Positions 1-64,000 of a stretch of DNA of 64,000 nt are shown piece by piece (the first letter of the stretch is position 1; every line of letters starts with the position of its first letter). The notes beneath the pieces were generated by a model, which did not search any database, was not told where the DNA came from, and was given only the letters and a program-made list of their open reading frames with translations. Origin of the DNA: Bacteroidaceae bacterium (GTDB lineage: Bacteria > Bacteroidota > Bacteroidia > Bacteroidales > Bacteroidaceae); assembly GCA_024698925.1 (NCBI GenBank), contig JAILQO010000031.1:62001-126000 (forward strand), written 5' to 3'. A program made the position numbers and the translations under genes.

Positions 1-1755
<1,755 letters not shown>

Positions 1756-1917
1756 TTATAAAATAGGTAAGGCTAGTAGCTTTGCCAAATATACAGATAC
1801 GAAAATAAGAACAATGAACCTCACGGCCCATTGTTCTTTCTAACTGATTGTATTAACTTTGCTATGGACTTTGTCTGAGTAAAAAATCTCAGACAGGGAG
1901 GGGAAACTCACAATGAG

Positions 1918-2172
1918 TTATCCGAGCTTGGCGATGTGATGAGCCAGCTTGGACTTCAGGTTGGAAGCCTTGTTCTTGTGAATGATGTTCACCTTAGCCA
2001 ACTTGTCCAGCATCTTCTGGACAGCAGGGAACTGCTTCTCAGCCTCAGCCTTGTCCGTGGTAGCACGGAGGTTGCGTACGGCAGCACGCATAGCTTTAGC
2101 GTAATAGCGGTTATGAAGGCGACGCTTCTGCTCCTGACGGATTCTCTTTAATGATGACTTATGATTTGCCAT
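1918..2172 (-). CDS. rpsT: 30S ribosomal protein S20
   Basis: 84 aa [29 protein letters not shown]... typical S20. Confidence 0.97.
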
Positions 2173-2203
2173 TTCAGATTTAGATGTTTTTTGTTGAACT
2201 TAG

Positions 2204-2275
2204 TAGTCCATAGCAGAGTCGAACTGCTCTTTAGAGAATGAAAATCTCTCGTCCTAACCGATAGACGAATGGACC
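2204..2275 (-). tRNA. tRNA-Glu (anticodon TTC)
   Basis: Minus strand GGTCCATTCGTCTATCGGTTAGGACGAGAGATTTTCATTCTCTAAAGAGCAGTTCGACTCTGCTATGGACTA: acceptor GGTCCAT/ATGGACT, T-loop GTTCGACTC, anticodon TTC. Confidence 0.93.
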
Positions 2276-2398
2276 ATTGTCTCGATTTGCGGGTGCAAAG
2301 GTACGGCAAAAAACGTTACCGGCCAAACTTTTCGATGAAAAATGTGAAGATAAATATGATTTTGTTACTTTTTACGACCTTGTTTTACAGTTTTTTGC

Positions 2399-2406
2399 TA
2401 CTTTTG
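2399..2406 (+). promoter_or_regulatory. Candidate -7 element (TACTTTTG) upstream of recO
   Basis: TAnnTTTG match 49 bp before recO ATG; no clear -33 at the right spacing. Confidence 0.4.
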
Positions 2407-2455
2407 CAACTATCTTATGTGCAACATAGCCTAAGTCGTCATTTCGCTACAAAAC

Positions 2456-3175
2456 ATGCAAAGCTACGGAATCGTCCTTCATTCCATTCGCTACAGCGAC
2501 ACACAGATTATCGTGGATATTTTCACGGAATCAGCGGGTGTCGTACCCTTTATTATACGGACAGGACGCACGGGACGAGGAGGGCTAAAGGCGATTTTGT
2601 GGCAACCATTGGCATTAGTAGATTTAACTTGGGAACACAGATTGAAAGCCAATTTGCAGAAACCGCGTGAGCTGGCATTATGGCATCCATGGCGTACATT
2701 GACATCAGAACCACATAAGGCTGCAATAGGACTATATCTGAGTGAATTCCTCCATCATGCACTACGTCACGAGCAAGAGAATAAGCCGCTCTTTAATTAT
2801 CTGATGAATGCACTCACTTGGTTCGATGAATCAGATGAGCACTACGTGAATTTCCATATCGTATTCCTGTTGCACCTTACCCGCTTCCTAGGCTTCCTGC
2901 CTAATGTAGAAGACTGGGTGGAAGGAAGCTACTTTGACCTGCAGACGGCCATGTTCACGCGTACGCGCCCGCTACATGTACATTATTTAAACCCAGAGGA
3001 GGCCATTTTGGTTCCCAAGTTCCTGCGCATGGATTTACGAACAATGCGCGCCGTGGGATTGAATCGCTTCATCCGAAGGCGCGCATTGGAGATTGTAACA
3101 GAATTCTATCGGCTTCATATTCCCGAATTCCCGGAATTGCGAAGCTTAGATATCCTTGCAGAAGTGTTTTCTTAG
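2456..3175 (+). CDS. recO: DNA repair protein RecO
   Basis: 239 aa, MQSYGIVLHSIRYSDTQIIVDIFTESAGVVPFIIR... RecO N-terminal OB-fold pattern. Confidence 0.88.
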   Translation: MQSYGIVLHSIRYSDTQIIVDIFTESAGVVPFIIRTGRTGRGGLKAILWQPLALVDLTWEHRLKANLQKPRELALWHPWRTLTSEPHKAAIGLYLSEFLHHALRHEQENKPLFNYLMNALTWFDESDEHYVNFHIVFLLHLTRFLGFLPNVEDWVEGSYFDLQTAMFTRTRPLHVHYLNPEEAILVPKFLRMDLRTMRAVGLNRFIRRRALEIVTEFYRLHIPEFPELRSLDILAEVFS

Positions 3176-4515
3176 AAAGTGATGGTGAAGGCGTTGATGT
3201 CTGTACCCTCTGTCTCTACGGCGGATGAGGCATTATCTTCCGTGGGCTCTTCGCGGTTGGATTTCTCCTGCATGCGCTTGAGGTCCTCCTTTTTGCGATC
3301 CACGGTAGGTGTGGATTCTATGTCGGAAATGACATCGTCGTTGTCAAGATCGCTTTCAGAGAAGATAAAAATCTGACGACGGGGCTTCTGAGGCTTGTTA
3401 GCTTCGCCACCATAGAAAGCGATACGTCGAATATCCTTTTCTTCCTGCTCTTCTTCCATCAGACGGCGTGCTTCTTCGTCCTCACGCTGACGCTTCTGCT
3501 CAATGGCTTCCATTCCCGGAATATTCTGGAGTCCAAAACCGGAGGCAAGAAGCGTGATTTTCACCTTGTCGCCAAGGCTGTCATCTGTACCCATACCCCA
3601 TTTGGTTTCCACGCAGTCTTGATTGAACTTGCTCATGAAATCATTCACCTCATTCATCTCCTCCATCGTAAGCTGACTATTCTGGTCGTTGCGACTAAAG
3701 GTGATGTAGAAGAGTACCTTCTTAGAGTTGAAAATATCATTGTTGTTGAGCAAGGGGCTATGCAACGCTTCCTGGAACGCCTTAGTGACTCGGTTCTCAC
3801 CCTCACCATAGCCAGTTGACATGATAGCAACGCCACCATCCTTCAACACAGTCTTCACGTCTTGGAAGTCAAGGTTGATAATACCACGCATCGTTATGAT
3901 TTCCGCAATGCTTTTGGCTGCAATGCTAAGCGTATCATCTGCTTTAGCAAAGCCATTGAGGACAGTGAGTTCAGGGTAAATCTCACGCAGACGTTCGTTG
4001 TTGATAACTAGAAGGGCATCGACGTGTTTAGACATTTCCTCGACGCCGTCAAGTGCCTGATCAATCTTCAGGTGTCCCTCGAAGCGGAAGGGGATGGTGA
4101 CAATACCCACGGTGAGGATGTCTAGTTCACGTGCACATTGTGCTACAATGGGTGCTGCACCTGTGCCTGTACCACCGCCCATGCCAGCTGTAATGAAGGC
4201 CATACGAGTACCATCCGTAAATAGCTCCTTAATCTGAGGCAAGGAGTCAAGGGCTGCCTGACGACCTTTCTCGGGCTTATTTCCAGCCCCGAGACCCTCG
4301 CCCAATTGCAGTTTATTGGGAACAGGAGAGTCTGTAAGCGCCTTGTTATCTGTATTACAAAGCACGTAGGTTACATCATGGATGCCTTCGTTGAACATGT
4401 GGGTCACGGCATTACCGCCACCGCCGCCCACGCCGACAACCTTGATGATACTGGGATTGCTGACTTTCAGGTTAAACTGAATTCCTCCAGGTTCGTTATT
4501 ATAATCTTGCGGCAT
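3172..4515 (-). CDS. ftsZ: Cell division protein FtsZ
   Basis: GVGGGGGNAV, GMGGGTGTGAAP tubulin signature; long charged C-terminal linker. Confidence 0.98.
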   Translation of the reverse strand: MPQDYNNEPGGIQFNLKVSNPSIIKVVGVGGGGGNAVTHMFNEGIHDVTYVLCNTDNKALTDSPVPNKLQLGEGLGAGNKPEKGRQAALDSLPQIKELFTDGTRMAFITAGMGGGTGTGAAPIVAQCARELDILTVGIVTIPFRFEGHLKIDQALDGVEEMSKHVDALLVINNERLREIYPELTVLNGFAKADDTLSIAAKSIAEIITMRGIINLDFQDVKTVLKDGGVAIMSTGYGEGENRVTKAFQEALHSPLLNNNDIFNSKKVLFYITFSRNDQNSQLTMEEMNEVNDFMSKFNQDCVETKWGMGTDDSLGDKVKITLLASGFGLQNIPGMEAIEQKRQREDEEARRLMEEEQEEKDIRRIAFYGGEANKPQKPRRQIFIFSESDLDNDDVISDIESTPTVDRKKEDLKRMQEKSNREEPTEDNASSAVETEGTDINAFTITF

Positions 4516-4553
4516 AATCGTATACTATTTTTGTTGATTCACTATACATATCT

Positions 4554-5957
4554 TCACTTCTCTTCCACAAGTGTTTCGGCAAATTTTTTAAACCACTTAC
4601 TAATCTTGGAAGCCTTGCTGGGACCTTTTTCCTTCTTTTGCGTTTCCTCCTCTTCGCCTTCAACTTGTATTTCGGGTTCGGTTGTCTCGATAGCGGGTTC
4701 CTCGATCTTGTTTTCCTTGATGACACCATCGCCGGAACCAGTTTGCGTGTTGCCTATGAAAGTAGGCTCTTCGCGGCTAGGATCAAAGAGTCCGGGTTCG
4801 GCAGGACGCTCACTGGTGCACTCCATCTCGCCACGACGCAACATGGCAACAAGGGTTGCAAGGGTGTTAGCCTGCGGGTCAAGACGCAAGGTGGTGCTAT
4901 ACTCCAAAGTAGCAGGCATCAGCCTTGTCTTGATTCTGTCAAAATGATGATACTGTACAAATGCCGCCTCCAAGTTGGGCATATTGGCAGCGCCACCAGT
5001 GAAGATAATGCCAGCGAGCAAACGGTCGGAGAAGTTCTTCAATTGCTCCCACACGTTGGCTAGGATTTCCTGCTGACGTGCTTCGATGATGTTAAGAAGA
5101 CGCTTCTCGTCAATCGTACGGTCGTTGCTAATATTGATGTTGCGCACTTCAGCATTTTCGCTCTCCTCTGTATAGGCTGACCCGTAAGTGCGCTTCAGAG
5201 ACTCTGCTTCATCGGGTTCGATATGCAGGAGAGAGGCGATGTCAGCCGTGATGTTGTTACCACCAAGTGGAATAACCACAAGGTGACGCAGAATGTTCTT
5301 CTCATAAACCATCACGGTTGTCGTCTCTGCACCAAAGTCAACGAGCGCACAACCAGAACGCTTCTCGGGATCTGTGAGGAGGTATCCCGAAAGAAGAAGG
5401 GGTGAAATAAAGAAATCTGCCTTCTCCAATTTTGCACCATCAAGGCAGTGGCGAAGATTTTCACATAATGTCTTACGGGCAACAATATTTTTGAAGCGAC
5501 CCTCGATACGATCGCTCATGATGCCAACAGGCTCTGTTGTCAAATGAGCACCCACACGGTATTCTTGCGTAACAACGTCCAATATTTCAGCACCCGCATA
5601 GGGCTGGAGGCGGTTTTCATCACTTAGAGCATCAATGATGTCCTCGCTGATAGCGACTTTCGTGTCCAACTGCCGACGGACAGTGTTCCCAACGGTGCGT
5701 AATGACTGTCCAGTGACACCGATATAGACCTTGTGTACAAAGACCTTCTGGCGTTCTTCCAAACGCTTCACGATTGTGGCGATGGCCTGTATGGTCTTGT
5801 CAATGTTATAGACAACACCCTTACGGATGCAGTCCGTCACCGTTTCCTTCTCGAAGCCCAACACCTGTAAGCTTCCATCGGGCCGCTTCTGCCCGAGCAT
5901 AGCGCGGACCGAGGACGATCCCAGCTCAATGGCTACAATGTTTTTCTCTACTCCCAT
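4554..5957 (-). CDS. ftsA: Cell division protein FtsA
   Basis: Actin-fold ATPase motifs, ends in amphipathic helix SKASKISKWFKKFAETLVEEK; adjacent to ftsZ. Confidence 0.95.
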   Translation of the reverse strand: MGVEKNIVAIELGSSSVRAMLGQKRPDGSLQVLGFEKETVTDCIRKGVVYNIDKTIQAIATIVKRLEERQKVFVHKVYIGVTGQSLRTVGNTVRRQLDTKVAISEDIIDALSDENRLQPYAGAEILDVVTQEYRVGAHLTTEPVGIMSDRIEGRFKNIVARKTLCENLRHCLDGAKLEKADFFISPLLLSGYLLTDPEKRSGCALVDFGAETTTVMVYEKNILRHLVVIPLGGNNITADIASLLHIEPDEAESLKRTYGSAYTEESENAEVRNINISNDRTIDEKRLLNIIEARQQEILANVWEQLKNFSDRLLAGIIFTGGAANMPNLEAAFVQYHHFDRIKTRLMPATLEYSTTLRLDPQANTLATLVAMLRRGEMECTSERPAEPGLFDPSREEPTFIGNTQTGSGDGVIKENKIEEPAIETTEPEIQVEGEEEETQKKEKGPSKASKISKWFKKFAETLVEEK

Positions 5958-6001
5958 ATCTGTATGTATTTATTGATTGTTTATCAAAAATGTGTGAATG
6001 T

Positions 6002-6739
6002 CTAACGTTTAGTGGCTACTACTTGGTTACTGAACTTCAGATTGATGGTCTTGTATTTATTCCATCCGGCTTTATTGAGGCCCTCTGTATAAAAGATTCG
6101 CATCCGGCTGAGTTTGTCCTGGAGGTTGGACGTATCACCTAATAGGATTGTATGATCACCCACGCGAGGGGTGATTTCCAATTCTCCGGCGTTGTTGACG
6201 TGAATTTCCTGAATCTGATTGTTCCAGAATTCATCTTGTCCTAACGTAACACCCATGGGAGCATAGAGCGATCCAGCGGTTTTGCGGTTGACGTTTCCCG
6301 TCATGACAATAAGATCAATTTGATGGTGCCCACGTGGCATTGTACCTCCGCGATGGTCAATATAAAAATCTTCACCGGCATTATTGATAACATGAAGCAC
6401 AGGAATGCGAGGACTCACCTGAATAGTGACTCGTCCATCTGTTGACTTGTAACACAAAGCCTCATCAATGTAGGGACTTGCGGTTAAGACGTTCTCCAGT
6501 TGGGACAAATCAACATCTTTTAAGGCCTTTCTTTCTGGAAACATCTTGTGCGACACCAGTAATTCACGCACTTCGTTTTCATTAATGAAATTGGTGCTGT
6601 CTGGATCGTTGACAATAATGATCAATCCTGTACACACCTGCTCCTCACTCGACTGGTTGATCGTCGTGAGTGCAAAGATGAAATAGGCAGCAGCGCCTAA
6701 AAGGATTGCAACTTTCAGAAAGGTCTTAAACCACTTCAT
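6002..6739 (-). CDS. ftsQ: Cell division protein FtsQ/DivIB-like
   Basis: N-terminal TM, POTRA-like region (NDPDSTNFINENEVRELL), position between murC and ftsA. Confidence 0.85.
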   Translation of the reverse strand: MKWFKTFLKVAILLGAAAYFIFALTTINQSSEEQVCTGLIIIVNDPDSTNFINENEVRELLVSHKMFPERKALKDVDLSQLENVLTASPYIDEALCYKSTDGRVTIQVSPRIPVLHVINNAGEDFYIDHRGGTMPRGHHQIDLIVMTGNVNRKTAGSLYAPMGVTLGQDEFWNNQIQEIHVNNAGELEITPRVGDHTILLGDTSNLQDKLSRMRIFYTEGLNKAGWNKYKTINLKFSNQVVATKR

Positions 6740-6762
6740 ATTGTTTTGTTGATCATTCTTTA

Positions 6763-8142
6763 CTATACCTTATTCATTTCTTTCACGGCCTCTGCTATTT
6801 GACCTGAATAGTCTTCAAGATTGCCCGCACCAAGGGTCATGAGTACATCAAATTGAGTCTGGCGAACCACTTCCACAACATCTGCTTTGCAAATGAGTCG
6901 TCCTTTGACACTGGGTTTCAGATTATCGAGAATCAATTGACTGGTAACGCCGGGGATAGGCTGTTCGCGTGCAGGATATATTTCCGTGAGGATGACTTCG
7001 TCAAGCAACGACAGGGCATCGGCGAACTCACGATAGAAATCTCGCGTACGGGTATAAAGATGAGGTTGGAAAATGCCTACAATGCGACGACCGGCATAGA
7101 CCTCACGGATACTTTGGATACACGCACGGAGTTCTTCCGGATGATGGGCATAGTCACTGAGATAAGCAATCTTTTCCGTCTTAACGCGAAAATCGAAGCG
7201 GCGCTCCACCCCAGAGAAAGAAGCCATTCCACGACGAATCTCGTCGGGATTAACACCTGCAATCTGAGCCAAAGCCATAGCAGCAATACCATTCTCAATG
7301 TTAACACTCACAGGAACACCCAAACTGATGTCTTCAATGTTTCCAAGTGGAGACATCAAATCAAAAGTGATTTCTCCATTGCCGATGCGCACATTAGCAG
7401 CATGGAAATCTCCATGTTCACGAGAGTATGTATAAGTGGTTACACCAGCTTGCACATTGGTTCGCATTTTCAGCCCTTCATGAATAACGAGGCATCCACC
7501 GGGCTGAATCAGTTCTGTATAATGACGAAAGCTTTCAAGATAGGCCTCCTCGGTACCATAGATGTCCAGATGGTCAGGATCAGTGGCGGTAATAACCGTC
7601 GCAAAGGGGGATAGCCAGTGGAAAGAACGGTCAAATTCATCTGCCTCTATGACCACATAGTCACTCTCGGGGGCCAGAATATAATTAGTACCATAGTTTT
7701 TCGTGATACCCCCAAGGAAGGCATTACAGTCAATGTGGCTCTGATGGAGAAGATGAGCCGTCATGCTACTCGTGGTCGTCTTGCCATGAGTACCAGCAAC
7801 ACAAAGCCCTTTGTGGTTATGGGTGAGCGTACCAAGTACTTGAGCGCGCTTTTGCAGGTCAAAATGGTTAGCAATGAAATATTGCAACTCACTATGATCG
7901 GAAGGAATGGCAGGGGTATAGATAACCAACGTAGAGGTCCCGTCCTTGCATGCCGTAGGAATCTGCTGGACATCGTCTTCATAATGGATGATTGCCCCTT
8001 CTTTCTCTAATTCACGTGTCAATGCACTCGGCGTCTTATCATAGCCTCCGACTACAAGACCACGTTGCAAATAATAACGGGCAATAGCACTCATGCCAAT
8101 GCCGCCGATGCCAATGAAGTATACTGAGCTATATTCTGTCAT
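6763..8142 (-). CDS. murC: UDP-N-acetylmuramate--L-alanine ligase
   Basis: GIGGIGMSAIARYY; AGTHGKTTTSSM Mur ligase P-loop. Confidence 0.96.
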   Translation of the reverse strand: MTEYSSVYFIGIGGIGMSAIARYYLQRGLVVGGYDKTPSALTRELEKEGAIIHYEDDVQQIPTACKDGTSTLVIYTPAIPSDHSELQYFIANHFDLQKRAQVLGTLTHNHKGLCVAGTHGKTTTSSMTAHLLHQSHIDCNAFLGGITKNYGTNYILAPESDYVVIEADEFDRSFHWLSPFATVITATDPDHLDIYGTEEAYLESFRHYTELIQPGGCLVIHEGLKMRTNVQAGVTTYTYSREHGDFHAANVRIGNGEITFDLMSPLGNIEDISLGVPVSVNIENGIAAMALAQIAGVNPDEIRRGMASFSGVERRFDFRVKTEKIAYLSDYAHHPEELRACIQSIREVYAGRRIVGIFQPHLYTRTRDFYREFADALSLLDEVILTEIYPAREQPIPGVTSQLILDNLKPSVKGRLICKADVVEVVRQTQFDVLMTLGAGNLEDYSGQIAEAVKEMNKV

Positions 8143-8162
8143 TTTTAATCGCTATCAGTCTT

Positions 8163-9272
8163 TTATTTTTCAATTAGTTTTAAGACTTCCTCTGCAATCA
8201 CTTGGGCAGCGTTCGGAAGTCCCATTGCAAGAGCATTCTCACCAATGCGCTTGAGCGATGCATCATCCGTTGCAAGCGTAAGAGCGAGAGGTATAAGTTT
8301 TTCTTGGGCCTCTGTATCTTTAACTATGAAGGCAGCATCCTTATTAACCAGTGCCATTGCATTATGAGTCTGATGGTCTTCAGCTACGTTGGGCGAAGGG
8401 ACAAGGATAGAAGCCTTGCCTAACAAGCAGAGCTCCGAAATACTACTGGCACCAGCACGACTGATTACCAAATCCGCAGCACGATAAGCTTCGTCCATGT
8501 GATTAATAAAATCCGTTACCTTTAGGTTTGCTGGACAACCTTGGGCTGCGAGCTTCTGCTTAATATCTTCGAAGTAGTAGCCTCCAGTCTGCCAAATGAA
8601 TTGGACCTTACTCTCAGCGATGCGTTCCAAATTGTTCATAACGCTTTCGTTGATTGTACGAGCGCCCAGACTACCACCGATGATGAGAACTACCGGACGA
8701 ATTGGATTGAAATCTATTTTTTCTATGGCTTCGGCACGCGAGAGCTTACAAGCTAACAACTGCTGACGCACAGGGTTTCCCGTGAGCATGATTTTCTCTT
8801 TCGGGAAGAAACGTTCCATGCCTTCATAGGCTACACAAATCTTTTTCGCAGATTTGGCAAGCAATTTATTAGTGACACCCGCAAAAGAGTTTTGTTCTTG
8901 TATCAAGGTAGGGATGCCCATTGCGGCTGCCATATTCAAAGTGGGTCCACTTGCATAACCGCCAACACCCACAGCTACCTGCGGACGGAAGTCCTTGATG
9001 ATACGACGAGCCATGCGGCGACTCTTCCACAACTTCCACAGCACGCTGACATTACGCCAAAGATGCTTGCGATCGAAACCTGCTACAGGCAGGCCAATAA
9101 TATCGTACCCTGCAGCAGGAACACGTTGCATTTCCATGCGTCCTTCTGCACCTACAAAGAGGATTTCAGCCTTTGGCTGCAAGGTCTTGATTGCATTGGC
9201 AATGCTTAATGCAGGAAAGATATGGCCACCTGTGCCACCACCACTGACAATGACTCGAATAGGTTCGCTCAT
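8163..9272 (-). CDS. murG: UDP-GlcNAc--lipid I GlcNAc transferase
   Basis: MSEPIRVIVSGGGTGGHIFPALSIANAIK; start set at ATG 9272 because the ORF-track start at 9296 is TTG. Confidence 0.95.
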   Translation of the reverse strand: MSEPIRVIVSGGGTGGHIFPALSIANAIKTLQPKAEILFVGAEGRMEMQRVPAAGYDIIGLPVAGFDRKHLWRNVSVLWKLWKSRRMARRIIKDFRPQVAVGVGGYASGPTLNMAAAMGIPTLIQEQNSFAGVTNKLLAKSAKKICVAYEGMERFFPKEKIMLTGNPVRQQLLACKLSRAEAIEKIDFNPIRPVVLIIGGSLGARTINESVMNNLERIAESKVQFIWQTGGYYFEDIKQKLAAQGCPANLKVTDFINHMDEAYRAADLVISRAGASSISELCLLGKASILVPSPNVAEDHQTHNAMALVNKDAAFIVKDTEAQEKLIPLALTLATDDASLKRIGENALAMGLPNAAQVIAEEVLKLIEK

Positions 9273-9293
9273 GAATAATTTGAAAAATTTGTG

Positions 9294-9301
9294 CAAATAT
9301 A
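9294..9301 (-). promoter_or_regulatory. Candidate -7 element (TATATTTG) upstream of murG
   Basis: TAnnTTTG on minus strand, 21 bp before murG ATG, in the ftsW-murG gap. Confidence 0.3.
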
Positions 9302-9341
9302 GTGATAATTCTCTATATGTGAATGCTTTTAGCTATAAAAT

Positions 9342-10577
9342 TTATGCCTCAGCATTAGATTTTTTGTTTTTTACTACAGCAAGGGCTGTTTGATCAGTTT
9401 GTTGAGCTGATTGACTGATGGATAACATCATTCCAATATAGGCACAATTGACCATTATGGACGAGCCGCCACGACTGACGAGAGGCAATGGTTGACCCGT
9501 TACGGGGAACAGTCCGACTGCTACCATCATATTTATCAAAGCTTGTGAGACTATGAGCAAAGCAAGTCCCAGAATGAGGAATGCCGGGAAGTTGCGTTGA
9601 CATCGTCCTGCTATGCGCGCCGCTCGATATAGTAATGCCAAATAGAGTAATAGGACGAAAAGACCGCCTGCTAGGCCTAACTCTTCAATAATGATTGCAT
9701 AAATGAAGTCTGAATAAGCTTGCGGCAGAAAGTCGCGAACCGTGGAATTACCAGGACCACGACCAATGACATTACAAGTTGCTATGGCTACATGTGCCTG
9801 TGTGATTTGCGGATTTGTCGCGAGATCGTATTGCAAAGGATCGTCGGGTACTTCGGTGTGATTGCGTACACGATGTGCCCAAGTTGTGAGACGTTTCATA
9901 CCTGGTAGCTCACTCGCTTTCTCCAGCGTGGATTCAGGCGTGAAGGCAAGGACGGAATATCCCAACGCTCCACCTATGACAATCAAGCCCAAAAGACCAC
10001 TTAAGTGTTTCCACGGCACCTTCCCCACAAACATCATCATCAAAACCACCATGAATGTAAGTAATGCCGTTGAGAGGTTTTCCTTTACGATTAGTCCACA
10101 GATAATAATGGAAAAACCGAGAATCCACTTGAAAGCTTGTACCGTAGCCCCCTTTTCATCGCGCATGACACTCAGCAACCATGCGACGACAACGACCAAC
10201 GACCCTTTGGCAATCTCGGAGGGTTGGAAGGAAAAGCCGCCTACATTGAGCCATCGGTTGGTATCGTTTACACTTCCCGAGGATAACAAGGCCGCAAACA
10301 ACAACAACACACTTATGATAGGACCAACGACCACAATCCAGCCAAAAAAGCGACAAGGAATACGATGGATAACCCAAGTAATACCAACGCCAATGCCAAG
10401 GTAGAGTCCATGCTTCAGCACTGGGCTCCAATAGGCACCTCGCTCAAAAGTCATATTGCTGGAAGCACTATAGACTTCCAAGATTGAGATAATGCATAAA
10501 AAGAACAACACCATCCAGAGTGCCTTGTCGCCCTCGAAGAGATTGCCGATATTGACTGTTTTGTTGCGGATTGTCAT
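9342..10577 (-). CDS. ftsW: SEDS-family lipid II polymerase/flippase-like FtsW
   Basis: Polytopic, SEDS C-terminal pattern GQPLPLVSRGGSSI; dcw context. Confidence 0.92.
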   Translation of the reverse strand: MTIRNKTVNIGNLFEGDKALWMVLFFLCIISILEVYSASSNMTFERGAYWSPVLKHGLYLGIGVGITWVIHRIPCRFFGWIVVVGPIISVLLLFAALLSSGSVNDTNRWLNVGGFSFQPSEIAKGSLVVVVAWLLSVMRDEKGATVQAFKWILGFSIIICGLIVKENLSTALLTFMVVLMMMFVGKVPWKHLSGLLGLIVIGGALGYSVLAFTPESTLEKASELPGMKRLTTWAHRVRNHTEVPDDPLQYDLATNPQITQAHVAIATCNVIGRGPGNSTVRDFLPQAYSDFIYAIIIEELGLAGGLFVLLLYLALLYRAARIAGRCQRNFPAFLILGLALLIVSQALINMMVAVGLFPVTGQPLPLVSRGGSSIMVNCAYIGMMLSISQSAQQTDQTALAVVKNKKSNAEA

Positions 10578-10645
10578 ATCAATAGAATGCGATGAATATT
10601 GTATAAAATGAGCCTATGTTCGTGGCTATGGAACGAGTTCCGTTT

Positions 10646-11977
10646 TTAAAGAGCTCTTGCTAGCGTCTTGAACTGCTCGCCACGATCCTCCATATTCTTG
10701 AAAAGATCAAAGCTGGCGCAGCAGGGCGAAAGCAAAACGGTGTCGCCTGGAGCGGCCATCTTGTAGCAGGCATCCACACAATCCTTCATGGAATGTGTTT
10801 CTGCCGTGGGCAGACTGAGTGGATCAAAAAAGTCATGGAGTTTACGGTTATCAACGCCAAGATATACGATTCCTTTGCATTTCTGAAGAACCAGATCTTT
10901 AATGCTCTCATAGTCATTGCCTTTATCCAGGCCTCCGAGAATCAGTATTGTGGGTTGCGTCATGCTTTCCAATGCATACCAGCAGGCATCCACATTTGTG
11001 GCTTTTGAATCGTTTATGAACGTGACGCCATGAACCTTGCAGACATATTCCAATCGATGTTCTACACCTTCAAAATCGCTGAGGCTCTCACGAATGATAT
11101 CATTAGAAATGCCACTGAGATCTGCGGCGATGCCAGCAGCCAAGGAGTTATACATATTATGTTTACCTGAGAGAGCCAACTCCTCTTGCTCCATGTTAAA
11201 GGGCGTGGGACGTTCGATGACATATTCGCCATCTGCGATATATCCAATCATGCCTTCTTTCTTGACAATGCTGAAAGGACATAAACGGCTTTCGATATGG
11301 TATTTCTCCAGCTCGCGTGTAATAACAGGATCTTCATTCCAGAACACAAAGGCATCATCCTTCGTCTGGTTCTGCAGGATGCGCATCTTTGCATCTGTAT
11401 ATTCCTGCATAGAGTTGTGGTAGCGGTCGAGATGGTCTGGCGTGATATTTAGCAAGACGGCAATGTTGGCACGGAAATCATACATATTGTCCAACTGAAA
11501 ACTAGAGAGTTCTATGACATAGTATGCATGAGGATCCTCAGCCACTTGCAAAGCCAGACTGCGACCGATGTTACCAGCAAGCCCCACATCATATCCTGCA
11601 TTTTTGAAAATATGATAAATAAGACTTGTTGTGGTGGTCTTACCGTTAGAACCTGTTATACAGATCATCTTCGAGTTGGTATATCTGCCAGCAAATTCAA
11701 TCTCACTAATGATAGGTATGCCAGCAGCGATAATCTTCTGCACCATGGGAGCTGTCTCTGGAATGCCTGGGCTCTTAATAATCTCATCGGCATTGAGGAT
11801 GAGAGTTTCTGTGTGCTGTCCCTCCTCCCATTGAATGCCGCGCTGATCCATCATCTCCTTATAGTGTGGCTTAATCTTGCCCATATCAGTGACGAAGACA
11901 TCAAAACCTTCTTTCAGCGCCAGTACTGCAGCGCCCACACCGCTTTCAGCGGCCCCTAATATTACGATTCTTTTCAT
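10646..11977 (-). CDS. murD: UDP-N-acetylmuramoylalanine--D-glutamate ligase
   Basis: ITGSNGKTTTTSLIYHIF Mur ligase motif, dcw order. Confidence 0.95.
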   Translation of the reverse strand: MKRIVILGAAESGVGAAVLALKEGFDVFVTDMGKIKPHYKEMMDQRGIQWEEGQHTETLILNADEIIKSPGIPETAPMVQKIIAAGIPIISEIEFAGRYTNSKMICITGSNGKTTTTSLIYHIFKNAGYDVGLAGNIGRSLALQVAEDPHAYYVIELSSFQLDNMYDFRANIAVLLNITPDHLDRYHNSMQEYTDAKMRILQNQTKDDAFVFWNEDPVITRELEKYHIESRLCPFSIVKKEGMIGYIADGEYVIERPTPFNMEQEELALSGKHNMYNSLAAGIAADLSGISNDIIRESLSDFEGVEHRLEYVCKVHGVTFINDSKATNVDACWYALESMTQPTILILGGLDKGNDYESIKDLVLQKCKGIVYLGVDNRKLHDFFDPLSLPTAETHSMKDCVDACYKMAAPGDTVLLSPCCASFDLFKNMEDRGEQFKTLARAL

Positions 11978-11994
11978 TTATATAAATATGAGTA

Positions 11995-13260
11995 TTATCG
12001 GATCTTTAGAGTAACAATGGCCAAAGCACACATCATGAGGGTGATAATCCAGAAACGTGTAGTAATCTTAGACTCTAACCAGCAGCCCTTGGGCCAATTG
12101 AATAAGACGCGGAAATCCGCAGGAAGCTGTCCAGGTTTCACGCGGAAAGTGTCATGAAGCGGAGCGCGCTTGAATACACGGAGCTTAAGGCCTCGTTTAT
12201 TACCATAGCGCGCATAGTTAGTCTGCAACAGCACACTCACGCTTTCTATAAAGAAGATGAAGCAGATGAACGGCAACAGCAACTCTTTATGAATGATGAT
12301 TGCCGTGACTGCTACAATACCACCAATTGCCAGAGAACCCGTATCACCCATAAATATCTGGGCAGGATAAGCGTTGTACCATAAGAAACCGATTAAAGCA
12401 CCTACGAAAGCCATTAGAAATACCACCAATTCCTCAGATCCTGGCACGAACATAATATTCAGATAAGCTGCTAAATTAATATGCGATGACACGTAGGCCA
12501 AAACACCTAGTGTGAAGCAAATTATAGCAGAGTTCCCAGCACACATTCCGTCCATTCCATCGTTCATATTGGCACCATTACTAACAGCCATGACAATGAA
12601 CACAGTAACAACAACAAATAGGATCCATCCAGCAGCCGTGCGACGCTTGCCCAACCATTTGAACAAATCAGAATAGCTGAGATTATTGTTCTTAACGAAT
12701 GGAATTGTAGTGACTGTACTCTTGACAGGTTCACTGGTATGCGTTACTACTTCTATCCCGTTCTGGCGTTCTGTGGTCACATTCTCGTGCACCACGGCAT
12801 CGGGACTAAGCCATAGCACAAGGCCTACGACCAATCCCAACAATGCTTGCCCAGCGAGCTTGAAGATGGGGCGGATACCATCCTTTCCCTTTGTCATCTT
12901 GGTATAATCGTCCCAGAAGCCCAGTAAGCCAAGCCACAAGGTAGTACCAAGCATCAGAAGCATATAGATATTGCGCAGACGTCCTAATAGTAGGGCCGGA
13001 AGAATGGTTGCCACTATGATGATGATGCCACCCATGGTGGGAACACCTTTCTTCTCGACGCCATATGGATCAATACTTGCATCACGCTGCTCTTCGCTGA
13101 GGTTACGTTTTTTCATGTATTTAATAAACCATTCACCAAACCAGGCCGATATAACCAGAGATAGAACCAGCGTCAAAATGGCACGGAATGAGATATAAGT
13201 CCACAGGTGAGCACCTGGGATTCCAAATTCACTGAGATATCGAAAGAGATAGTAAAGCAT
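11995..13260 (-). CDS. mraY: Phospho-N-acetylmuramoyl-pentapeptide transferase
   Basis: Polytopic; KKGVPTMGG, NGANMNDGMDG, AQIFMGDTGSLAIGG motifs. Confidence 0.95.
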   Translation of the reverse strand: MLYYLFRYLSEFGIPGAHLWTYISFRAILTLVLSLVISAWFGEWFIKYMKKRNLSEEQRDASIDPYGVEKKGVPTMGGIIIIVATILPALLLGRLRNIYMLLMLGTTLWLGLLGFWDDYTKMTKGKDGIRPIFKLAGQALLGLVVGLVLWLSPDAVVHENVTTERQNGIEVVTHTSEPVKSTVTTIPFVKNNNLSYSDLFKWLGKRRTAAGWILFVVVTVFIVMAVSNGANMNDGMDGMCAGNSAIICFTLGVLAYVSSHINLAAYLNIMFVPGSEELVVFLMAFVGALIGFLWYNAYPAQIFMGDTGSLAIGGIVAVTAIIIHKELLLPFICFIFFIESVSVLLQTNYARYGNKRGLKLRVFKRAPLHDTFRVKPGQLPADFRVLFNWPKGCWLESKITTRFWIITLMMCALAIVTLKIR

Positions 13261-13295
13261 ATAACTAGTTTTGTATTTATTTACAACGTGAATAG

Positions 13296-14750
13296 TTAGA
13301 GTCCGAAAACTTCACGGACAACTTCATGATCATCAAAGTGATGCTTGACACCTTTGACATCCTGATAGTCTTCATGTCCTTTTCCGGCAATCAGAATGAC
13401 GTCACCGGGCTGTGCCATCATGCAAGCGGTGCGGATAGCCTCACGACGATCCACGATACTGATTACCTTGCGCAGATCCTCCGGTGTAGTGATGCCAGCT
13501 AGCATATCATTAATGATATCTTGCGGTTCTTCGAAACGGGGATTGTCTGAAGTTATGATGACACGGTCACTGGCGCGCACAGCACTTTGCGCCATCAGCG
13601 GCCGTTTTCCCTTATCTCGATTGCCTCCAGCACCGCAGACAGTAATACATTGCCCCGGTTTCTGTAAAATCTCATTGATAGTGGCCAACACATTGTCTAG
13701 TGCATCTGGGGTATGAGCATAATCTACGATAGCAGTAACACCTCCACGCGAACGAATGGCTTCGAAGCGGCCATTCACGGGACGTAGGGTGCTAAGGGCG
13801 ACAAGGACGTCCTCTGGTTTCTTGCCCATACAGATTGCCGCGCCATAGACAGCGAGCAGGTTTGAGACATTGAAACGACCGATGAATTGGACAAAGACTT
13901 CTTGACCATTAATATTCAGATTCATGCCGTCAAAGCCCTCCTCAAGGATGCGAGCGTGATAGTCTGCCATTGCTCGTAGAGAGTAGGTCTTTACCGTTGC
14001 TGCTGTGTTCTGCGTCATAAATAAGCCATTTTTGTCATCGGCGTTGGTAACGACAAAGGCATCTTTTGGTAGCTGATCGAAGAACGCTTTCTTAGCATCA
14101 CGATAGGCTTCTACCGTCTTATGGTAATCTAGATGGTCACGTGTGAGGTTCGTAAATAATCCACCTTTAAAGCGTAGACCGGCAATGCGACGTTGAGCGA
14201 CACTATGAGAGCTAACCTCCATGAAAGCGTAGCGGCATCCCTCGTCGGCCATACGTCCAAGCAGACGATTCAGTGTGATAGGATCTGGGGTCGTATGGTC
14301 TGTGGGTATTGCCTCGTCGTCGATGTAATTACATACGGTAGAACACAGGCCGCATTTATAACCGAAAATACGGAACATTTTGAAAAGCAATGTGGCGATA
14401 GTTGTTTTTCCGTTTGTTCCAGTGACCCCGATTAAATCGAGCTTTTCCGTCGGATTTCCGAAGAACTGGTGTGCCAAAGGACTAACAACTGCCTCACTAT
14501 CAGCGACCAGAATGAAGGTTACATCACTCTTTGTAATACATTCTGGATTGCTCAATACGATGGCGGCAGCACCTTGCTCTAAGGCCTTAGGTATAAATTG
14601 GTGTCCATCCACTTGCGTACCAGGCACTGCAATGAAAAGCGTGCCAGGCTTCACTTGACGGGAATCGATGGCGATATCTGTAATATCAATATCCGTAGAG
14701 CCAACTATTTGGAGCGGCTGAATAGGGGAAAGAAGATCTGATAGTTTCAT
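13296..14750 (-). CDS. murE: UDP-N-acetylmuramoylalanyl-D-glutamate--2,6-diaminopimelate ligase
   Basis: [31 protein letters not shown] motif near C-terminus. Confidence 0.94.
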
Positions 14751-14764
14751 ATTTCTTCGATTGA

Positions 14765-16816
14765 TTAGTTCTTAAGTTCCAACGCGATGCTCTGTCCTTT
14801 TATGGCTTTCTCGCCAGCAGGAATGGTTTGTTTGACGACACGTCCTTGTCCATGTACCTTTACTTTCAGTCCAAGGGGCTCCAAAATACTTATGGCATCT
14901 CGTATGCCAAGTCCTGTTACATCTGGTATCAGTCCGCCTTCTGACACTGGTTTCTCTATGGGAGCTGGTGCTTCAAAGACGGAGGTGCTATCAGCAGCCT
15001 CCTGTGGCTCGCGGAACACGCCTTTGGCCATCACGAACTGTGCCAGTTCGCTGAAGACAGGTCCGCATTGGCCGCCACCTGAAGCGGGAAGGCCGCTCTT
15101 CTTGATACAAACGATGCAGGAGTATTGGGGCTTTTCGCTGGGATAGAATCCACAGAAGCTGACCATATAGCGCGCTGGTGAACCATGATAACTGCCGTGT
15201 TCATCGGCTACCTGTGCTGTACCTGTCTTTCCACAGACTTTGAACTGTTTACAGCCTGCTTTCTTACCAAGACCCGTGGGGTCGTTGACGACTCGTTCCA
15301 AGATCTCATGCACATCTTTTAGCGTGCGATTTGAGCAAATATGTTCTTTAACCACTTCTACGGGAAAATCTTTTAGTGTAATGCCATCTTTTCGGATAGA
15401 ACGCACAAAGCGGGGTTTTACCATACGACCGCCGTTGGCAATCGCATTGTAGAACGTGACCGTATAAATGGGCGGTATTTGGGTTTCATAACCGATGCTC
15501 ATCCATGCTAATGCCGTCTTACTCCAATTGCTGCCGTCAGGTTTTGGTCGACGCACTTTCGGGAATCCTTGACCCTTAAAAGGAAGTGTGAAAGGCACGC
15601 CTACGCCCTCGCGGTAAAGGCCATCAACGTATTTTTCGGGATGTTGGAAGTAATGTTCATCTATGATGCGGCTCACACCTACGTTAGATGAGAACATCAG
15701 ACACTCATCCACTGAGATCCGACGACCATAACCGCCCTTGCGCCAGTTGTGGTCCTTCATGGGACGGCCATGCATCATATAGACACCGTTTCCAACTTGT
15801 ACACTATCTGCACGCGTTACCATGCCATCTTCCAGTGCCACCATCATCGAGGCCGTCTTGAAGGTAGAGCCCGGCTCCCAAAGATCGGTGATTGCGTTGT
15901 TTTTCACCTCAGCATAGTAATAATTGCCCGGCGAACCCAAGCGAGTCATGTTTACAATGGCCTTTACGTCGCCCGTGGCTACTTCCATGAGCACCACAAC
16001 GCCCACCTCACCATTTACTTCATGTAATTTGCGCACAAGGATTTTTTCGGCCGCATCCTGCATACCGACATCAATGGTTGAGATGATATCTAGTCCGTTG
16101 ATAGGCTCCACATCAGTACGGTCCATCCACTGACGACGCACTTTCTCACGATGCTTCTTGCCATTGACACCACGAAGCACGCTGTCATAGGCTAATTCTA
16201 AGCCGTTCATGGCTGAGTCGCAAGCAGGTACCAGAGCTCCCAGTGTGCGGGTCGCCATATTTCCATAGGGCTTTTGTCGTTGGGGTATTTCCTCAGCATA
16301 GAAGCCAGTCTTGATACGTCCATAACGCACAAAGGGCAATTCCAGGAATTCTTTGTATTTAATATAGGAAACGTTATGTTTGATGGGCAGGTTGCGACGT
16401 CCGCGTTTCTTGCCGTCAAGGAGCTTTTTACGGAAATCGGCAGGGGCCGTCTCAGGGAATAGCTTGTTCAGTCCTATGCAGAGACTATCTAACTCCTCCA
16501 TGAACACCGAGTCGCGCCAATGCTGCAACTTTCTCTCAGCGATACTGTCATTGGGGTCTTTGACCACAAAGTCTGCGCGAAGGGTATAAATGGGCATGGA
16601 ACCGACTAATAGCTGTCCGTCGGAAGAGTAGATATTACCGCGAATTGCGGGAATGTCCTTTTGGCGAGTCGCCATGCGCTTGCGTACCGTTTCCCAATAA
16701 TCCTTTTCGAAAAACATCTGATAAGCAGCACTACCAATGACGGCAGCACCTATCAATGTTAGCACGATGATGACAAACGTGTAGCGAGGAATAATATGTT
16801 TACTATCAAATTTCAT
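14765..16816 (-). CDS. ftsI: Penicillin-binding protein (FtsI-type transpeptidase) with C-terminal PASTA domain
   Basis: [12 protein letters not shown] (SxxK), SSNVG, KTGTAQ motifs; C-terminal [30 protein letters not shown]. Confidence 0.95.
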
Positions 16817-16866
16817 GACTCCTTATTTTCTCAATTCCCTTTTTTAGCGCTTCAGCTTTACCTCAG

Positions 16867-17406
16867 TTACTTTTCTTTTACCCGAATGATGAATGGCGCC
16901 TCAGTCGCGGATGTAAGCAAACTGTCACCAAAACTTTGCAGGCGTCGTTCAATACTGCTTTGTCGGCTTCGCATGGTCAGTTCCGCATATTGAGTGAGCG
17001 CATAATTCTTTTTCTCCACCAACTCCTTGCGCAAATTCTCTTCTTCGATAATTTCCTGTTGAGCTGCATAGCGGTTGGAGATATAAAGGATGCCAAGTCC
17101 TACCAATAATAGGATAAAGCCAATATTACGACGCAAGACACTACCTAATAGGTAGTCGCCGCCAAGGATTTCGCGTAGCGTTAACTGCGGCAAATCTTCT
17201 GACGAGAACAATCGCCACCCTGAGCGTTTACTCTGTATGGCTTCATCAACGGTAACGGCCACTGGCACGTCATCGTCTTCAATAACGGACTCCTCTACGA
17301 TTACGTCCTCTTCGTCATCAAGGACGGCCTCCTCTTCTGATGCTTCCTCTAGATTGGTGACAATCAGACGCAAGTCGTCCTTTGGATCTTCATTCTGTGG
17401 CTTCAT
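16867..17406 (-). CDS. FtsL-like small bitopic protein
   Basis: Acidic N-terminus, single TM (NIGFILLLVGLGILYI), coiled coil; sits between rsmH and ftsI. Confidence 0.75.
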   Translation of the reverse strand: MKPQNEDPKDDLRLIVTNLEEASEEEAVLDDEEDVIVEESVIEDDDVPVAVTVDEAIQSKRSGWRLFSSEDLPQLTLREILGGDYLLGSVLRRNIGFILLLVGLGILYISNRYAAQQEIIEEENLRKELVEKKNYALTQYAELTMRSRQSSIERRLQSFGDSLLTSATEAPFIIRVKEK

Positions 17407-17516
17407 GCGATTTCACTTTTACCTATAGGCTGGACCACAACCTCAATTTCTACTTCACTATATAATGGCATGGAGATGTCTCTACTCCTAAATCTATCAC
17501 CTCCAAATATTTTTTC

Positions 17517-18449
17517 TTACGCTTTTTCCCCAATTCGCAATCTGGCGCTGCGACTTCTGGGATTACCTGACAGTTCATCTTCGCTGGCTGTTATCGGTTT
17601 CCCGATGACCTTGAGTGGTGCAAACGTATTCCCATATATGTCTTGTTCAATTTCGCCCTCGATGTTTCCAGCTCTCATGAGATTCTTGACCATTCGATCC
17701 TCCAATGAATGATAGGCTATCACCACGAGTCGTCCTCCAGGTCGCAGCAGTTCCGTAGCAGCCAAAAGCATTTCCCGCAAAGCATCCATTTCGCCGTTCA
17801 CTTCTATACGCAGAGCCTGAAACGCCTTGGCTAGATCTTTTTTCTCTCGGTCACGGCCAATGAAGGGCGTTAGAACGTCTGCTAACTGCAGTGTAGTAAG
17901 AATGGGCACAGTTCTACGAGCTTTTACGATGGCAGTAGCCAGACGGTACCCTTGCTTCAATTCGCCATAAAGGCGAAAGATTGATGTCAATTGCTCTGCA
18001 CTGTAACCATTCACGATATCTGCCGCACTACGTCCACCCTCCTGATTCATGCGCATGTCCAAAGGCGCATCGGAGCGGAAACTAAAACCACGCTCTGCGA
18101 CATCAAAGTGATGACTGGAGACTCCGAGGTCTGCTAACAGCCCATCAATACTTTCGACATCGTAGTAGCGCATCCAGTTCTTCAGATAGCGGAAATTGGA
18201 ACGGATGAGCGTCCAGTTGGTAGCTCTTTCATCTTGCATCTGTTCTCGATGAGAAAAACACTCATTGATTGCATCAGCATCCTGATCAAAGCTATAGAGT
18301 CTCCCGTCTGCTCCTAAGTGGCTCATTATCTCGCGACTATGTCCACCTCCGCCTAACGTCACGTCCACATAGATTCCATCTCTCTTGATGTTCAAGCCCT
18401 CCATCGATTCATGGAGAAGTACAGGAACGTGATAGTTATCTAATTTCAT
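17517..18449 (-). CDS. rsmH: 16S rRNA (cytosine1402-N4)-methyltransferase
   Basis: YHVPVLLHESMEGL...YVDVTLGGGGHSREI. Confidence 0.96.
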   Translation of the reverse strand: MKLDNYHVPVLLHESMEGLNIKRDGIYVDVTLGGGGHSREIMSHLGADGRLYSFDQDADAINECFSHREQMQDERATNWTLIRSNFRYLKNWMRYYDVESIDGLLADLGVSSHHFDVAERGFSFRSDAPLDMRMNQEGGRSAADIVNGYSAEQLTSIFRLYGELKQGYRLATAIVKARRTVPILTTLQLADVLTPFIGRDREKKDLAKAFQALRIEVNGEMDALREMLLAATELLRPGGRLVVIAYHSLEDRMVKNLMRAGNIEGEIEQDIYGNTFAPLKVIGKPITASEDELSGNPRSRSARLRIGEKA

Positions 18450-18453
18450 GGCG

Positions 18454-18461
18454 CAAAGTTA
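18454..18461 (-). promoter_or_regulatory. Candidate -7 element (TAACTTTG) of the dcw operon, 4 bp before rsmH ATG
   Basis: Minus strand TAACTTTG-CGCC-ATG. Confidence 0.5.
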
Positions 18462-18609
18462 CAAAGATTATCATTATTTAATATACTTTTTTTCAAAATA
18501 ATTTGCTAAAAAATCATAAATACCTAAAATGTATGCTTTTAAGCATTTAAAGTTACGCTTTAACTTAACATGCAATTTGGGGGCGGATATACATATTTTT
18601 ACGTAAAAA

Positions 18610-18641
18610 TTTGGAGATAACGTAGAAAACACCTACCTTTG
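18610..18641 (+). promoter_or_regulatory. Bacteroidetes-type promoter TTTG-N20-TACCTTTG
   Basis: TTTG 18610-18613, 20-bp spacer, TACCTTTG 18634-18641, upstream of secreted ORF 18678. Confidence 0.65.
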
Positions 18642-18677
18642 CCCCGTATTTGTACTTATGCAAACACACAAAAAGGA

Positions 18678-19034
18678 ATGAAGCAAAGGCTTTACAAGAC
18701 ATTCGCAACGCTGATGATGGCCATCGCCGCCATCACCTTTGTAGTGCCTGTAGCCGCACAATCAGAGCGTACAGACTCCATCAATCATCAGCCAACTCTG
18801 ACTCCTTCCAACACGGAAGTCCGTGGCCGTATGATGAGTAGTCCGTTACCTGTCACAATGCGTCAACAAGGCCGCCAAATCTGCGTGCAAAGTCGTTATA
18901 ATCAGTTGCTTCCAGTCTATACCGAAAACGGTACTTTCTACACTGCTGTTCGATTGAGCAAGGGAACTAATTGGATTACCGGACTTCCTAAAGGAACCTA
19001 TCTCATCAACAATCGCAAGTTCACCATTTTCTAG
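18678..19034 (+). CDS. Small secreted hypothetical protein
   Basis: ATG at 18678; signal peptide MKQRLYKTFATLMMAIAAITFVVPVAAQ; C-terminus GLPKGTYLINNRKFTIF; promoter upstream. Confidence 0.7.
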   Translation: MKQRLYKTFATLMMAIAAITFVVPVAAQSERTDSINHQPTLTPSNTEVRGRMMSSPLPVTMRQQGRQICVQSRYNQLLPVYTENGTFYTAVRLSKGTNWITGLPKGTYLINNRKFTIF

Positions 19035-19064
19035 GACTTCGTTTCCCCAACAACACTTGTAGGC

Positions 19065-19868
19065 ATGACCACCCAAAACGAGTACACCATAGACCTTGAA
19101 CGCATTATCCGAGAGCGTGCAGGGAATCGTGTACCGGGTTTTATTATTCGCTGGCTGCAGCGTTTTGTCCACGAGGATTTTATCAACGATTATTTGTCCA
19201 AAGGCCTTGTCGGCGTACCTTTCTGCGAAGGCGTTGTTAATCATCTTGGTGTTACGCTTCACGTGGAGGGGCTTGAGAATCTGCCCGAGGAAGGACGTTA
19301 CACCTTTGTCTCCAACCACCCCCTTGGTGCAATTGATGGCGTCACACTCGGCGCCATCATCGGACGTAAGTACGATGGCCATGTAAAATATCTTGTACGC
19401 GAACTTCTCATGAACCTCAAGGGATTGGCACCATTGTGTGTCGGCATTAATAAGTTCGGCGCCCAGTCACGTGATTTACCTCGTCAGCTGAATGACGCCT
19501 TCTCCAGCGACAATCAGATTATCATGTTCCCTGCAGGCATCTGTTCCCGCAAGATAAATGGTCAGATTCATGATCTCCCTTGGGGTAAGGCCTTTATACA
19601 GAAGAGCGTACAAAGCCAACGAGACGTTATTCCCGTGCATTTTATTGGAGAGAACTCCTCTCGTTTCTATCGCGTAGCCTCTTGGTGTAAGCGCCTTGGT
19701 ATTAAGTTCAATCTGGCCATGCTCCTGCTCCCAGATGAGATGTACCGCTCTCAAGGATGCCATTACACAGTTCGTTTCGGTCACCCCATTTCCTATCAAA
19801 CCTTTGACAAAAGCCGCTCTGCCTATGACTGGGCACAATGGGTTCAAGGTGAGGTTTATAAATTATAG
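19065..19868 (+). CDS. PlsC-like lysophospholipid acyltransferase family protein (candidate glycine-lipid O-acyltransferase GlsA)
   Basis: FVSNHPLGAIDG motif, FPAGICSRK; adjacent to hemolysin-like GNAT acyltransferase. Confidence 0.75.
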   Translation: MTTQNEYTIDLERIIRERAGNRVPGFIIRWLQRFVHEDFINDYLSKGLVGVPFCEGVVNHLGVTLHVEGLENLPEEGRYTFVSNHPLGAIDGVTLGAIIGRKYDGHVKYLVRELLMNLKGLAPLCVGINKFGAQSRDLPRQLNDAFSSDNQIIMFPAGICSRKINGQIHDLPWGKAFIQKSVQSQRDVIPVHFIGENSSRFYRVASWCKRLGIKFNLAMLLLPDEMYRSQGCHYTVRFGHPISYQTFDKSRSAYDWAQWVQGEVYKL

Positions 19869-19891
19869 AATTCGTCATACAGATAGTTTTC

Positions 19892-20866
19892 ATGGATATT
19901 ATTGCCCCAGTACCAGTAGAGCTCTTAAAGAGCGAGTTGACAGAGGAGAAGCGCTTGCGCTTCACCAACAAGAGCCATAACGAGATATATGTCATCACGT
20001 GGCAGGACTCTCCGAATGTGTTACGTGAAATTGGCCGACTGCGCGAGATTGCTTTCCGTGCAGCAGGCGGAGGTACAGGCAAGCCTTTAGATCTCGATGA
20101 ATTTGACACGATGCCCAATCCCTATAAACAACTCATCGTCTGGGATCCTGAGGCTGAAGCTATTCTTGGTGGCTATCGCTATCTGCTTGGTACAGAAGCA
20201 CAATTCGATGCCGATGGTCAGCCCATCTTGGCGACCTCTCATATGTTTCATTTCTCTGAGCGTTTCATCCGCGACTTCCTCCCCTACACCATCGAGTTAG
20301 GACGAAGCTGGGTCACCTTAGAATATCAGAGCACGCGCGCAGGCGCGAAGGCGCTCTTTGCCCTTGACAATCTATGGGATGGTCTGGGAGCCCTCACGGT
20401 AATCAAACCCAACGTGCGCTACCTATTCGGTAAGATGACGATGTACCCTAGCTACGACCGTCAGGCACGTGATATGATTCTCTATTTTTTGAACAAGCAC
20501 TTTGGAGATCCTGACAAATTGATTATCCCGATGAAACCGTTGGAAATCGAAGCAAATCCCGACGAATTGGCTGCGATTTTCTGCGACGACGATTTCAAGG
20601 CAGACTACCGTAACCTCAACCGCGAGGTACGCTTACGTGGCTATAATATCCCCCCGCTCGTCAACGCCTATATGGGTCTATCCCCCACCATGCGCATGTT
20701 TGGCACAGCCATTAATTACGGTTTTGGCGATGTGGAGGAAACTGGTATCCTCATCGCCGTAGATGAGATTCTCGATGAGAAGCGTGTTCGCCATATTGAC
20801 AGCTTTGCGCACGAACATCCTGAGGCTGTGGCACCTACCAGCGGTGCTAATCCCGTCATTTCCTGA
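19892..20866 (+). CDS. GNAT-family N-acyltransferase, hemolysin-like (candidate glycine N-acyltransferase GlsB)
   Basis: LREIGRLREIAFRAAGGGTG, LGGYRY, ELGRSWV pattern as in OlsB/GlsB-type acyltransferases; paired with the PlsC-like gene. Confidence 0.75.
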   Translation: MDIIAPVPVELLKSELTEEKRLRFTNKSHNEIYVITWQDSPNVLREIGRLREIAFRAAGGGTGKPLDLDEFDTMPNPYKQLIVWDPEAEAILGGYRYLLGTEAQFDADGQPILATSHMFHFSERFIRDFLPYTIELGRSWVTLEYQSTRAGAKALFALDNLWDGLGALTVIKPNVRYLFGKMTMYPSYDRQARDMILYFLNKHFGDPDKLIIPMKPLEIEANPDELAAIFCDDDFKADYRNLNREVRLRGYNIPPLVNAYMGLSPTMRMFGTAINYGFGDVEETGILIAVDEILDEKRVRHIDSFAHEHPEAVAPTSGANPVIS

Positions 20867-20888
20867 CGACTTTATTTAAACTACCATA

Positions 20889-23800
20889 ATGATGAATGAC
20901 AACTTCTTGACTCACAACAAATCGTTTTTTCATCAGTCATTTACACATAGTGCGGTCAGGCGTTGGTGCTTGACCGCAACTTTGTTCTTGACGTTGCCTA
21001 TCTCCGCTCAGCAGCTTGCCTTTCCTGAAGCTCGGGGCTGGGGACGCTTTGCGACAGGCGGTCGCACAGGTTCTGTCTATCATGTTACGAATCTCAACGA
21101 TAGCGGCACAGGTTCTCTGCGCGATGCCGTGAGCCAACCCAATCGTATCGTGGTTTTTGATGTTGCAGGAGTCATCCGCCTCACCTCCCGGCTCTCTTTT
21201 GCCAAGAACCTGACGATAGCCGGTCAGACTGCTCCAGGCGAGGGCGTGGTGGTCTATGGCGATGCCATCTCTTTCTCTGGCGCAGACAACGCCATTGTGC
21301 GCTACATGAAGTTCCGTATGGGCAAAGGCGGTGCTGCCGGCAAGGATGCTGTTGGTATTGCCAATGGCGCCAAAATGATTTTTGACCATTGCTCTGTATC
21401 ATGGGGTTTGGACGAAACCTTTTCTATTAATTGGGACAACAAGGGCACAGCCCCTGCCGATATAACCATCCAGAACTGTGTCATCGGACAGGGACTGCTG
21501 ACACACTCCGCTGGTGGATTGATTCAGGCTGATCGCATCACACTCTATCGCAACTTCTACTGCGACAATGACACGCGCAATAATAAGATTAAAGGTACCA
21601 ATCAGTATGTCAACTGCCTCGTCTATAACTGGCAGAGCGGCTGCTACTTGATGGGTGGCGACTCAGAAGGCACCTCTTATGTCAACGCCACCAACAACCT
21701 ATTCATCAACGGCCCAGCCGGAGGCGGAAACGCGATGACTGGCGCCAATGAGAAGTACCATATCTATGCCACTGACAACTGGCAGGATCGTAACGCCAAT
21801 GGCCGCTTTGATCCTTACGAGATTCCCCGCAGCGAGTATTCCGGAGGCCCTACTTTCGAGGCGACCCCTTACGATTATCCAGAACTACCAGCTTGGAATG
21901 CAATACAGTTGATTGATTCCCTATTACCAGAGGTCGGCGCCACGTTGCCCTATCGCGACCTAGCGGATTACTACATGGTTCATCAAGTACGTTCCTTTGG
22001 GACCGAAGGTGGCATCATCTCCTCTGAGGCACAGTTGCCCATCGGCATTCCCACAGCGTGGAACCTGAAATCATTCGGAAAGCCAACGGATACAGATGGC
22101 GACGGAATGCCTGATGTCTGGGAAAGCGCTAACGGCACAGACCCTTCAAAGAACGATGCGATGACGCTGGCAGCCAATGGCTATGCCAACATTGAGAACT
22201 ATATCAACAGCCTCACGCTTGAGAACCGAGTGCCGTTCCTCCGCACCCCGATCCTCTTTGCCCTCCAAAGCGCTTCGGACTCCAGCATCACCCTGCAATG
22301 GTATGATTTCACCGATGATGAAGAGGCTTTTGTGCTGGAGATGAAGCAAGAAGACGTCTGGCTGGAAGTCGCTCACGCTGAGGCCGGCAGCGAATCGCTG
22401 ACACTCACCGACCTCCCAGCCGGCAGTACCTTTGAGGTTCGCCTGCGTGCCATCGGCAAGGATGGCCTCAACTCCGACTACACCTCAACGCTCACTGTCA
22501 AGACACAACCCAAGCAGGTGGCTATGGTGGAGATCCCGACCTACGAACCCGACCTACGCTGGCTGCAAGGCGACGGTGCATGGAACTTTACGACAGCCAA
22601 CTGGAGCGGCCAGCTGTTCACCAACGACAGTAAGGTGCTAATAGAGAGTACTGAGAACGCAACTATTTCCGTCGATGAAACGGTTGTTCCTGCCACTGTT
22701 GTTGTCAACACGCCTGCAGACATCATACTGAGTGGTAATGGTGCCATCGGCGGCGAAGGCTCGTTGAACAAGACCGGTACAGGTACACTCACCCTCGCCA
22801 CAGCCAACACTTACAAAGGTGCAACCGTGCTTCACGAGGGCACACTGAGCTTCAATAGCCTTAAAGACGGTGAGGTTGCCAGCTCACTTGGGGCGTCATC
22901 GGAATTCGGACAGAACTGGATATGGGATGGCGGCACCTGGAACTACACGGGCGCCTCAACATCCACCAATCGTAGCGCAAACCTCTATGCCGACACAGAA
23001 TTCGATGTTGCTACCGGCGCCGCTACGGTGACCATGAACGGTCGCATCGAAGGTGCTGCCAACGTGACCTTCGGCGGCAAAGGCAAGGTACAACCCGCCT
23101 CAGAATCCTTCTTTGGCTACGATGGTGCCACTGTCGTTCGCAGCGGCACGCTTCACCTGTCGTATCTGGGCACATTGGAGGATAAGAAATTGCGTCTGGG
23201 CAGTAGCTCGAAGCTGGTACTGGCCGGTGGCACCTTCTCAACCAAGGACGCCAACGACAACTACACGACCTACGAATTCCCCATCGAGGCTGCAGCCGGC
23301 ACCAAATCTGTCTTCGAGCCCTATCGCAACTGCTATATCAAGAGTCCTTTCACAGGGACGGGCACCATTGACTTCCGCATTTCCTGGGTAAGAGAGTATT
23401 TGCAGGGCGACATGACGAGCTTCTACGGACGCCTGATCGGTAATGGCACAGGTAGTTCCAACCAACTAGTGATTGACACCAGCAAAGGCCTCCCCAACGG
23501 CGTTGTGGAGCTGAAAGGAACCATCATGATGATCTACTGGCAAACCAATGGCGACCTTCATATCGGTGGCCTCTCTGGTGCATCTCAGTCCACGTTAGGA
23601 GGTTGTAGCAAGCAGACGGCTGGTCACAAGATGACTTGGCGCATCGGCGGTGCTAACACCAACGAGACCTTTGCCGGCGTAATCAACGACTGCGCCAGCA
23701 ATACAGCCGACAAGTACAAAGGCACCACCACCATCATCAAGGAAGGTAGCGGCGACTGGCGACTAACAGGTACGAATATCTATACCGGCACCACGGCTAT

Positions 23801-24407
23801 CGAGGGCGGACGTCTCATTGTCAATGGCACGCATACGGGCGGCGGCGCTTACACCGTCAAGGACGGCGCTACGCTGATGGGTCGTGGCACCATCGGTTCG
23901 AAAGTCACGGTACAATCTGGCGCCACGCTGTGGGCTGGTGACACCCTTGTAAATACGCATGTGCTGAAGCTTTCCGGAGGACTCACCGTTGCGAAAGGTG
24001 GCGAAATCCACTTTCCCATTTCCAATAATGGCACCATCGTACGCAGCAACCGTCTGTCCGTCACAGGCTCTTTGGCTATCAACGGTGCCACGTTGGTAAT
24101 CAATATGGATAAGGCCGAGTCGTTGCCAGATGGTACAGAACTGAAACTCTTCCAGTCGCTGGGCACCGTCAGTGGTACAGGATTCACACAAATCCTGCCT
24201 GCCCAACCTTCTGAGACACAGGAGTGGGACACCAGTACCCTGCTGAAGGACGGTATTCTGCGCGTTGTCCCCAAGGAGCCGGTTGGCATTCGCGGCCCCC
24301 AGGCCACTTCGGCAGAGGCTCCCTCCTACGACCTTTCTGGCCGTCGCCTCGCCGCAGAGCCAACTCATGGCCTTTATATCCGAGACCGCAGGATTGTCAG
24401 TAAGTAA
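20889..24407 (+). CDS. Large modular secreted pectate-lyase-like protein (beta-helix + Ca-binding-like motif + FN3 + autotransporter-associated strand repeats + sorting-like tail)
   Basis: QLAFPEARGWGRFATGGRTGSVYHVTNLNDSGTGSLRDAV...; DTDGDGMPDVWE; FN3-like region 22230-22510; SLNKTGTGTLTLATANTYKGATVLHEGTL and SGDWRLTGTNIYTGTTAIEGGRLIVNG repeats; YDLSGRRL...GLYIRDRRIVSK end. Confidence 0.85.
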   Translation: MMNDNFLTHNKSFFHQSFTHSAVRRWCLTATLFLTLPISAQQLAFPEARGWGRFATGGRTGSVYHVTNLNDSGTGSLRDAVSQPNRIVVFDVAGVIRLTSRLSFAKNLTIAGQTAPGEGVVVYGDAISFSGADNAIVRYMKFRMGKGGAAGKDAVGIANGAKMIFDHCSVSWGLDETFSINWDNKGTAPADITIQNCVIGQGLLTHSAGGLIQADRITLYRNFYCDNDTRNNKIKGTNQYVNCLVYNWQSGCYLMGGDSEGTSYVNATNNLFINGPAGGGNAMTGANEKYHIYATDNWQDRNANGRFDPYEIPRSEYSGGPTFEATPYDYPELPAWNAIQLIDSLLPEVGATLPYRDLADYYMVHQVRSFGTEGGIISSEAQLPIGIPTAWNLKSFGKPTDTDGDGMPDVWESANGTDPSKNDAMTLAANGYANIENYINSLTLENRVPFLRTPILFALQSASDSSITLQWYDFTDDEEAFVLEMKQEDVWLEVAHAEAGSESLTLTDLPAGSTFEVRLRAIGKDGLNSDYTSTLTVKTQPKQVAMVEIPTYEPDLRWLQGDGAWNFTTANWSGQLFTNDSKVLIESTENATISVDETVVPATVVVNTPADIILSGNGAIGGEGSLNKTGTGTLTLATANTYKGATVLHEGTLSFNSLKDGEVASSLGASSEFGQNWIWDGGTWNYTGASTSTNRSANLYADTEFDVATGAATVTMNGRIEGAANVTFGGKGKVQPASESFFGYDGATVVRSGTLHLSYLGTLEDKKLRLGSSSKLVLAGGTFSTKDANDNYTTYEFPIEAAAGTKSVFEPYRNCYIKSPFTGTGTIDFRISWVREYLQGDMTSFYGRLIGNGTGSSNQLVIDTSKGLPNGVVELKGTIMMIYWQTNGDLHIGGLSGASQSTLGGCSKQTAGHKMTWRIGGANTNETFAGVINDCASNTADKYKGTTTIIKEGSGDWRLTGTNIYTGTTAIEGGRLIVNGTHTGGGAYTVKDGATLMGRGTIGSKVTVQSGATLWAGDTLVNTHVLKLSGGLTVAKGGEIHFPISNNGTIVRSNRLSVTGSLAINGATLVINMDKAESLPDGTELKLFQSLGTVSGTGFTQILPAQPSETQEWDTSTLLKDGILRVVPKEPVGIRGPQATSAEAPSYDLSGRRLAAEPTHGLYIRDRRIVSK

Positions 24408-24495
24408 TACTTTTAGATACTGAAAAAATAATTCTCAGAAAAAAATGACTTTTCGTGCTTGTATGTACGAAAATAGCTATATATTTGCGGCGGGT

Positions 24496-24720
24496 ATGAA
24501 TAAAAAAGGTAGCTTTTGGCATCGCGTATTTCATCTTTACTATGATGGATTCCGACAGATGACGCTGGGGCGTACGCTTTGGCTCGTTATTGCCATTAAG
24601 CTATTCGTCATCTTTTTCGTCCTGAAACTCTTCTTTTTCCCCGATTTCATCGGGCAGAATGCAGAGAAAGGCAAGGAGGCAGATTTCGTGGCAACGGAAC
24701 TGCAACAGAGAGCCCCTTGA
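24496..24720 (+). CDS. DUF4492-family small membrane protein
   Basis: ATG 24496 MNKKGSFWHRVFHLYYDGFRQMTLGRTLWLVIAIKLFVIFFVLKLFFFPDFI; immediately upstream of cydAB. Confidence 0.75.
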   Translation: MNKKGSFWHRVFHLYYDGFRQMTLGRTLWLVIAIKLFVIFFVLKLFFFPDFIGQNAEKGKEADFVATELQQRAP

Positions 24721-24776
24721 ACTCTTGAACTCCTCAAACCCTTTAAACTTTTTAACCCTTATAAACTATATTGCCT

Positions 24777-26300
24777 ATGAACCTGCTTACCATTGATCCG
24801 TCAGCCATTGATTGGGCCAGAGCCCAGTTTGCGCTGACAGCCATTTACCATTGGCTCTTTGTTCCCTTGACTTTGGGAGTTGGCCTCATCATGTCCATTA
24901 TGGAGACCAAATACTATCGTACTGGCGATGCCTTTTGGCGTGGCGCGGCACAATTTTGGCAGCGCCTATTCGGAATCAACTTTGCGCTGGGCGTAGCTAC
25001 TGGCATTATCCTTGAGTTTGAATTCGGCACCAACTGGAGCAACTACTCCTGGTTCGTGGGCGACATCTTTGGCGCTCCACTGGCTATCGAGGGTATTGTA
25101 GCCTTCTTCATGGAGAGTACCTTCGTGGCCGTGATGTATTTCGGTTGGGAGAAGGTGTCGCACGGCTTCCACCTGGCTTCTACGTGGTTGACATGGTTGG
25201 GCGCAACGATCTCTGCCTGGTGGATTCTTGTGGCCAACGCTTGGATGCAATGTCCCGTGGGCTGCACGTTCAACCCTGATACGATGCGCAACGAGATGAC
25301 CTCGTTCTTCGATGTCGCTCTTTCGCCCTTTGCCATCGGCAAGTTCTGTCATACGGTTACCTCGTCCTGGATTGTCGGCGCTGCATTCTGCGTGGCGGTA
25401 TGCTGCTGGTATCTGCTCAAGAAACGCGAGACCAAACTCGCCTTGGAGAGCTTGAGGATAGGTGCTGCCGTTGGACTTTTTGCGGCTGTGCTGGCTGCTG
25501 CCACAGGTCATAAGTCGGCACAGGATGTCGCTTGCAAACAGCCTATGAAGCTTGCTGCAATGGAGGCGCTGTATGATGGCGGCACAGGTCAGGGACTCAA
25601 GGTGGTAGAGGGTATTGAAGTGCCCTACGCCCTCTCGTTCATGGCCACCAACGATTTCAACGGCTATGTCCCTGGTATCAATGACCTATTAAAAGGTTAC
25701 ACGCGCGAGGACGGCACCGTAGAACCTTCCGCACAGGAGAAAATGATGCGTGGGCGCCAGGCGATAGAGTCGCTGGCCGCCTATCGGCAGGCCAAAGCAG
25801 AGGGCGCCAATCAGGCCACCCTCGCCCCCTTGCTCGCTTCTCTCCAGGAGAACATGCCCTATTTCGGTTACGGATACATCAAGGACGAGTCCGAGCTGGT
25901 ACCTCCCATTGCCGTCAACTTCTGGGCCTTCCGCGTCATGGTTGGCGTGGGCTGTTTGCTCATCCTTTTCTTTGCTGTTGTTCTTGCTGCCACGTGTCAA
26001 TGGCCCAAGAAGTGGTGGCAGAAGTGCGATATCACGAAGCTTCCGTCCTGGCTTTATTGGCTGGCAGTTGCGCTCGTACCCCTGACTTACGTAGCCTCAG
26101 AGAGTGGCTGGTTGGTGGCTGAGCTCGGACGTCAGCCCTGGACCATCCAGGATATGCTGCCCATCGGCGCTTCCGTTTCCGATATCGGCAGTTTTGCCGT
26201 CGCCACTACCTTCTGGCTCTTCCTGATTCTCTTCACCATCCTGCTGACGGTGGAAATCAACATCATGATTAAGCAAATTAAAAAAGGACCACAACTATGA
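24777..26300 (+). CDS. cydA: Cytochrome bd ubiquinol oxidase subunit I
   Basis: ARAQFALTAIYHWLFVPLTLGVG, GWLVAELGRQPW; ORF-track start 24771 is TTG, ATG at 24777. Confidence 0.97.
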   Translation: MNLLTIDPSAIDWARAQFALTAIYHWLFVPLTLGVGLIMSIMETKYYRTGDAFWRGAAQFWQRLFGINFALGVATGIILEFEFGTNWSNYSWFVGDIFGAPLAIEGIVAFFMESTFVAVMYFGWEKVSHGFHLASTWLTWLGATISAWWILVANAWMQCPVGCTFNPDTMRNEMTSFFDVALSPFAIGKFCHTVTSSWIVGAAFCVAVCCWYLLKKRETKLALESLRIGAAVGLFAAVLAAATGHKSAQDVACKQPMKLAAMEALYDGGTGQGLKVVEGIEVPYALSFMATNDFNGYVPGINDLLKGYTREDGTVEPSAQEKMMRGRQAIESLAAYRQAKAEGANQATLAPLLASLQENMPYFGYGYIKDESELVPPIAVNFWAFRVMVGVGCLLILFFAVVLAATCQWPKKWWQKCDITKLPSWLYWLAVALVPLTYVASESGWLVAELGRQPWTIQDMLPIGASVSDIGSFAVATTFWLFLILFTILLTVEINIMIKQIKKGPQL

Positions 26301-27484
26301 GTTACGAATTTCTTCAGCACTACTGGTGCTTCATCGTCGCCCTACTCGGCGCTCTGCTCGTATTCCTGCTCTTTGTTCAAGGTGCCAACTCCGTTGCCGG
26401 CAGTTTAGGTCAGACAGAAGCCGGCCGACGGCTTATTTATAATTCCACGGGCCGCAAATGGGAACTGACCTTCACCACTCTCGTCACCTTCGGCGGTGCC
26501 TTCTTCGCCTCCTATCCCCTCTTCTATAGCACCTCGTTTGGCGGTGCCTACTGGCTTTGGATGCTGATTCTCTTTACGTTTGTGCTGCAAGCCGTCAGCT
26601 ACGAGTTCCAAAACAAGCTCGGCAACTTCTTGGGTCCCAAGACCTTCCAATTCTGCCTCACCCTCAACGGTCTCCTCGGTCCGCTGCTCCTTGGTGGTGC
26701 CGTTGCCACCTTCTTTGAAGGCTCTAACTTCATCGTTGAGAAAGGCAACATCGTAGATCTCCCCTCCTCTGGGGAGGGGTTGGGAGTATGCCAAGCTATC
26801 TCCTCTTGGGCTAATGCTAGCCATGGCCTCGATGCCTTACTCAATCCTTGGGTGCTGATCTTCGGCTTTGCTGTCGTTTTTCTGGCGCGCACGTTGGGTA
26901 TCCTCTACGTAATGAACAACATCGATGACGAAGACATTCGTTTGCGCTGTCGCAGCCGCCTCATCGGCGCTGCAGTACCCTTCCTCATTCTCTTTGTAGC
27001 CTATTTCGTACACCTGCTCTTGAAGGACGGCTACGCCTACGACCCCGCCACAGGCATCGTCTTCATGGAGCCTTACAAGTACCTGCACAACCTACTCGAT
27101 ATGTGGTACCTGCTCGTCGTATTATTAATAGGTCTGGCACTTGTACTTTATGGTATCGCCATCGTTGTCTTCGGACGGTCTGATAAATGCTCTAGTTGTC
27201 AAATCCAAGCGATCTGGCCAGCAGGCATCGGCACGGTGTTGACCGTACTGGCCCTACTGCTTTGCTCCGCTTGGAACAATACAGCCTACTATCCCTCTAC
27301 GGCCGACCTGCAGTCATCACTCACCATGCAGAACTCTTGTAGTAGCGAGTTCACGTTGCGCACCATGTTCTACGTCTCCCTCCTCGTGCCCTTCGTTCTC
27401 GCCTACATCGCCTACTGTTGGCATGCTATGGACTGCAAGAAGCTAACACAGGAAGAGTTGAATGAGTCTGAGCACACATATTGA
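26297..27484 (+). CDS. cydB: Cytochrome bd ubiquinol oxidase subunit II
   Basis: ATGA overlap with cydA; CydB-like polytopic sequence (LQHYWCFIVALLGALLVFLLFVQGANS). Confidence 0.96.
   Translation: MSYEFLQHYWCFIVALLGALLVFLLFVQGANSVAGSLGQTEAGRRLIYNSTGRKWELTFTTLVTFGGAFFASYPLFYSTSFGGAYWLWMLILFTFVLQAVSYEFQNKLGNFLGPKTFQFCLTLNGLLGPLLLGGAVATFFEGSNFIVEKGNIVDLPSSGEGLGVCQAISSWANASHGLDALLNPWVLIFGFAVVFLARTLGILYVMNNIDDEDIRLRCRSRLIGAAVPFLILFVAYFVHLLLKDGYAYDPATGIVFMEPYKYLHNLLDMWYLLVVLLIGLALVLYGIAIVVFGRSDKCSSCQIQAIWPAGIGTVLTVLALLLCSAWNNTAYYPSTADLQSSLTMQNSCSSEFTLRTMFYVSLLVPFVLAYIAYCWHAMDCKKLTQEELNESEHTY
26761..26786. repeat. GC-rich palindromic repeat-like insertion inside cydB coding sequence
   Basis: CCCCTCC-TCTGG-GGAGGGG-TTGGGAG; translates in frame to LPSSGEGLGV between NIVD and ISSWANASHGLD. 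Confidence 0.55.
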
Positions 27485-27490
27485 CCCTGT

Positions 27491-27564
27491 ACTACTGTTC
27501 CACAATTGCGGGAAGGGCTTTGCACAATTGCGGAAAAGGCTTCCCGCAATTGTGGAACAGTAGT
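27491..27564. repeat. 23-bp perfect inverted repeat with internal extra copy; possible bidirectional terminator
   Basis: ACTACTGTTCCACAATTGCGGGA (27491-27513) and its reverse complement (27542-27564); loop carries a third CACAATTGCGG (27523-27533); between convergent cydB and sufS. Confidence 0.85.
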
Positions 27565-27573
27565 CGCGCAAAA

Positions 27574-27636
27574 AGCGATATGCCTTATCGCTGCAAGAGA
27601 AAAGGCATATCACTATCGAAGATATGGCATATCGCT
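27574..27636. repeat. Second palindrome cluster built on AGCGATATGCC / GGCATATCGCT
   Basis: AGCGATATGCC 27574-27584; AAGGCATATC 27602-27611; GGCATATCGCT 27626-27636 (exact reverse complement of first). Confidence 0.75.
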
Positions 27637-27651
27637 ACTGGGAATGATTTT

Positions 27652-28926
27652 TCAGAACATCTGGCGGACGCGATTGATACCCTTGACGAGGGCATCGATG
27701 TCGTCTTTGGTGTTGTAGAGGGCTAAGCTGGCGCGGACGGTGCCTTCGATGCCGAGGCGATGCATGAGGGGTTCGGCACAATGATGGCCTGTGCGGACGG
27801 CGATGCCCAGACGGTCCAGGAGGGTGCCGAGGTCGAGGTGGTGAATGAATGATGACCCGTCACCATGGGCTGCTAAATTGAAGGATATAACTGGGCTCGG
27901 GCCTGGGCCATAGATATGCATGCCCTCGATTTGCATGAGTTGTTCGTAGGCATAAGTGCCCAGTTCGTGCTCGAAGGCCGCAATCCTGTCCATACCGATA
28001 AAGCGGACAAAGTCGAGGGCTACGGCGAGGCCGCGGGCCGCCACGTAGTCGGGTGTGCCTGCCTCGAACTTATAGGGCAGTACGTTGAAGGTGGTGCGCT
28101 CGAAGCTGACCTTGCCGATCATCTCGCCACCGCCCATATACGGCGGCATCTTGTCGAGCCATTGCTCCTTGCCGTAGAGTACGCCGATGCCTGTGGGTCC
28201 ATAGACCTTGTGGCCGCTGAAGGCGAGGAAATCGCAATCCAGTGCCTGCACATCTACAGGCATGTGGGGTACGCTCTGGGCGGCATCTATCAGCACGGGG
28301 ACATCATGCGCGTGGGCCATCTGGATAATCTCGCGCACGGGATTGACCGTTCCTAATACATTGCTCACGTGCGTGCAGGCCAGCAGGCGGGTCCTGGGCG
28401 AGAAGAGCTTGGGCAGCGCATCGAGGTCCAAGAGGCCATCATCGGTGATGGGACAGACCTTGAGGACGATGCCCTTGCGTGCCTGCAGGAGTTGCCAGGG
28501 AACGATGTTGGAGTGGTGCTCCATCTCCGTGACGATCACCTCGTCGCCCTCATGCATGAAGGCCTCGCCGAAAGTGGCTGCCACGAGGTTGATGCTCTCG
28601 GTAGTGCCACGGGTAAAGATGACCTCGCTGGTAGAGCGGGCGTTGATGAAGGCGCGAACGGTCTCGCGGGCCTCCTCGTAGAGGCGTGTAGCTTCTTGCG
28701 AGAGGTAATGGACGCCGCGATGCACATTGGCGTTGACGTTGAGGTATTCCTCCGTGATGGCATCGATCACGCAGTGTGGCTTCTGCGTGGTAGCGCCGTT
28801 GTCGAGATAGACAAGGGGCTTGCCATAGACCTTGCGTGTCAATATAGGGAAAGCATCTCTCAACAAAATTCCCTCCGGTTCCGCCGGTGGCGTGAGATTC
28901 TGACGCGAAGATTCCTGTTTTTTCAT
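27652..28926 (-). CDS. sufS: Cysteine desulfurase, SufS family
   Basis: VYLDNGATTQKP; FSGHKVYGPTGIGVLYGK; RTGHHCAEPLM. Confidence 0.93.
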   Translation of the reverse strand: MKKQESSRQNLTPPAEPEGILLRDAFPILTRKVYGKPLVYLDNGATTQKPHCVIDAITEEYLNVNANVHRGVHYLSQEATRLYEEARETVRAFINARSTSEVIFTRGTTESINLVAATFGEAFMHEGDEVIVTEMEHHSNIVPWQLLQARKGIVLKVCPITDDGLLDLDALPKLFSPRTRLLACTHVSNVLGTVNPVREIIQMAHAHDVPVLIDAAQSVPHMPVDVQALDCDFLAFSGHKVYGPTGIGVLYGKEQWLDKMPPYMGGGEMIGKVSFERTTFNVLPYKFEAGTPDYVAARGLAVALDFVRFIGMDRIAAFEHELGTYAYEQLMQIEGMHIYGPGPSPVISFNLAAHGDGSSFIHHLDLGTLLDRLGIAVRTGHHCAEPLMHRLGIEGTVRASLALYNTKDDIDALVKGINRVRQMF

Positions 28927-28937
28927 ATCTCTGAAAA

Positions 28938-29999
28938 CTAATCAAATAGTGTGGGCTGGTCGCCTGGTTGCGCAAGGCGCGGGCGATCCAGATGCTTGTA
29001 GGCCAAGTCGGTGGCTTCACGACCGCGAGGGGTGCGCTTGATGAAACCTTCCTTGATGAGGAAAGGCTCATAGACTTCCTCCACCGTGCCGGGATCCTCG
29101 CCGATGGCGGTGGCGATGGTGGTTATACCGACGGGGCCACCTTTGAACTTATCGATGATGGCCAACAGGATTTTGCGGTCTATCAGGTCGAGTCCGTGGC
29201 GGTCTATGTTCAGGGCCTCGAGGGCAAAGCGTGCAATCTCCAAATCGATGCGTCCGTTGCCCTTTACCTGTGCAAAGTCGCGTACACGACGCAGCAGGGC
29301 GTTGGCAATACGTGGCGTGCCGCGCGAGCGTCCGGCAATCTCTGCGGCGGCATCTGCGTCAATGGGCTGGCCAAGGATGCGGGCAGAACGAAGAACGATG
29401 CCCTGTAGCGTTGCGGAATCGTAGTATTCTAGATGGAGATTGATGCCGAAACGGGCGCGCAGCGGCGCTGTCAGCAGTCCGGAGCGGGTAGTGGCACCCA
29501 CGAGGGTGAATGGGTTCAGGTCTATCTGGATAGAACGGGCACTGGGGCCGCGATCAATCATGATATCAATGCGGTAGTCCTCCATCGCCGAGTAGAGATA
29601 CTCCTCCACGACGGGCGAGAGGCGATGGATCTCGTCGATGAACAGGACGTCCTGTGGCTCCAGCGAGGTGAGGATGCCTGCGAGGTCGCCGGGCTTGTCC
29701 AGCACGGGACCGCTGGTTACCTTGAAGCCTACGCCCAACTCGTTGGCGATGATATTGGAGAGGGTGGTCTTGCCGAGTCCGGGAGGGCCGTGAAGGAGCG
29801 TGTGGTCCAGCGGTTCGCCGCGATAACGGGCCGCCTCCACAAAGACCTTCAGGTTCTGTACCACCTGTGTCTGTCCCGCAAAATCCTCGAAGTGAAGCGG
29901 ACGCAGCGCATTCTCGAAGTCGGTGGAAGAGCCGGCTCCCTGCCCTTCGCGTTCAGCGACAGGAGTGGGATGTATGAGACTGTTAAGTTCTTGATCCAT
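28938..29999 (-). CDS. ruvB: Holliday junction DNA helicase RuvB
   Basis: [15 protein letters not shown]...[46 protein letters not shown]. Confidence 0.97.
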
Positions 30000-30125
30000 A
30001 TCTTACATCATCATGCTCTTGGCCATGATTCGTCATTTTACGGGTGCAAAGTAAGTGATTTTTTGCGAGGAATGCAATCCTAACGAATAAGTATTTTCAA
30101 AAAGCGAACTTTCCGCATCAGTTTT

Positions 30126-30156
30126 TTTGTCAAACGAGAAAAAAACAGTACTTTTG
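30126..30156 (+). promoter_or_regulatory. Bacteroidetes-type promoter TTTG-N19-TACTTTTG
   Basis: TTTG 30126-30129 and TACTTTTG 30149-30156, 23 bp before ATG 30179. Confidence 0.65.
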
Positions 30157-30178
30157 CGGCGCTTTTTGAAACAAGCAC

Positions 30179-31342
30179 ATGGATTACAGGCTGATTCCAT
30201 ACGACAAAACAGGCGTCGCCGCCGAGCTCTCCACGTTCATGCGTGAGGGCGGTGTGACGGAGCATCACGCGATTCTACACGTTGAACCGCGCGGTGAGCT
30301 GTTTGCGGGTCAGCTGGCGCGACTCATGGAGGCTGTGAAGGCGCTGACGGCGGAGCCAGACTGCACTGGAGCGCGCATCGTATTCATGCGCCTGTTCCTC
30401 TCGGATGCAGCCAATCAGCAGCAGATCATAGACGAGTTGGGAGTGATGAAGGATGCGTGCAACGCGTGTTCCATCAGTTGCATCCAGCAACCGCCTCTTG
30501 ACGGCTCGAAGGTAGCTGCATGGCTCTATCTCGTCCACGACATGGATGTGGAGCGTCTGCAGGACGGCCTTGTCATTGCCAGTCACAACGGCTACAAGCA
30601 TCTGTGGCAGATGGGCCTGTGCTGCCCCAAGGGCAACAGCGCAGCGCAGACTGAGAGCTTGCTGGTAGGTTACGAGGAACTGCTGAAACAGCATGGCGCA
30701 ACGCTCGCTGACAACTGTATCCGCACGTGGTTCTATGTCCGCGACGTGGATACGCAGTATGCCGGAATGGTGCGTGCCCGCCGCGAGAACTTCGTGCTCC
30801 AGGGCCTCACTGAAAAGACGCATTATATTGCCTCAACAGGCATCGGCGGTGTCCCTGCCGACACGATGGCCATCGTGCAGCTCGGCACGTATGCCCTCAC
30901 GGGTTTCCTGCCCCAACAGCAACGTTACCTCTACGCCAAGACGCACCTGAACTCGACATACGAGTACGGCGTGACCTTTGAGCGTGGAACGGTGGTTGAT
31001 TTCGGCGATCGCAGCCACGTATTCATCAGCGGTACGGCCAGCATCAACAATCGCGGCGAGGTAGAGCACGTAGGCGATATCGTGAAGCAGACGGAGCGGA
31101 TGTGGGAGAATGTCGGCGCGCTGCTGGCTGAGGCTGACAGCTCATTCGATGATGTGGCACAGATTATTGTCTATCTGCGCGATACGGGCGACTACGCGAC
31201 GGTAAAGGCACTCTTCGAGCAGCGCTTCCCGCAGACACCCTATGTGATCACGCTCGCACCTGTTTGCCGTCCGGCCTGGCTCATCGAGATGGAGTGTGTA
31301 GCCATCCGCACGAACAAGAATCCCGAATACCGAGATTTCTAA
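30179..31342 (+). CDS. Rid/YjgF-family protein, two-domain form
   Basis: 387 aa; C-terminal half (LYAKTHLNSTYEYGVTFERGTVVDFGDRSHVFISGTASINNRGEVEHVGDIVKQTERMWENVGALLAEADSSFDDVAQIIVYLRD) is RidA-like, N-terminal half looks like a degenerate second copy. Confidence 0.7.
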   Translation: MDYRLIPYDKTGVAAELSTFMREGGVTEHHAILHVEPRGELFAGQLARLMEAVKALTAEPDCTGARIVFMRLFLSDAANQQQIIDELGVMKDACNACSISCIQQPPLDGSKVAAWLYLVHDMDVERLQDGLVIASHNGYKHLWQMGLCCPKGNSAAQTESLLVGYEELLKQHGATLADNCIRTWFYVRDVDTQYAGMVRARRENFVLQGLTEKTHYIASTGIGGVPADTMAIVQLGTYALTGFLPQQQRYLYAKTHLNSTYEYGVTFERGTVVDFGDRSHVFISGTASINNRGEVEHVGDIVKQTERMWENVGALLAEADSSFDDVAQIIVYLRDTGDYATVKALFEQRFPQTPYVITLAPVCRPAWLIEMECVAIRTNKNPEYRDF

Positions 31343-31373
31343 GTCGATACAATAAATACACCTAATATAAAAA

Positions 31374-31407
31374 AGAAGGGGCAGTGTTGCGTGACACAGT
31401 CCCTTCT
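31374..31407. terminator. Hairpin between convergent genes, probable bidirectional terminator
   Basis: AGAAGGG...CCCTTCT outer arms with inner GTGT/ACAC, A-rich left flank and T-rich right flank (CTCTTTGTTTGTTCTT). Confidence 0.6.
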
Positions 31408-31430
31408 CTCTTTGTTTGTTCTTGCGGAGC

Positions 31431-32543
31431 TTACTCAGCCAGCAGTTCCTTCACCTTGTCAGCAAGGGCAGAACCACGCAAGTCGCGAGCCACAATCTTA
31501 CCGTCCTTGACAAGTACGGAAGCGGGAATGGAGCGTACGGCATACGTAGCGGCGCCCTCGCACTCCCAACCCTTGAGGTCGGAAATCTGCGGCCATGGCA
31601 GGTCGAGGTCTTTGATAGCCTTCTTCCACGCATCTGCGTCCTTGTCCAGGCTGACACCGATGATGTCGAAGCCAAGGATGTGGTAGGCATCATAGGCGGC
31701 CTTCACGTGCGGCATCTCAGCACGGCAGGGACCGCACCAGCTTGCCCAGAAGTCAATCATCAGCACCTTGCATTGCTCAGCAACTTCGCTGACACTCAGC
31801 TCCTCGCCCTCAGGCGTCTGAGCCTTGATGTCCTTGTAAGCGTTGCCGATAGCTGTCTCTGCCTTCTTGGCATAAAGCTCGCGCATACTCTTAATCTCTT
31901 CTGTATCAGCGCCCTCGGGGAGCGCAGCCAACTGTTCGATGACAAAGGCATCATCCAACATGCCGGCATAACCGATGAGGTAGGTCTGGCCAGCAATGTT
32001 ATTGATGTTGCGCTGAATGAAACCCTTGTAGATTTCGATATCCTGCTGTTGCAGTTCCTCCAGCTTCTTCTCGGCCTCGGCCTTGGCAGCTTCGTCAGAA
32101 TCGGGGTTGTTCAGGACGTCGAAGATGGGACGTGCCTTGTTGCTCGTCTCGGCCTCGTGGATAGCCAGATCCGTGAGTTCCTCATTGGCAGGTGTACCGC
32201 TAATGATGGCGACGGTGTTGGGCGTCGTATCCAGCTGGATTTCAATGTTAGCATTCTCCAATGCAAATTGTGTGCCTACAGCCAGGTCGGGATTGCTGTT
32301 GGATTTCCAGATGATGTAGCGCATAGCGGCGGTGTCCTGTACGCCCTCAAACACGAATTTGCCGTTCTTAATGACGGTAGTCTGAAGCGTATCAACTTCA
32401 AACATACTGTGGATAATCGCCAGGATAACAGTATCGCCATCCTCGGCACCTGTGGCCGTACCGGTCACCTTGTACCCGCTCTGTTTGCAGGCAGCTACGC
32501 AAAGCAGAAGAGCCAGCGCAGCGAAAGAAAATAGTTTTTTCAT
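31431..32543 (-). CDS. TlpA-family thioredoxin-like lipoprotein with DUF4369-like N-terminal domain
   Basis: Lipobox LLLCVAAC; IDFWASWCGPCRAEMPHVK. Confidence 0.9.
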   Translation of the reverse strand: MKKLFSFAALALLLCVAACKQSGYKVTGTATGAEDGDTVILAIIHSMFEVDTLQTTVIKNGKFVFEGVQDTAAMRYIIWKSNSNPDLAVGTQFALENANIEIQLDTTPNTVAIISGTPANEELTDLAIHEAETSNKARPIFDVLNNPDSDEAAKAEAEKKLEELQQQDIEIYKGFIQRNINNIAGQTYLIGYAGMLDDAFVIEQLAALPEGADTEEIKSMRELYAKKAETAIGNAYKDIKAQTPEGEELSVSEVAEQCKVLMIDFWASWCGPCRAEMPHVKAAYDAYHILGFDIIGVSLDKDADAWKKAIKDLDLPWPQISDLKGWECEGAATYAVRSIPASVLVKDGKIVARDLRGSALADKVKELLAE

Positions 32544-32548
32544 AGTTT

Positions 32549-33604
32549 TTATAATGAAAGAATGATAATAGGTTTCACATCGTCTACGTGGTCTGGCGCA
32601 GAAACTACATTTCCGTCTGGTCCTATCAGAAGATAGTATGGTACGCCATTACCCACTTGGTAGTCCTTGAAGAAGGTGTCATAGCCCTCTTTTGTAAGTA
32701 TGTAGTGTGGCCAGGGCATCTCGTGTTTAGCCATTGCCTCGCGCCAGGCTGTCTCTTCCGTGTCGCAGCTGACACCTATCACGGCGAGTTGCTCGGCATA
32801 CTCCTCTGCAACCGCTTTCACATCAGGCATGGAGTACAGGCAGATGCCACACCAACTGGCCCAGAAATCTATGAACACGTACTTACCTTGGGGCAGCACT
32901 TCGGTTAATTGGCACGTCTTCCCTTCAGTATCCTGCACCTGCAGATCCAGGAGTGCCCCACCCTTCACGGTCTTGCGATAGAGCGCAAGGCGCTGTTGGA
33001 ATTCATTGAAGTGGGCGGTGTCCTCTGGCATGGAGGTCAGCGTCTGCTCTAACGTGTCAAGCTGAGCTGCATCCAGATGGTAGCCTCGCTGGAGCGTGGC
33101 ACAGGCAAGCCACACGCTGACAACACTACGCGGATGGTCCAGCATGAACTGCCAATCGCCACGTGGCGATGATTTGTACTGGGAGAGATACTCGGCAAAA
33201 TCTGTTTGTGGCTGCCCTCCGCAGACGGTCAAGTCTGGCTGCAGTTCCATCGCGCAGGGTGAGATATAGCAGTCGATGTAGTTCCAGCGGATGCTATCTG
33301 TGGGCCATCCATTCTGCTCTACAAGCGCGAGGTTATTGGTTGTCAACAAAGCGGGCATCGGTGTCTGGATATCTGCCTGGAGCTCGAAAGCGCCGTCCTT
33401 GATGACTGTCTCTGCAATAGCCTCATAGCCTGCCTCGTGCGATGAAATGGCTACAACGGTACCGTCTGGCAGGTCCAAACCGCTGCCACGAAGGCTGAAG
33501 GTTTGAGGAGTCTCGTTGCAGGCTACCAAAAGGGATAGCGCGGCCAGAGGCAGGACGATAGCCTGCCACATGACCGAGCATAGATTTCTGTGTATCGTAT
33601 TCAT
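32549..33604 (-). CDS. TlpA-family thioredoxin-like lipoprotein
   Basis: Lipobox LSLLVAC; IDFWASWCGICLYSMPDVK; ATGA overlap with upstream gene. Confidence 0.88.
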   Translation of the reverse strand: MNTIHRNLCSVMWQAIVLPLAALSLLVACNETPQTFSLRGSGLDLPDGTVVAISSHEAGYEAIAETVIKDGAFELQADIQTPMPALLTTNNLALVEQNGWPTDSIRWNYIDCYISPCAMELQPDLTVCGGQPQTDFAEYLSQYKSSPRGDWQFMLDHPRSVVSVWLACATLQRGYHLDAAQLDTLEQTLTSMPEDTAHFNEFQQRLALYRKTVKGGALLDLQVQDTEGKTCQLTEVLPQGKYVFIDFWASWCGICLYSMPDVKAVAEEYAEQLAVIGVSCDTEETAWREAMAKHEMPWPHYILTKEGYDTFFKDYQVGNGVPYYLLIGPDGNVVSAPDHVDDVKPIIILSL

Positions 33605-34878
33605 CGACGAATCACTAATTTTTTGCCATCTACAATGTACATGCCTTTGCGATTCATATTGCGAACGAGGCGGCCATTGAGGTCATAGATACGGCTGTTA
33701 GCTGTCTTGACAGCAGAAGTGGAGTGGATGCCATCATACATTTCCAGCGTCAGGACATCGTCCATGCCGCCAATCTCCTGAATGCTTTCGTTGTCGAAGC
33801 CGAAGACCATTGTCTTGGCAGGAATCGTAGCATCAGCGGCAAGACGCGTCAGCTTAACCTGCCATTCGTCGCCTGTAGGCAGCACGACCTGATAGTAGGT
33901 CTTAGTGCCATCGAGATCACCAACAGATTGAGCCTCATCGCCAGTCCAGAATGGATTGTCAGCAGGCCATACATCATCTGCCAAAGGCAGTACCTGGATG
34001 TCACCCCAAGAGCAGACAATGGTCGGCGTCAGGCCCCAGATCATCTTGCTATCTGTGGTGTATGTCAGTTGGCTCCTGCCGATATTGTAGGTATCTACAA
34101 AGAAGATGGAAGCATTGTCGCCAATCAGCTGCAAATTGCGTGTGTCATAAATAATCTGGTAACCGCTCTCGGATGCAGGAATGGTCTCTACGGCATCACT
34201 ATGGAAGAAAGCCGTGTAGTGGGCTGCTTCAGTCACGTCAACCTGCAACTCGGCATCCTTCAGCTGCGTCTCGCCATCGGGAGCAAGCCAATAATCAAAT
34301 GTGGCCTGGTATGCCTCATCGGCAACAGCCTTCAGCGTTACCTTGTCACCAATCTTATTTACGAGCGGAGAAACTTCAACAGAACCGAAGAGGCTGCAGC
34401 TCTCATCTACGCTTGCTGAGATGTGTGTGAAAAGCGCGTAGATGGTAGAGTCGGGCTCAAAGGGCGTGAGATCCACGGTGTTATCCGTAGCGCTCGTCTT
34501 AGAGTTAACCATCAGCATATAAATATCGGAATAGAGGGAAGCAGGTTCGATAACCTCATCTTTAGTACCCCAACCGATAAAGGTCCAACCTTCAGCAGGC
34601 TGAACAAAGCCATTCAAATAGTCTGTAGCCATGCCAAAGACTTCGCTTTTCCACTCAAAACGCTCCTGCCAGGAGGCGGCTGGAACCTGATCGCTCGACT
34701 CTGTAGTACCAGTGCTCTGACTTTCAATGTAAACCTTACCGGCTCCAGTGGGATATGCCTCAAAAACGTCGTAATACCAGTGGTAAGCGTCGTCGGGTTC
34801 GGCCATCGCCACAGTTGTGGTGAGAAGCATGACTGCGAGCATCATGATGCTACGCAAGGATTGTGTAAAAATTCTCAT
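33601..34878 (-). CDS. Secreted hypothetical protein with bacterial-repeat-like domains and sorting-signal-like C-terminus
   Basis: Signal peptide MRIFTQSLRSIMMLAVMLLTTTVAMA; DYWLAPDGETQLKDAELQVDVTEAAHYTAFF; ends IYDLNGRLVRNMNRKGMYIVDGKKLVIRR. Confidence 0.7.
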   Translation of the reverse strand: MRIFTQSLRSIMMLAVMLLTTTVAMAEPDDAYHWYYDVFEAYPTGAGKVYIESQSTGTTESSDQVPAASWQERFEWKSEVFGMATDYLNGFVQPAEGWTFIGWGTKDEVIEPASLYSDIYMLMVNSKTSATDNTVDLTPFEPDSTIYALFTHISASVDESCSLFGSVEVSPLVNKIGDKVTLKAVADEAYQATFDYWLAPDGETQLKDAELQVDVTEAAHYTAFFHSDAVETIPASESGYQIIYDTRNLQLIGDNASIFFVDTYNIGRSQLTYTTDSKMIWGLTPTIVCSWGDIQVLPLADDVWPADNPFWTGDEAQSVGDLDGTKTYYQVVLPTGDEWQVKLTRLAADATIPAKTMVFGFDNESIQEIGGMDDVLTLEMYDGIHSTSAVKTANSRIYDLNGRLVRNMNRKGMYIVDGKKLVIRR

Positions 34879-34890
34879 AAGCAGTTGTTT

Positions 34891-36072
34891 TTAATTAGTT
34901 TTTGATGAATATAATCTATATATATGACTGTTTAGACGAATCAGAAAAGTCGCGACAAGAAGCAGATGAGGCCAGGTCGCATTCGGGATCCAAGGGGATG
35001 CCAGACAGAATGCAAACATTAGTATATCTACAGAATAGGCGGCCCATAAAAGGGGCTTAAGCCTGTGCCGCAAAAACAGAAGTACCATCAAAGGAAGGAG
35101 ATTATAGGGCAGGATAAGCCAGTTCCACGATGTGGCCACCAATGAAGAACAGCAGAGCAGATATGTCTGTAAGGCTCCTAAGAGGGATTGTATGGTGAGA
35201 AGTAGGATGTCTAGGATACACGGTACAAGCGTCCAGCCCCATCGCCATTCACCGAAGGTAACGAGTATGGCAATCAGTAGTAACACAAAGATGAGCCTTG
35301 CGGGGGTGACAGGAGAAGACTGTGGCTGGTAGCAAGTGGCACAAAGCATCTCTGGCGAGCCAACGATGAGAGGACGCTCTATGCCCAAGGAATCCGTGAG
35401 GGTAGTATGTTGCCAGGCATATAGCAAGTCGCCAGGAATCACGAGTTTTTGCTCTGTTTGACAGGGGGCGTCGGCTTCCGTTCCCACAATCAATGTCCAA
35501 AACAAGTCTGTCCAAGGAGCCTCTGTCAAACAACGACGAACGCGGTCGCGCTGAGTAGCCTGTGCAAGGCCTTCTGGTAGTGAATCATAGTGTAGGACAC
35601 TCTTCCAAATCACAGAATGAACAGCTTGCTGACACACCAAAGCACATCCATGATGAAGATAGTCGTAAGAGTCTGCAAGGCCACGTGCAACATGCTCGTC
35701 AAGATAGCGCCAAAGTCTACGCTTCTCATCAAGCGTAAGATTCAACTCATACGCTGTGACTCCACGGCCCTCGCTCATATAATCCTTCATGTATTCTCGC
35801 GTTGGTGCCACAAGATAGCCGGCGGGTGCCTGACCGGAGATGAAACGCCATCTGCTTTGCGGACGCATATCCATGCCGTAAGTGAAGCAATAGTCCATTT
35901 CGTGTTGAGGAGATTGAAGGCGCAAGGCGGCATGTCCCATTGCTGAATATACAGCTTCGCCAGGCGACATTACAAGAAGCTGTACGCGTATGGAGTCGGC
36001 AAGCGTCTGAGCTGAGACAAAGCCGCAACTCATGACGTAGAGGACGAGGATGTAAAACCAACGCGTTTTCAT
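34891..36072 (-). CDS. DUF4105-like (Lnb N-terminal periplasmic domain) membrane protein
   Basis: LLVMSPGEAVYSAMGHAALRLQSPQHEMDYCFTYGMD...; C-terminal TM helices. Confidence 0.75.
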   Translation of the reverse strand: MKTRWFYILVLYVMSCGFVSAQTLADSIRVQLLVMSPGEAVYSAMGHAALRLQSPQHEMDYCFTYGMDMRPQSRWRFISGQAPAGYLVAPTREYMKDYMSEGRGVTAYELNLTLDEKRRLWRYLDEHVARGLADSYDYLHHGCALVCQQAVHSVIWKSVLHYDSLPEGLAQATQRDRVRRCLTEAPWTDLFWTLIVGTEADAPCQTEQKLVIPGDLLYAWQHTTLTDSLGIERPLIVGSPEMLCATCYQPQSSPVTPARLIFVLLLIAILVTFGEWRWGWTLVPCILDILLLTIQSLLGALQTYLLCCSSLVATSWNWLILPYNLLPLMVLLFLRHRLKPLLWAAYSVDILMFAFCLASPWIPNATWPHLLLVATFLIRLNSHIYRLYSSKTN

Positions 36073-36084
36073 ATTTTTGAATGC

Positions 36085-36825
36085 TTATTGAGCATCGCGG
36101 ACGTAGCGGACACTGAGCTTGTTGGCAGCAGGTTCCATGCTTTGACGATAAATGGCATCGTTATTGTAGAAGAACTTGCGATAGAAGTAGTAATCGCCGT
36201 TCTTGTCTGTATCCTTGGTGTCGGTCCAAAAGAAAGCCTGAGAGCCCTTGAAGCGCCAACCGCTTGTTCCCATGATTGTATGATTCGTATAATAACCGCC
36301 CATGAGGATATTCATCGGTGTTGTCTGCCCATTAAAGGCCATCAGACGGCGGGCTATGTTGCCTCGCCATTCCAGGCACGTGGCTTCGTCTTCAGACATT
36401 CCAGATGCTACTTCGAGGCGCTGCCAGTCTGCATCTGTCGGCAAGCGCCAGCCTGCCGGAGCTGCCTGCCGAGCTCCTTCTAATGAATAGAGACAACCGT
36501 ACTTCTGTAAATTCCTCATAGAAGGATTACCATTGATGGCATCATAAAAAGTGTCAGCATCCTGATAGACAGAACAGAGTACGGGATCAGCAATTTGATA
36601 ACGCATATTCTCGGCCATCCAGTCCAGACCTGCATAGCTCACATAGTGATAAACAGCACCATCGCGCACATCAGTGAAGGTGCCGGTAGCTTGGGGTGTA
36701 GTCGGGGTTATATCCAGCTCTTCTTTGGCACAGGAAACGGACATCAGCAATGTCAGCAGAAGCGTGAAATAACAGCTGAGAATGGAACGAAGAATCCTTG
36801 TTATAGTATCATGTAGAGACATCAT
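36085..36825 (-). CDS. FISUMP-type (Fibrobacter succinogenes major paralogous domain) lipoprotein
   Basis: TFTDVRDGAVYHYVSYAGLDWMAENMRY...GWRLPTDADWQRLE...FFWTDTKDTDKNGDYYFYRKFFYNND...SVRYVRD; ORF-track start 36831 is TTG, ATG at 36825. Confidence 0.85.
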   Translation of the reverse strand: MMSLHDTITRILRSILSCYFTLLLTLLMSVSCAKEELDITPTTPQATGTFTDVRDGAVYHYVSYAGLDWMAENMRYQIADPVLCSVYQDADTFYDAINGNPSMRNLQKYGCLYSLEGARQAAPAGWRLPTDADWQRLEVASGMSEDEATCLEWRGNIARRLMAFNGQTTPMNILMGGYYTNHTIMGTSGWRFKGSQAFFWTDTKDTDKNGDYYFYRKFFYNNDAIYRQSMEPAANKLSVRYVRDAQ

Positions 36826-36839
36826 TATCAATGATTAGA

Positions 36840-37763
36840 TTAGAAAATATAGCCGATGGCTTCCATCGTTTCTCGTGCCAATTGCAGTTTCTGCATGACC
36901 AGCGGATAGTCGCCATAAGTGGCCTCAAGTTTCTCTTTGCTATTGGCGATGATGGTTCGACAAAAAGATGTTAGGTCATTCTCTTTATCAGGATAGAAAC
37001 CATTGCTGACTCCTGACGATTGCGGATCTTTTCCACGCGTAATAAAGCCAGCGCTCCACAATAGCTTGTTATTCTCATCGTTTTTTATTTCTGGATCTGC
37101 AAACTGCATCGTATAAAGATCATCGCAGACAGCAAAGAAGGCTTCAAAGGCGGAACTGTTGTTCAGGATGAGTTTGCCAAGAAGGATATTGATGACCTGC
37201 GCTGTGTAACGCTCCTTATTGGCATCGTTCAGCGTTGGAATCAGTTTGCAGGCGACAGCCGCGACTTCTTGTCCTGAGGCAGCATAATCATTGTAGGTCC
37301 CGAAGTTATCGTTGTGTGTGATGGTTTCTGTTAGCATCCACGCGTAGGGTCGTATCTTTCCAGTAAAGTGTGGTAGCACATAAGAACGAAGGAATTCTAC
37401 TGCTACTTGTTTCTCCGCATCAGTCTGGAGAAGGGTATAGCGGTATTTAGTGACTCCAGAGGCCTCAGTTCCGACGGTGTATGTCAGATCGACAGTCTCC
37501 GTGAACCATTGTGGGTCGCCGTTGAGATCGGTACCCATAAAGCGATGTTGAAGCGTGTCATTAAAGATGAGATAACTGCCGGTTTCTTCATAGAATTGCT
37601 GACGTAATTGCTGAATTACAGCCGACTCAGTGGTTGAAGACTGCAAGTAACGATTTGCCGGATCACGAAAGATGACAGATGTCGTCTCGTCAGAGCAGGC
37701 TGAGAGAACAGCCAGCAGCACCAACGTGATTACAATTATCGGTATGTGTCTATATGATTTCAT
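36840..37763 (-). CDS. SusD-associated lipoprotein, possibly related to the putative zinc-binding metallopeptidase family
   Basis: Lipoprotein signal (LVLLAVLSAC), next to susD; resemblance in overall pattern only, no HExxH visible. Confidence 0.45.
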   Translation of the reverse strand: MKSYRHIPIIVITLVLLAVLSACSDETTSVIFRDPANRYLQSSTTESAVIQQLRQQFYEETGSYLIFNDTLQHRFMGTDLNGDPQWFTETVDLTYTVGTEASGVTKYRYTLLQTDAEKQVAVEFLRSYVLPHFTGKIRPYAWMLTETITHNDNFGTYNDYAASGQEVAAVACKLIPTLNDANKERYTAQVINILLGKLILNNSSAFEAFFAVCDDLYTMQFADPEIKNDENNKLLWSAGFITRGKDPQSSGVSNGFYPDKENDLTSFCRTIIANSKEKLEATYGDYPLVMQKLQLARETMEAIGYIF

Positions 37764-37765
37764 TT

Positions 37766-39373
37766 TTATTGAATAGCAATGGTTTCAAATGTGCGCCATA
37801 GATTACCGTTATTGGGCATCCCTGTATTGAAATTGATAACTTCTTGAGGGATGGGGAGCGTCCAGGATGGGTCATCGGCAGCAAGCGTAAAGCGATGGCG
37901 CTCTAACATATGAATGCTGGTGCGACTTTCGTAGATGGTGTAGTCGTGTACCAGACTGATTTGTTCTGGTTGTACGGCGCAAACACGATAACGTCGGAGG
38001 TCGAACCAACGATGACCCTCCAACGCCAATTCCAAACGGCGCTCCTGGCGGATGGCATCGATGAGGGCTGCGCCTGTGATACCGGAAAGTTCTGCGCCGG
38101 AATTGTAGCGTTTGTGGCGTAACGTATTCAAGGCTGTAAGCGCTTCTGGCTCGTTTCCACGATACGCTTCGGCCTCTGCTAAATTGAGATAGGCCTCAGC
38201 TGAACGTAGCAGGAAAAGTGATGAAACGGGTGCCAGTACACCACGATAGCCCTCGTAATAGGCATCGTTGTAGTAGTTCGTTGTTGCAGGATTCTGATTA
38301 AAGTACTTGTTCCCTTCGGCATGTTTCACGCAGCCCGTGAATAATCCCTTATGCCAGTACCACTGGCGGCGGCGATTGTCATTGCTGCCATAGGCGTTGT
38401 AGAGGTCATCGCTGACCTTGAAGCCTTGATAGCCGTAATAGAAGAGACAAGGAAGGTCGTCTCCGCCCATAGAGAACAGGTTCTCAGGATTGGCGGCAAT
38501 GGCGAACTTGGCCTCTGTTTGTGTTACGATGTCCTGTAATTGTGGATGCGCTTTTACTACCTTGGCGGCGTATTTAGCTGCCTGATTCCAGTCTTGCATA
38601 TACAGGTAAATGCGACTGAGCAGAAGCTGCACTGCCACCACGTCTGCACGATAGAGACTGGTGCGTTTGGCTCGCACTTGCTCCAACTCTTTTTCCGCTT
38701 GCAGGAGATCTGTCAGCACCTGATCGTAAATGGTCTTAACACTGGCACGAGAGAATTTCACGTCCTCGACAGCCTCAGAGGTCTTCAGGGGAACGGCAAG
38801 ATCGGTGCTTGCTGTAGATGGCTGATAGGGTTGCCCATAGAGGTTTGCCAACCAGAAATAGTAGAACCCGCGCAGGAAATGCGCTTCGCCAGATACTTTC
38901 AAAGCACCCTCTTTCTCGCTTTCTGTATCCGTTGGCACAGTCGGCACGCTTTCAAGAATGTTATTGGCAACATTTATGAGGCGATACACTTCCGTCCACG
39001 TCTTGTTCTCCTGATAGAAATCTGTGTAGGTTTCATTTTGTCCAACGCGCTGTTGCCAGGTGAAATAGCCAAAGGCCCAGGAATGGCTATTGTCATAGGA
39101 GCCTGCTTGTCCGCTGTAGGGCGAGTTGTTCTCTTCCACTTCATCTGCCAGATAATGCAGGAAGGTGCCGTAGTTGGATTGGACGTTAAAGGCCTCTCCT
39201 TCGTTGACGGGCATGTAGCAACTTCCCAGCAGCAACTCGTTCAAGTCTTTCCAGGAGCGAACGTAGTCATTGTCCTGAGAGTACTCTTCCAGAAAGTCGC
39301 CGCAGGAGATGAGGGTTGCTGTGGCGCAGCAACAGATGCAACATATATATATATATTTGAATATGATATTCAT
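37766..39373 (-). CDS. SusD/RagB-family nutrient-binding outer membrane lipoprotein
   Basis: CGDFLEEYSQDN...; SEAYLNLAEAEAYRGNEPEALTALNTLRHKRY; IRQERRLELALEGHRWFDLRRY. Confidence 0.95.
   Translation of the reverse strand: MNIIFKYIYICCICCCATATLISCGDFLEEYSQDNDYVRSWKDLNELLLGSCYMPVNEGEAFNVQSNYGTFLHYLADEVEENNSPYSGQAGSYDNSHSWAFGYFTWQQRVGQNETYTDFYQENKTWTEVYRLINVANNILESVPTVPTDTESEKEGALKVSGEAHFLRGFYYFWLANLYGQPYQPSTASTDLAVPLKTSEAVEDVKFSRASVKTIYDQVLTDLLQAEKELEQVRAKRTSLYRADVVAVQLLLSRIYLYMQDWNQAAKYAAKVVKAHPQLQDIVTQTEAKFAIAANPENLFSMGGDDLPCLFYYGYQGFKVSDDLYNAYGSNDNRRRQWYWHKGLFTGCVKHAEGNKYFNQNPATTNYYNDAYYEGYRGVLAPVSSLFLLRSAEAYLNLAEAEAYRGNEPEALTALNTLRHKRYNSGAELSGITGAALIDAIRQERRLELALEGHRWFDLRRYRVCAVQPEQISLVHDYTIYESRTSIHMLERHRFTLAADDPSWTLPIPQEVINFNTGMPNNGNLWRTFETIAIQ
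39343..39356. repeat. (AT)7 dinucleotide tract inside 5' coding region of susD-like gene
   Basis: ATATATATATATAT directly readable, encoding the YIYI segment of the signal peptide. Confidence 0.9.
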
Positions 39374-39413
39374 CGTGTATTATAGAGTTGGATTCTTTTG
39401 GGGGCAAAATGAT

Positions 39414-42400
39414 TTAGAAGTCCACAGTCACGCCGAGTGTATAGGAGGGCGTATCTGAAAGTTGAATCTCGGAGAAGCCGCCCTGTGTAGGTGTCTGGCC
39501 GCGTAGGCGGCTGTCGCACAGCGTCCACAGGTTGAAGGCGCTGAGGGTGACTGCCATGCGGTGAAGGCCCATGTGAGCCAACGCTTGACGGTTGAACTCG
39601 TAAGTGAGTGCCATCTGTGAGAGCTTGAAGTAGTCGGCTGGTACGACTCGCGCTGACGAATAGTCATACATGGTCCATGCAGAAGGATCCTCGGCGGGCA
39701 CTATGCGGGCACCTGTGTAGGGCTCTCCGGAGCTCCAATGATAGGTGTAGTATCCTTGGTTCATCATGCCGGATCCCATGATGGCGGGGATATTGGTGCT
39801 CGCTTCGTCTCCTGGGCGCTGCCAACGGTCCAGCAGGTCGCGGCTGACATTGGCCTCGCTGCTGTAGGCATTGCTGTTCCCGAAGCCGTCAAAGAGGCGG
39901 AAGAGCCGCGTCTTGGCTCCGAAGGCATATGTCCATGTCATGCCCAGACGCCATTCCCGCCACGTGAAGGTATTATTGATACTGCCAGTAAGGTCTGCTT
40001 CGCGCTTTCCGCTTGGGGTGAGCACACGGGTATAGACTTCATAGTTGCTGGCATTAGCCAGTTCGCTCTGGCGCTCTTCCATATCGTAGAAGAGAGGGCC
40101 GCCGTCTGTGGGGCTGAGTCCTGCAAATTGGTAGCTCCAGAATGTGCCTACGGGCTGTCCTTCGACAATGGCGTTGCCGGCCAGAAAATCGCTCAGCTCA
40201 TAGGTCTCTGCGCCTGGTGCCGTACGCACTTTATTGTAAATCTTAGACAGATTACCGGAGAGAATCCAGTAGAAGTCCTTTACCTTCACAGGGGTGGCAG
40301 AGAGGGTGATGTTAAAGCCTTGGTTGGTGATGTCGCCGCTGTTGACAATGTAGCTTTCGAAGCCGTTGATATCAGCAATGGTTTTCTCCATGAAGGCATC
40401 GGTGGTTTTCTTGTAGAAATATTCTGCTCCAACCTGCAGCCGTCCATTGAAGAAGCTGCTTTCAAGACCGACATTGAAACTGCGAGTCTTTTCCCATCGC
40501 AGGTCTGGATTGGCGTAGTAAGCGACGGTGGAGACCATCTCGTTGTAGTACGCATTCATCTGCCCTTTGCGGATAATCATTTGGGGAGTCTGATGGTCCA
40601 GCATGTTGCCTTGGTGGCCGAAGCTGGCCTTGAGCATCAGGTTGTCCAGCCAGTCATTCTCCAGATTGAAGATCCGATCCAAGTTGGCATTGCCAGATAC
40701 AGACCAGATGGGCAGGATTTTCTCCTTGGAGCGACTGCCGAATTTGTTGGACCCGTCATAACGTGTATTAGCATTGAGCGTGAATTTATCCAAGTAACTA
40801 TAGCTTACAGTGGCATAACCCGAAAGCATATTGTTCATCTGGTCCGTAATGGAGGGAACATTGCCTGCCAGCCATGTATAATAGGCGGAATAGGTCAAAG
40901 GAATGTTCACGGCGAAGGTGCGCCCACGGTCGGGATAATAGCCACGCTGCGTCATCGCGCTGCCCGTATAGTGGTTGCTGTTCGCTTCAAAACCTGCAGC
41001 CAGATTGATGTTGTGGGCATAGCTATCGCCAAACAGCATGAACCATTTGTTGTAGTTGGCCTGCACGCGTGCGGTGTACCCGACATTGCGGTATTTCTGA
41101 CTGGTCAACTCGCCGCCGTAGGGGAACGCCGTGTTTTCGTCCAGCGCTTCACCTAATTCAGAACGCCGCAGTTCAGCCACATGAAACGTTTCCTCGCCCC
41201 AGAAACTCTCTTGTGTGCTGTTACTCACGTTGGCCGATAGAATGCCGTTGAGTGAGAGGTCGTCGCTGACCTGGTAGCGAAGGTTCACTGTCGCCTGAAC
41301 TTGGTCCACATCCTGACGCACGGAGCTGTTGTCCAACTCGTTCAGGATATTGAAGCCCAGATAGTCGCCATACTGTCCCAGACGTTTGTACATATACGGG
41401 GAGCCGTCGGCATTATATACAGGGATCGTGCGCGCCGTAGTATAGGCGTAGTTGATGGGGTTGATGTTATCCTGCGCGTAGACCTTGCTATTTAGGTAGC
41501 CATTCACGTTGAATTGCAGCGAGAACTTATCTGCCAACTTGAAATCAACCTTTGACATTCCCGTATAACGGCGGTTGGTGGTTCCGCGGATGACGTCATA
41601 ATCGTCATTCACGCCCACACTGGTGTAGTAGCGTACGTCTTCCGAACCGCCACTGACGTTCACGGAATGGTCATGGCTGAACGTGTTGCGCCCCAAGGTA
41701 TCAAACCAGTCCGTATTGCGTGTCTGCATCGCGCCTACTTCCTCGCGGAACTGCTCAGGTGTGAGCTGTCCGGCATAAAGTTGCGACAGGGCTGCCTCAT
41801 ACCCTACGATGGGCATTCCCGAGGGGTAGTGATAATGCTGGTCCACCAGATCCTGCGAGAAGAGGACCCTTTCCTCCGAGTTCATCAGGTTGATCTTGCG
41901 GTCGCTGTAGTAGGGACGACGGCGCACGGTACCCTGAAACGTGTAGCTCACTATGGGCTTGCCAGCGCGACCACTCTTGGTGGTCACCACGATTACGCCA
42001 TTGGCGGCTCGCGTGCCGTACAGTGCCGTGGCTGCGGCATCCTTGAGAACGTCGATGCGTTCGATATCCTGTGGATTGATACCCGCAATGGCGTTACCGA
42101 TGCGGTTCACGTAGTCTGGATCGTTGAGAACATCGGGATTCAGGTCTACGGGGTCCGTGAGGATGATACCATCCAGTACCCATAGCGGTTCGCGGTTGCC
42201 GATGAGTGTGCTCGTGCCGCGGATGCGCAACTTCGGAGTCGCATTGATCTCGCCGCTGATACTGGTAACAACCATATCCGGAATCTTACCTTCCAGCATC
42301 TGAGCCAGGTTACTCACGCCAGGAATTTCAATATCCTTCATGTCCACGGAGGTCACAGAACTCGTTACGTTGCGGCGGTCCAACTGCTGGTAACCCGTGA

Positions 42401-42749
42401 CCACAACGTCCCGCATTGCTTTCGCATCCTCTTGCAACTGTACGTTCACAATCACCTTCGCACTGGCCTTCATTGTCACTGTCTTGAAGCCCATGTAAGA
42501 GATCACGATCGTATTGGTCTCCGTTGCAGTAGGGAGCAAGAAACGGCCGTCCAGGTCGGTCAGGCACACTTCCTTCGAGTCCTTGTCACGGACAATGGCA
42601 CCCGGTAGCGGATCGCCTAGGTCGTCCACCACCGTGCCAATAATCTTCCATGAAGGCTGTTCCTGCGCCACCAGCGGCAAGCAGCAAGCAGCAAGCAGCC
42701 ATAGCGCTAAGAAGATATGTTTTTTTAGATACACAAGCTTAAGATTCAT
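39414..42749 (-). CDS. SusC/RagA-family TonB-linked outer membrane protein
   Basis: GTVVDDLGDPLPGAIVRDKDSKEVCLTDLDGRF carboxypeptidase-like domain; VVVTGYQQLDRRNVTSSV; plug domain DVLKDAAATALYGTRAANGVIVVTTK; ATG at 42749 (ORF-track 42764 is TTG). Confidence 0.96.
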   Translation of the reverse strand: MNLKLVYLKKHIFLALWLLAACCLPLVAQEQPSWKIIGTVVDDLGDPLPGAIVRDKDSKEVCLTDLDGRFLLPTATETNTIVISYMGFKTVTMKASAKVIVNVQLQEDAKAMRDVVVTGYQQLDRRNVTSSVTSVDMKDIEIPGVSNLAQMLEGKIPDMVVTSISGEINATPKLRIRGTSTLIGNREPLWVLDGIILTDPVDLNPDVLNDPDYVNRIGNAIAGINPQDIERIDVLKDAAATALYGTRAANGVIVVTTKSGRAGKPIVSYTFQGTVRRRPYYSDRKINLMNSEERVLFSQDLVDQHYHYPSGMPIVGYEAALSQLYAGQLTPEQFREEVGAMQTRNTDWFDTLGRNTFSHDHSVNVSGGSEDVRYYTSVGVNDDYDVIRGTTNRRYTGMSKVDFKLADKFSLQFNVNGYLNSKVYAQDNINPINYAYTTARTIPVYNADGSPYMYKRLGQYGDYLGFNILNELDNSSVRQDVDQVQATVNLRYQVSDDLSLNGILSANVSNSTQESFWGEETFHVAELRRSELGEALDENTAFPYGGELTSQKYRNVGYTARVQANYNKWFMLFGDSYAHNINLAAGFEANSNHYTGSAMTQRGYYPDRGRTFAVNIPLTYSAYYTWLAGNVPSITDQMNNMLSGYATVSYSYLDKFTLNANTRYDGSNKFGSRSKEKILPIWSVSGNANLDRIFNLENDWLDNLMLKASFGHQGNMLDHQTPQMIIRKGQMNAYYNEMVSTVAYYANPDLRWEKTRSFNVGLESSFFNGRLQVGAEYFYKKTTDAFMEKTIADINGFESYIVNSGDITNQGFNITLSATPVKVKDFYWILSGNLSKIYNKVRTAPGAETYELSDFLAGNAIVEGQPVGTFWSYQFAGLSPTDGGPLFYDMEERQSELANASNYEVYTRVLTPSGKREADLTGSINNTFTWREWRLGMTWTYAFGAKTRLFRLFDGFGNSNAYSSEANVSRDLLDRWQRPGDEASTNIPAIMGSGMMNQGYYTYHWSSGEPYTGARIVPAEDPSAWTMYDYSSARVVPADYFKLSQMALTYEFNRQALAHMGLHRMAVTLSAFNLWTLCDSRLRGQTPTQGGFSEIQLSDTPSYTLGVTVDF

Positions 42750-42764
42750 CAGTCTCTCTTTCAA

Positions 42765-44222
42765 TTACTTGATATTCTCCACCCAGCGGAACAGGCGGCG
42801 CCAGCGGATATGCCCGCGGAACCAGCCGCGATCCTTGTCCGTGGAGAGCCAGATCATGATGGGCTTGCCCACGATGTGGTCCTCGGGCACGAAGCCCCAG
42901 TAGCGCGAGTCGGCGCTGCAGTGGCGGTTGTCACCCTGCATCCAGTAGTAGTCCATCTTGAACGTGTAGCTATCGGCTTTCTCGCCATTGATGAGGATGT
43001 CACCCTCGGGAGTCACTTCCAGCGTGTTGCCTTCGTAAACGCGGATAGGCCGTTCGTAAATTGGCAGATTCTCCAGAGTCAGTGCCACGCTGGCACCTTT
43101 CTTCGGGATCCATATTGGACCATAGTTGTCACGCGTCCAGCCGTAGTCGCCGTATAGGGGGTACAAGTCGCCCGTAGTGGCTGTTGTGTCAATCTCGATG
43201 CTTTCCACCAAATCCGTCATGGTCAGCAATGTGTCGCGCACAGCAGCAGTTAGCGGTATCACGCCCGTCTGATGGTGGTCACGCAGGTCATCGCTGCTCA
43301 AGCCCAAATCGTGTGCCAAATCCTCAGGCAGGTCGCGCAGGCCGTCGCGCAGCCGTACATGATAGTTGTACTGCACGTTGTCGGGCTCCTTATTGGGCTG
43401 TCCGTCGAGATAAATGATGCGGTTTTTGATTTCCAGCGTCTGACCCGGCAGACCTACGCAGCGCTTCACATAGTTCTCACGACGATCCACTGGACGCGAC
43501 AAGATCTCGCCGAACTCGAGCGGATTCTGTACAATATACTGCCTTCCGATTGTGGAGTAAGCCTGATGTAACTGGCGGCGCTGCAGCAGCGTCAGGTTGT
43601 CCGTAGCAGGTAGCGCGCCGTTGTTCTGTAGCACAATCCGCTGTCCGTAGCCGTAACAGAGCTGGTAAAAGTCCGCAGCCTGGTAGCGCGGATTGGAGAC
43701 TACCGTATCCCCAGATGGATAGTTGAACACAACGATGTCATTCAGTTTGACAGGTTTGGGTGATACGCGCTTGTAGTCCCACTGTATCAGTTCGCTATAG
43801 CTCTTCATACCCCCCGGCAGCGTGTGCTGCACCAGCGGCATTGAAAGCGGCGTCTGCGGCACGCGGGGACCATAGCTCATCTTTGACACAAAAAGATAGT
43901 CGCCCACCAGCAGGCTTTTCTCCAAAGATGACGATGGAATCGTATAATTCTGAAAGAAATAAATGTTTACAAAATAGACGGCCACCAACGCAAACACGAT
44001 GGCATCCACCCATGACATAATCGTTCGCGTCACAGGATTCTCCAAATCCTTCCACCAGGTCCAACGAATCTTCTTCGTGATATAAACGTCAAAGATAAAA
44101 GGTACAACTATCAGTCCCCACCAGGCATCTACCCAAGCCAGGAACCATATATACAGACCGACAACGACGAGCATCTTTGCCCAGTCCTTCCATGTAATCG
44201 GCTTCTTATTTTTGTCTATCAT
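42765..44222 (-). CDS. lepB: Signal peptidase I (large Bacteroidetes form)
   Basis: IPSSSLEKSLLVGDYLFVSK; ENYVKRCVGLPGQTLEI; YYWMQGDNRHCSADSRYWGFVPEDHIVGK. Confidence 0.94.
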   Translation of the reverse strand: MIDKNKKPITWKDWAKMLVVVGLYIWFLAWVDAWWGLIVVPFIFDVYITKKIRWTWWKDLENPVTRTIMSWVDAIVFALVAVYFVNIYFFQNYTIPSSSLEKSLLVGDYLFVSKMSYGPRVPQTPLSMPLVQHTLPGGMKSYSELIQWDYKRVSPKPVKLNDIVVFNYPSGDTVVSNPRYQAADFYQLCYGYGQRIVLQNNGALPATDNLTLLQRRQLHQAYSTIGRQYIVQNPLEFGEILSRPVDRRENYVKRCVGLPGQTLEIKNRIIYLDGQPNKEPDNVQYNYHVRLRDGLRDLPEDLAHDLGLSSDDLRDHHQTGVIPLTAAVRDTLLTMTDLVESIEIDTTATTGDLYPLYGDYGWTRDNYGPIWIPKKGASVALTLENLPIYERPIRVYEGNTLEVTPEGDILINGEKADSYTFKMDYYWMQGDNRHCSADSRYWGFVPEDHIVGKPIMIWLSTDKDRGWFRGHIRWRRLFRWVENIK

Positions 44223-44240
44223 AATATTTGATAATTGGTA

Positions 44241-44957
44241 TCAAAACGTAAACATATCCTTCATACCCAACAGCCCTTGATGATTAGCAGTATATTCAGC
44301 TGCTAGGACAGCTCCCAGGGCAAAGCCTTTGCGGGAATGGGCGTCATGGGTAATCGTAATCAAGTCCGCCTCGGAGTCATAGCGTACCGTGTGAATACCT
44401 GGAACCTCACCCCTGCGGATATTGTCGATACGCAGCAAATTCGGATCCGTCGTATCCTCAGCCCACGCCTCCTTGCGGTCGATGCGCTCCACGATATCAT
44501 TGGCCAACGTGATAGCCGTACCGCTGGGATGATCCAGTTTGTGTACATGATGCGTCTCCTCCAACTCAACATCATACTCTGGGAAGCCGTTCATGATGCC
44601 TGCCAGATAGCGGTTCACGGCGTTGAAAATCGCCACACCCACCGAGAAGTTCGACGCCCAGAACAGCGTCTTACTATCCCGTTCGCAAGCGTCACGCATC
44701 TCAGCCTCGTGCTGCGCAAACCAGCCCGTAGAACCCGAGACTACCTTCACGCCCGCAGCAAAACACTTCTGGATATTGCCGAAAGCCACCGAAGGAGCCG
44801 TGAACTCAATGGCTACATCCGCAGAGCGGAATGCAGCACTCTCAAAATCCTGCTGATTATCTATATCGATGCGGCAAACCACATCGTGACCGCGAGCTAT
44901 CGCAATCTGTTCAATCATACGGCCCATCTTGCCGTAACCAATCAATGCTATTTTCAT
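44241..44957 (-). CDS. dapB: 4-hydroxy-tetrahydrodipicolinate reductase
   Basis: MKIALIGYGKMGRMIEQIA; ELEETHHVHKLDHPSGTA; ATG at 44957. Confidence 0.95.
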   Translation of the reverse strand: MKIALIGYGKMGRMIEQIAIARGHDVVCRIDIDNQQDFESAAFRSADVAIEFTAPSVAFGNIQKCFAAGVKVVSGSTGWFAQHEAEMRDACERDSKTLFWASNFSVGVAIFNAVNRYLAGIMNGFPEYDVELEETHHVHKLDHPSGTAITLANDIVERIDRKEAWAEDTTDPNLLRIDNIRRGEVPGIHTVRYDSEADLITITHDAHSRKGFALGAVLAAEYTANHQGLLGMKDMFTF

Positions 44958-44981
44958 TTGTGATTCCTTGATTTTTGGCTG

Positions 44982-44989
44982 CAAAGGTA
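44982..44989 (-). promoter_or_regulatory. Candidate -7 element (TACCTTTG) for dapB-lepB operon
   Basis: CAAAGGTA on + strand, 24 bp upstream of dapB ATG. Confidence 0.5.
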
Positions 44990-45083
44990 CATAAATCATC
45001 CAATAACATCACTTTCCACACCATTTTATTCGTCCTAAACCACCTTTTTTTAATATAAATTATCAAGTAATCCAAAAAAACAC

Positions 45084-45091
45084 TACCTTTG
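45084..45091 (+). promoter_or_regulatory. Candidate -7 element (TACCTTTG) for DUF2851-dprA operon
   Basis: TACCTTTG 21 bp upstream of ATG 45113. Confidence 0.5.
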
Positions 45092-45112
45092 CGGCCATAA
45101 CCCAAAAATCTT

Positions 45113-46420
45113 ATGGAAAAGCTTTTGCATTATGTATGGAAACATCGTATCTTCCCGCTGGAGCCACTTGTAACTACTGATGGACACCCCGTGGAGATCA
45201 TCGATGTAGGATTACATAATACTCATGCAGGTCCAGATTTTTTCAATGCGAAGGTACGTATTGATGGAACGCTGTGGGTGGGTAACGTAGAGATTCATCT
45301 GCGCTCCAGCGACTGGCAGCGTCATGGCCATCAGCTGGATTCAGCTTACAATAGTGTGATCCTTCATGTCGCAGAGATTGTTGATACAGACGTTGTTACG
45401 TCAGATGGGAAACGCCTTCCTCAACTACAGCTTCCCATTCCGGCTTCTGTGCGGGAGAACTACGCTCGGCTAAGTACTACTGACGACTATCCGCGTTGCT
45501 GGCCCATTGTGCCCAAACTCTCTACCCTCATGATCCATTCGTGGATGTCTGCGCTATTGGCAGAGCGTCTGCAAGAGCGTGCCCAACGCTGTCTGGACAG
45601 GCTGGCATCCACGCATGGTGACTGGCAGCACACACTTTTTATCACGCTTGCCCGTAATTTCGGTTTTGGCGTAAATGGTGAAGCGTTTGAGATGTGGGCA
45701 CGGCAGTTCCCGTTGTATGCGGCCGCAAAGCATCGCAACGACCCCTTCCAATTGGAAGCTCTTTTTCTGGGCAGTGCCGGTTTGTTGGCACCAGAGTCTA
45801 TTCCCCCTTCGGCTCGCGAAGCTGCAGAGGCTGATGAATATTTGAAAAAATTGCGTGCAGAATGGACATATCTGGCTCATAAATTTCAAATTTCATCGAT
45901 GGAATCGCATCATTGGCGTTACCTTCGTTTACGTCCACAGAATTTTCCACACCTGCGTTTGGTACAGTTGGCGCAACTCTATTATCGTCAGACGGCAGAA
46001 CTTTCAGCCTTGCTCCATGCAACCACCCGCGAGGATTTGCATGCCGCGTTGGCGACGGCTCCATCGGACTATTGGCAGACGCACTATTTATTTGGTATGC
46101 CTTCTGCGTATAATGCCAAGCACTTCAGTAGCGCTAGTTGCGACTTAATCATAATCAATACCGTTTGTCCGATGTTGTTTGCATACGGCATCGATCATCA
46201 TGACGAACAGCTACAGGAACGAGCCATCACGCTACTGGAACAGTTGAAGCCCGAACAAAATTTTATCATCCGCCAATGGCAGCAGTGTGGTCTCACTGTA
46301 GCTAACGCCGCTGATAGTCAGGCCCTCGTTCAGTTGAAGCGCGAGTATTGTGACCGTCGTGATTGCCTGCGTTGCCGCATAGCATATGAATACCTAAAAG
46401 GAAGGACAAGTGACGAATAA
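45113..46420 (+). CDS. DUF2851-family protein
   Basis: MEKLLHYVWKHRIFPLEPLVTTDGHPVEIIDVGLHNTHAGPDFFNAKVRIDGTLWVGNVEIHLRSSDW; precedes dprA. Confidence 0.85.
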   Translation: MEKLLHYVWKHRIFPLEPLVTTDGHPVEIIDVGLHNTHAGPDFFNAKVRIDGTLWVGNVEIHLRSSDWQRHGHQLDSAYNSVILHVAEIVDTDVVTSDGKRLPQLQLPIPASVRENYARLSTTDDYPRCWPIVPKLSTLMIHSWMSALLAERLQERAQRCLDRLASTHGDWQHTLFITLARNFGFGVNGEAFEMWARQFPLYAAAKHRNDPFQLEALFLGSAGLLAPESIPPSAREAAEADEYLKKLRAEWTYLAHKFQISSMESHHWRYLRLRPQNFPHLRLVQLAQLYYRQTAELSALLHATTREDLHAALATAPSDYWQTHYLFGMPSAYNAKHFSSASCDLIIINTVCPMLFAYGIDHHDEQLQERAITLLEQLKPEQNFIIRQWQQCGLTVANAADSQALVQLKREYCDRRDCLRCRIAYEYLKGRTSDE

Positions 46421-46436
46421 TGTTTGAAAAATAGGA

Positions 46437-47570
46437 ATGACAGACCAAGAACTATTATACACGATGGCGTTGACGATGGCGCTGCGGCAGCAGTCCAAGC
46501 ATCAACGCACCCTCCTAGAGGCGGCTGGTTCAGCTACGGCTGTGTACGAAGAACGCCACGAAGTAGGAAAAATGTTTGAGCATTTCTCCCCGCGTATGGC
46601 AGAGGCCGTTTCTTCGATGGAATCGCTCCTTCCTCGTTGCGAACAGGAGTTAGCCTATGCCCGTGATCATCATATCCAGATTCTCTCTTGGCAGGATGAC
46701 ACAGCGTATCCTGCACGCCTGCGGCAATGCGAAGATGCTCCGTTAATACTCTACTTCCTTGGAAAAGGAAACCTAAACGCAGAGCATGTCGTGAGTATTG
46801 TGGGCACGCGACGTTGCACCGAACGAGGCCGTGATCTATGTGACCAGCTGGCACGTACAATCGCGGAGCAGGTGCCAGGCACACTCATCATCAGCGGATT
46901 AGCTTATGGTATTGATGTGGCAGCACATCGAGGGGCTTTGACACATGGTTTACCCACGGTAGGAGTGTTAGCACATGGTATGGACGAGATATACCCACGG
47001 ACCCATCGCCAAACGGCTGTTGAGATGTTGCAGCAAGGTGGACTAGTTACAGAGTTTATGAGTGCCACACCTATAGATCGCTTGAATTTCCTTCAGCGCA
47101 ATCGGATTGTTGCCGGTTTGGCAGATGCGATAGTGGTCGTGGAAAGTCCTGTACGTGGTGGATCGCTTAATACTGCACGCTTAGGGATGGATTATCAGCG
47201 CGATGTGTTCACCTTCCCAGGCCGTCCTACGGATGCCACGTCAGAGGGGTGCAATCTTTTGATACGCAATAATGGGGCCACACTCATCAACTCCCCTATG
47301 GATTTGCTTACGGATCTCGGATGGTCATCGAAAAAGTGTAATGCAGAAACACCGCAGAAACGTCTTTTCCCGGACCTGACCGTCGAGGAGCAGGCCATTG
47401 TGGATGCTTTGGCAACAGCTGAGGACACTGGTGAGACACCTACATTAACCTATCTCGCAGATGTCACAGGCAAGCTGGCCTTCAAAGTGACAACAACGAT
47501 ATTGGCATTGGAGATGAAAGGGCTGGTAAAGACACTGCCTGGAAATCGTTATCATTTGATTAACGCATGA
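46437..47570 (+). CDS. dprA: DNA-processing protein DprA
   Basis: VSIVGTRRCTERGRDL, ISGLAYGIDVAAHRGAL, SPVRGGSLNTARLGMDY. Confidence 0.94.
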   Translation: MTDQELLYTMALTMALRQQSKHQRTLLEAAGSATAVYEERHEVGKMFEHFSPRMAEAVSSMESLLPRCEQELAYARDHHIQILSWQDDTAYPARLRQCEDAPLILYFLGKGNLNAEHVVSIVGTRRCTERGRDLCDQLARTIAEQVPGTLIISGLAYGIDVAAHRGALTHGLPTVGVLAHGMDEIYPRTHRQTAVEMLQQGGLVTEFMSATPIDRLNFLQRNRIVAGLADAIVVVESPVRGGSLNTARLGMDYQRDVFTFPGRPTDATSEGCNLLIRNNGATLINSPMDLLTDLGWSSKKCNAETPQKRLFPDLTVEEQAIVDALATAEDTGETPTLTYLADVTGKLAFKVTTTILALEMKGLVKTLPGNRYHLINA

Positions 47571-48826
47571 AAGATACAACAGATACATACTTGCTAGCGA
47601 ATGGATTGCGAGTACTTATTATGCCCGCTGAGACGGACGTTGTATATGCTGGTATCGCCGTGGCTGCGGGGACTCGCCATGAGACGGACTGCGAGAGTGG
47701 GATGGCCCATCTTGTGGAACACATGAGTTTCAAAGGAACGACCAAGCACAGTGCCACGCAGATTATTAACCGTATGGAAAGTGTAGGAGGAGAACTGAAC
47801 GCCTATACAGGCAAGGAGGAAACTATCTATTATTCCACTTTCATGCGTGCGCACCTGCGACGCGCTTTACCATTGCTTGTGGAGATGGTGTTCAACAGCA
47901 CATATCCTCAGGAAGAATTAGAGCGTGAGGTAGAAGTGGTGGCTGATGAGATTGAGAGCTATAATGATGCGCCAGCAGAACTCATCTATGATGATTTTGA
48001 GGAGCTCCTTTTACCTAACCATCCGCTTGGGCGCCGTATTCTGGGCGAGGCCGAACGTTTGCGCCAATATACTAGCGATGATCTTCATCGCTTTGTCAAC
48101 AGACAATATTGTCCGGATAAAGCAGTCTTGTTCGTGAAAGGAAATGTAAGTAGAGAAAGTGTTTTCAACGCTGTGAGTAGTGCTTGTGGTATGGCGAAGG
48201 CTACTCCGCTGCGGATAAACCAGACGTCATCTTTAATCGTTCCAGACTCACTCTTGCCTTTTGCTACTCCGCAGACGTCAATCATCCATAAGGAGGTACA
48301 TCAGGCTCATGTGATGATAGGGGCACAAGCTTTTAGTCTTCAAGACTCCCGATACTATGGTCTATTCCTATTGAATAACCTGTTGGGCGGACCTGCGATG
48401 AGTTCTCGTTTGAACTTGGCGTTACGCGAGCGTGCAGGACTGGTCTATACTGTGGGAAGTGACTTGACAGCCTATACGGATTCAGGTGTTTGGAGTGTCT
48501 ATTTCGGTTGTGATGCCGGCGATGTAAAACGCTGTCTGAGATTGGTGCACCAAGAACTAAAAAAATTGATTGACAAGCCTCTGAGCTCCCGTTCGCTGAA
48601 GGTGGCCAAGGAGCAGTTGAAAGGGCAGATGGGCGTTGGACGCAACAATTTCGAGAATGTGGCTCTGAGTGCAGCCAAGCAGTTCCTGCACTATGGATAT
48701 GTCCGAAAGCCAGAGGAAATCAATGCGTCTATAGATGCGCTTACGGCAGAAGATCTGCAGGCCGTTGCTCAAGACATTTTTAGGCCAGAGCGTCTGACTA
48801 CGTTGGTATATTTACCAAAGGAATAG
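47567..48826 (+). CDS. M16 family zinc peptidase
   Basis: SGMAHLVEHMSFKGT (HxxEH). Confidence 0.94.
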   Translation: MKDTTDTYLLANGLRVLIMPAETDVVYAGIAVAAGTRHETDCESGMAHLVEHMSFKGTTKHSATQIINRMESVGGELNAYTGKEETIYYSTFMRAHLRRALPLLVEMVFNSTYPQEELEREVEVVADEIESYNDAPAELIYDDFEELLLPNHPLGRRILGEAERLRQYTSDDLHRFVNRQYCPDKAVLFVKGNVSRESVFNAVSSACGMAKATPLRINQTSSLIVPDSLLPFATPQTSIIHKEVHQAHVMIGAQAFSLQDSRYYGLFLLNNLLGGPAMSSRLNLALRERAGLVYTVGSDLTAYTDSGVWSVYFGCDAGDVKRCLRLVHQELKKLIDKPLSSRSLKVAKEQLKGQMGVGRNNFENVALSAAKQFLHYGYVRKPEEINASIDALTAEDLQAVAQDIFRPERLTTLVYLPKE

Positions 48827-48862
48827 CATGATTATTGAACCAATAACATAAACCTTACAACG

Positions 48863-50254
48863 ATGAAAAGACGTGACTTTATCAAACGGACAGCCCTCTT
48901 GACGGCTGCCATTGGCGCTGGGCCGCTCGCAAGTGCCCTACCCGTGAATAACCAGTTGAAAGACTCCCCCACCCCACCTTCTGATGCAGAGAAAGCCGAG
49001 GAGCCATTGATTTCATCGGCACCAATGCTCCAGAACTATGCGGAAACAAGTATCGGTATCGCCTTTGCGGTGAGCGCGATGGCCAACGGCTATGTGGTGA
49101 TAGGCGAGCGAGAGGATCTGAGCGATGGGCGACGCGTGATGTGTGGAGGCTACCGTGTAAGAGATATTGATAATCATGTAATTCATGTACGCATCACAGG
49201 GCTGAAACCTTCGACTACCTACTACTACCGCATTGGGGCCGATCGCATAAACTATAAGGGCGGATATAATATGAAGGTTGTTGGCAATGAAGAGGACGCG
49301 CATATCTATCATTTTACAACAGCTGGCGCAGATACCAAGGCACATTTCTGCGTCATCAATGACACACATGTCAAGTGGGAGCCCTTTGGCTTAGCCATTG
49401 AGAAGATTGCTGCGCTGGCTCCATCCTGTGTGATTTGGAACGGCGATGCCAGTAATGTGGAAGAGACCATTGAGGCGCAGCAGCGCATTTTCCTGAAGCC
49501 TGAGATTGCGCGATGCGATTATGCGGCTACACTACCTTATCTGTTCTGTCCGGGTAACCACGATTCACGTGGAATGGCCAATCGTCACCTGGAGCGTATT
49601 TGGATGTATCGTCAACCCGAGGAGCGCTTGTCGCGCGATTGGGATTTAGGGCGTAACTTTGCAGTCCGCATGGGTGATATTGCGCTGATAGGACTGGATA
49701 CGGCAGAAGATAAAATGGATACAAATCCGATATTCGCTGGCTTGTTCAATAGTGAGGCTTACCGTAAGGCGCAGACTGATTGGTTGCGCGATGCCCTGCA
49801 GCAGCCAGAAATCGCTAAAGCACCGTATCTGGTGGCCTGTTGCCATATCCCTCTCTTTGATTCCAATCCCAAACACAACCCCGGCGACATTGTTCCTGAT
49901 GACAAGGATCCTCAGTATAGCACGGACTTTGCCATGTGGCAGCGTACCTGCGCCCGCCAATGGTTGCCGTTGTTGGAAAAGGCTAACTGTCAACTGATTA
50001 TTACGGCGCATCAACATCGCTACCGCTGCGATGCCCCTTCTGCTGAACATGCTTGGGCACAAATCGTTGGCGGCGGACCAGAGATGGGGGAGAAAGGTAA
50101 GGATAAGCAACAGTCGCGGGATTTCCCCACGGTAATTGAAGGCGAAGTGCGCGACGGAAAACTACATGTGACTATTCATAACCTGCTCACAGGTCAGGTT
50201 CAGGCTACTTTCGCTTACGCTCCGCGGCCTATCAATCGCCGTCGCAAAGCGTAA
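48863..50254 (+). CDS. Exported metallophosphoesterase (purple-acid-phosphatase-like) with FN3-like N-terminal domain
   Basis: KRRDFIKRTALLTAAIGAG; FCVINDTH, WNGDASN, PGNHDSRG, TAHQHRYR metal-binding motifs. Confidence 0.82.
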   Translation: MKRRDFIKRTALLTAAIGAGPLASALPVNNQLKDSPTPPSDAEKAEEPLISSAPMLQNYAETSIGIAFAVSAMANGYVVIGEREDLSDGRRVMCGGYRVRDIDNHVIHVRITGLKPSTTYYYRIGADRINYKGGYNMKVVGNEEDAHIYHFTTAGADTKAHFCVINDTHVKWEPFGLAIEKIAALAPSCVIWNGDASNVEETIEAQQRIFLKPEIARCDYAATLPYLFCPGNHDSRGMANRHLERIWMYRQPEERLSRDWDLGRNFAVRMGDIALIGLDTAEDKMDTNPIFAGLFNSEAYRKAQTDWLRDALQQPEIAKAPYLVACCHIPLFDSNPKHNPGDIVPDDKDPQYSTDFAMWQRTCARQWLPLLEKANCQLIITAHQHRYRCDAPSAEHAWAQIVGGGPEMGEKGKDKQQSRDFPTVIEGEVRDGKLHVTIHNLLTGQVQATFAYAPRPINRRRKA

Positions 50255-50262
50255 TGACTGCG

Positions 50263-51273
50263 TTATCCTTCTAATTGACGAAGGAGTGCGCGCGTCTGCT
50301 CGATAATCCCAAATAGTTCTTCGATAGTGTCGGCGCGCAACATGCGGATTCGCGTCTGACGGAAGTCAGGAATGCCCTTGAAGAGGGGTGAAGCGGCAAG
50401 GTGACGACGTACATGGCGGATTCCGCTCAATTCGCCTAGACGGGCTACGGAAGTCAGCGTCTGCTCCTTTAAAATATCGACTTTCCAGTCCAAAGAAAGT
50501 CCCCCTTCCTGAGTGGGATAAGCTTGGGGATGGATCTTCTCTACAATCTCCCTGAAAATCCAGGGGCGCCCGAAGGTGGCACGACCTACCATGATGGCAT
50601 CTACGCCATAGCGTTCAAAAGCCTCCAGTGCCCGTTCGGCACTGGTGATATCGCCGTTGCCGATAATCGGTATTCTCATCCGTGGATTGCGCTTCACCTC
50701 ACCAATCAGCGTCCAATCAGCTTGGTCAGTGTACATCTGCGAGCGCGTCCGACCATGAATGGTGAGGGCTGAGATGCCGCAGTCCTGTAGCTGCTCTGCC
50801 AGTTCTACGATAATCATATGCTCATGGTCCCAGCCAAGGCGTGTTTTCACCGTAACAGGTACCTCGGCACCTACGGCTTCAACCACCGCCCGCGTGATTT
50901 CTAACAGTTTATCGGGGTTCTGTAGCAAGCCTGCGCCAGCCCCCTTTCCAGCAATTTTCTTCACAGGGCAGCCAAAGTTGAGGTCAAGCACGTCGGGGTG
51001 GGCCTGTTCTGCAACGATGCGGGCTGCGTCAGCCATAGCGCCTGGCTCTTTGCCGTAAATCTGAATGGCTACAGGGCGCTCTTCGTCACATACCTCCAGC
51101 TTTTTAAGGCTTTTGTTGACCATTCGTACCAGGGCATCAGCTGCCACAAATTCGCTATATACCATCGCAGCACCCAGCCGTCGGCACAGCAAGCGGAAGC
51201 CGATATCGGTAACATCCTCCATCGGCGCTAAAAAAACGGGCCTCTCGCCCAAATCGAGCTTTCCAATCTTCAT
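50263..51273 (-). CDS. dusB: tRNA-dihydrouridine synthase
   Basis: FLAPMEDVTDIGFRLLCRRLGA, DLNFGCPVKKIAGKGAGAGLL, TIHGRTRSQMY, GNGDI. Confidence 0.93.
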   Translation of the reverse strand: MKIGKLDLGERPVFLAPMEDVTDIGFRLLCRRLGAAMVYSEFVAADALVRMVNKSLKKLEVCDEERPVAIQIYGKEPGAMADAARIVAEQAHPDVLDLNFGCPVKKIAGKGAGAGLLQNPDKLLEITRAVVEAVGAEVPVTVKTRLGWDHEHMIIVELAEQLQDCGISALTIHGRTRSQMYTDQADWTLIGEVKRNPRMRIPIIGNGDITSAERALEAFERYGVDAIMVGRATFGRPWIFREIVEKIHPQAYPTQEGGLSLDWKVDILKEQTLTSVARLGELSGIRHVRRHLAASPLFKGIPDFRQTRIRMLRADTIEELFGIIEQTRALLRQLEG

Positions 51274-51280
51274 TGCGGGG

Positions 51281-51340
51281 GCAAAGGTAGTGATTTTTGG
51301 AGAAACCGCGTGCTATTTCTTCAAAAATCACTACCTTTGC
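51281..51340. promoter_or_regulatory. Divergent dusB/U32 promoter region formed by a 25-bp inverted repeat
   Basis: GCAAAGGTAGTGATTTTTGGAGAAA (51281-51305) vs TTTCTTCAAAAATCACTACCTTTGC (51316-51340), 24/25 complementary, 10-nt spacer; TACCTTTG at both outer ends. Confidence 0.7.
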
Positions 51341-51343
51341 AGC

Positions 51344-52594
51344 ATGAAACGCGAAGATTTTGAGATCATGGCCCCTGTGGGGTCGCGTGAGAGTTTGGCG
51401 GCAGCACTTCAAGCAGGTGCTGACAGCATCTATTTCGGCATCGAACACCTGAACATGCGCGCTCATTCCGCCTCGGCCTTCACCATTGATGACCTAAAAG
51501 AGATGGCGGACACCTGTCGCGAGCATGGTGTCAAGAGCTATCTTACGGTGAATACGATTATTTATGGCGAGGATCTGCCGTTGATGCGCGAGATATTAGA
51601 TGCCGCCAAGGAGGCACACATCAGCGCTGTCATCGCCTCTGATATCGCTGTTATGACCTATGCCAACCAGATAGGTGTGGAGGTACACTTGAGTACGCAA
51701 CTGAATATCTCCAATATCGAGGCTTTACGCTTCTATGCGCAGTTTGCTGACGTTGTGGTACTGGCTCGCGAGCTGAATATCACGCAGGTGAGAGCCATCT
51801 ATGATGCCATCGTGCAGGAGCGCATTTGCGGCCCTTCGGGGCAGTTGGTTCGCATAGAGATGTTCTGTCACGGGGCCCTATGCATGGCTGTATCTGGAAA
51901 ATGCTACCTCTCATTACAGAATACAGGACGTTCAGCCAATCGCGGTGAGTGTATGCAGATATGTCGTCGCAGCTATCTTGTGAAGGACAAGGAAACCGAT
52001 ATCGAACTCGAGGTGGATAATAAATATATTATGTCTCCCAAAGATCTTAAAACAGTCCGATTCCTGGACAAACTGGTTGAGGCTGGCGTGCGCGTGTTCA
52101 AGATAGAAGGTCGTGCGCGCGGGCCAGAATATGTGAAGACGGTTGTGGAGTGCTACAGCGAAGCTATTGCTGCCGTCCTGAATGGCACGTTTACGGAGAC
52201 ACTCAAGGACAGTCTGGACGGGCGTCTCTCAACAGTTTTCAATCGTGGCTTCTGGGATGGTTACTATCAGGGCCAGCGACTCGGCGAATGGGCTGAGAAC
52301 TACGGCTCACAGGCTACGGAACGCAAAGTTTATGTAGGACGAGGTACGAAGTACTACTCGCGTCTTGGACTAGGCGAATTTCATATCGAAGCGGCAGAAC
52401 TCCACGTGGGTGACAAGTTCCTTGTAACGGGTCCCACTACAGGCGCCCTCTACGGTACCATCCAGGAGATGCATGATGACACCAACGCCGCAGTCCCCAT
52501 TGCACGTCAAGGATCCAATGTCTCTTTCCACGTTGATGCTAAGATACGCCACAGCGACAAACTCTTCCGCATCGATCCAGTCATAACCTCATAA
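51344..52594 (+). CDS. Peptidase U32 family protein (collagenase-like/tRNA hydroxylation-type)
   Basis: MKREDFEIMAPVGSRESLAAALQAGADSIYFGIEHLNMRA; CHGALCMAVSGKC; internal ATG 51344 preferred over ORF-track start 51065. Confidence 0.9.
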   Translation: MKREDFEIMAPVGSRESLAAALQAGADSIYFGIEHLNMRAHSASAFTIDDLKEMADTCREHGVKSYLTVNTIIYGEDLPLMREILDAAKEAHISAVIASDIAVMTYANQIGVEVHLSTQLNISNIEALRFYAQFADVVVLARELNITQVRAIYDAIVQERICGPSGQLVRIEMFCHGALCMAVSGKCYLSLQNTGRSANRGECMQICRRSYLVKDKETDIELEVDNKYIMSPKDLKTVRFLDKLVEAGVRVFKIEGRARGPEYVKTVVECYSEAIAAVLNGTFTETLKDSLDGRLSTVFNRGFWDGYYQGQRLGEWAENYGSQATERKVYVGRGTKYYSRLGLGEFHIEAAELHVGDKFLVTGPTTGALYGTIQEMHDDTNAAVPIARQGSNVSFHVDAKIRHSDKLFRIDPVITS

Positions 52595-52636
52595 CCCATC
52601 ACTTTACAACCTTGTAATCTCACACCCTTTCCAATC

Positions 52637-52840
52637 ATGGACCACCTCCCCCAAGACCCAATGATGCTGATATCAGCTGTTAACATGTTGCTACGTGACG
52701 ATGAATTCGACACTTTAGAAGACTTATGTGTTTACTTTGACCGTGATGTCGAAGCAATGAAAGCACAGCTTTTGGCTGAAGGCTATGTCTATAGCGAAAC
52801 GCAGCGTCAGATGCGTCCCGTTGGCTATGACGAGCCTTGA
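52637..52840 (+). CDS. DUF4250-like small protein
   Basis: MDHLPQDPMMLISAVNMLLRDDEFDTLEDLCVYFDRDVEAMKAQLLAEGYVYSETQRQM. Confidence 0.75.
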   Translation: MDHLPQDPMMLISAVNMLLRDDEFDTLEDLCVYFDRDVEAMKAQLLAEGYVYSETQRQMRPVGYDEP

Positions 52841-52950
52841 AGATACTTTTTTGTGCAGAAATGGTACACTTTTGTGCAAAGTCTGAGGCGCTTTAGAGAA
52901 AAAACGCTATTTTTGCAGCGGAAAAAGAACCAATACTATAATTATATCTT

Positions 52951-54363
52951 ATGAAAACACGTTTTCTTTCCTGCATCATTGCAGTGGTGATGGCGATGTC
53001 AGCGTTCGCTGAAAGCCAAGTCAAGTATGTTTTTTATTTCATTGGTGACGGTATGGGTGTGAACCAGATTAACGTGACCGAAACTTATCAGGCAGCCTTA
53101 AAAGGGAAGATTGGCTTCGAGCCGATTCTGATGTCGAGCCTTCCCGTAGTGGGTATGGTCAACACCTACTCCGCTACCAACGGTGTGACCGATTCTGCTG
53201 CAGGTGGCACAGCCCTCGCTACCGGTCACAAGACCAAGAACGGCGCTATCGGTGTGCTCAAAGACCTTGAGACGCCAGTTACCAGCATCGCTGATTGGGC
53301 ACAGAAAGCAGGCAAGGCCGTCGGCGTTGCTACTACGGTGGCCATCACGCATGCTACACCCGCCTCATTCTACGGCCATCAGCCTAATCGTAACATGTAT
53401 TATGAGTTGGGTCAGGACTTGTGTAAGAGTGGCTTTGATTTCTTCGCAGGCTCAGACTTCCACAAACCTTACAAGAAGGATGGCGAACCTTCCTTGCATG
53501 AGCAGGCTCAGAGCGCAGGCTACACCATCGTGAAAGGTTATAAAGAATATGAGAAGAAAGGTCGCAAGGCCGACAAGCTCATCCTACTGCAAAGCGATAA
53601 GATGAACGAGAAGTGGGATAGTGAGCAACTGCCGTATGCCCTTGACCAGACGAAGGATGACCTCACGCTGGAGCAGATTGTCCGTGCAGGTATCAACTAC
53701 CTTACAAACAAGAATAAGGACGGCTTCTTCTTCGCTATTGAAGGCGGTATGATAGACTGGGCTTGCCACCGCAACGATATCGGCAATGCAATCAACGAAG
53801 TCCTTGATATGGATAAGGCTATCAAGGTTGCTTACGAGTTCTATCAGCAGCATCCTGACGAGACAATCATCGTCATCAGCGCCGACCACGAGACTGGTGG
53901 TTTGGTGATGGGTGTCGGCCCCTATGAGCTGCGTACAGACTATCTGAAATATCAGCGCAAGAGCATCGATGAGCTGAAAAAGATTCTTAAAGGACAATAT
54001 CAGAAGGCACCCAAAAAGTTTAACTGGGTTGCTGTGGAGAAGCAGTTGAAGGAGCTCATGGGCTTTGGTGCTGGCATTGAGCTGAATGACAAACAAAAGG
54101 AGAGTCTACAAGGTCGTTGGAAGAGCATCGAAAAGGCTATTCAAGAGAATAATAAGATCAACGAACGCATTGACGACCTCTGTGAGACCACCAAGCATAT
54201 TCTGTCAGAAGTGGCATTGATTAGCTGGGCAAGCGGCGGTCACTCAAACGGTTATGTTCCCGTTTATGCCGTAGGTCCTGGTACAGAAATCTTCCAAGGT
54301 CGCATCGATAACATTGAGATTGCTCCTGGCATCGCTAAGATAGCCGGTTACGAGGCAGAGTAG
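52951..54363 (+). CDS. Secreted alkaline phosphatase
   Basis: FYFIGDGMGVNQIN; TDSAAGGTALATGHKTKNGAIG; ISADHETGG; WASGGHSNGYVPVYAVG. Confidence 0.92.
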   Translation: MKTRFLSCIIAVVMAMSAFAESQVKYVFYFIGDGMGVNQINVTETYQAALKGKIGFEPILMSSLPVVGMVNTYSATNGVTDSAAGGTALATGHKTKNGAIGVLKDLETPVTSIADWAQKAGKAVGVATTVAITHATPASFYGHQPNRNMYYELGQDLCKSGFDFFAGSDFHKPYKKDGEPSLHEQAQSAGYTIVKGYKEYEKKGRKADKLILLQSDKMNEKWDSEQLPYALDQTKDDLTLEQIVRAGINYLTNKNKDGFFFAIEGGMIDWACHRNDIGNAINEVLDMDKAIKVAYEFYQQHPDETIIVISADHETGGLVMGVGPYELRTDYLKYQRKSIDELKKILKGQYQKAPKKFNWVAVEKQLKELMGFGAGIELNDKQKESLQGRWKSIEKAIQENNKINERIDDLCETTKHILSEVALISWASGGHSNGYVPVYAVGPGTEIFQGRIDNIEIAPGIAKIAGYEAE

Positions 54364-54370
54364 GCGAAAT

Positions 54371-54874
54371 ATGAAAGAAATCTATCTGGCAGGTGGCTGC
54401 TTTTGGGGTACAGAGCATTTCTTCAAGCAGATTAAAGGCGTTTTGCAGACCGAGGTCGGATTCGCCAATGGCCACACTGTAAACCCCACGTATAAAGAGG
54501 TTTATACAGATGCGACCGGTTATGCAGAAACAGTTCGTATCACCTATGATCCTCAAGTGGCTACTCTGGAGTTCCTTTTGAATATGTTCTTCAAGGCTAT
54601 CGACCCCACGAGCTTGAATAAGCAAGGACATGATGAGGGAACACGTTACCGCACGGGAGTCTATTTTACGGATGATGCTGATTTGCCCGTTATCCACAAG
54701 GTCTTTGCTGAGCAGCAGGCGCTTCTACCCCACCCCATCGTGGTGGAAGTGGAGCCCTTGAGACAGTTCTATCCTGCAGATGAGTCCCATCAAGACTACC
54801 TCGATAAGCATCCAGATGGTTATTGCCATTTGCCATTAGAACTCTTCGAATATGCAAGGAAGGCACATTCTTAA
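54371..54874 (+). CDS. msrA: Peptide-methionine (S)-S-oxide reductase
   Basis: YLAGGCFWGTEHFFKQIKGVLQTEVGFANG. Confidence 0.95.
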   Translation: MKEIYLAGGCFWGTEHFFKQIKGVLQTEVGFANGHTVNPTYKEVYTDATGYAETVRITYDPQVATLEFLLNMFFKAIDPTSLNKQGHDEGTRYRTGVYFTDDADLPVIHKVFAEQQALLPHPIVVEVEPLRQFYPADESHQDYLDKHPDGYCHLPLELFEYARKAHS

Positions 54875-54878
54875 ACAG

Positions 54879-55547
54879 ATGAAGATGCCTCTGTGCTTTT
54901 TGTGGCGCAGAGGCATCTTATTTTGCATCTTTCAGGTTTTTATCTTGCATCTGTTTGCGCAATGGCACGTGGAAGCTGAATCCCCGCAAACGCGTGTCCT
55001 TTGGCGTAATGACACGCTTGATATCACCTCGCCAAAGGGGCTTTCGCTGTGGTGGGAGCAGCCCCTCACGGCACCATGTACGATAACATATCGGGCATGC
55101 GTTGTGATGGAGGGTGGACCTTATGACCGTCTCTCGGACTTGAATTGTTTTTGGATGGCGAGCGAACCGTTTAAGTGTATTACTGCTCGCGCTGGTCGCT
55201 TCGTGGAGAGTTACCGCTTACAATGCTATTATCTCGGCTATGGTGGTAACTATAATACAACGACCCGATTCCGACGCTATAACGGTGATACTCTTGCTGT
55301 TACAGATCCAGTCCATCGTCCACCAATTCTCAAGGAATATACAGATTCCGACCACCTCCTAAAACCCAACCACTGGTATGCTATTCGTATTGACGTTCAA
55401 GCAGATGGTCGCACGCGTTATTTCCTTGACGAGGAACTTCTTGTGGATTATCTCGATCCCTCTCCCCTACTCCACGGTTGGTTTGCTTTTCGCACAACTT
55501 GGAGCCATACGCGTCTTACGAAGTATAATGTGACAAGAATAAAGTGA
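54879..55547 (+). CDS. DUF6250/DUF1961-like secreted protein (concanavalin-like fold suspected)
   Basis: Signal peptide; TSPKGLSLWWEQPLTAPCTITYRACVVMEGGPYDRLSDLNCFWMAS...TTTRFRRYNGD. Confidence 0.65.
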   Translation: MKMPLCFLWRRGILFCIFQVFILHLFAQWHVEAESPQTRVLWRNDTLDITSPKGLSLWWEQPLTAPCTITYRACVVMEGGPYDRLSDLNCFWMASEPFKCITARAGRFVESYRLQCYYLGYGGNYNTTTRFRRYNGDTLAVTDPVHRPPILKEYTDSDHLLKPNHWYAIRIDVQADGRTRYFLDEELLVDYLDPSPLLHGWFAFRTTWSHTRLTKYNVTRIK

Positions 55548-55548
55548 A

Positions 55549-56274
55549 ATGGAAAAGAAAGGTATTATCATTGGAGCCAGCTCGGGCATTGGACAGGAAG
55601 TGGCGCGTCAGTTGCTAGCTGAAGGTTGGACGTTGGGCTTAGCTGCGCGACGTGAAGAGCTACTTTTGGCATTAAAGGCTGAGGCTCCAGAGCGTGTAGA
55701 AGTGATGACGATTGATGTCACACAACCGGATGCAGACCAACGTCTCATACAACTCATAGAGCGTCTTGGCGGTATCAGCCTCTATTTCCACGCCTCGGGT
55801 ATCGGCAAGCAGAACCGTACACTCGTACCTGATATAGAGCTACGCACAGCTGAGACGAATGTGTTAGGTTACATGCGTATGGTAGGTGCTGCTTATCGTT
55901 ATTATGCAGATAAGGGAACGGGTCACATCGCCGTTATTTCCTCAATCGCTGGAACGAAAGGCTTAGGCCCAGCCCCTGCCTATTCTGCCACTAAAGCGTT
56001 GCAGGCTAATTATATAGAAGCACTTGAGCAGCAAGCACGCCAGCGTGGGCTGCCCATCTATTTCACAGATATTCGTCCAGGCTTTGTAGATACCGCCTTG
56101 TTAAATGACGGCTTTCCATATCCTATGCTGATGCATCCAGAAGCTGTGGCCCATGATATTGTCCAATCTATCAAGTGTCATCGTCATGTCCGCATCATAG
56201 ATTGGCGCTATCGTCTTCTCACGTCGTTCTGGCGTCTCATCCCTCGCTGCCTCTGGCGTCATTTCAAACTCTAA
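55549..56274 (+). CDS. SDR-family NAD(P)-dependent oxidoreductase
   Basis: GIIIGASSGIGQEVARQL; YSATKAL (YxxxK). Confidence 0.92.
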   Translation: MEKKGIIIGASSGIGQEVARQLLAEGWTLGLAARREELLLALKAEAPERVEVMTIDVTQPDADQRLIQLIERLGGISLYFHASGIGKQNRTLVPDIELRTAETNVLGYMRMVGAAYRYYADKGTGHIAVISSIAGTKGLGPAPAYSATKALQANYIEALEQQARQRGLPIYFTDIRPGFVDTALLNDGFPYPMLMHPEAVAHDIVQSIKCHRHVRIIDWRYRLLTSFWRLIPRCLWRHFKL

Positions 56275-56379
56275 CACTTAGTTCGTGCTTGTAAATCCAC
56301 TTCTTGAGTCTTGAAGCACTTTTTTAGCATAAAATTATATTTCGTTTTTATTTCAACGAGCCCCGCATACATAAAATTT

Positions 56380-56416
56380 GAAGGCCAAAGCGCTATATAT
56401 AAGCGTTTTGGCCTTC
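56380..56416. terminator. Bidirectional intrinsic terminator between SDR gene and deoC
   Basis: GAAGGCCAAAGCGCT-ATATATA-AGCGTTTTGGCCTTC, 15-bp stem with one G-T wobble. Confidence 0.8.
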
Positions 56417-56524
56417 TTCTTGGGTCTCTGAGAATCGCTTAAAATCTTTCTTTCAGTCAGGAGTGCATGAATTTTCGCCTCTCAGAGGGCAAAAAAGAAT
56501 CAACTCGTCAATTTATCAACTACT

Positions 56525-57412
56525 TTAAAAGAATTTAGTCTCTTGGCCGACAACTTCTGAAAGTAGGAGATTGGCGAGTCGGGATGTGCCGAGACGGAGC
56601 CATTGGTTCGTCAACCATTTTTCGCCGAGAACTTCCTTAACGATGGTGTAATAGACGAGAGCATCATGAACAGTGTTGAGACCACCGGCAGGTTTAAATC
56701 CGATTTGGATGCCTGTCTTGTCATAGTACTCCTTGATGGCCTGACACATCACGTAAGCTGCTTCAGGTGTTGCAGCAGGTTTTTCTTTTCCCGTTGATGT
56801 CTTGATATAATCGGCACCGGCGTACATTGACAAAATAGAGGCGCGCTTGATGTCTGCGCAAGAGGGTAGGAGGCCAGTCTCAAGGATCACCTTCATCTTT
56901 TTGTCACCGCAGACACATTTCAATTCTGCAATTTCGTCGCAGAGTGTTTCGTAATCGCCACTTAAGAATTTGCCTACACTCATCACGATATCAATCTCAG
57001 TAGCACCATCCTTAAGTGCTAAAGCAGTCTCTGCCACTTTAACCTCTAAAACGGCCTGTGAGCTCGGGAAACTGCCACTGACGCACGCTACCTCAACGCC
57101 TTCAACTTCGAGGCTCTGAGAGACAATCTGGGCGAAACAAGGGTACACACAGATGGTTGCCACGTGGGGTAGGGTGGGGTAGGCGTCCTCGAACTGATTC
57201 ACTTTCTCTGTGAATGCCAATACGCTCTCCTCGGAGTCTGTGGTTTTCAGCGTGGTTAGTTCCACACTTCCCATCAAGAATTTCTTCACTTCAAGCGTGT
57301 CATTCTCGGGTACTTTCTCTTCGATAATTCGTTTCACGGCAGCGGCTACATCAGCATCACTAATGTTGCAATTATACTGCGCTAATGCTTGTTCATACTT
57401 GCTCTGTTCCAT
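56525..57412 (-). CDS. deoC: Deoxyribose-phosphate aldolase
   Basis: VATICVYPCFAQIV, VKVILETGLLPSCADIK-like region, ADYIKTSTGK, GFKPAGGLNT. Confidence 0.94.
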   Translation of the reverse strand: MEQSKYEQALAQYNCNISDADVAAAVKRIIEEKVPENDTLEVKKFLMGSVELTTLKTTDSEESVLAFTEKVNQFEDAYPTLPHVATICVYPCFAQIVSQSLEVEGVEVACVSGSFPSSQAVLEVKVAETALALKDGATEIDIVMSVGKFLSGDYETLCDEIAELKCVCGDKKMKVILETGLLPSCADIKRASILSMYAGADYIKTSTGKEKPAATPEAAYVMCQAIKEYYDKTGIQIGFKPAGGLNTVHDALVYYTIVKEVLGEKWLTNQWLRLGTSRLANLLLSEVVGQETKFF

Positions 57413-57504
57413 ATACTTCTTAGTTTAAAGAGTTGTTTTATAGTTATATATGATGTACTAAAATTTCATTCACTTTTTGACGGTAAGTTAAGAAGTGTGT
57501 CCTC

Positions 57505-57981
57505 CTATTCCTTATTTTTTGTATCCATCATAATTGTTACAGGTCCGTCGTTCGTTAGGCTTACTTTCATGTCTGCTCCGAACTCACCATGTCCGACTGG
57601 GCGCCCGATAGCTTCGCTAAGTCGCTGGATAAAAGCTTGATAGAGTGGGATGCTAATATCATGAGTTGCAGCACGCAGCCACGATGGGCGGTTTCCTTTC
57701 TTGTAGCTGGCAAAAAGTGTGAACTGGCTGACTACGATAATGTTACCATCTGCGCCTTCGTGTTCTCCTGCAATATCCATGATACTGCGATTCATGACAC
57801 CATTCTCGTCATCGAACACACGCAAGGCAGCTACTTTACGAACCAGCCAATCGACATCCTCCATGGTATCTGTAGCCTCAATGCCGAGCAATATTACAAA
57901 GCCAAGCCCTTGAAACTCAGCATTTTTCTTTCCGTCTATGATGACGCTTGCTCCCTTTGCTCGTTGAATAACTATTCTCAT
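57505..57981 (-). CDS. dtd: D-aminoacyl-tRNA deacylase
   Basis: MRIVIQRAKGASVIIDGK; VSQFTLFASYKKGNRPSW. Confidence 0.94.
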   Translation of the reverse strand: MRIVIQRAKGASVIIDGKKNAEFQGLGFVILLGIEATDTMEDVDWLVRKVAALRVFDDENGVMNRSIMDIAGEHEGADGNIIVVSQFTLFASYKKGNRPSWLRAATHDISIPLYQAFIQRLSEAIGRPVGHGEFGADMKVSLTNDGPVTIMMDTKNKE

Positions 57982-59780
57982 AGGTTTGTTTTGATTATTT
58001 CTGCTTTGGCTTTTCCTACGACCGCTGCCAACTCTTCGATGCTGGCTTCGCGAATGCGTTTTACGCTCTTGAAGGCCTTCAGTAATGCCTGTTTACTCTT
58101 GGGCCCCACGCCTGGTATGATATCTAATTCCGACTTTAGTTGAGTCTTGCTACGCTTGTCCCGATGGAAGGTTATAGCATAGCGGTGCACCTCGTCTTGA
58201 ATATGTGTAAGGAGTCGGAATAATGCGCTGTCCTGCTTTAGTCCTACTGTCAGCGGTGGGTTGCCGTAAAGCAGTTCATGTGTCCTGTGCCGATCATCCT
58301 TGGCCAATCCAGCAATAGGAATATGTAGGCCTAATTCACCTTCCACAACCTCGCGTACGACACCCATTTGTCCGACACCTCCATCAGTAATAATCAGGTC
58401 GGGTAGGGGAGTACCTTCTTCTATCATACGTGTATAGCGGCGTCTTACGACTTCTTGCATGGAAGCGTAATCATTAGGGCCTTCAACCGTCTTGATGTTA
58501 TATTTGCGGTAATCAGCTTTACTTGGTTTACACTTCTTGAAGACGACACAACCAGCCACAGCGTCTGTTCCGGATATATTGGAATTATCAAAACATTCTA
58601 TATGATAAGGTAGCGATGGCAGCTGCAGATGCTCTTGAATCTCCTTCATGAGTCTTACGGCTTTTTGCTCCGGATTCAACTTATCTTGCTGCTTTAATCG
58701 ATCCACTTTGTACTGCTTAACATTTAGTTCTGACAGCGCTAAAAGTTGCCGCTTGTCGCCTCGTTGTGGGATGGTTATTTCTATATTTTCTAAAGGAAGT
58801 TCCACGTGGAACGGTAGAACAATTTCTTTTGCTTCAGACCCCCATCTATCGCGCATATCCATGATTCCGCGTACCAGTAATTCTTCTTTTGATTCATCCA
58901 ACTTCTTCTTATATTCAAAAGTGAAAGCTTGATTAATGGCACCTTCTACGACATGCAGATAATTGATGTATGCAATCTTCTCGTCATTGTCAATACAGAA
59001 GACATCGATGTTATGGGCGGTAGAAGTAATGACTTGGCTTTTTTCCTGATGTGCGGTAATGAGGTCATAACGACGTTTGATGACTTCAGCTTCCTCAAAT
59101 TTCATCTCGTTGGCAAGCTGTTGCATCTGCGCCATCATTTCTTTGCGAAGTGAAACGGTATCACCTTTCAGAATTCTCACAGCAGCATCGATATACGATA
59201 AATATTCCTCATGAGATTGGTAGCCGACACAAGGGCCAAGGCAATTCTTCATGTGATATTCCAAGCAAAGTTTATATTTGCCGTTTTGGACTCCCTCTTT
59301 GCTCATCGGCTGATGACACCGACGTATAGGATACAGATTCTTGAAAAGATCCAGAAGTCCGTTAATGGTAGGCATATGACTGTAGGGGCCGAAATATATG
59401 GCGCCTCTACGATCAATATGTCGAGTCTTAAATATGCGAGGAAGGTATTCTTTGGTAACAGCTATACTTGGGTAGCTTTTGCCGTCTTTGAGTAAAACGT
59501 TGTATCTTGGCTGGAATTGTTTGATTAATTGATTTTCTAATAGCAACGCCTCAGCCTCCGTTTTGACCACGGTGTAATGGATATCCCATATCTTGGATAC
59601 CAATATAGCCGTCTTTCGTGAGTTGTGCTCCCTATTGAAGTAGCTGCTTACGCGCCGCTTCAAGTTTTTGGCCTTACCCACGTAAATCACTGTCCCGTGT
59701 TCGTCGAAATACTGATAGCTACCAGGTGATTCGGGCAAACGAGAAATGATAGATTTGAGATGTTGCTCGCGCTCGTTCAT
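57978..59780 (-). CDS. uvrC: Excinuclease ABC subunit C
   Basis: LPESPGSYQYFDEHGTVIYVGKAKNLKRRVSSYF GIY-YIG; ECFDNSNISGTDAVAGCVVF; HhH end. Confidence 0.97.
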   Translation of the reverse strand: MNEREQHLKSIISRLPESPGSYQYFDEHGTVIYVGKAKNLKRRVSSYFNREHNSRKTAILVSKIWDIHYTVVKTEAEALLLENQLIKQFQPRYNVLLKDGKSYPSIAVTKEYLPRIFKTRHIDRRGAIYFGPYSHMPTINGLLDLFKNLYPIRRCHQPMSKEGVQNGKYKLCLEYHMKNCLGPCVGYQSHEEYLSYIDAAVRILKGDTVSLRKEMMAQMQQLANEMKFEEAEVIKRRYDLITAHQEKSQVITSTAHNIDVFCIDNDEKIAYINYLHVVEGAINQAFTFEYKKKLDESKEELLVRGIMDMRDRWGSEAKEIVLPFHVELPLENIEITIPQRGDKRQLLALSELNVKQYKVDRLKQQDKLNPEQKAVRLMKEIQEHLQLPSLPYHIECFDNSNISGTDAVAGCVVFKKCKPSKADYRKYNIKTVEGPNDYASMQEVVRRRYTRMIEEGTPLPDLIITDGGVGQMGVVREVVEGELGLHIPIAGLAKDDRHRTHELLYGNPPLTVGLKQDSALFRLLTHIQDEVHRYAITFHRDKRSKTQLKSELDIIPGVGPKSKQALLKAFKSVKRIREASIEELAAVVGKAKAEIIKTNL

Positions 59781-60311
59781 TTATATCTTCAATAACGTGG
59801 TGATGTCCACATCTTCTGGGAACATTGCACGTCCATGGAGTCCTTCAATCGTAAGCTCAATGATAAAGTTGATATAAGTTTGTTTGGGATTGAACTGCTT
59901 GACGAGATTATAGGCTGCCAACATAGAGCCACCCGTGGCGAGTAGATCGTCATGGAGGAGAACCACATCCTTTTCTGTGATGGCGTCTGTGTGTATTTCA
60001 ATCGTGTCTTTGCCATACTCTTTCATGTAACTTTCCTGACGTGTTTCAGCAGGCAATTTTCCGGGCTTACGGCACATCACGAAGCCTGCTCCCAGTTTGT
60101 AAGCCAGAGCGGCACCTACGACAAATCCTCGACTCTCGATACCTACCACTTTTGTAATACCTTTGTCTTTGTACATATCATAGAGCTCGTTCACCATGAT
60201 TTTCAGGCAGCGCGAGTTCTTGTAGAGCGTGCTGACATCTTTGAATTGAATACCTGGGATGGGGAAATCAGGTACATTACGGAGATGCTTGAGAAGGATT
60301 TCGTTGTTCAT
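59781..60311 (-). CDS. apt: Adenine phosphoribosyltransferase
   Basis: FPIPGIQFKDVSTL; VVGIESRGFVVGAALAYKLGAGFVMCRKPGKLP; ATG at 60311 (ORF-track 60362 is GTG). Confidence 0.94.
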   Translation of the reverse strand: MNNEILLKHLRNVPDFPIPGIQFKDVSTLYKNSRCLKIMVNELYDMYKDKGITKVVGIESRGFVVGAALAYKLGAGFVMCRKPGKLPAETRQESYMKEYGKDTIEIHTDAITEKDVVLLHDDLLATGGSMLAAYNLVKQFNPKQTYINFIIELTIEGLHGRAMFPEDVDITTLLKI

Positions 60312-60368
60312 TGTTGTATGATTATTGAGGTTATCTACTATGGGCGTATGAAAATGTTTCACGTGGAA

Positions 60369-62276
60369 CTATCTTCCGAGAAGGACTAGAAGAACATTGA
60401 TATCAGAGGGGGACACGCCAGGGATACGCGAAGCCTGTCCTAGTGTTTCTGGTTCGTGTGCAGTCAGTTTTTGTCGACCTTCTGTCGAGATGGATTGAAG
60501 CTGACTGTAATCAAAACGTCCACGGATCCGGATGTCTTCCAGCCTGTGCATCTTTCCCGCCTGCTCCTGCTCGCGTTGGATATAGCCCTTGTATTTGATT
60601 TCAATCTCTGCTTCCTCCAGAATCTCTTCTTTGTTGTTTTGGAACGTATCGAGGAAGGAGCTCAGGGAGGGTAGGGTAGATGCCAGGTTCTCAAGGGTTA
60701 GCTGTGGACGTCCTAAAAGCTCCATCAGCTTACAGCCTCTAGTTAGTGGTGCTGTGCCCAATTGCTCCAGGAATCCGTTGATATCTTTCATTTTCACGGA
60801 AGTCTCCTCTGCATAGCGTATCATGCGCTCTACTTCGGACTTCTTTTGAAGGAAATGTTGGAGGCGTTCGGTGGTTGCGACACCCATTCGATGACCGGTC
60901 TCGGTGAGACGGGCGTCGGCATTATCCTGACGAAGCAAGATGCGATATTCGGCACGACTGGTGAACATGCGATAAGGCTCATCAACACCTTTGCAGACGA
61001 GGTCGTCAATGAGTACGCCAATATAGGCTTCGTCCCGTTTGAGCACCTGTGGCTCCTCGCCGTTACAATGTCGGGCTGCATTGATGCCGGCCATCAACCC
61101 CTGTCCTGCCGCCTCCTCATAACCCGTCGTGCCATTCACCTGCCCTGCCAAATAGAGCCCGCTAATGACGCGCGACTCCAAAGAATGGTGCAGTTGAGTG
61201 GGATCAAAGAAATCATATTCGATGGCGTAGCCTGGTCGATAGATTTCCAGATTGCGGAAGGCAGGAATGAGTTTCAACGCCTCTATTTGCACATCGATAG
61301 GCAGCGAGGACGAGAAGCCGTTGAGGTAGTATTCGTTCGTATTTGTGCCTTCAGGTTCCAGGAATAGCTGATGCTGTTCCTTGTCCGGGAAGGTAACAAG
61401 TTTCGTCTCAATACTGGGACAGTAACGAGGTCCAATGCTCTGAATTTGACCATTATAGAGTGGCGAATCCGGAAGACCGGCGCGAAGACGGTCATGAACG
61501 GCCTCGTTGGTGTAAGTGATGTAGCAGGGGAGCTGGGGAAGAGCCGTAGTTCCATTTTGCGGGAACGTTGAAGTGTCTGGCAACTCAGAGGGGAAGAAGG
61601 AGAATCTTCGTCCTTCGGTATCCCCTGGCTGTTCAGTCATCAGCGTGAGATCTACGGAGCGGACATCAATGCGTACGGGTGTGCCCGTCTTCATGCGTGC
61701 CACACGGACACCATGAGCTGCAATACTCTCTGCCAATTCCAAGGAGGGTGGTTCAGCACAGCGGCCTCCTGGTAATTTGACGCGCCCGATATGCATGAGG
61801 CCATTGAGGAATGTGCCAGCCGTGAGGACTACACTCTTGGCTTTGAAGGTCATGCCGAGATAGGTCTCTACGCCTGTCGCGATTCCGTTTTCCACGATGA
61901 GCCGTCTGACCTGATCTTGCCAAATGTGCAGGTTCGGGGTATTCTCCAGAACCTCTCGCCAAGACCAAATAAACTTGCCTCGGTCACATTGTGCACGAGG
62001 GCTCCACATGGCAGGACCTTTGGAGCGGTTCAACATACGGAATTGTATGCTGGTCGCATCCGTTACACGCCCCATGGCACCGCCTATTGCGTCTATTTCC
62101 CTGACTATCTGCCCTTTAGCAATTCCGCCAACGGCTGGGTTACAGGACATCTGCGCTATCTTATTCATGTCCATCGTGATGAGTAGCGTTTGTGCACCGA
62201 TACGCGCAGACGCATGAGCCGCCTCGCAACCTGCATGGCCGGCACCAATCACGATGACATCATAGAACTGTTCCAC
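60369..62276 (-). CDS. mnmG: tRNA uridine-5-carboxymethylaminomethyl modification enzyme (GTG start)
   Basis: YDVIVIGAGHAGCEAAHASARIGA; GGRCAEPPSLELAESI; FTSRAEYRILLRQDNAD. Confidence 0.97.
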   Translation of the reverse strand: MEQFYDVIVIGAGHAGCEAAHASARIGAQTLLITMDMNKIAQMSCNPAVGGIAKGQIVREIDAIGGAMGRVTDATSIQFRMLNRSKGPAMWSPRAQCDRGKFIWSWREVLENTPNLHIWQDQVRRLIVENGIATGVETYLGMTFKAKSVVLTAGTFLNGLMHIGRVKLPGGRCAEPPSLELAESIAAHGVRVARMKTGTPVRIDVRSVDLTLMTEQPGDTEGRRFSFFPSELPDTSTFPQNGTTALPQLPCYITYTNEAVHDRLRAGLPDSPLYNGQIQSIGPRYCPSIETKLVTFPDKEQHQLFLEPEGTNTNEYYLNGFSSSLPIDVQIEALKLIPAFRNLEIYRPGYAIEYDFFDPTQLHHSLESRVISGLYLAGQVNGTTGYEEAAGQGLMAGINAARHCNGEEPQVLKRDEAYIGVLIDDLVCKGVDEPYRMFTSRAEYRILLRQDNADARLTETGHRMGVATTERLQHFLQKKSEVERMIRYAEETSVKMKDINGFLEQLGTAPLTRGCKLMELLGRPQLTLENLASTLPSLSSFLDTFQNNKEEILEEAEIEIKYKGYIQREQEQAGKMHRLEDIRIRGRFDYSQLQSISTEGRQKLTAHEPETLGQASRIPGVSPSDINVLLVLLGR

Positions 62277-62394
62277 TATATCCTCTTTTGTATTGTCGGG
62301 CTGTATTTTTGACTGCCGCGACGCTTTTTACGGCGCGAAGATACGCCAAAATCCTGAATCTTGAATAACTTTTTAACAAAAAGCGTCTTTTTGC

Positions 62395-62425
62395 TTTGCT
62401 AAATCGGTAAAAAGCTATATTTTTG
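62395..62425 (+). promoter_or_regulatory. Bacteroidetes-type promoter TTTG-N19-TATTTTTG upstream of sdhC
   Basis: TTTG 62395-62398, TATTTTTG 62418-62425. Confidence 0.65.
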
Positions 62426-62512
62426 CGGCATCATACGCGTGATATGCGCGCCAGAACCTATAAATTAAAGCATATTCATAACAAATCAATTTCAAACTAA
62501 ATTTTATTCTTT

Positions 62513-63199
62513 ATGTGGTTAACTGATTCATCTATCGGAAGGAAAGTAGTGATGTCCGTCACAGGCCTCTCGCTCGTTCTCTTCCTGACGTTTCATGCTA
62601 GCATGAATGTCGTTGCGCTCTTCAGCGCTGAGGGCTACAACATGATTTGTGAGTTCCTTGGCGCTAACTGGTACGCTGTTGTAGCCACCCTTGGTTTGGC
62701 AGCCCTGATGGTACTGCATTTTGTGTTTGCTATCATCCTGACGCTGCAGAACAAGAAGGCACGTGGCACAGACAGCTATGCCGTAACCGACAAGCCTGAG
62801 AAGGTAGAGTGGGCCAGCCAGAACATGTTTCTCATTGGTGTGATCATCTGTCTGGGTCTGCTTCTGCACCTCTGGCATTTCTGGTACAACATGATGTGGG
62901 CCGAGCTTTCAGATCCTCTTGCTGCTATGGCTGCCATTCCTTCACCTGCGGATGGTTATGCCTGGATTGTATGGAACTTCCACGATCGGCCTGGAGCTCC
63001 TATCTACTCCCTGCTGTACATCGTATGGTTCTGCGCTCTTTGGATGCACATCAACCACGGCGTGTGGAGCGCTATCCAGACGCTGGGTTGGAGCGGTAAG
63101 ATTTGGCACAGCCGTTGGCAGTGCATCAGCTTCTGGTGGTCCACCATTGTGGTGCTGATGTTTGCCGTTGTGGTTATTAAGTTTGCCGTTTGGGGCTAA
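62513..63199 (+). CDS. sdhC: Succinate dehydrogenase/fumarate reductase cytochrome b subunit
   Basis: SSIGRKVVMSVTGLSLVLFLTFHASMNV; five TM helices; next to flavoprotein subunit. Confidence 0.93.
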   Translation: MWLTDSSIGRKVVMSVTGLSLVLFLTFHASMNVVALFSAEGYNMICEFLGANWYAVVATLGLAALMVLHFVFAIILTLQNKKARGTDSYAVTDKPEKVEWASQNMFLIGVIICLGLLLHLWHFWYNMMWAELSDPLAAMAAIPSPADGYAWIVWNFHDRPGAPIYSLLYIVWFCALWMHINHGVWSAIQTLGWSGKIWHSRWQCISFWWSTIVVLMFAVVVIKFAVWG

Positions 63200-63229
63200 C
63201 CTTTCACTCACTTTTAAATCATAATCATT

Positions 63230-64000
63230 ATGGCTACTGAAAAGGTAACAAAGAAAATAGATTCCAGAATTCCTGAGGGACCCGTTGCTGAGAAATGGAC
63301 CAACTATAAGGCACATCAGCGTTTGGTGAACCCGAAGAACAAACTGAAGCTCGACGTCATCGTCGTGGGTACGGGTCTGGCTGGTGCCAGCGCCGCCGCT
63401 TCTTTAGGTGAGATGGGCTTCAATGTCCTCAACTTCTGCATTCAGGACAGCCCCCGTCGCGCTCACTCCATTGCTGCACAGGGTGGTATCAATGCAGCCA
63501 AGAACTACCAGAACGACGGTGACTCCGTTTATCGTCTGTTCTACGACACCGTGAAGGGTGGTGACTATCGTGCTCGCGAGGCAAACGTCTATCGTCTGGC
63601 TGAGGTCAGCAACAACATCATTGACCAGTGCGTAGCTCAGGGCGTTCCCTTCGCTCGCGAATATGGCGGCATGCTGGCAAACCGTTCCTTCGGTGGTGCT
63701 CAGGTTAGCCGTACTTTCTATGCCAAGGGTCAGACCGGTCAGCAGCTTCTACTTGGTGCCTATAGCTCTCTTTCCGCACAGGTGCAGGCTGGCAAGGTGA
63801 AGCTCTTCACCCGTTACGAGATGGAGGACGTGGTTATCGTTGACGGTCGCGCCCGTGGTATCATCGCTAAGAACCTCGTAACAGGTAAGCTGGAGCGCTT
63901 CAGCGCCAACGCCGTTGTTATCGCTACTGGCGGCTACGGCAATGCCTACTTCCTCAGCACCAACGCCATGGGTTGCAACTGCACGGCTGCCGTTCAGTGC
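63230..64000 (+). CDS. sdhA: Succinate dehydrogenase/fumarate reductase flavoprotein subunit, partial (runs off window end)
   Basis: ATG 63230 [120 protein letters not shown]. Confidence 0.95.

Follow-up and report, generated by a model that had tools for sequence, protein, structure and literature searches.

The cydB gene in the window (the whole 64,000-nt stretch of contig that was analyzed) contains, in frame, one copy of a 34-nt palindromic repeat that is present in about 70 full-length copies in the same rumen-type Prevotellaceae genome and is absent from most CydB relatives. The repeat is very probably a REP/REPIN-like selfish element whose intragenic copies persist only if they are in frame and occupy a flexible loop, a linker, or a terminus. 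Many of the genes that such copies overlap are housekeeping genes, and translation of mobile intergenic DNA into loops of proteins seems to occur in this bacterial group.

The host gene (positions 26297 to 27484, plus strand) is an intact ORF for the 395-residue cytochrome bd oxidase subunit II, identified by its relatives and by the solved CydB 6rko_B. It lies directly 3′ of its operon partner cydA (24771 to 26300, plus strand; subunit I, 509 residues, identified from sequence and gene order), the end of cydA and the start of cydB sharing 4 nt. The element, CTCCCCTCCTCTGGGGAGGGGTTGGGAGTATGCC, occupies positions 26759 to 26792 on the plus strand, and its codons 155–166 (L155 to Q166) translate to LPSSGEGLGVCQ. 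A first-pass annotation of this DNA had recognized a palindrome in frame within cydB, and this is indeed found as CCCCTCCTCTGGGGAGGGG (CCCCTCC-TCTGG-GGAGGGG) at 26761 to 26779; the element, however, runs on past the palindrome through an asymmetric tail, TTGGGAGTATGCC (26780 to 26792, plus strand; genome consensus YYGGGGGTGGGYC), which was delimited from alignment A2 and the other copies and which sets the orientation of the element. As single-stranded DNA the palindrome folds at −10.1 kcal/mol (z = −2.4). A chance origin was rejected: the palindrome pattern gave no match in 100 shuffled versions of the window, its simple form occurs at 34 places in the genome versus one for the reversed control, and the window copy matches covariance model R1 (C7:88759-88792) with E = 2.1e-7. 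An assembly artefact was likewise rejected, as the CydB insert recurs across the metagenome-assembled genomes (MAGs) of L021, L054, L186, and L189. Separately, a 74-nt near-perfect palindrome with ungapped 37-nt arms that are 86% complementary (ACTACTGTTCCACAATTGCGGGAAG.../...CTTCCCGCAATTGTGGAACAGTAGT, 27491 to 27564) lies just 3′ of the cydB stop, followed by a second inverted repeat at 27574 to 27614. The core 14-mer of the first was found nowhere else among the loci examined, and the two could be terminators or another palindromic element.

CydB homology is full-length and covers both flanks of the insert (relatives and 6rko_B, E = 2.5e-20). An AlphaFold2 model (pTM 0.83, mean pLDDT 79.7) places the insert in residues 147–175 (26735 to 26821, plus strand), all with pLDDT <50, between predicted helices 113–144 and 176–181; on this model, the copy is in a flexible loop between predicted transmembrane helices, and it most likely has little or no effect on how the oxidase functions. 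Counted from the residue after the conserved K.N up to IS.W, the loop has 10 residues in 65 of the best 80 of 589 related stretches in genome contigs, typically LIDAGAITPI, versus 16 in the window. The first-pass annotation had relatives running almost directly from NI(I/V)D to IS.W; in fact, about seven residues are usual there (e.g., LID-AGAITPI-ISRW), and the window has 13 (LPSSGEGLGVCQA). Its insertion of roughly eight residues holds as an insertion relative to relatives but not in size: the element spans 12 codons, and the net gain is six residues. The native GAITPI-like stretch is absent from the window protein, and with a net gain of six, the arrangement therefore suggests that native sequence was replaced or that an insertion has eroded, rather than a clean insertion of eight residues.

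Some other CydB proteins have long segments at the same place, and many of these hold other recognizable repeats. Among the 133 loops that were readable in relatives and congeners, those of L021, L054, L186, and L189 contain another subtype of the palindrome family to which the window copy belongs (LPSLTGGVGGGSLV; the L021/L054 member is CTCCCCTCCCTCACGGGAGGGGTCGGGGGTGGGTC), and of that subtype only the tail is left in L016. The CCCCTCC..GGAGGG-like insert of L055 and L062 is shorter, and a nested hairpin in L092 is longer. Arrays of the heptamer TCAAYTN (encoding NSQLSTLNTQL and the like) are present in about eleven further loops, in tandem and in frame in L218, L216, L234, L220, L191, L219, L024, L070, L077, L087, and L201. 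On a CydB tree computed without the loop, about 20 changes of loop type are required, and well-supported branches alone demand at least seven for the heptamer type and at least four for the palindrome type; the branching near the window sequence is ambiguous, and the copies there and in L021 may stem from one event or from two. Sister species carry unrelated inserts at this loop, or none.

The consensus element consists of the palindrome CTCCCCTCC-n-GGAGGGG plus the tail YYGGGGGTGGGYC. In the 2.81-Mb genome (97 contigs), the covariance model, comprising palindrome and tail, found the approximately 70 full-length copies, 53 of them at E <0.01; because the model was built from copies trimmed to equal loop length, long-loop copies score lower. 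Copies are both intergenic and intragenic, which bears out the statement in the first-pass annotation that such repeats are common in these genomes, and the motif is not unique to cydB. Among 61 congeners, most of the compared genomes being MAGs, copy number ranges from 0 to 146 per genome, which fits a dynamic element. A variant of about 67 nt with a second hairpin nested in the loop was noted at L165:5255-5321, L166:2052-2118, and L167:370-436, the L165 copy being in frame in a gene; and near the contig ends of L173, L174, and L175 are paralogous short Gly/Asn-rich genes with the same in-frame element (GLTPDPSHVGEGSQNGGSN).

Using a codon-usage gene caller, 42 of the 70 distinct copies overlap called genes. 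Together with L098:1599-1633, which is in frame with an upstream ATG, 43 in-gene copies were entered in a depletion test; the observed share of 60% compares with about 88% under random insertion, the latter being the assumed coding fraction (p about 1e-8), and such depletion is as purging by purifying selection would give. In about 20 host genes, a positive coding signal is found on both flanks of the element. By Pfam, many of the hosts are conserved genes, and domains lie around or beside the element in alanyl-tRNA synthetase (AlaRS; a tail-out inverted pair, VAHPHPLPKGGEPISTESSSLGEELEVGL), a class-I tRNA synthetase and RpiB (both at the N-terminus), carbamoyl-phosphate synthase (where the CarA part joins the CarB part), HisB (separating two domains), RsgA, QueA (a pair), a MelB-type transporter and a GH2 beta-galactosidase (two copies each), and others; a further copy is within a Y-family polymerase gene, and in SusD- and DUF3472-type secreted proteins the element falls in the signal-peptide n-region. 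At L098, the element provides the C-terminus and the stop codon (...KTHPRPLP*), its TGA serving as the stop. Copies at N-termini could be untranslated leaders behind a wrongly placed start codon.

The same behavior is seen in a second genus. A strict palindrome-plus-tail pattern was found in 13 of 121 genomes of the family and in 7 of 30 genera, with zero matches to the control throughout. In G223, of genus g30, 13 of 22 sampled copies are within genes that have coding signal on both sides, and 11 of these 13 read (R)PTPxPS(H/R)EG or near it, all in one frame. The host genes include MiaB, CysRS, FeoAB, an ArgC-type reductase, an E2 acyltransferase, GH2, and GH95, among others. The G223 MiaB aligns end to end with the solved Bacteroides MiaB (7mjv) with about six extra residues at the element, and the CysRS alignment is broken exactly at the element. 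Predicted insert peptides within AlaRS, MiaB, or CysRS include LPSLTGGVGGGS and PTPNPSHEGGE. Several G223 units start with AGACCC, end with GGGTCT, and have two different hairpins within; the compound form AGACCC-(hairpin 1)-spacer-(hairpin 2, CTCTCCCCCTNACGGGGGAGCGGGGAGAG)-GGGTCT recurs in frame in many genes (L369-L386), nearly always in one frame (PTPNPSHEGGE...ALPLTGERGEGL).

We envisage the unit as REP-like, 34–38 nt long, with a hairpin and a G-rich tail, occurring solo or as tail-out inverted pairs similar to a REPIN or a very small MITE. Copies would reach new sites with the help of a trans-acting enzyme, and an in-gene copy would be retained only if the frame stays open, the net length is 3n, and the place is tolerant, as are disordered loops, linkers between domains, signal-peptide n-regions, and termini. 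A copy so retained would be translated into a short Gly/Pro/Ser-rich peptide, and the CydB copy would be one such survivor. Of 12 pairs of neighboring copies in the own genome, 9 have the tail-out arrangement (p = 4e-4). Common pair termini are AGACCC or GGCCC at the start and GGGTCT or GGGCC at the end, and many pairs have AGACCC...GGGTCT.

The divergent RAYT-like HUH transposases of the genus may tentatively be considered as the spreading enzymes, as TnpA-REP spreads REPs in Proteobacteria, although we hold this to be somewhat less than an even chance. The own genome encodes such proteins (the L141 family, with the motif MPDHVHL plus Y..NP), and the L141 protein matches NCBIfam REP_Tyr_transpos at 31.9 bits, below the cut-off of 80. 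Element number is associated with them within the genus, the 36 congeners having a RAYT-like protein carrying a median of 28 elements versus 2 in the 25 having none (p = 1.9e-4, rho 0.60, with no phylogenetic correction), and the control gene cydB has no such association (p = 0.67). Against this, R1 elements matched only three times in 18 RAYT-like loci, none close beside the gene, and a RAYT-like protein is not matched in G223 and G252 (g30), which outside the genus are the genomes richest in elements; the link thus holds within the genus only and is suggestive at most. The RAYT-like family itself is diverse and multi-copy with a long C-terminal domain (L141:218-1480 and L319-L336), several members have an in-frame tandem repeat in a linker (e.g., NAAGVHGNGE x4), and PF01797 and NF047646 recognize members only weakly.

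Somewhat unlikely, in our judgment, is spread by homologous processes, that is, gene conversion or template switching, during repair or replication, between hairpins and heptamer arrays and without a dedicated transposase. In its favor, two unrelated repeat types, palindromes and TCAAYTN arrays, are found at the same sites in CydB, AlaRS, and CarAB. In most congeners, only a short loop separates a conserved W from F(V/L)G in AlaRS, and relatives lack the palindrome pair of the own genome; L256 has another pair there, L263-L265 have heptamer arrays, and L268, L270, and L271 have other long inserts. At the CarA-CarB linker, the peptides are palindrome-derived in L337-L342; L343, L344, L347, and L351 have inverted heptamer arrays, L352 has a peptide resembling theirs, and other loci have other material. 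Since different repeats occupy these places in different congeners, all three sites have been filled repeatedly, as the main reading also holds. In addition, in both CydB and AlaRS the native residues of the loop are replaced rather than simply interrupted, and no target-site duplication was seen by eye. These two points, and the fact that no clean empty site was seen, empty sites being too diverged, also weigh against the main reading. The tail-out pairs with matching termini, however, look like a transposition unit. As a separate observation, CarA is fused to CarB in this genus (L171:967-3828, in G000:C8; L337-L352); the fused ORF is only 940–1010 residues in many species and 1450–1520 in others, of the large chain only the first half, together with the small chain, is represented by Pfam domains in the own-genome protein, and a separate carB of about 1080–1100 residues is also present in several species.

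A selected function for the insert in CydB, through loop tuning or a translation-slowing mRNA hairpin, is very unlikely. The insert is kept in frame, and the in-gene copies show an overall frame bias (same strand 4/3/12, opposite strand 12/1/3, with ambiguous anchors for L099 and L180), but at least part of this bias is due to stops in the hairpin loop, such as the L098 TGA, and the same-strand bias weakens to p = 0.25 once paralogue-like copies are removed; moreover, sister species have unrelated inserts or none at the CydB loop, and the same element resides in unrelated proteins. It is extremely improbable that the CydB loop is an ordinary hypervariable low-complexity loop drifting by slippage and point mutation and only incidentally like a repeat, because, even though its length and content vary in many relatives, the insert fits the 34-nt consensus including the asymmetric tail, other recognizable family members are present in relatives (as in L021/L054), and slippage would not yield one 34-mer at about 70 places; pure slippage is largely refuted.

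As for the REP/REPIN-like selfish element that is tolerated in frame, its inserts can be traced from gain to loss or other fate through about 140 species of the genus, and in annotation they distort alignments and start-codon calls. A more far-reaching proposal, that in-frame insertion of short intergenic repeats, both palindromes and heptamer arrays, is in this Bacteroidota clade a continuing, genome-wide process recurring at the same loops of conserved proteins in different species and driven by an undescribed mobilization system, is one that we consider rather doubtful; if true, protein loops are being rewritten repeatedly from selfish DNA.

A literature search, with most subscription papers outside its reach, turned up no account of this family, nor of palindromes lying in frame in housekeeping genes of Bacteroidetes or Prevotella. 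The small dispersed repeats and STRR heptamers of Nostoc are very short, some lie inside genes, and the heptamers form arrays; the present repeats are like them by description only, being very short and dispersed, some in genes, with heptamer arrays. MITEs have terminal inverted repeats with a target-site duplication; many pairs here have AGACCC...GGGTCT termini, no duplication was seen by eye, and empty sites are too diverged. REPIN/RAYT systems (Bertels and Rainey 2011, PMC3116915; Quentin 2018, PMC6006769) share many dispersed short hairpins, inverted pairs, and a divergent RAYT-like HUH protein in the own genome; they differ in that the elements here do not lie close beside a RAYT-like gene, and that gene is missing from some element-rich genomes. 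In the Bacteroidetes TnpA-REP subclasses 2.4 and 2.6, REPs are inserted in the transposase gene or have atypical structures, 2.6 being described as having "atypical secondary structures" (PMC6006769).

GTAG/CGTC-tagged REPs are 20–40 nt hairpins found as singles and dimers in ORFs, although most are intergenic; dimers encode 20–30 residues, tRNA synthetases are among the targets, an insertion at the same site of recB is reported for two Xanthomonas species, and REP termini can supply stops (Di Nocera 2013, PMC3733652). Short hairpins, singles and pairs in ORFs, affected tRNA synthetases, and a supplied stop are common to both, but the consensus here, CTCCCCTCC..GGAGGGGYYGGGGGTGGGYC, has neither a GTAG nor a CGTC tag, and more than half of the copies (42/70) overlap genes. 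RPEs are palindromic selfish repeats of ~100–150 bp in Rickettsia that are in frame in many unrelated genes and are translated (PMC10969869). The parallel with RPEs drawn by the first-pass annotation proved stronger than proposed, given the in-gene fractions in the own genome (42/70) and in another genus (13/22 sampled): both are palindromic, in frame in many unrelated genes, intergenic as well as intragenic, and found at flexible sites. It is a parallel and not membership because the units here are 34–40 nt (pairs about 70–115 nt), the phylum is Bacteroidota, and the consensus appears to be different. RPEs, the standard example of selfish repeats becoming protein parts, belong to an intracellular genome undergoing reduction; the same phenomenon seems to occur here in Bacteroidota genomes of 2–4 Mb, where several families of repeats are involved, the loops hit are the same in different species, and tRNA synthetase, ribosome-assembly, and respiratory genes are affected. 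Overall, the element acts like RPEs and intragenic REPs, and by the features tested it belongs to neither.
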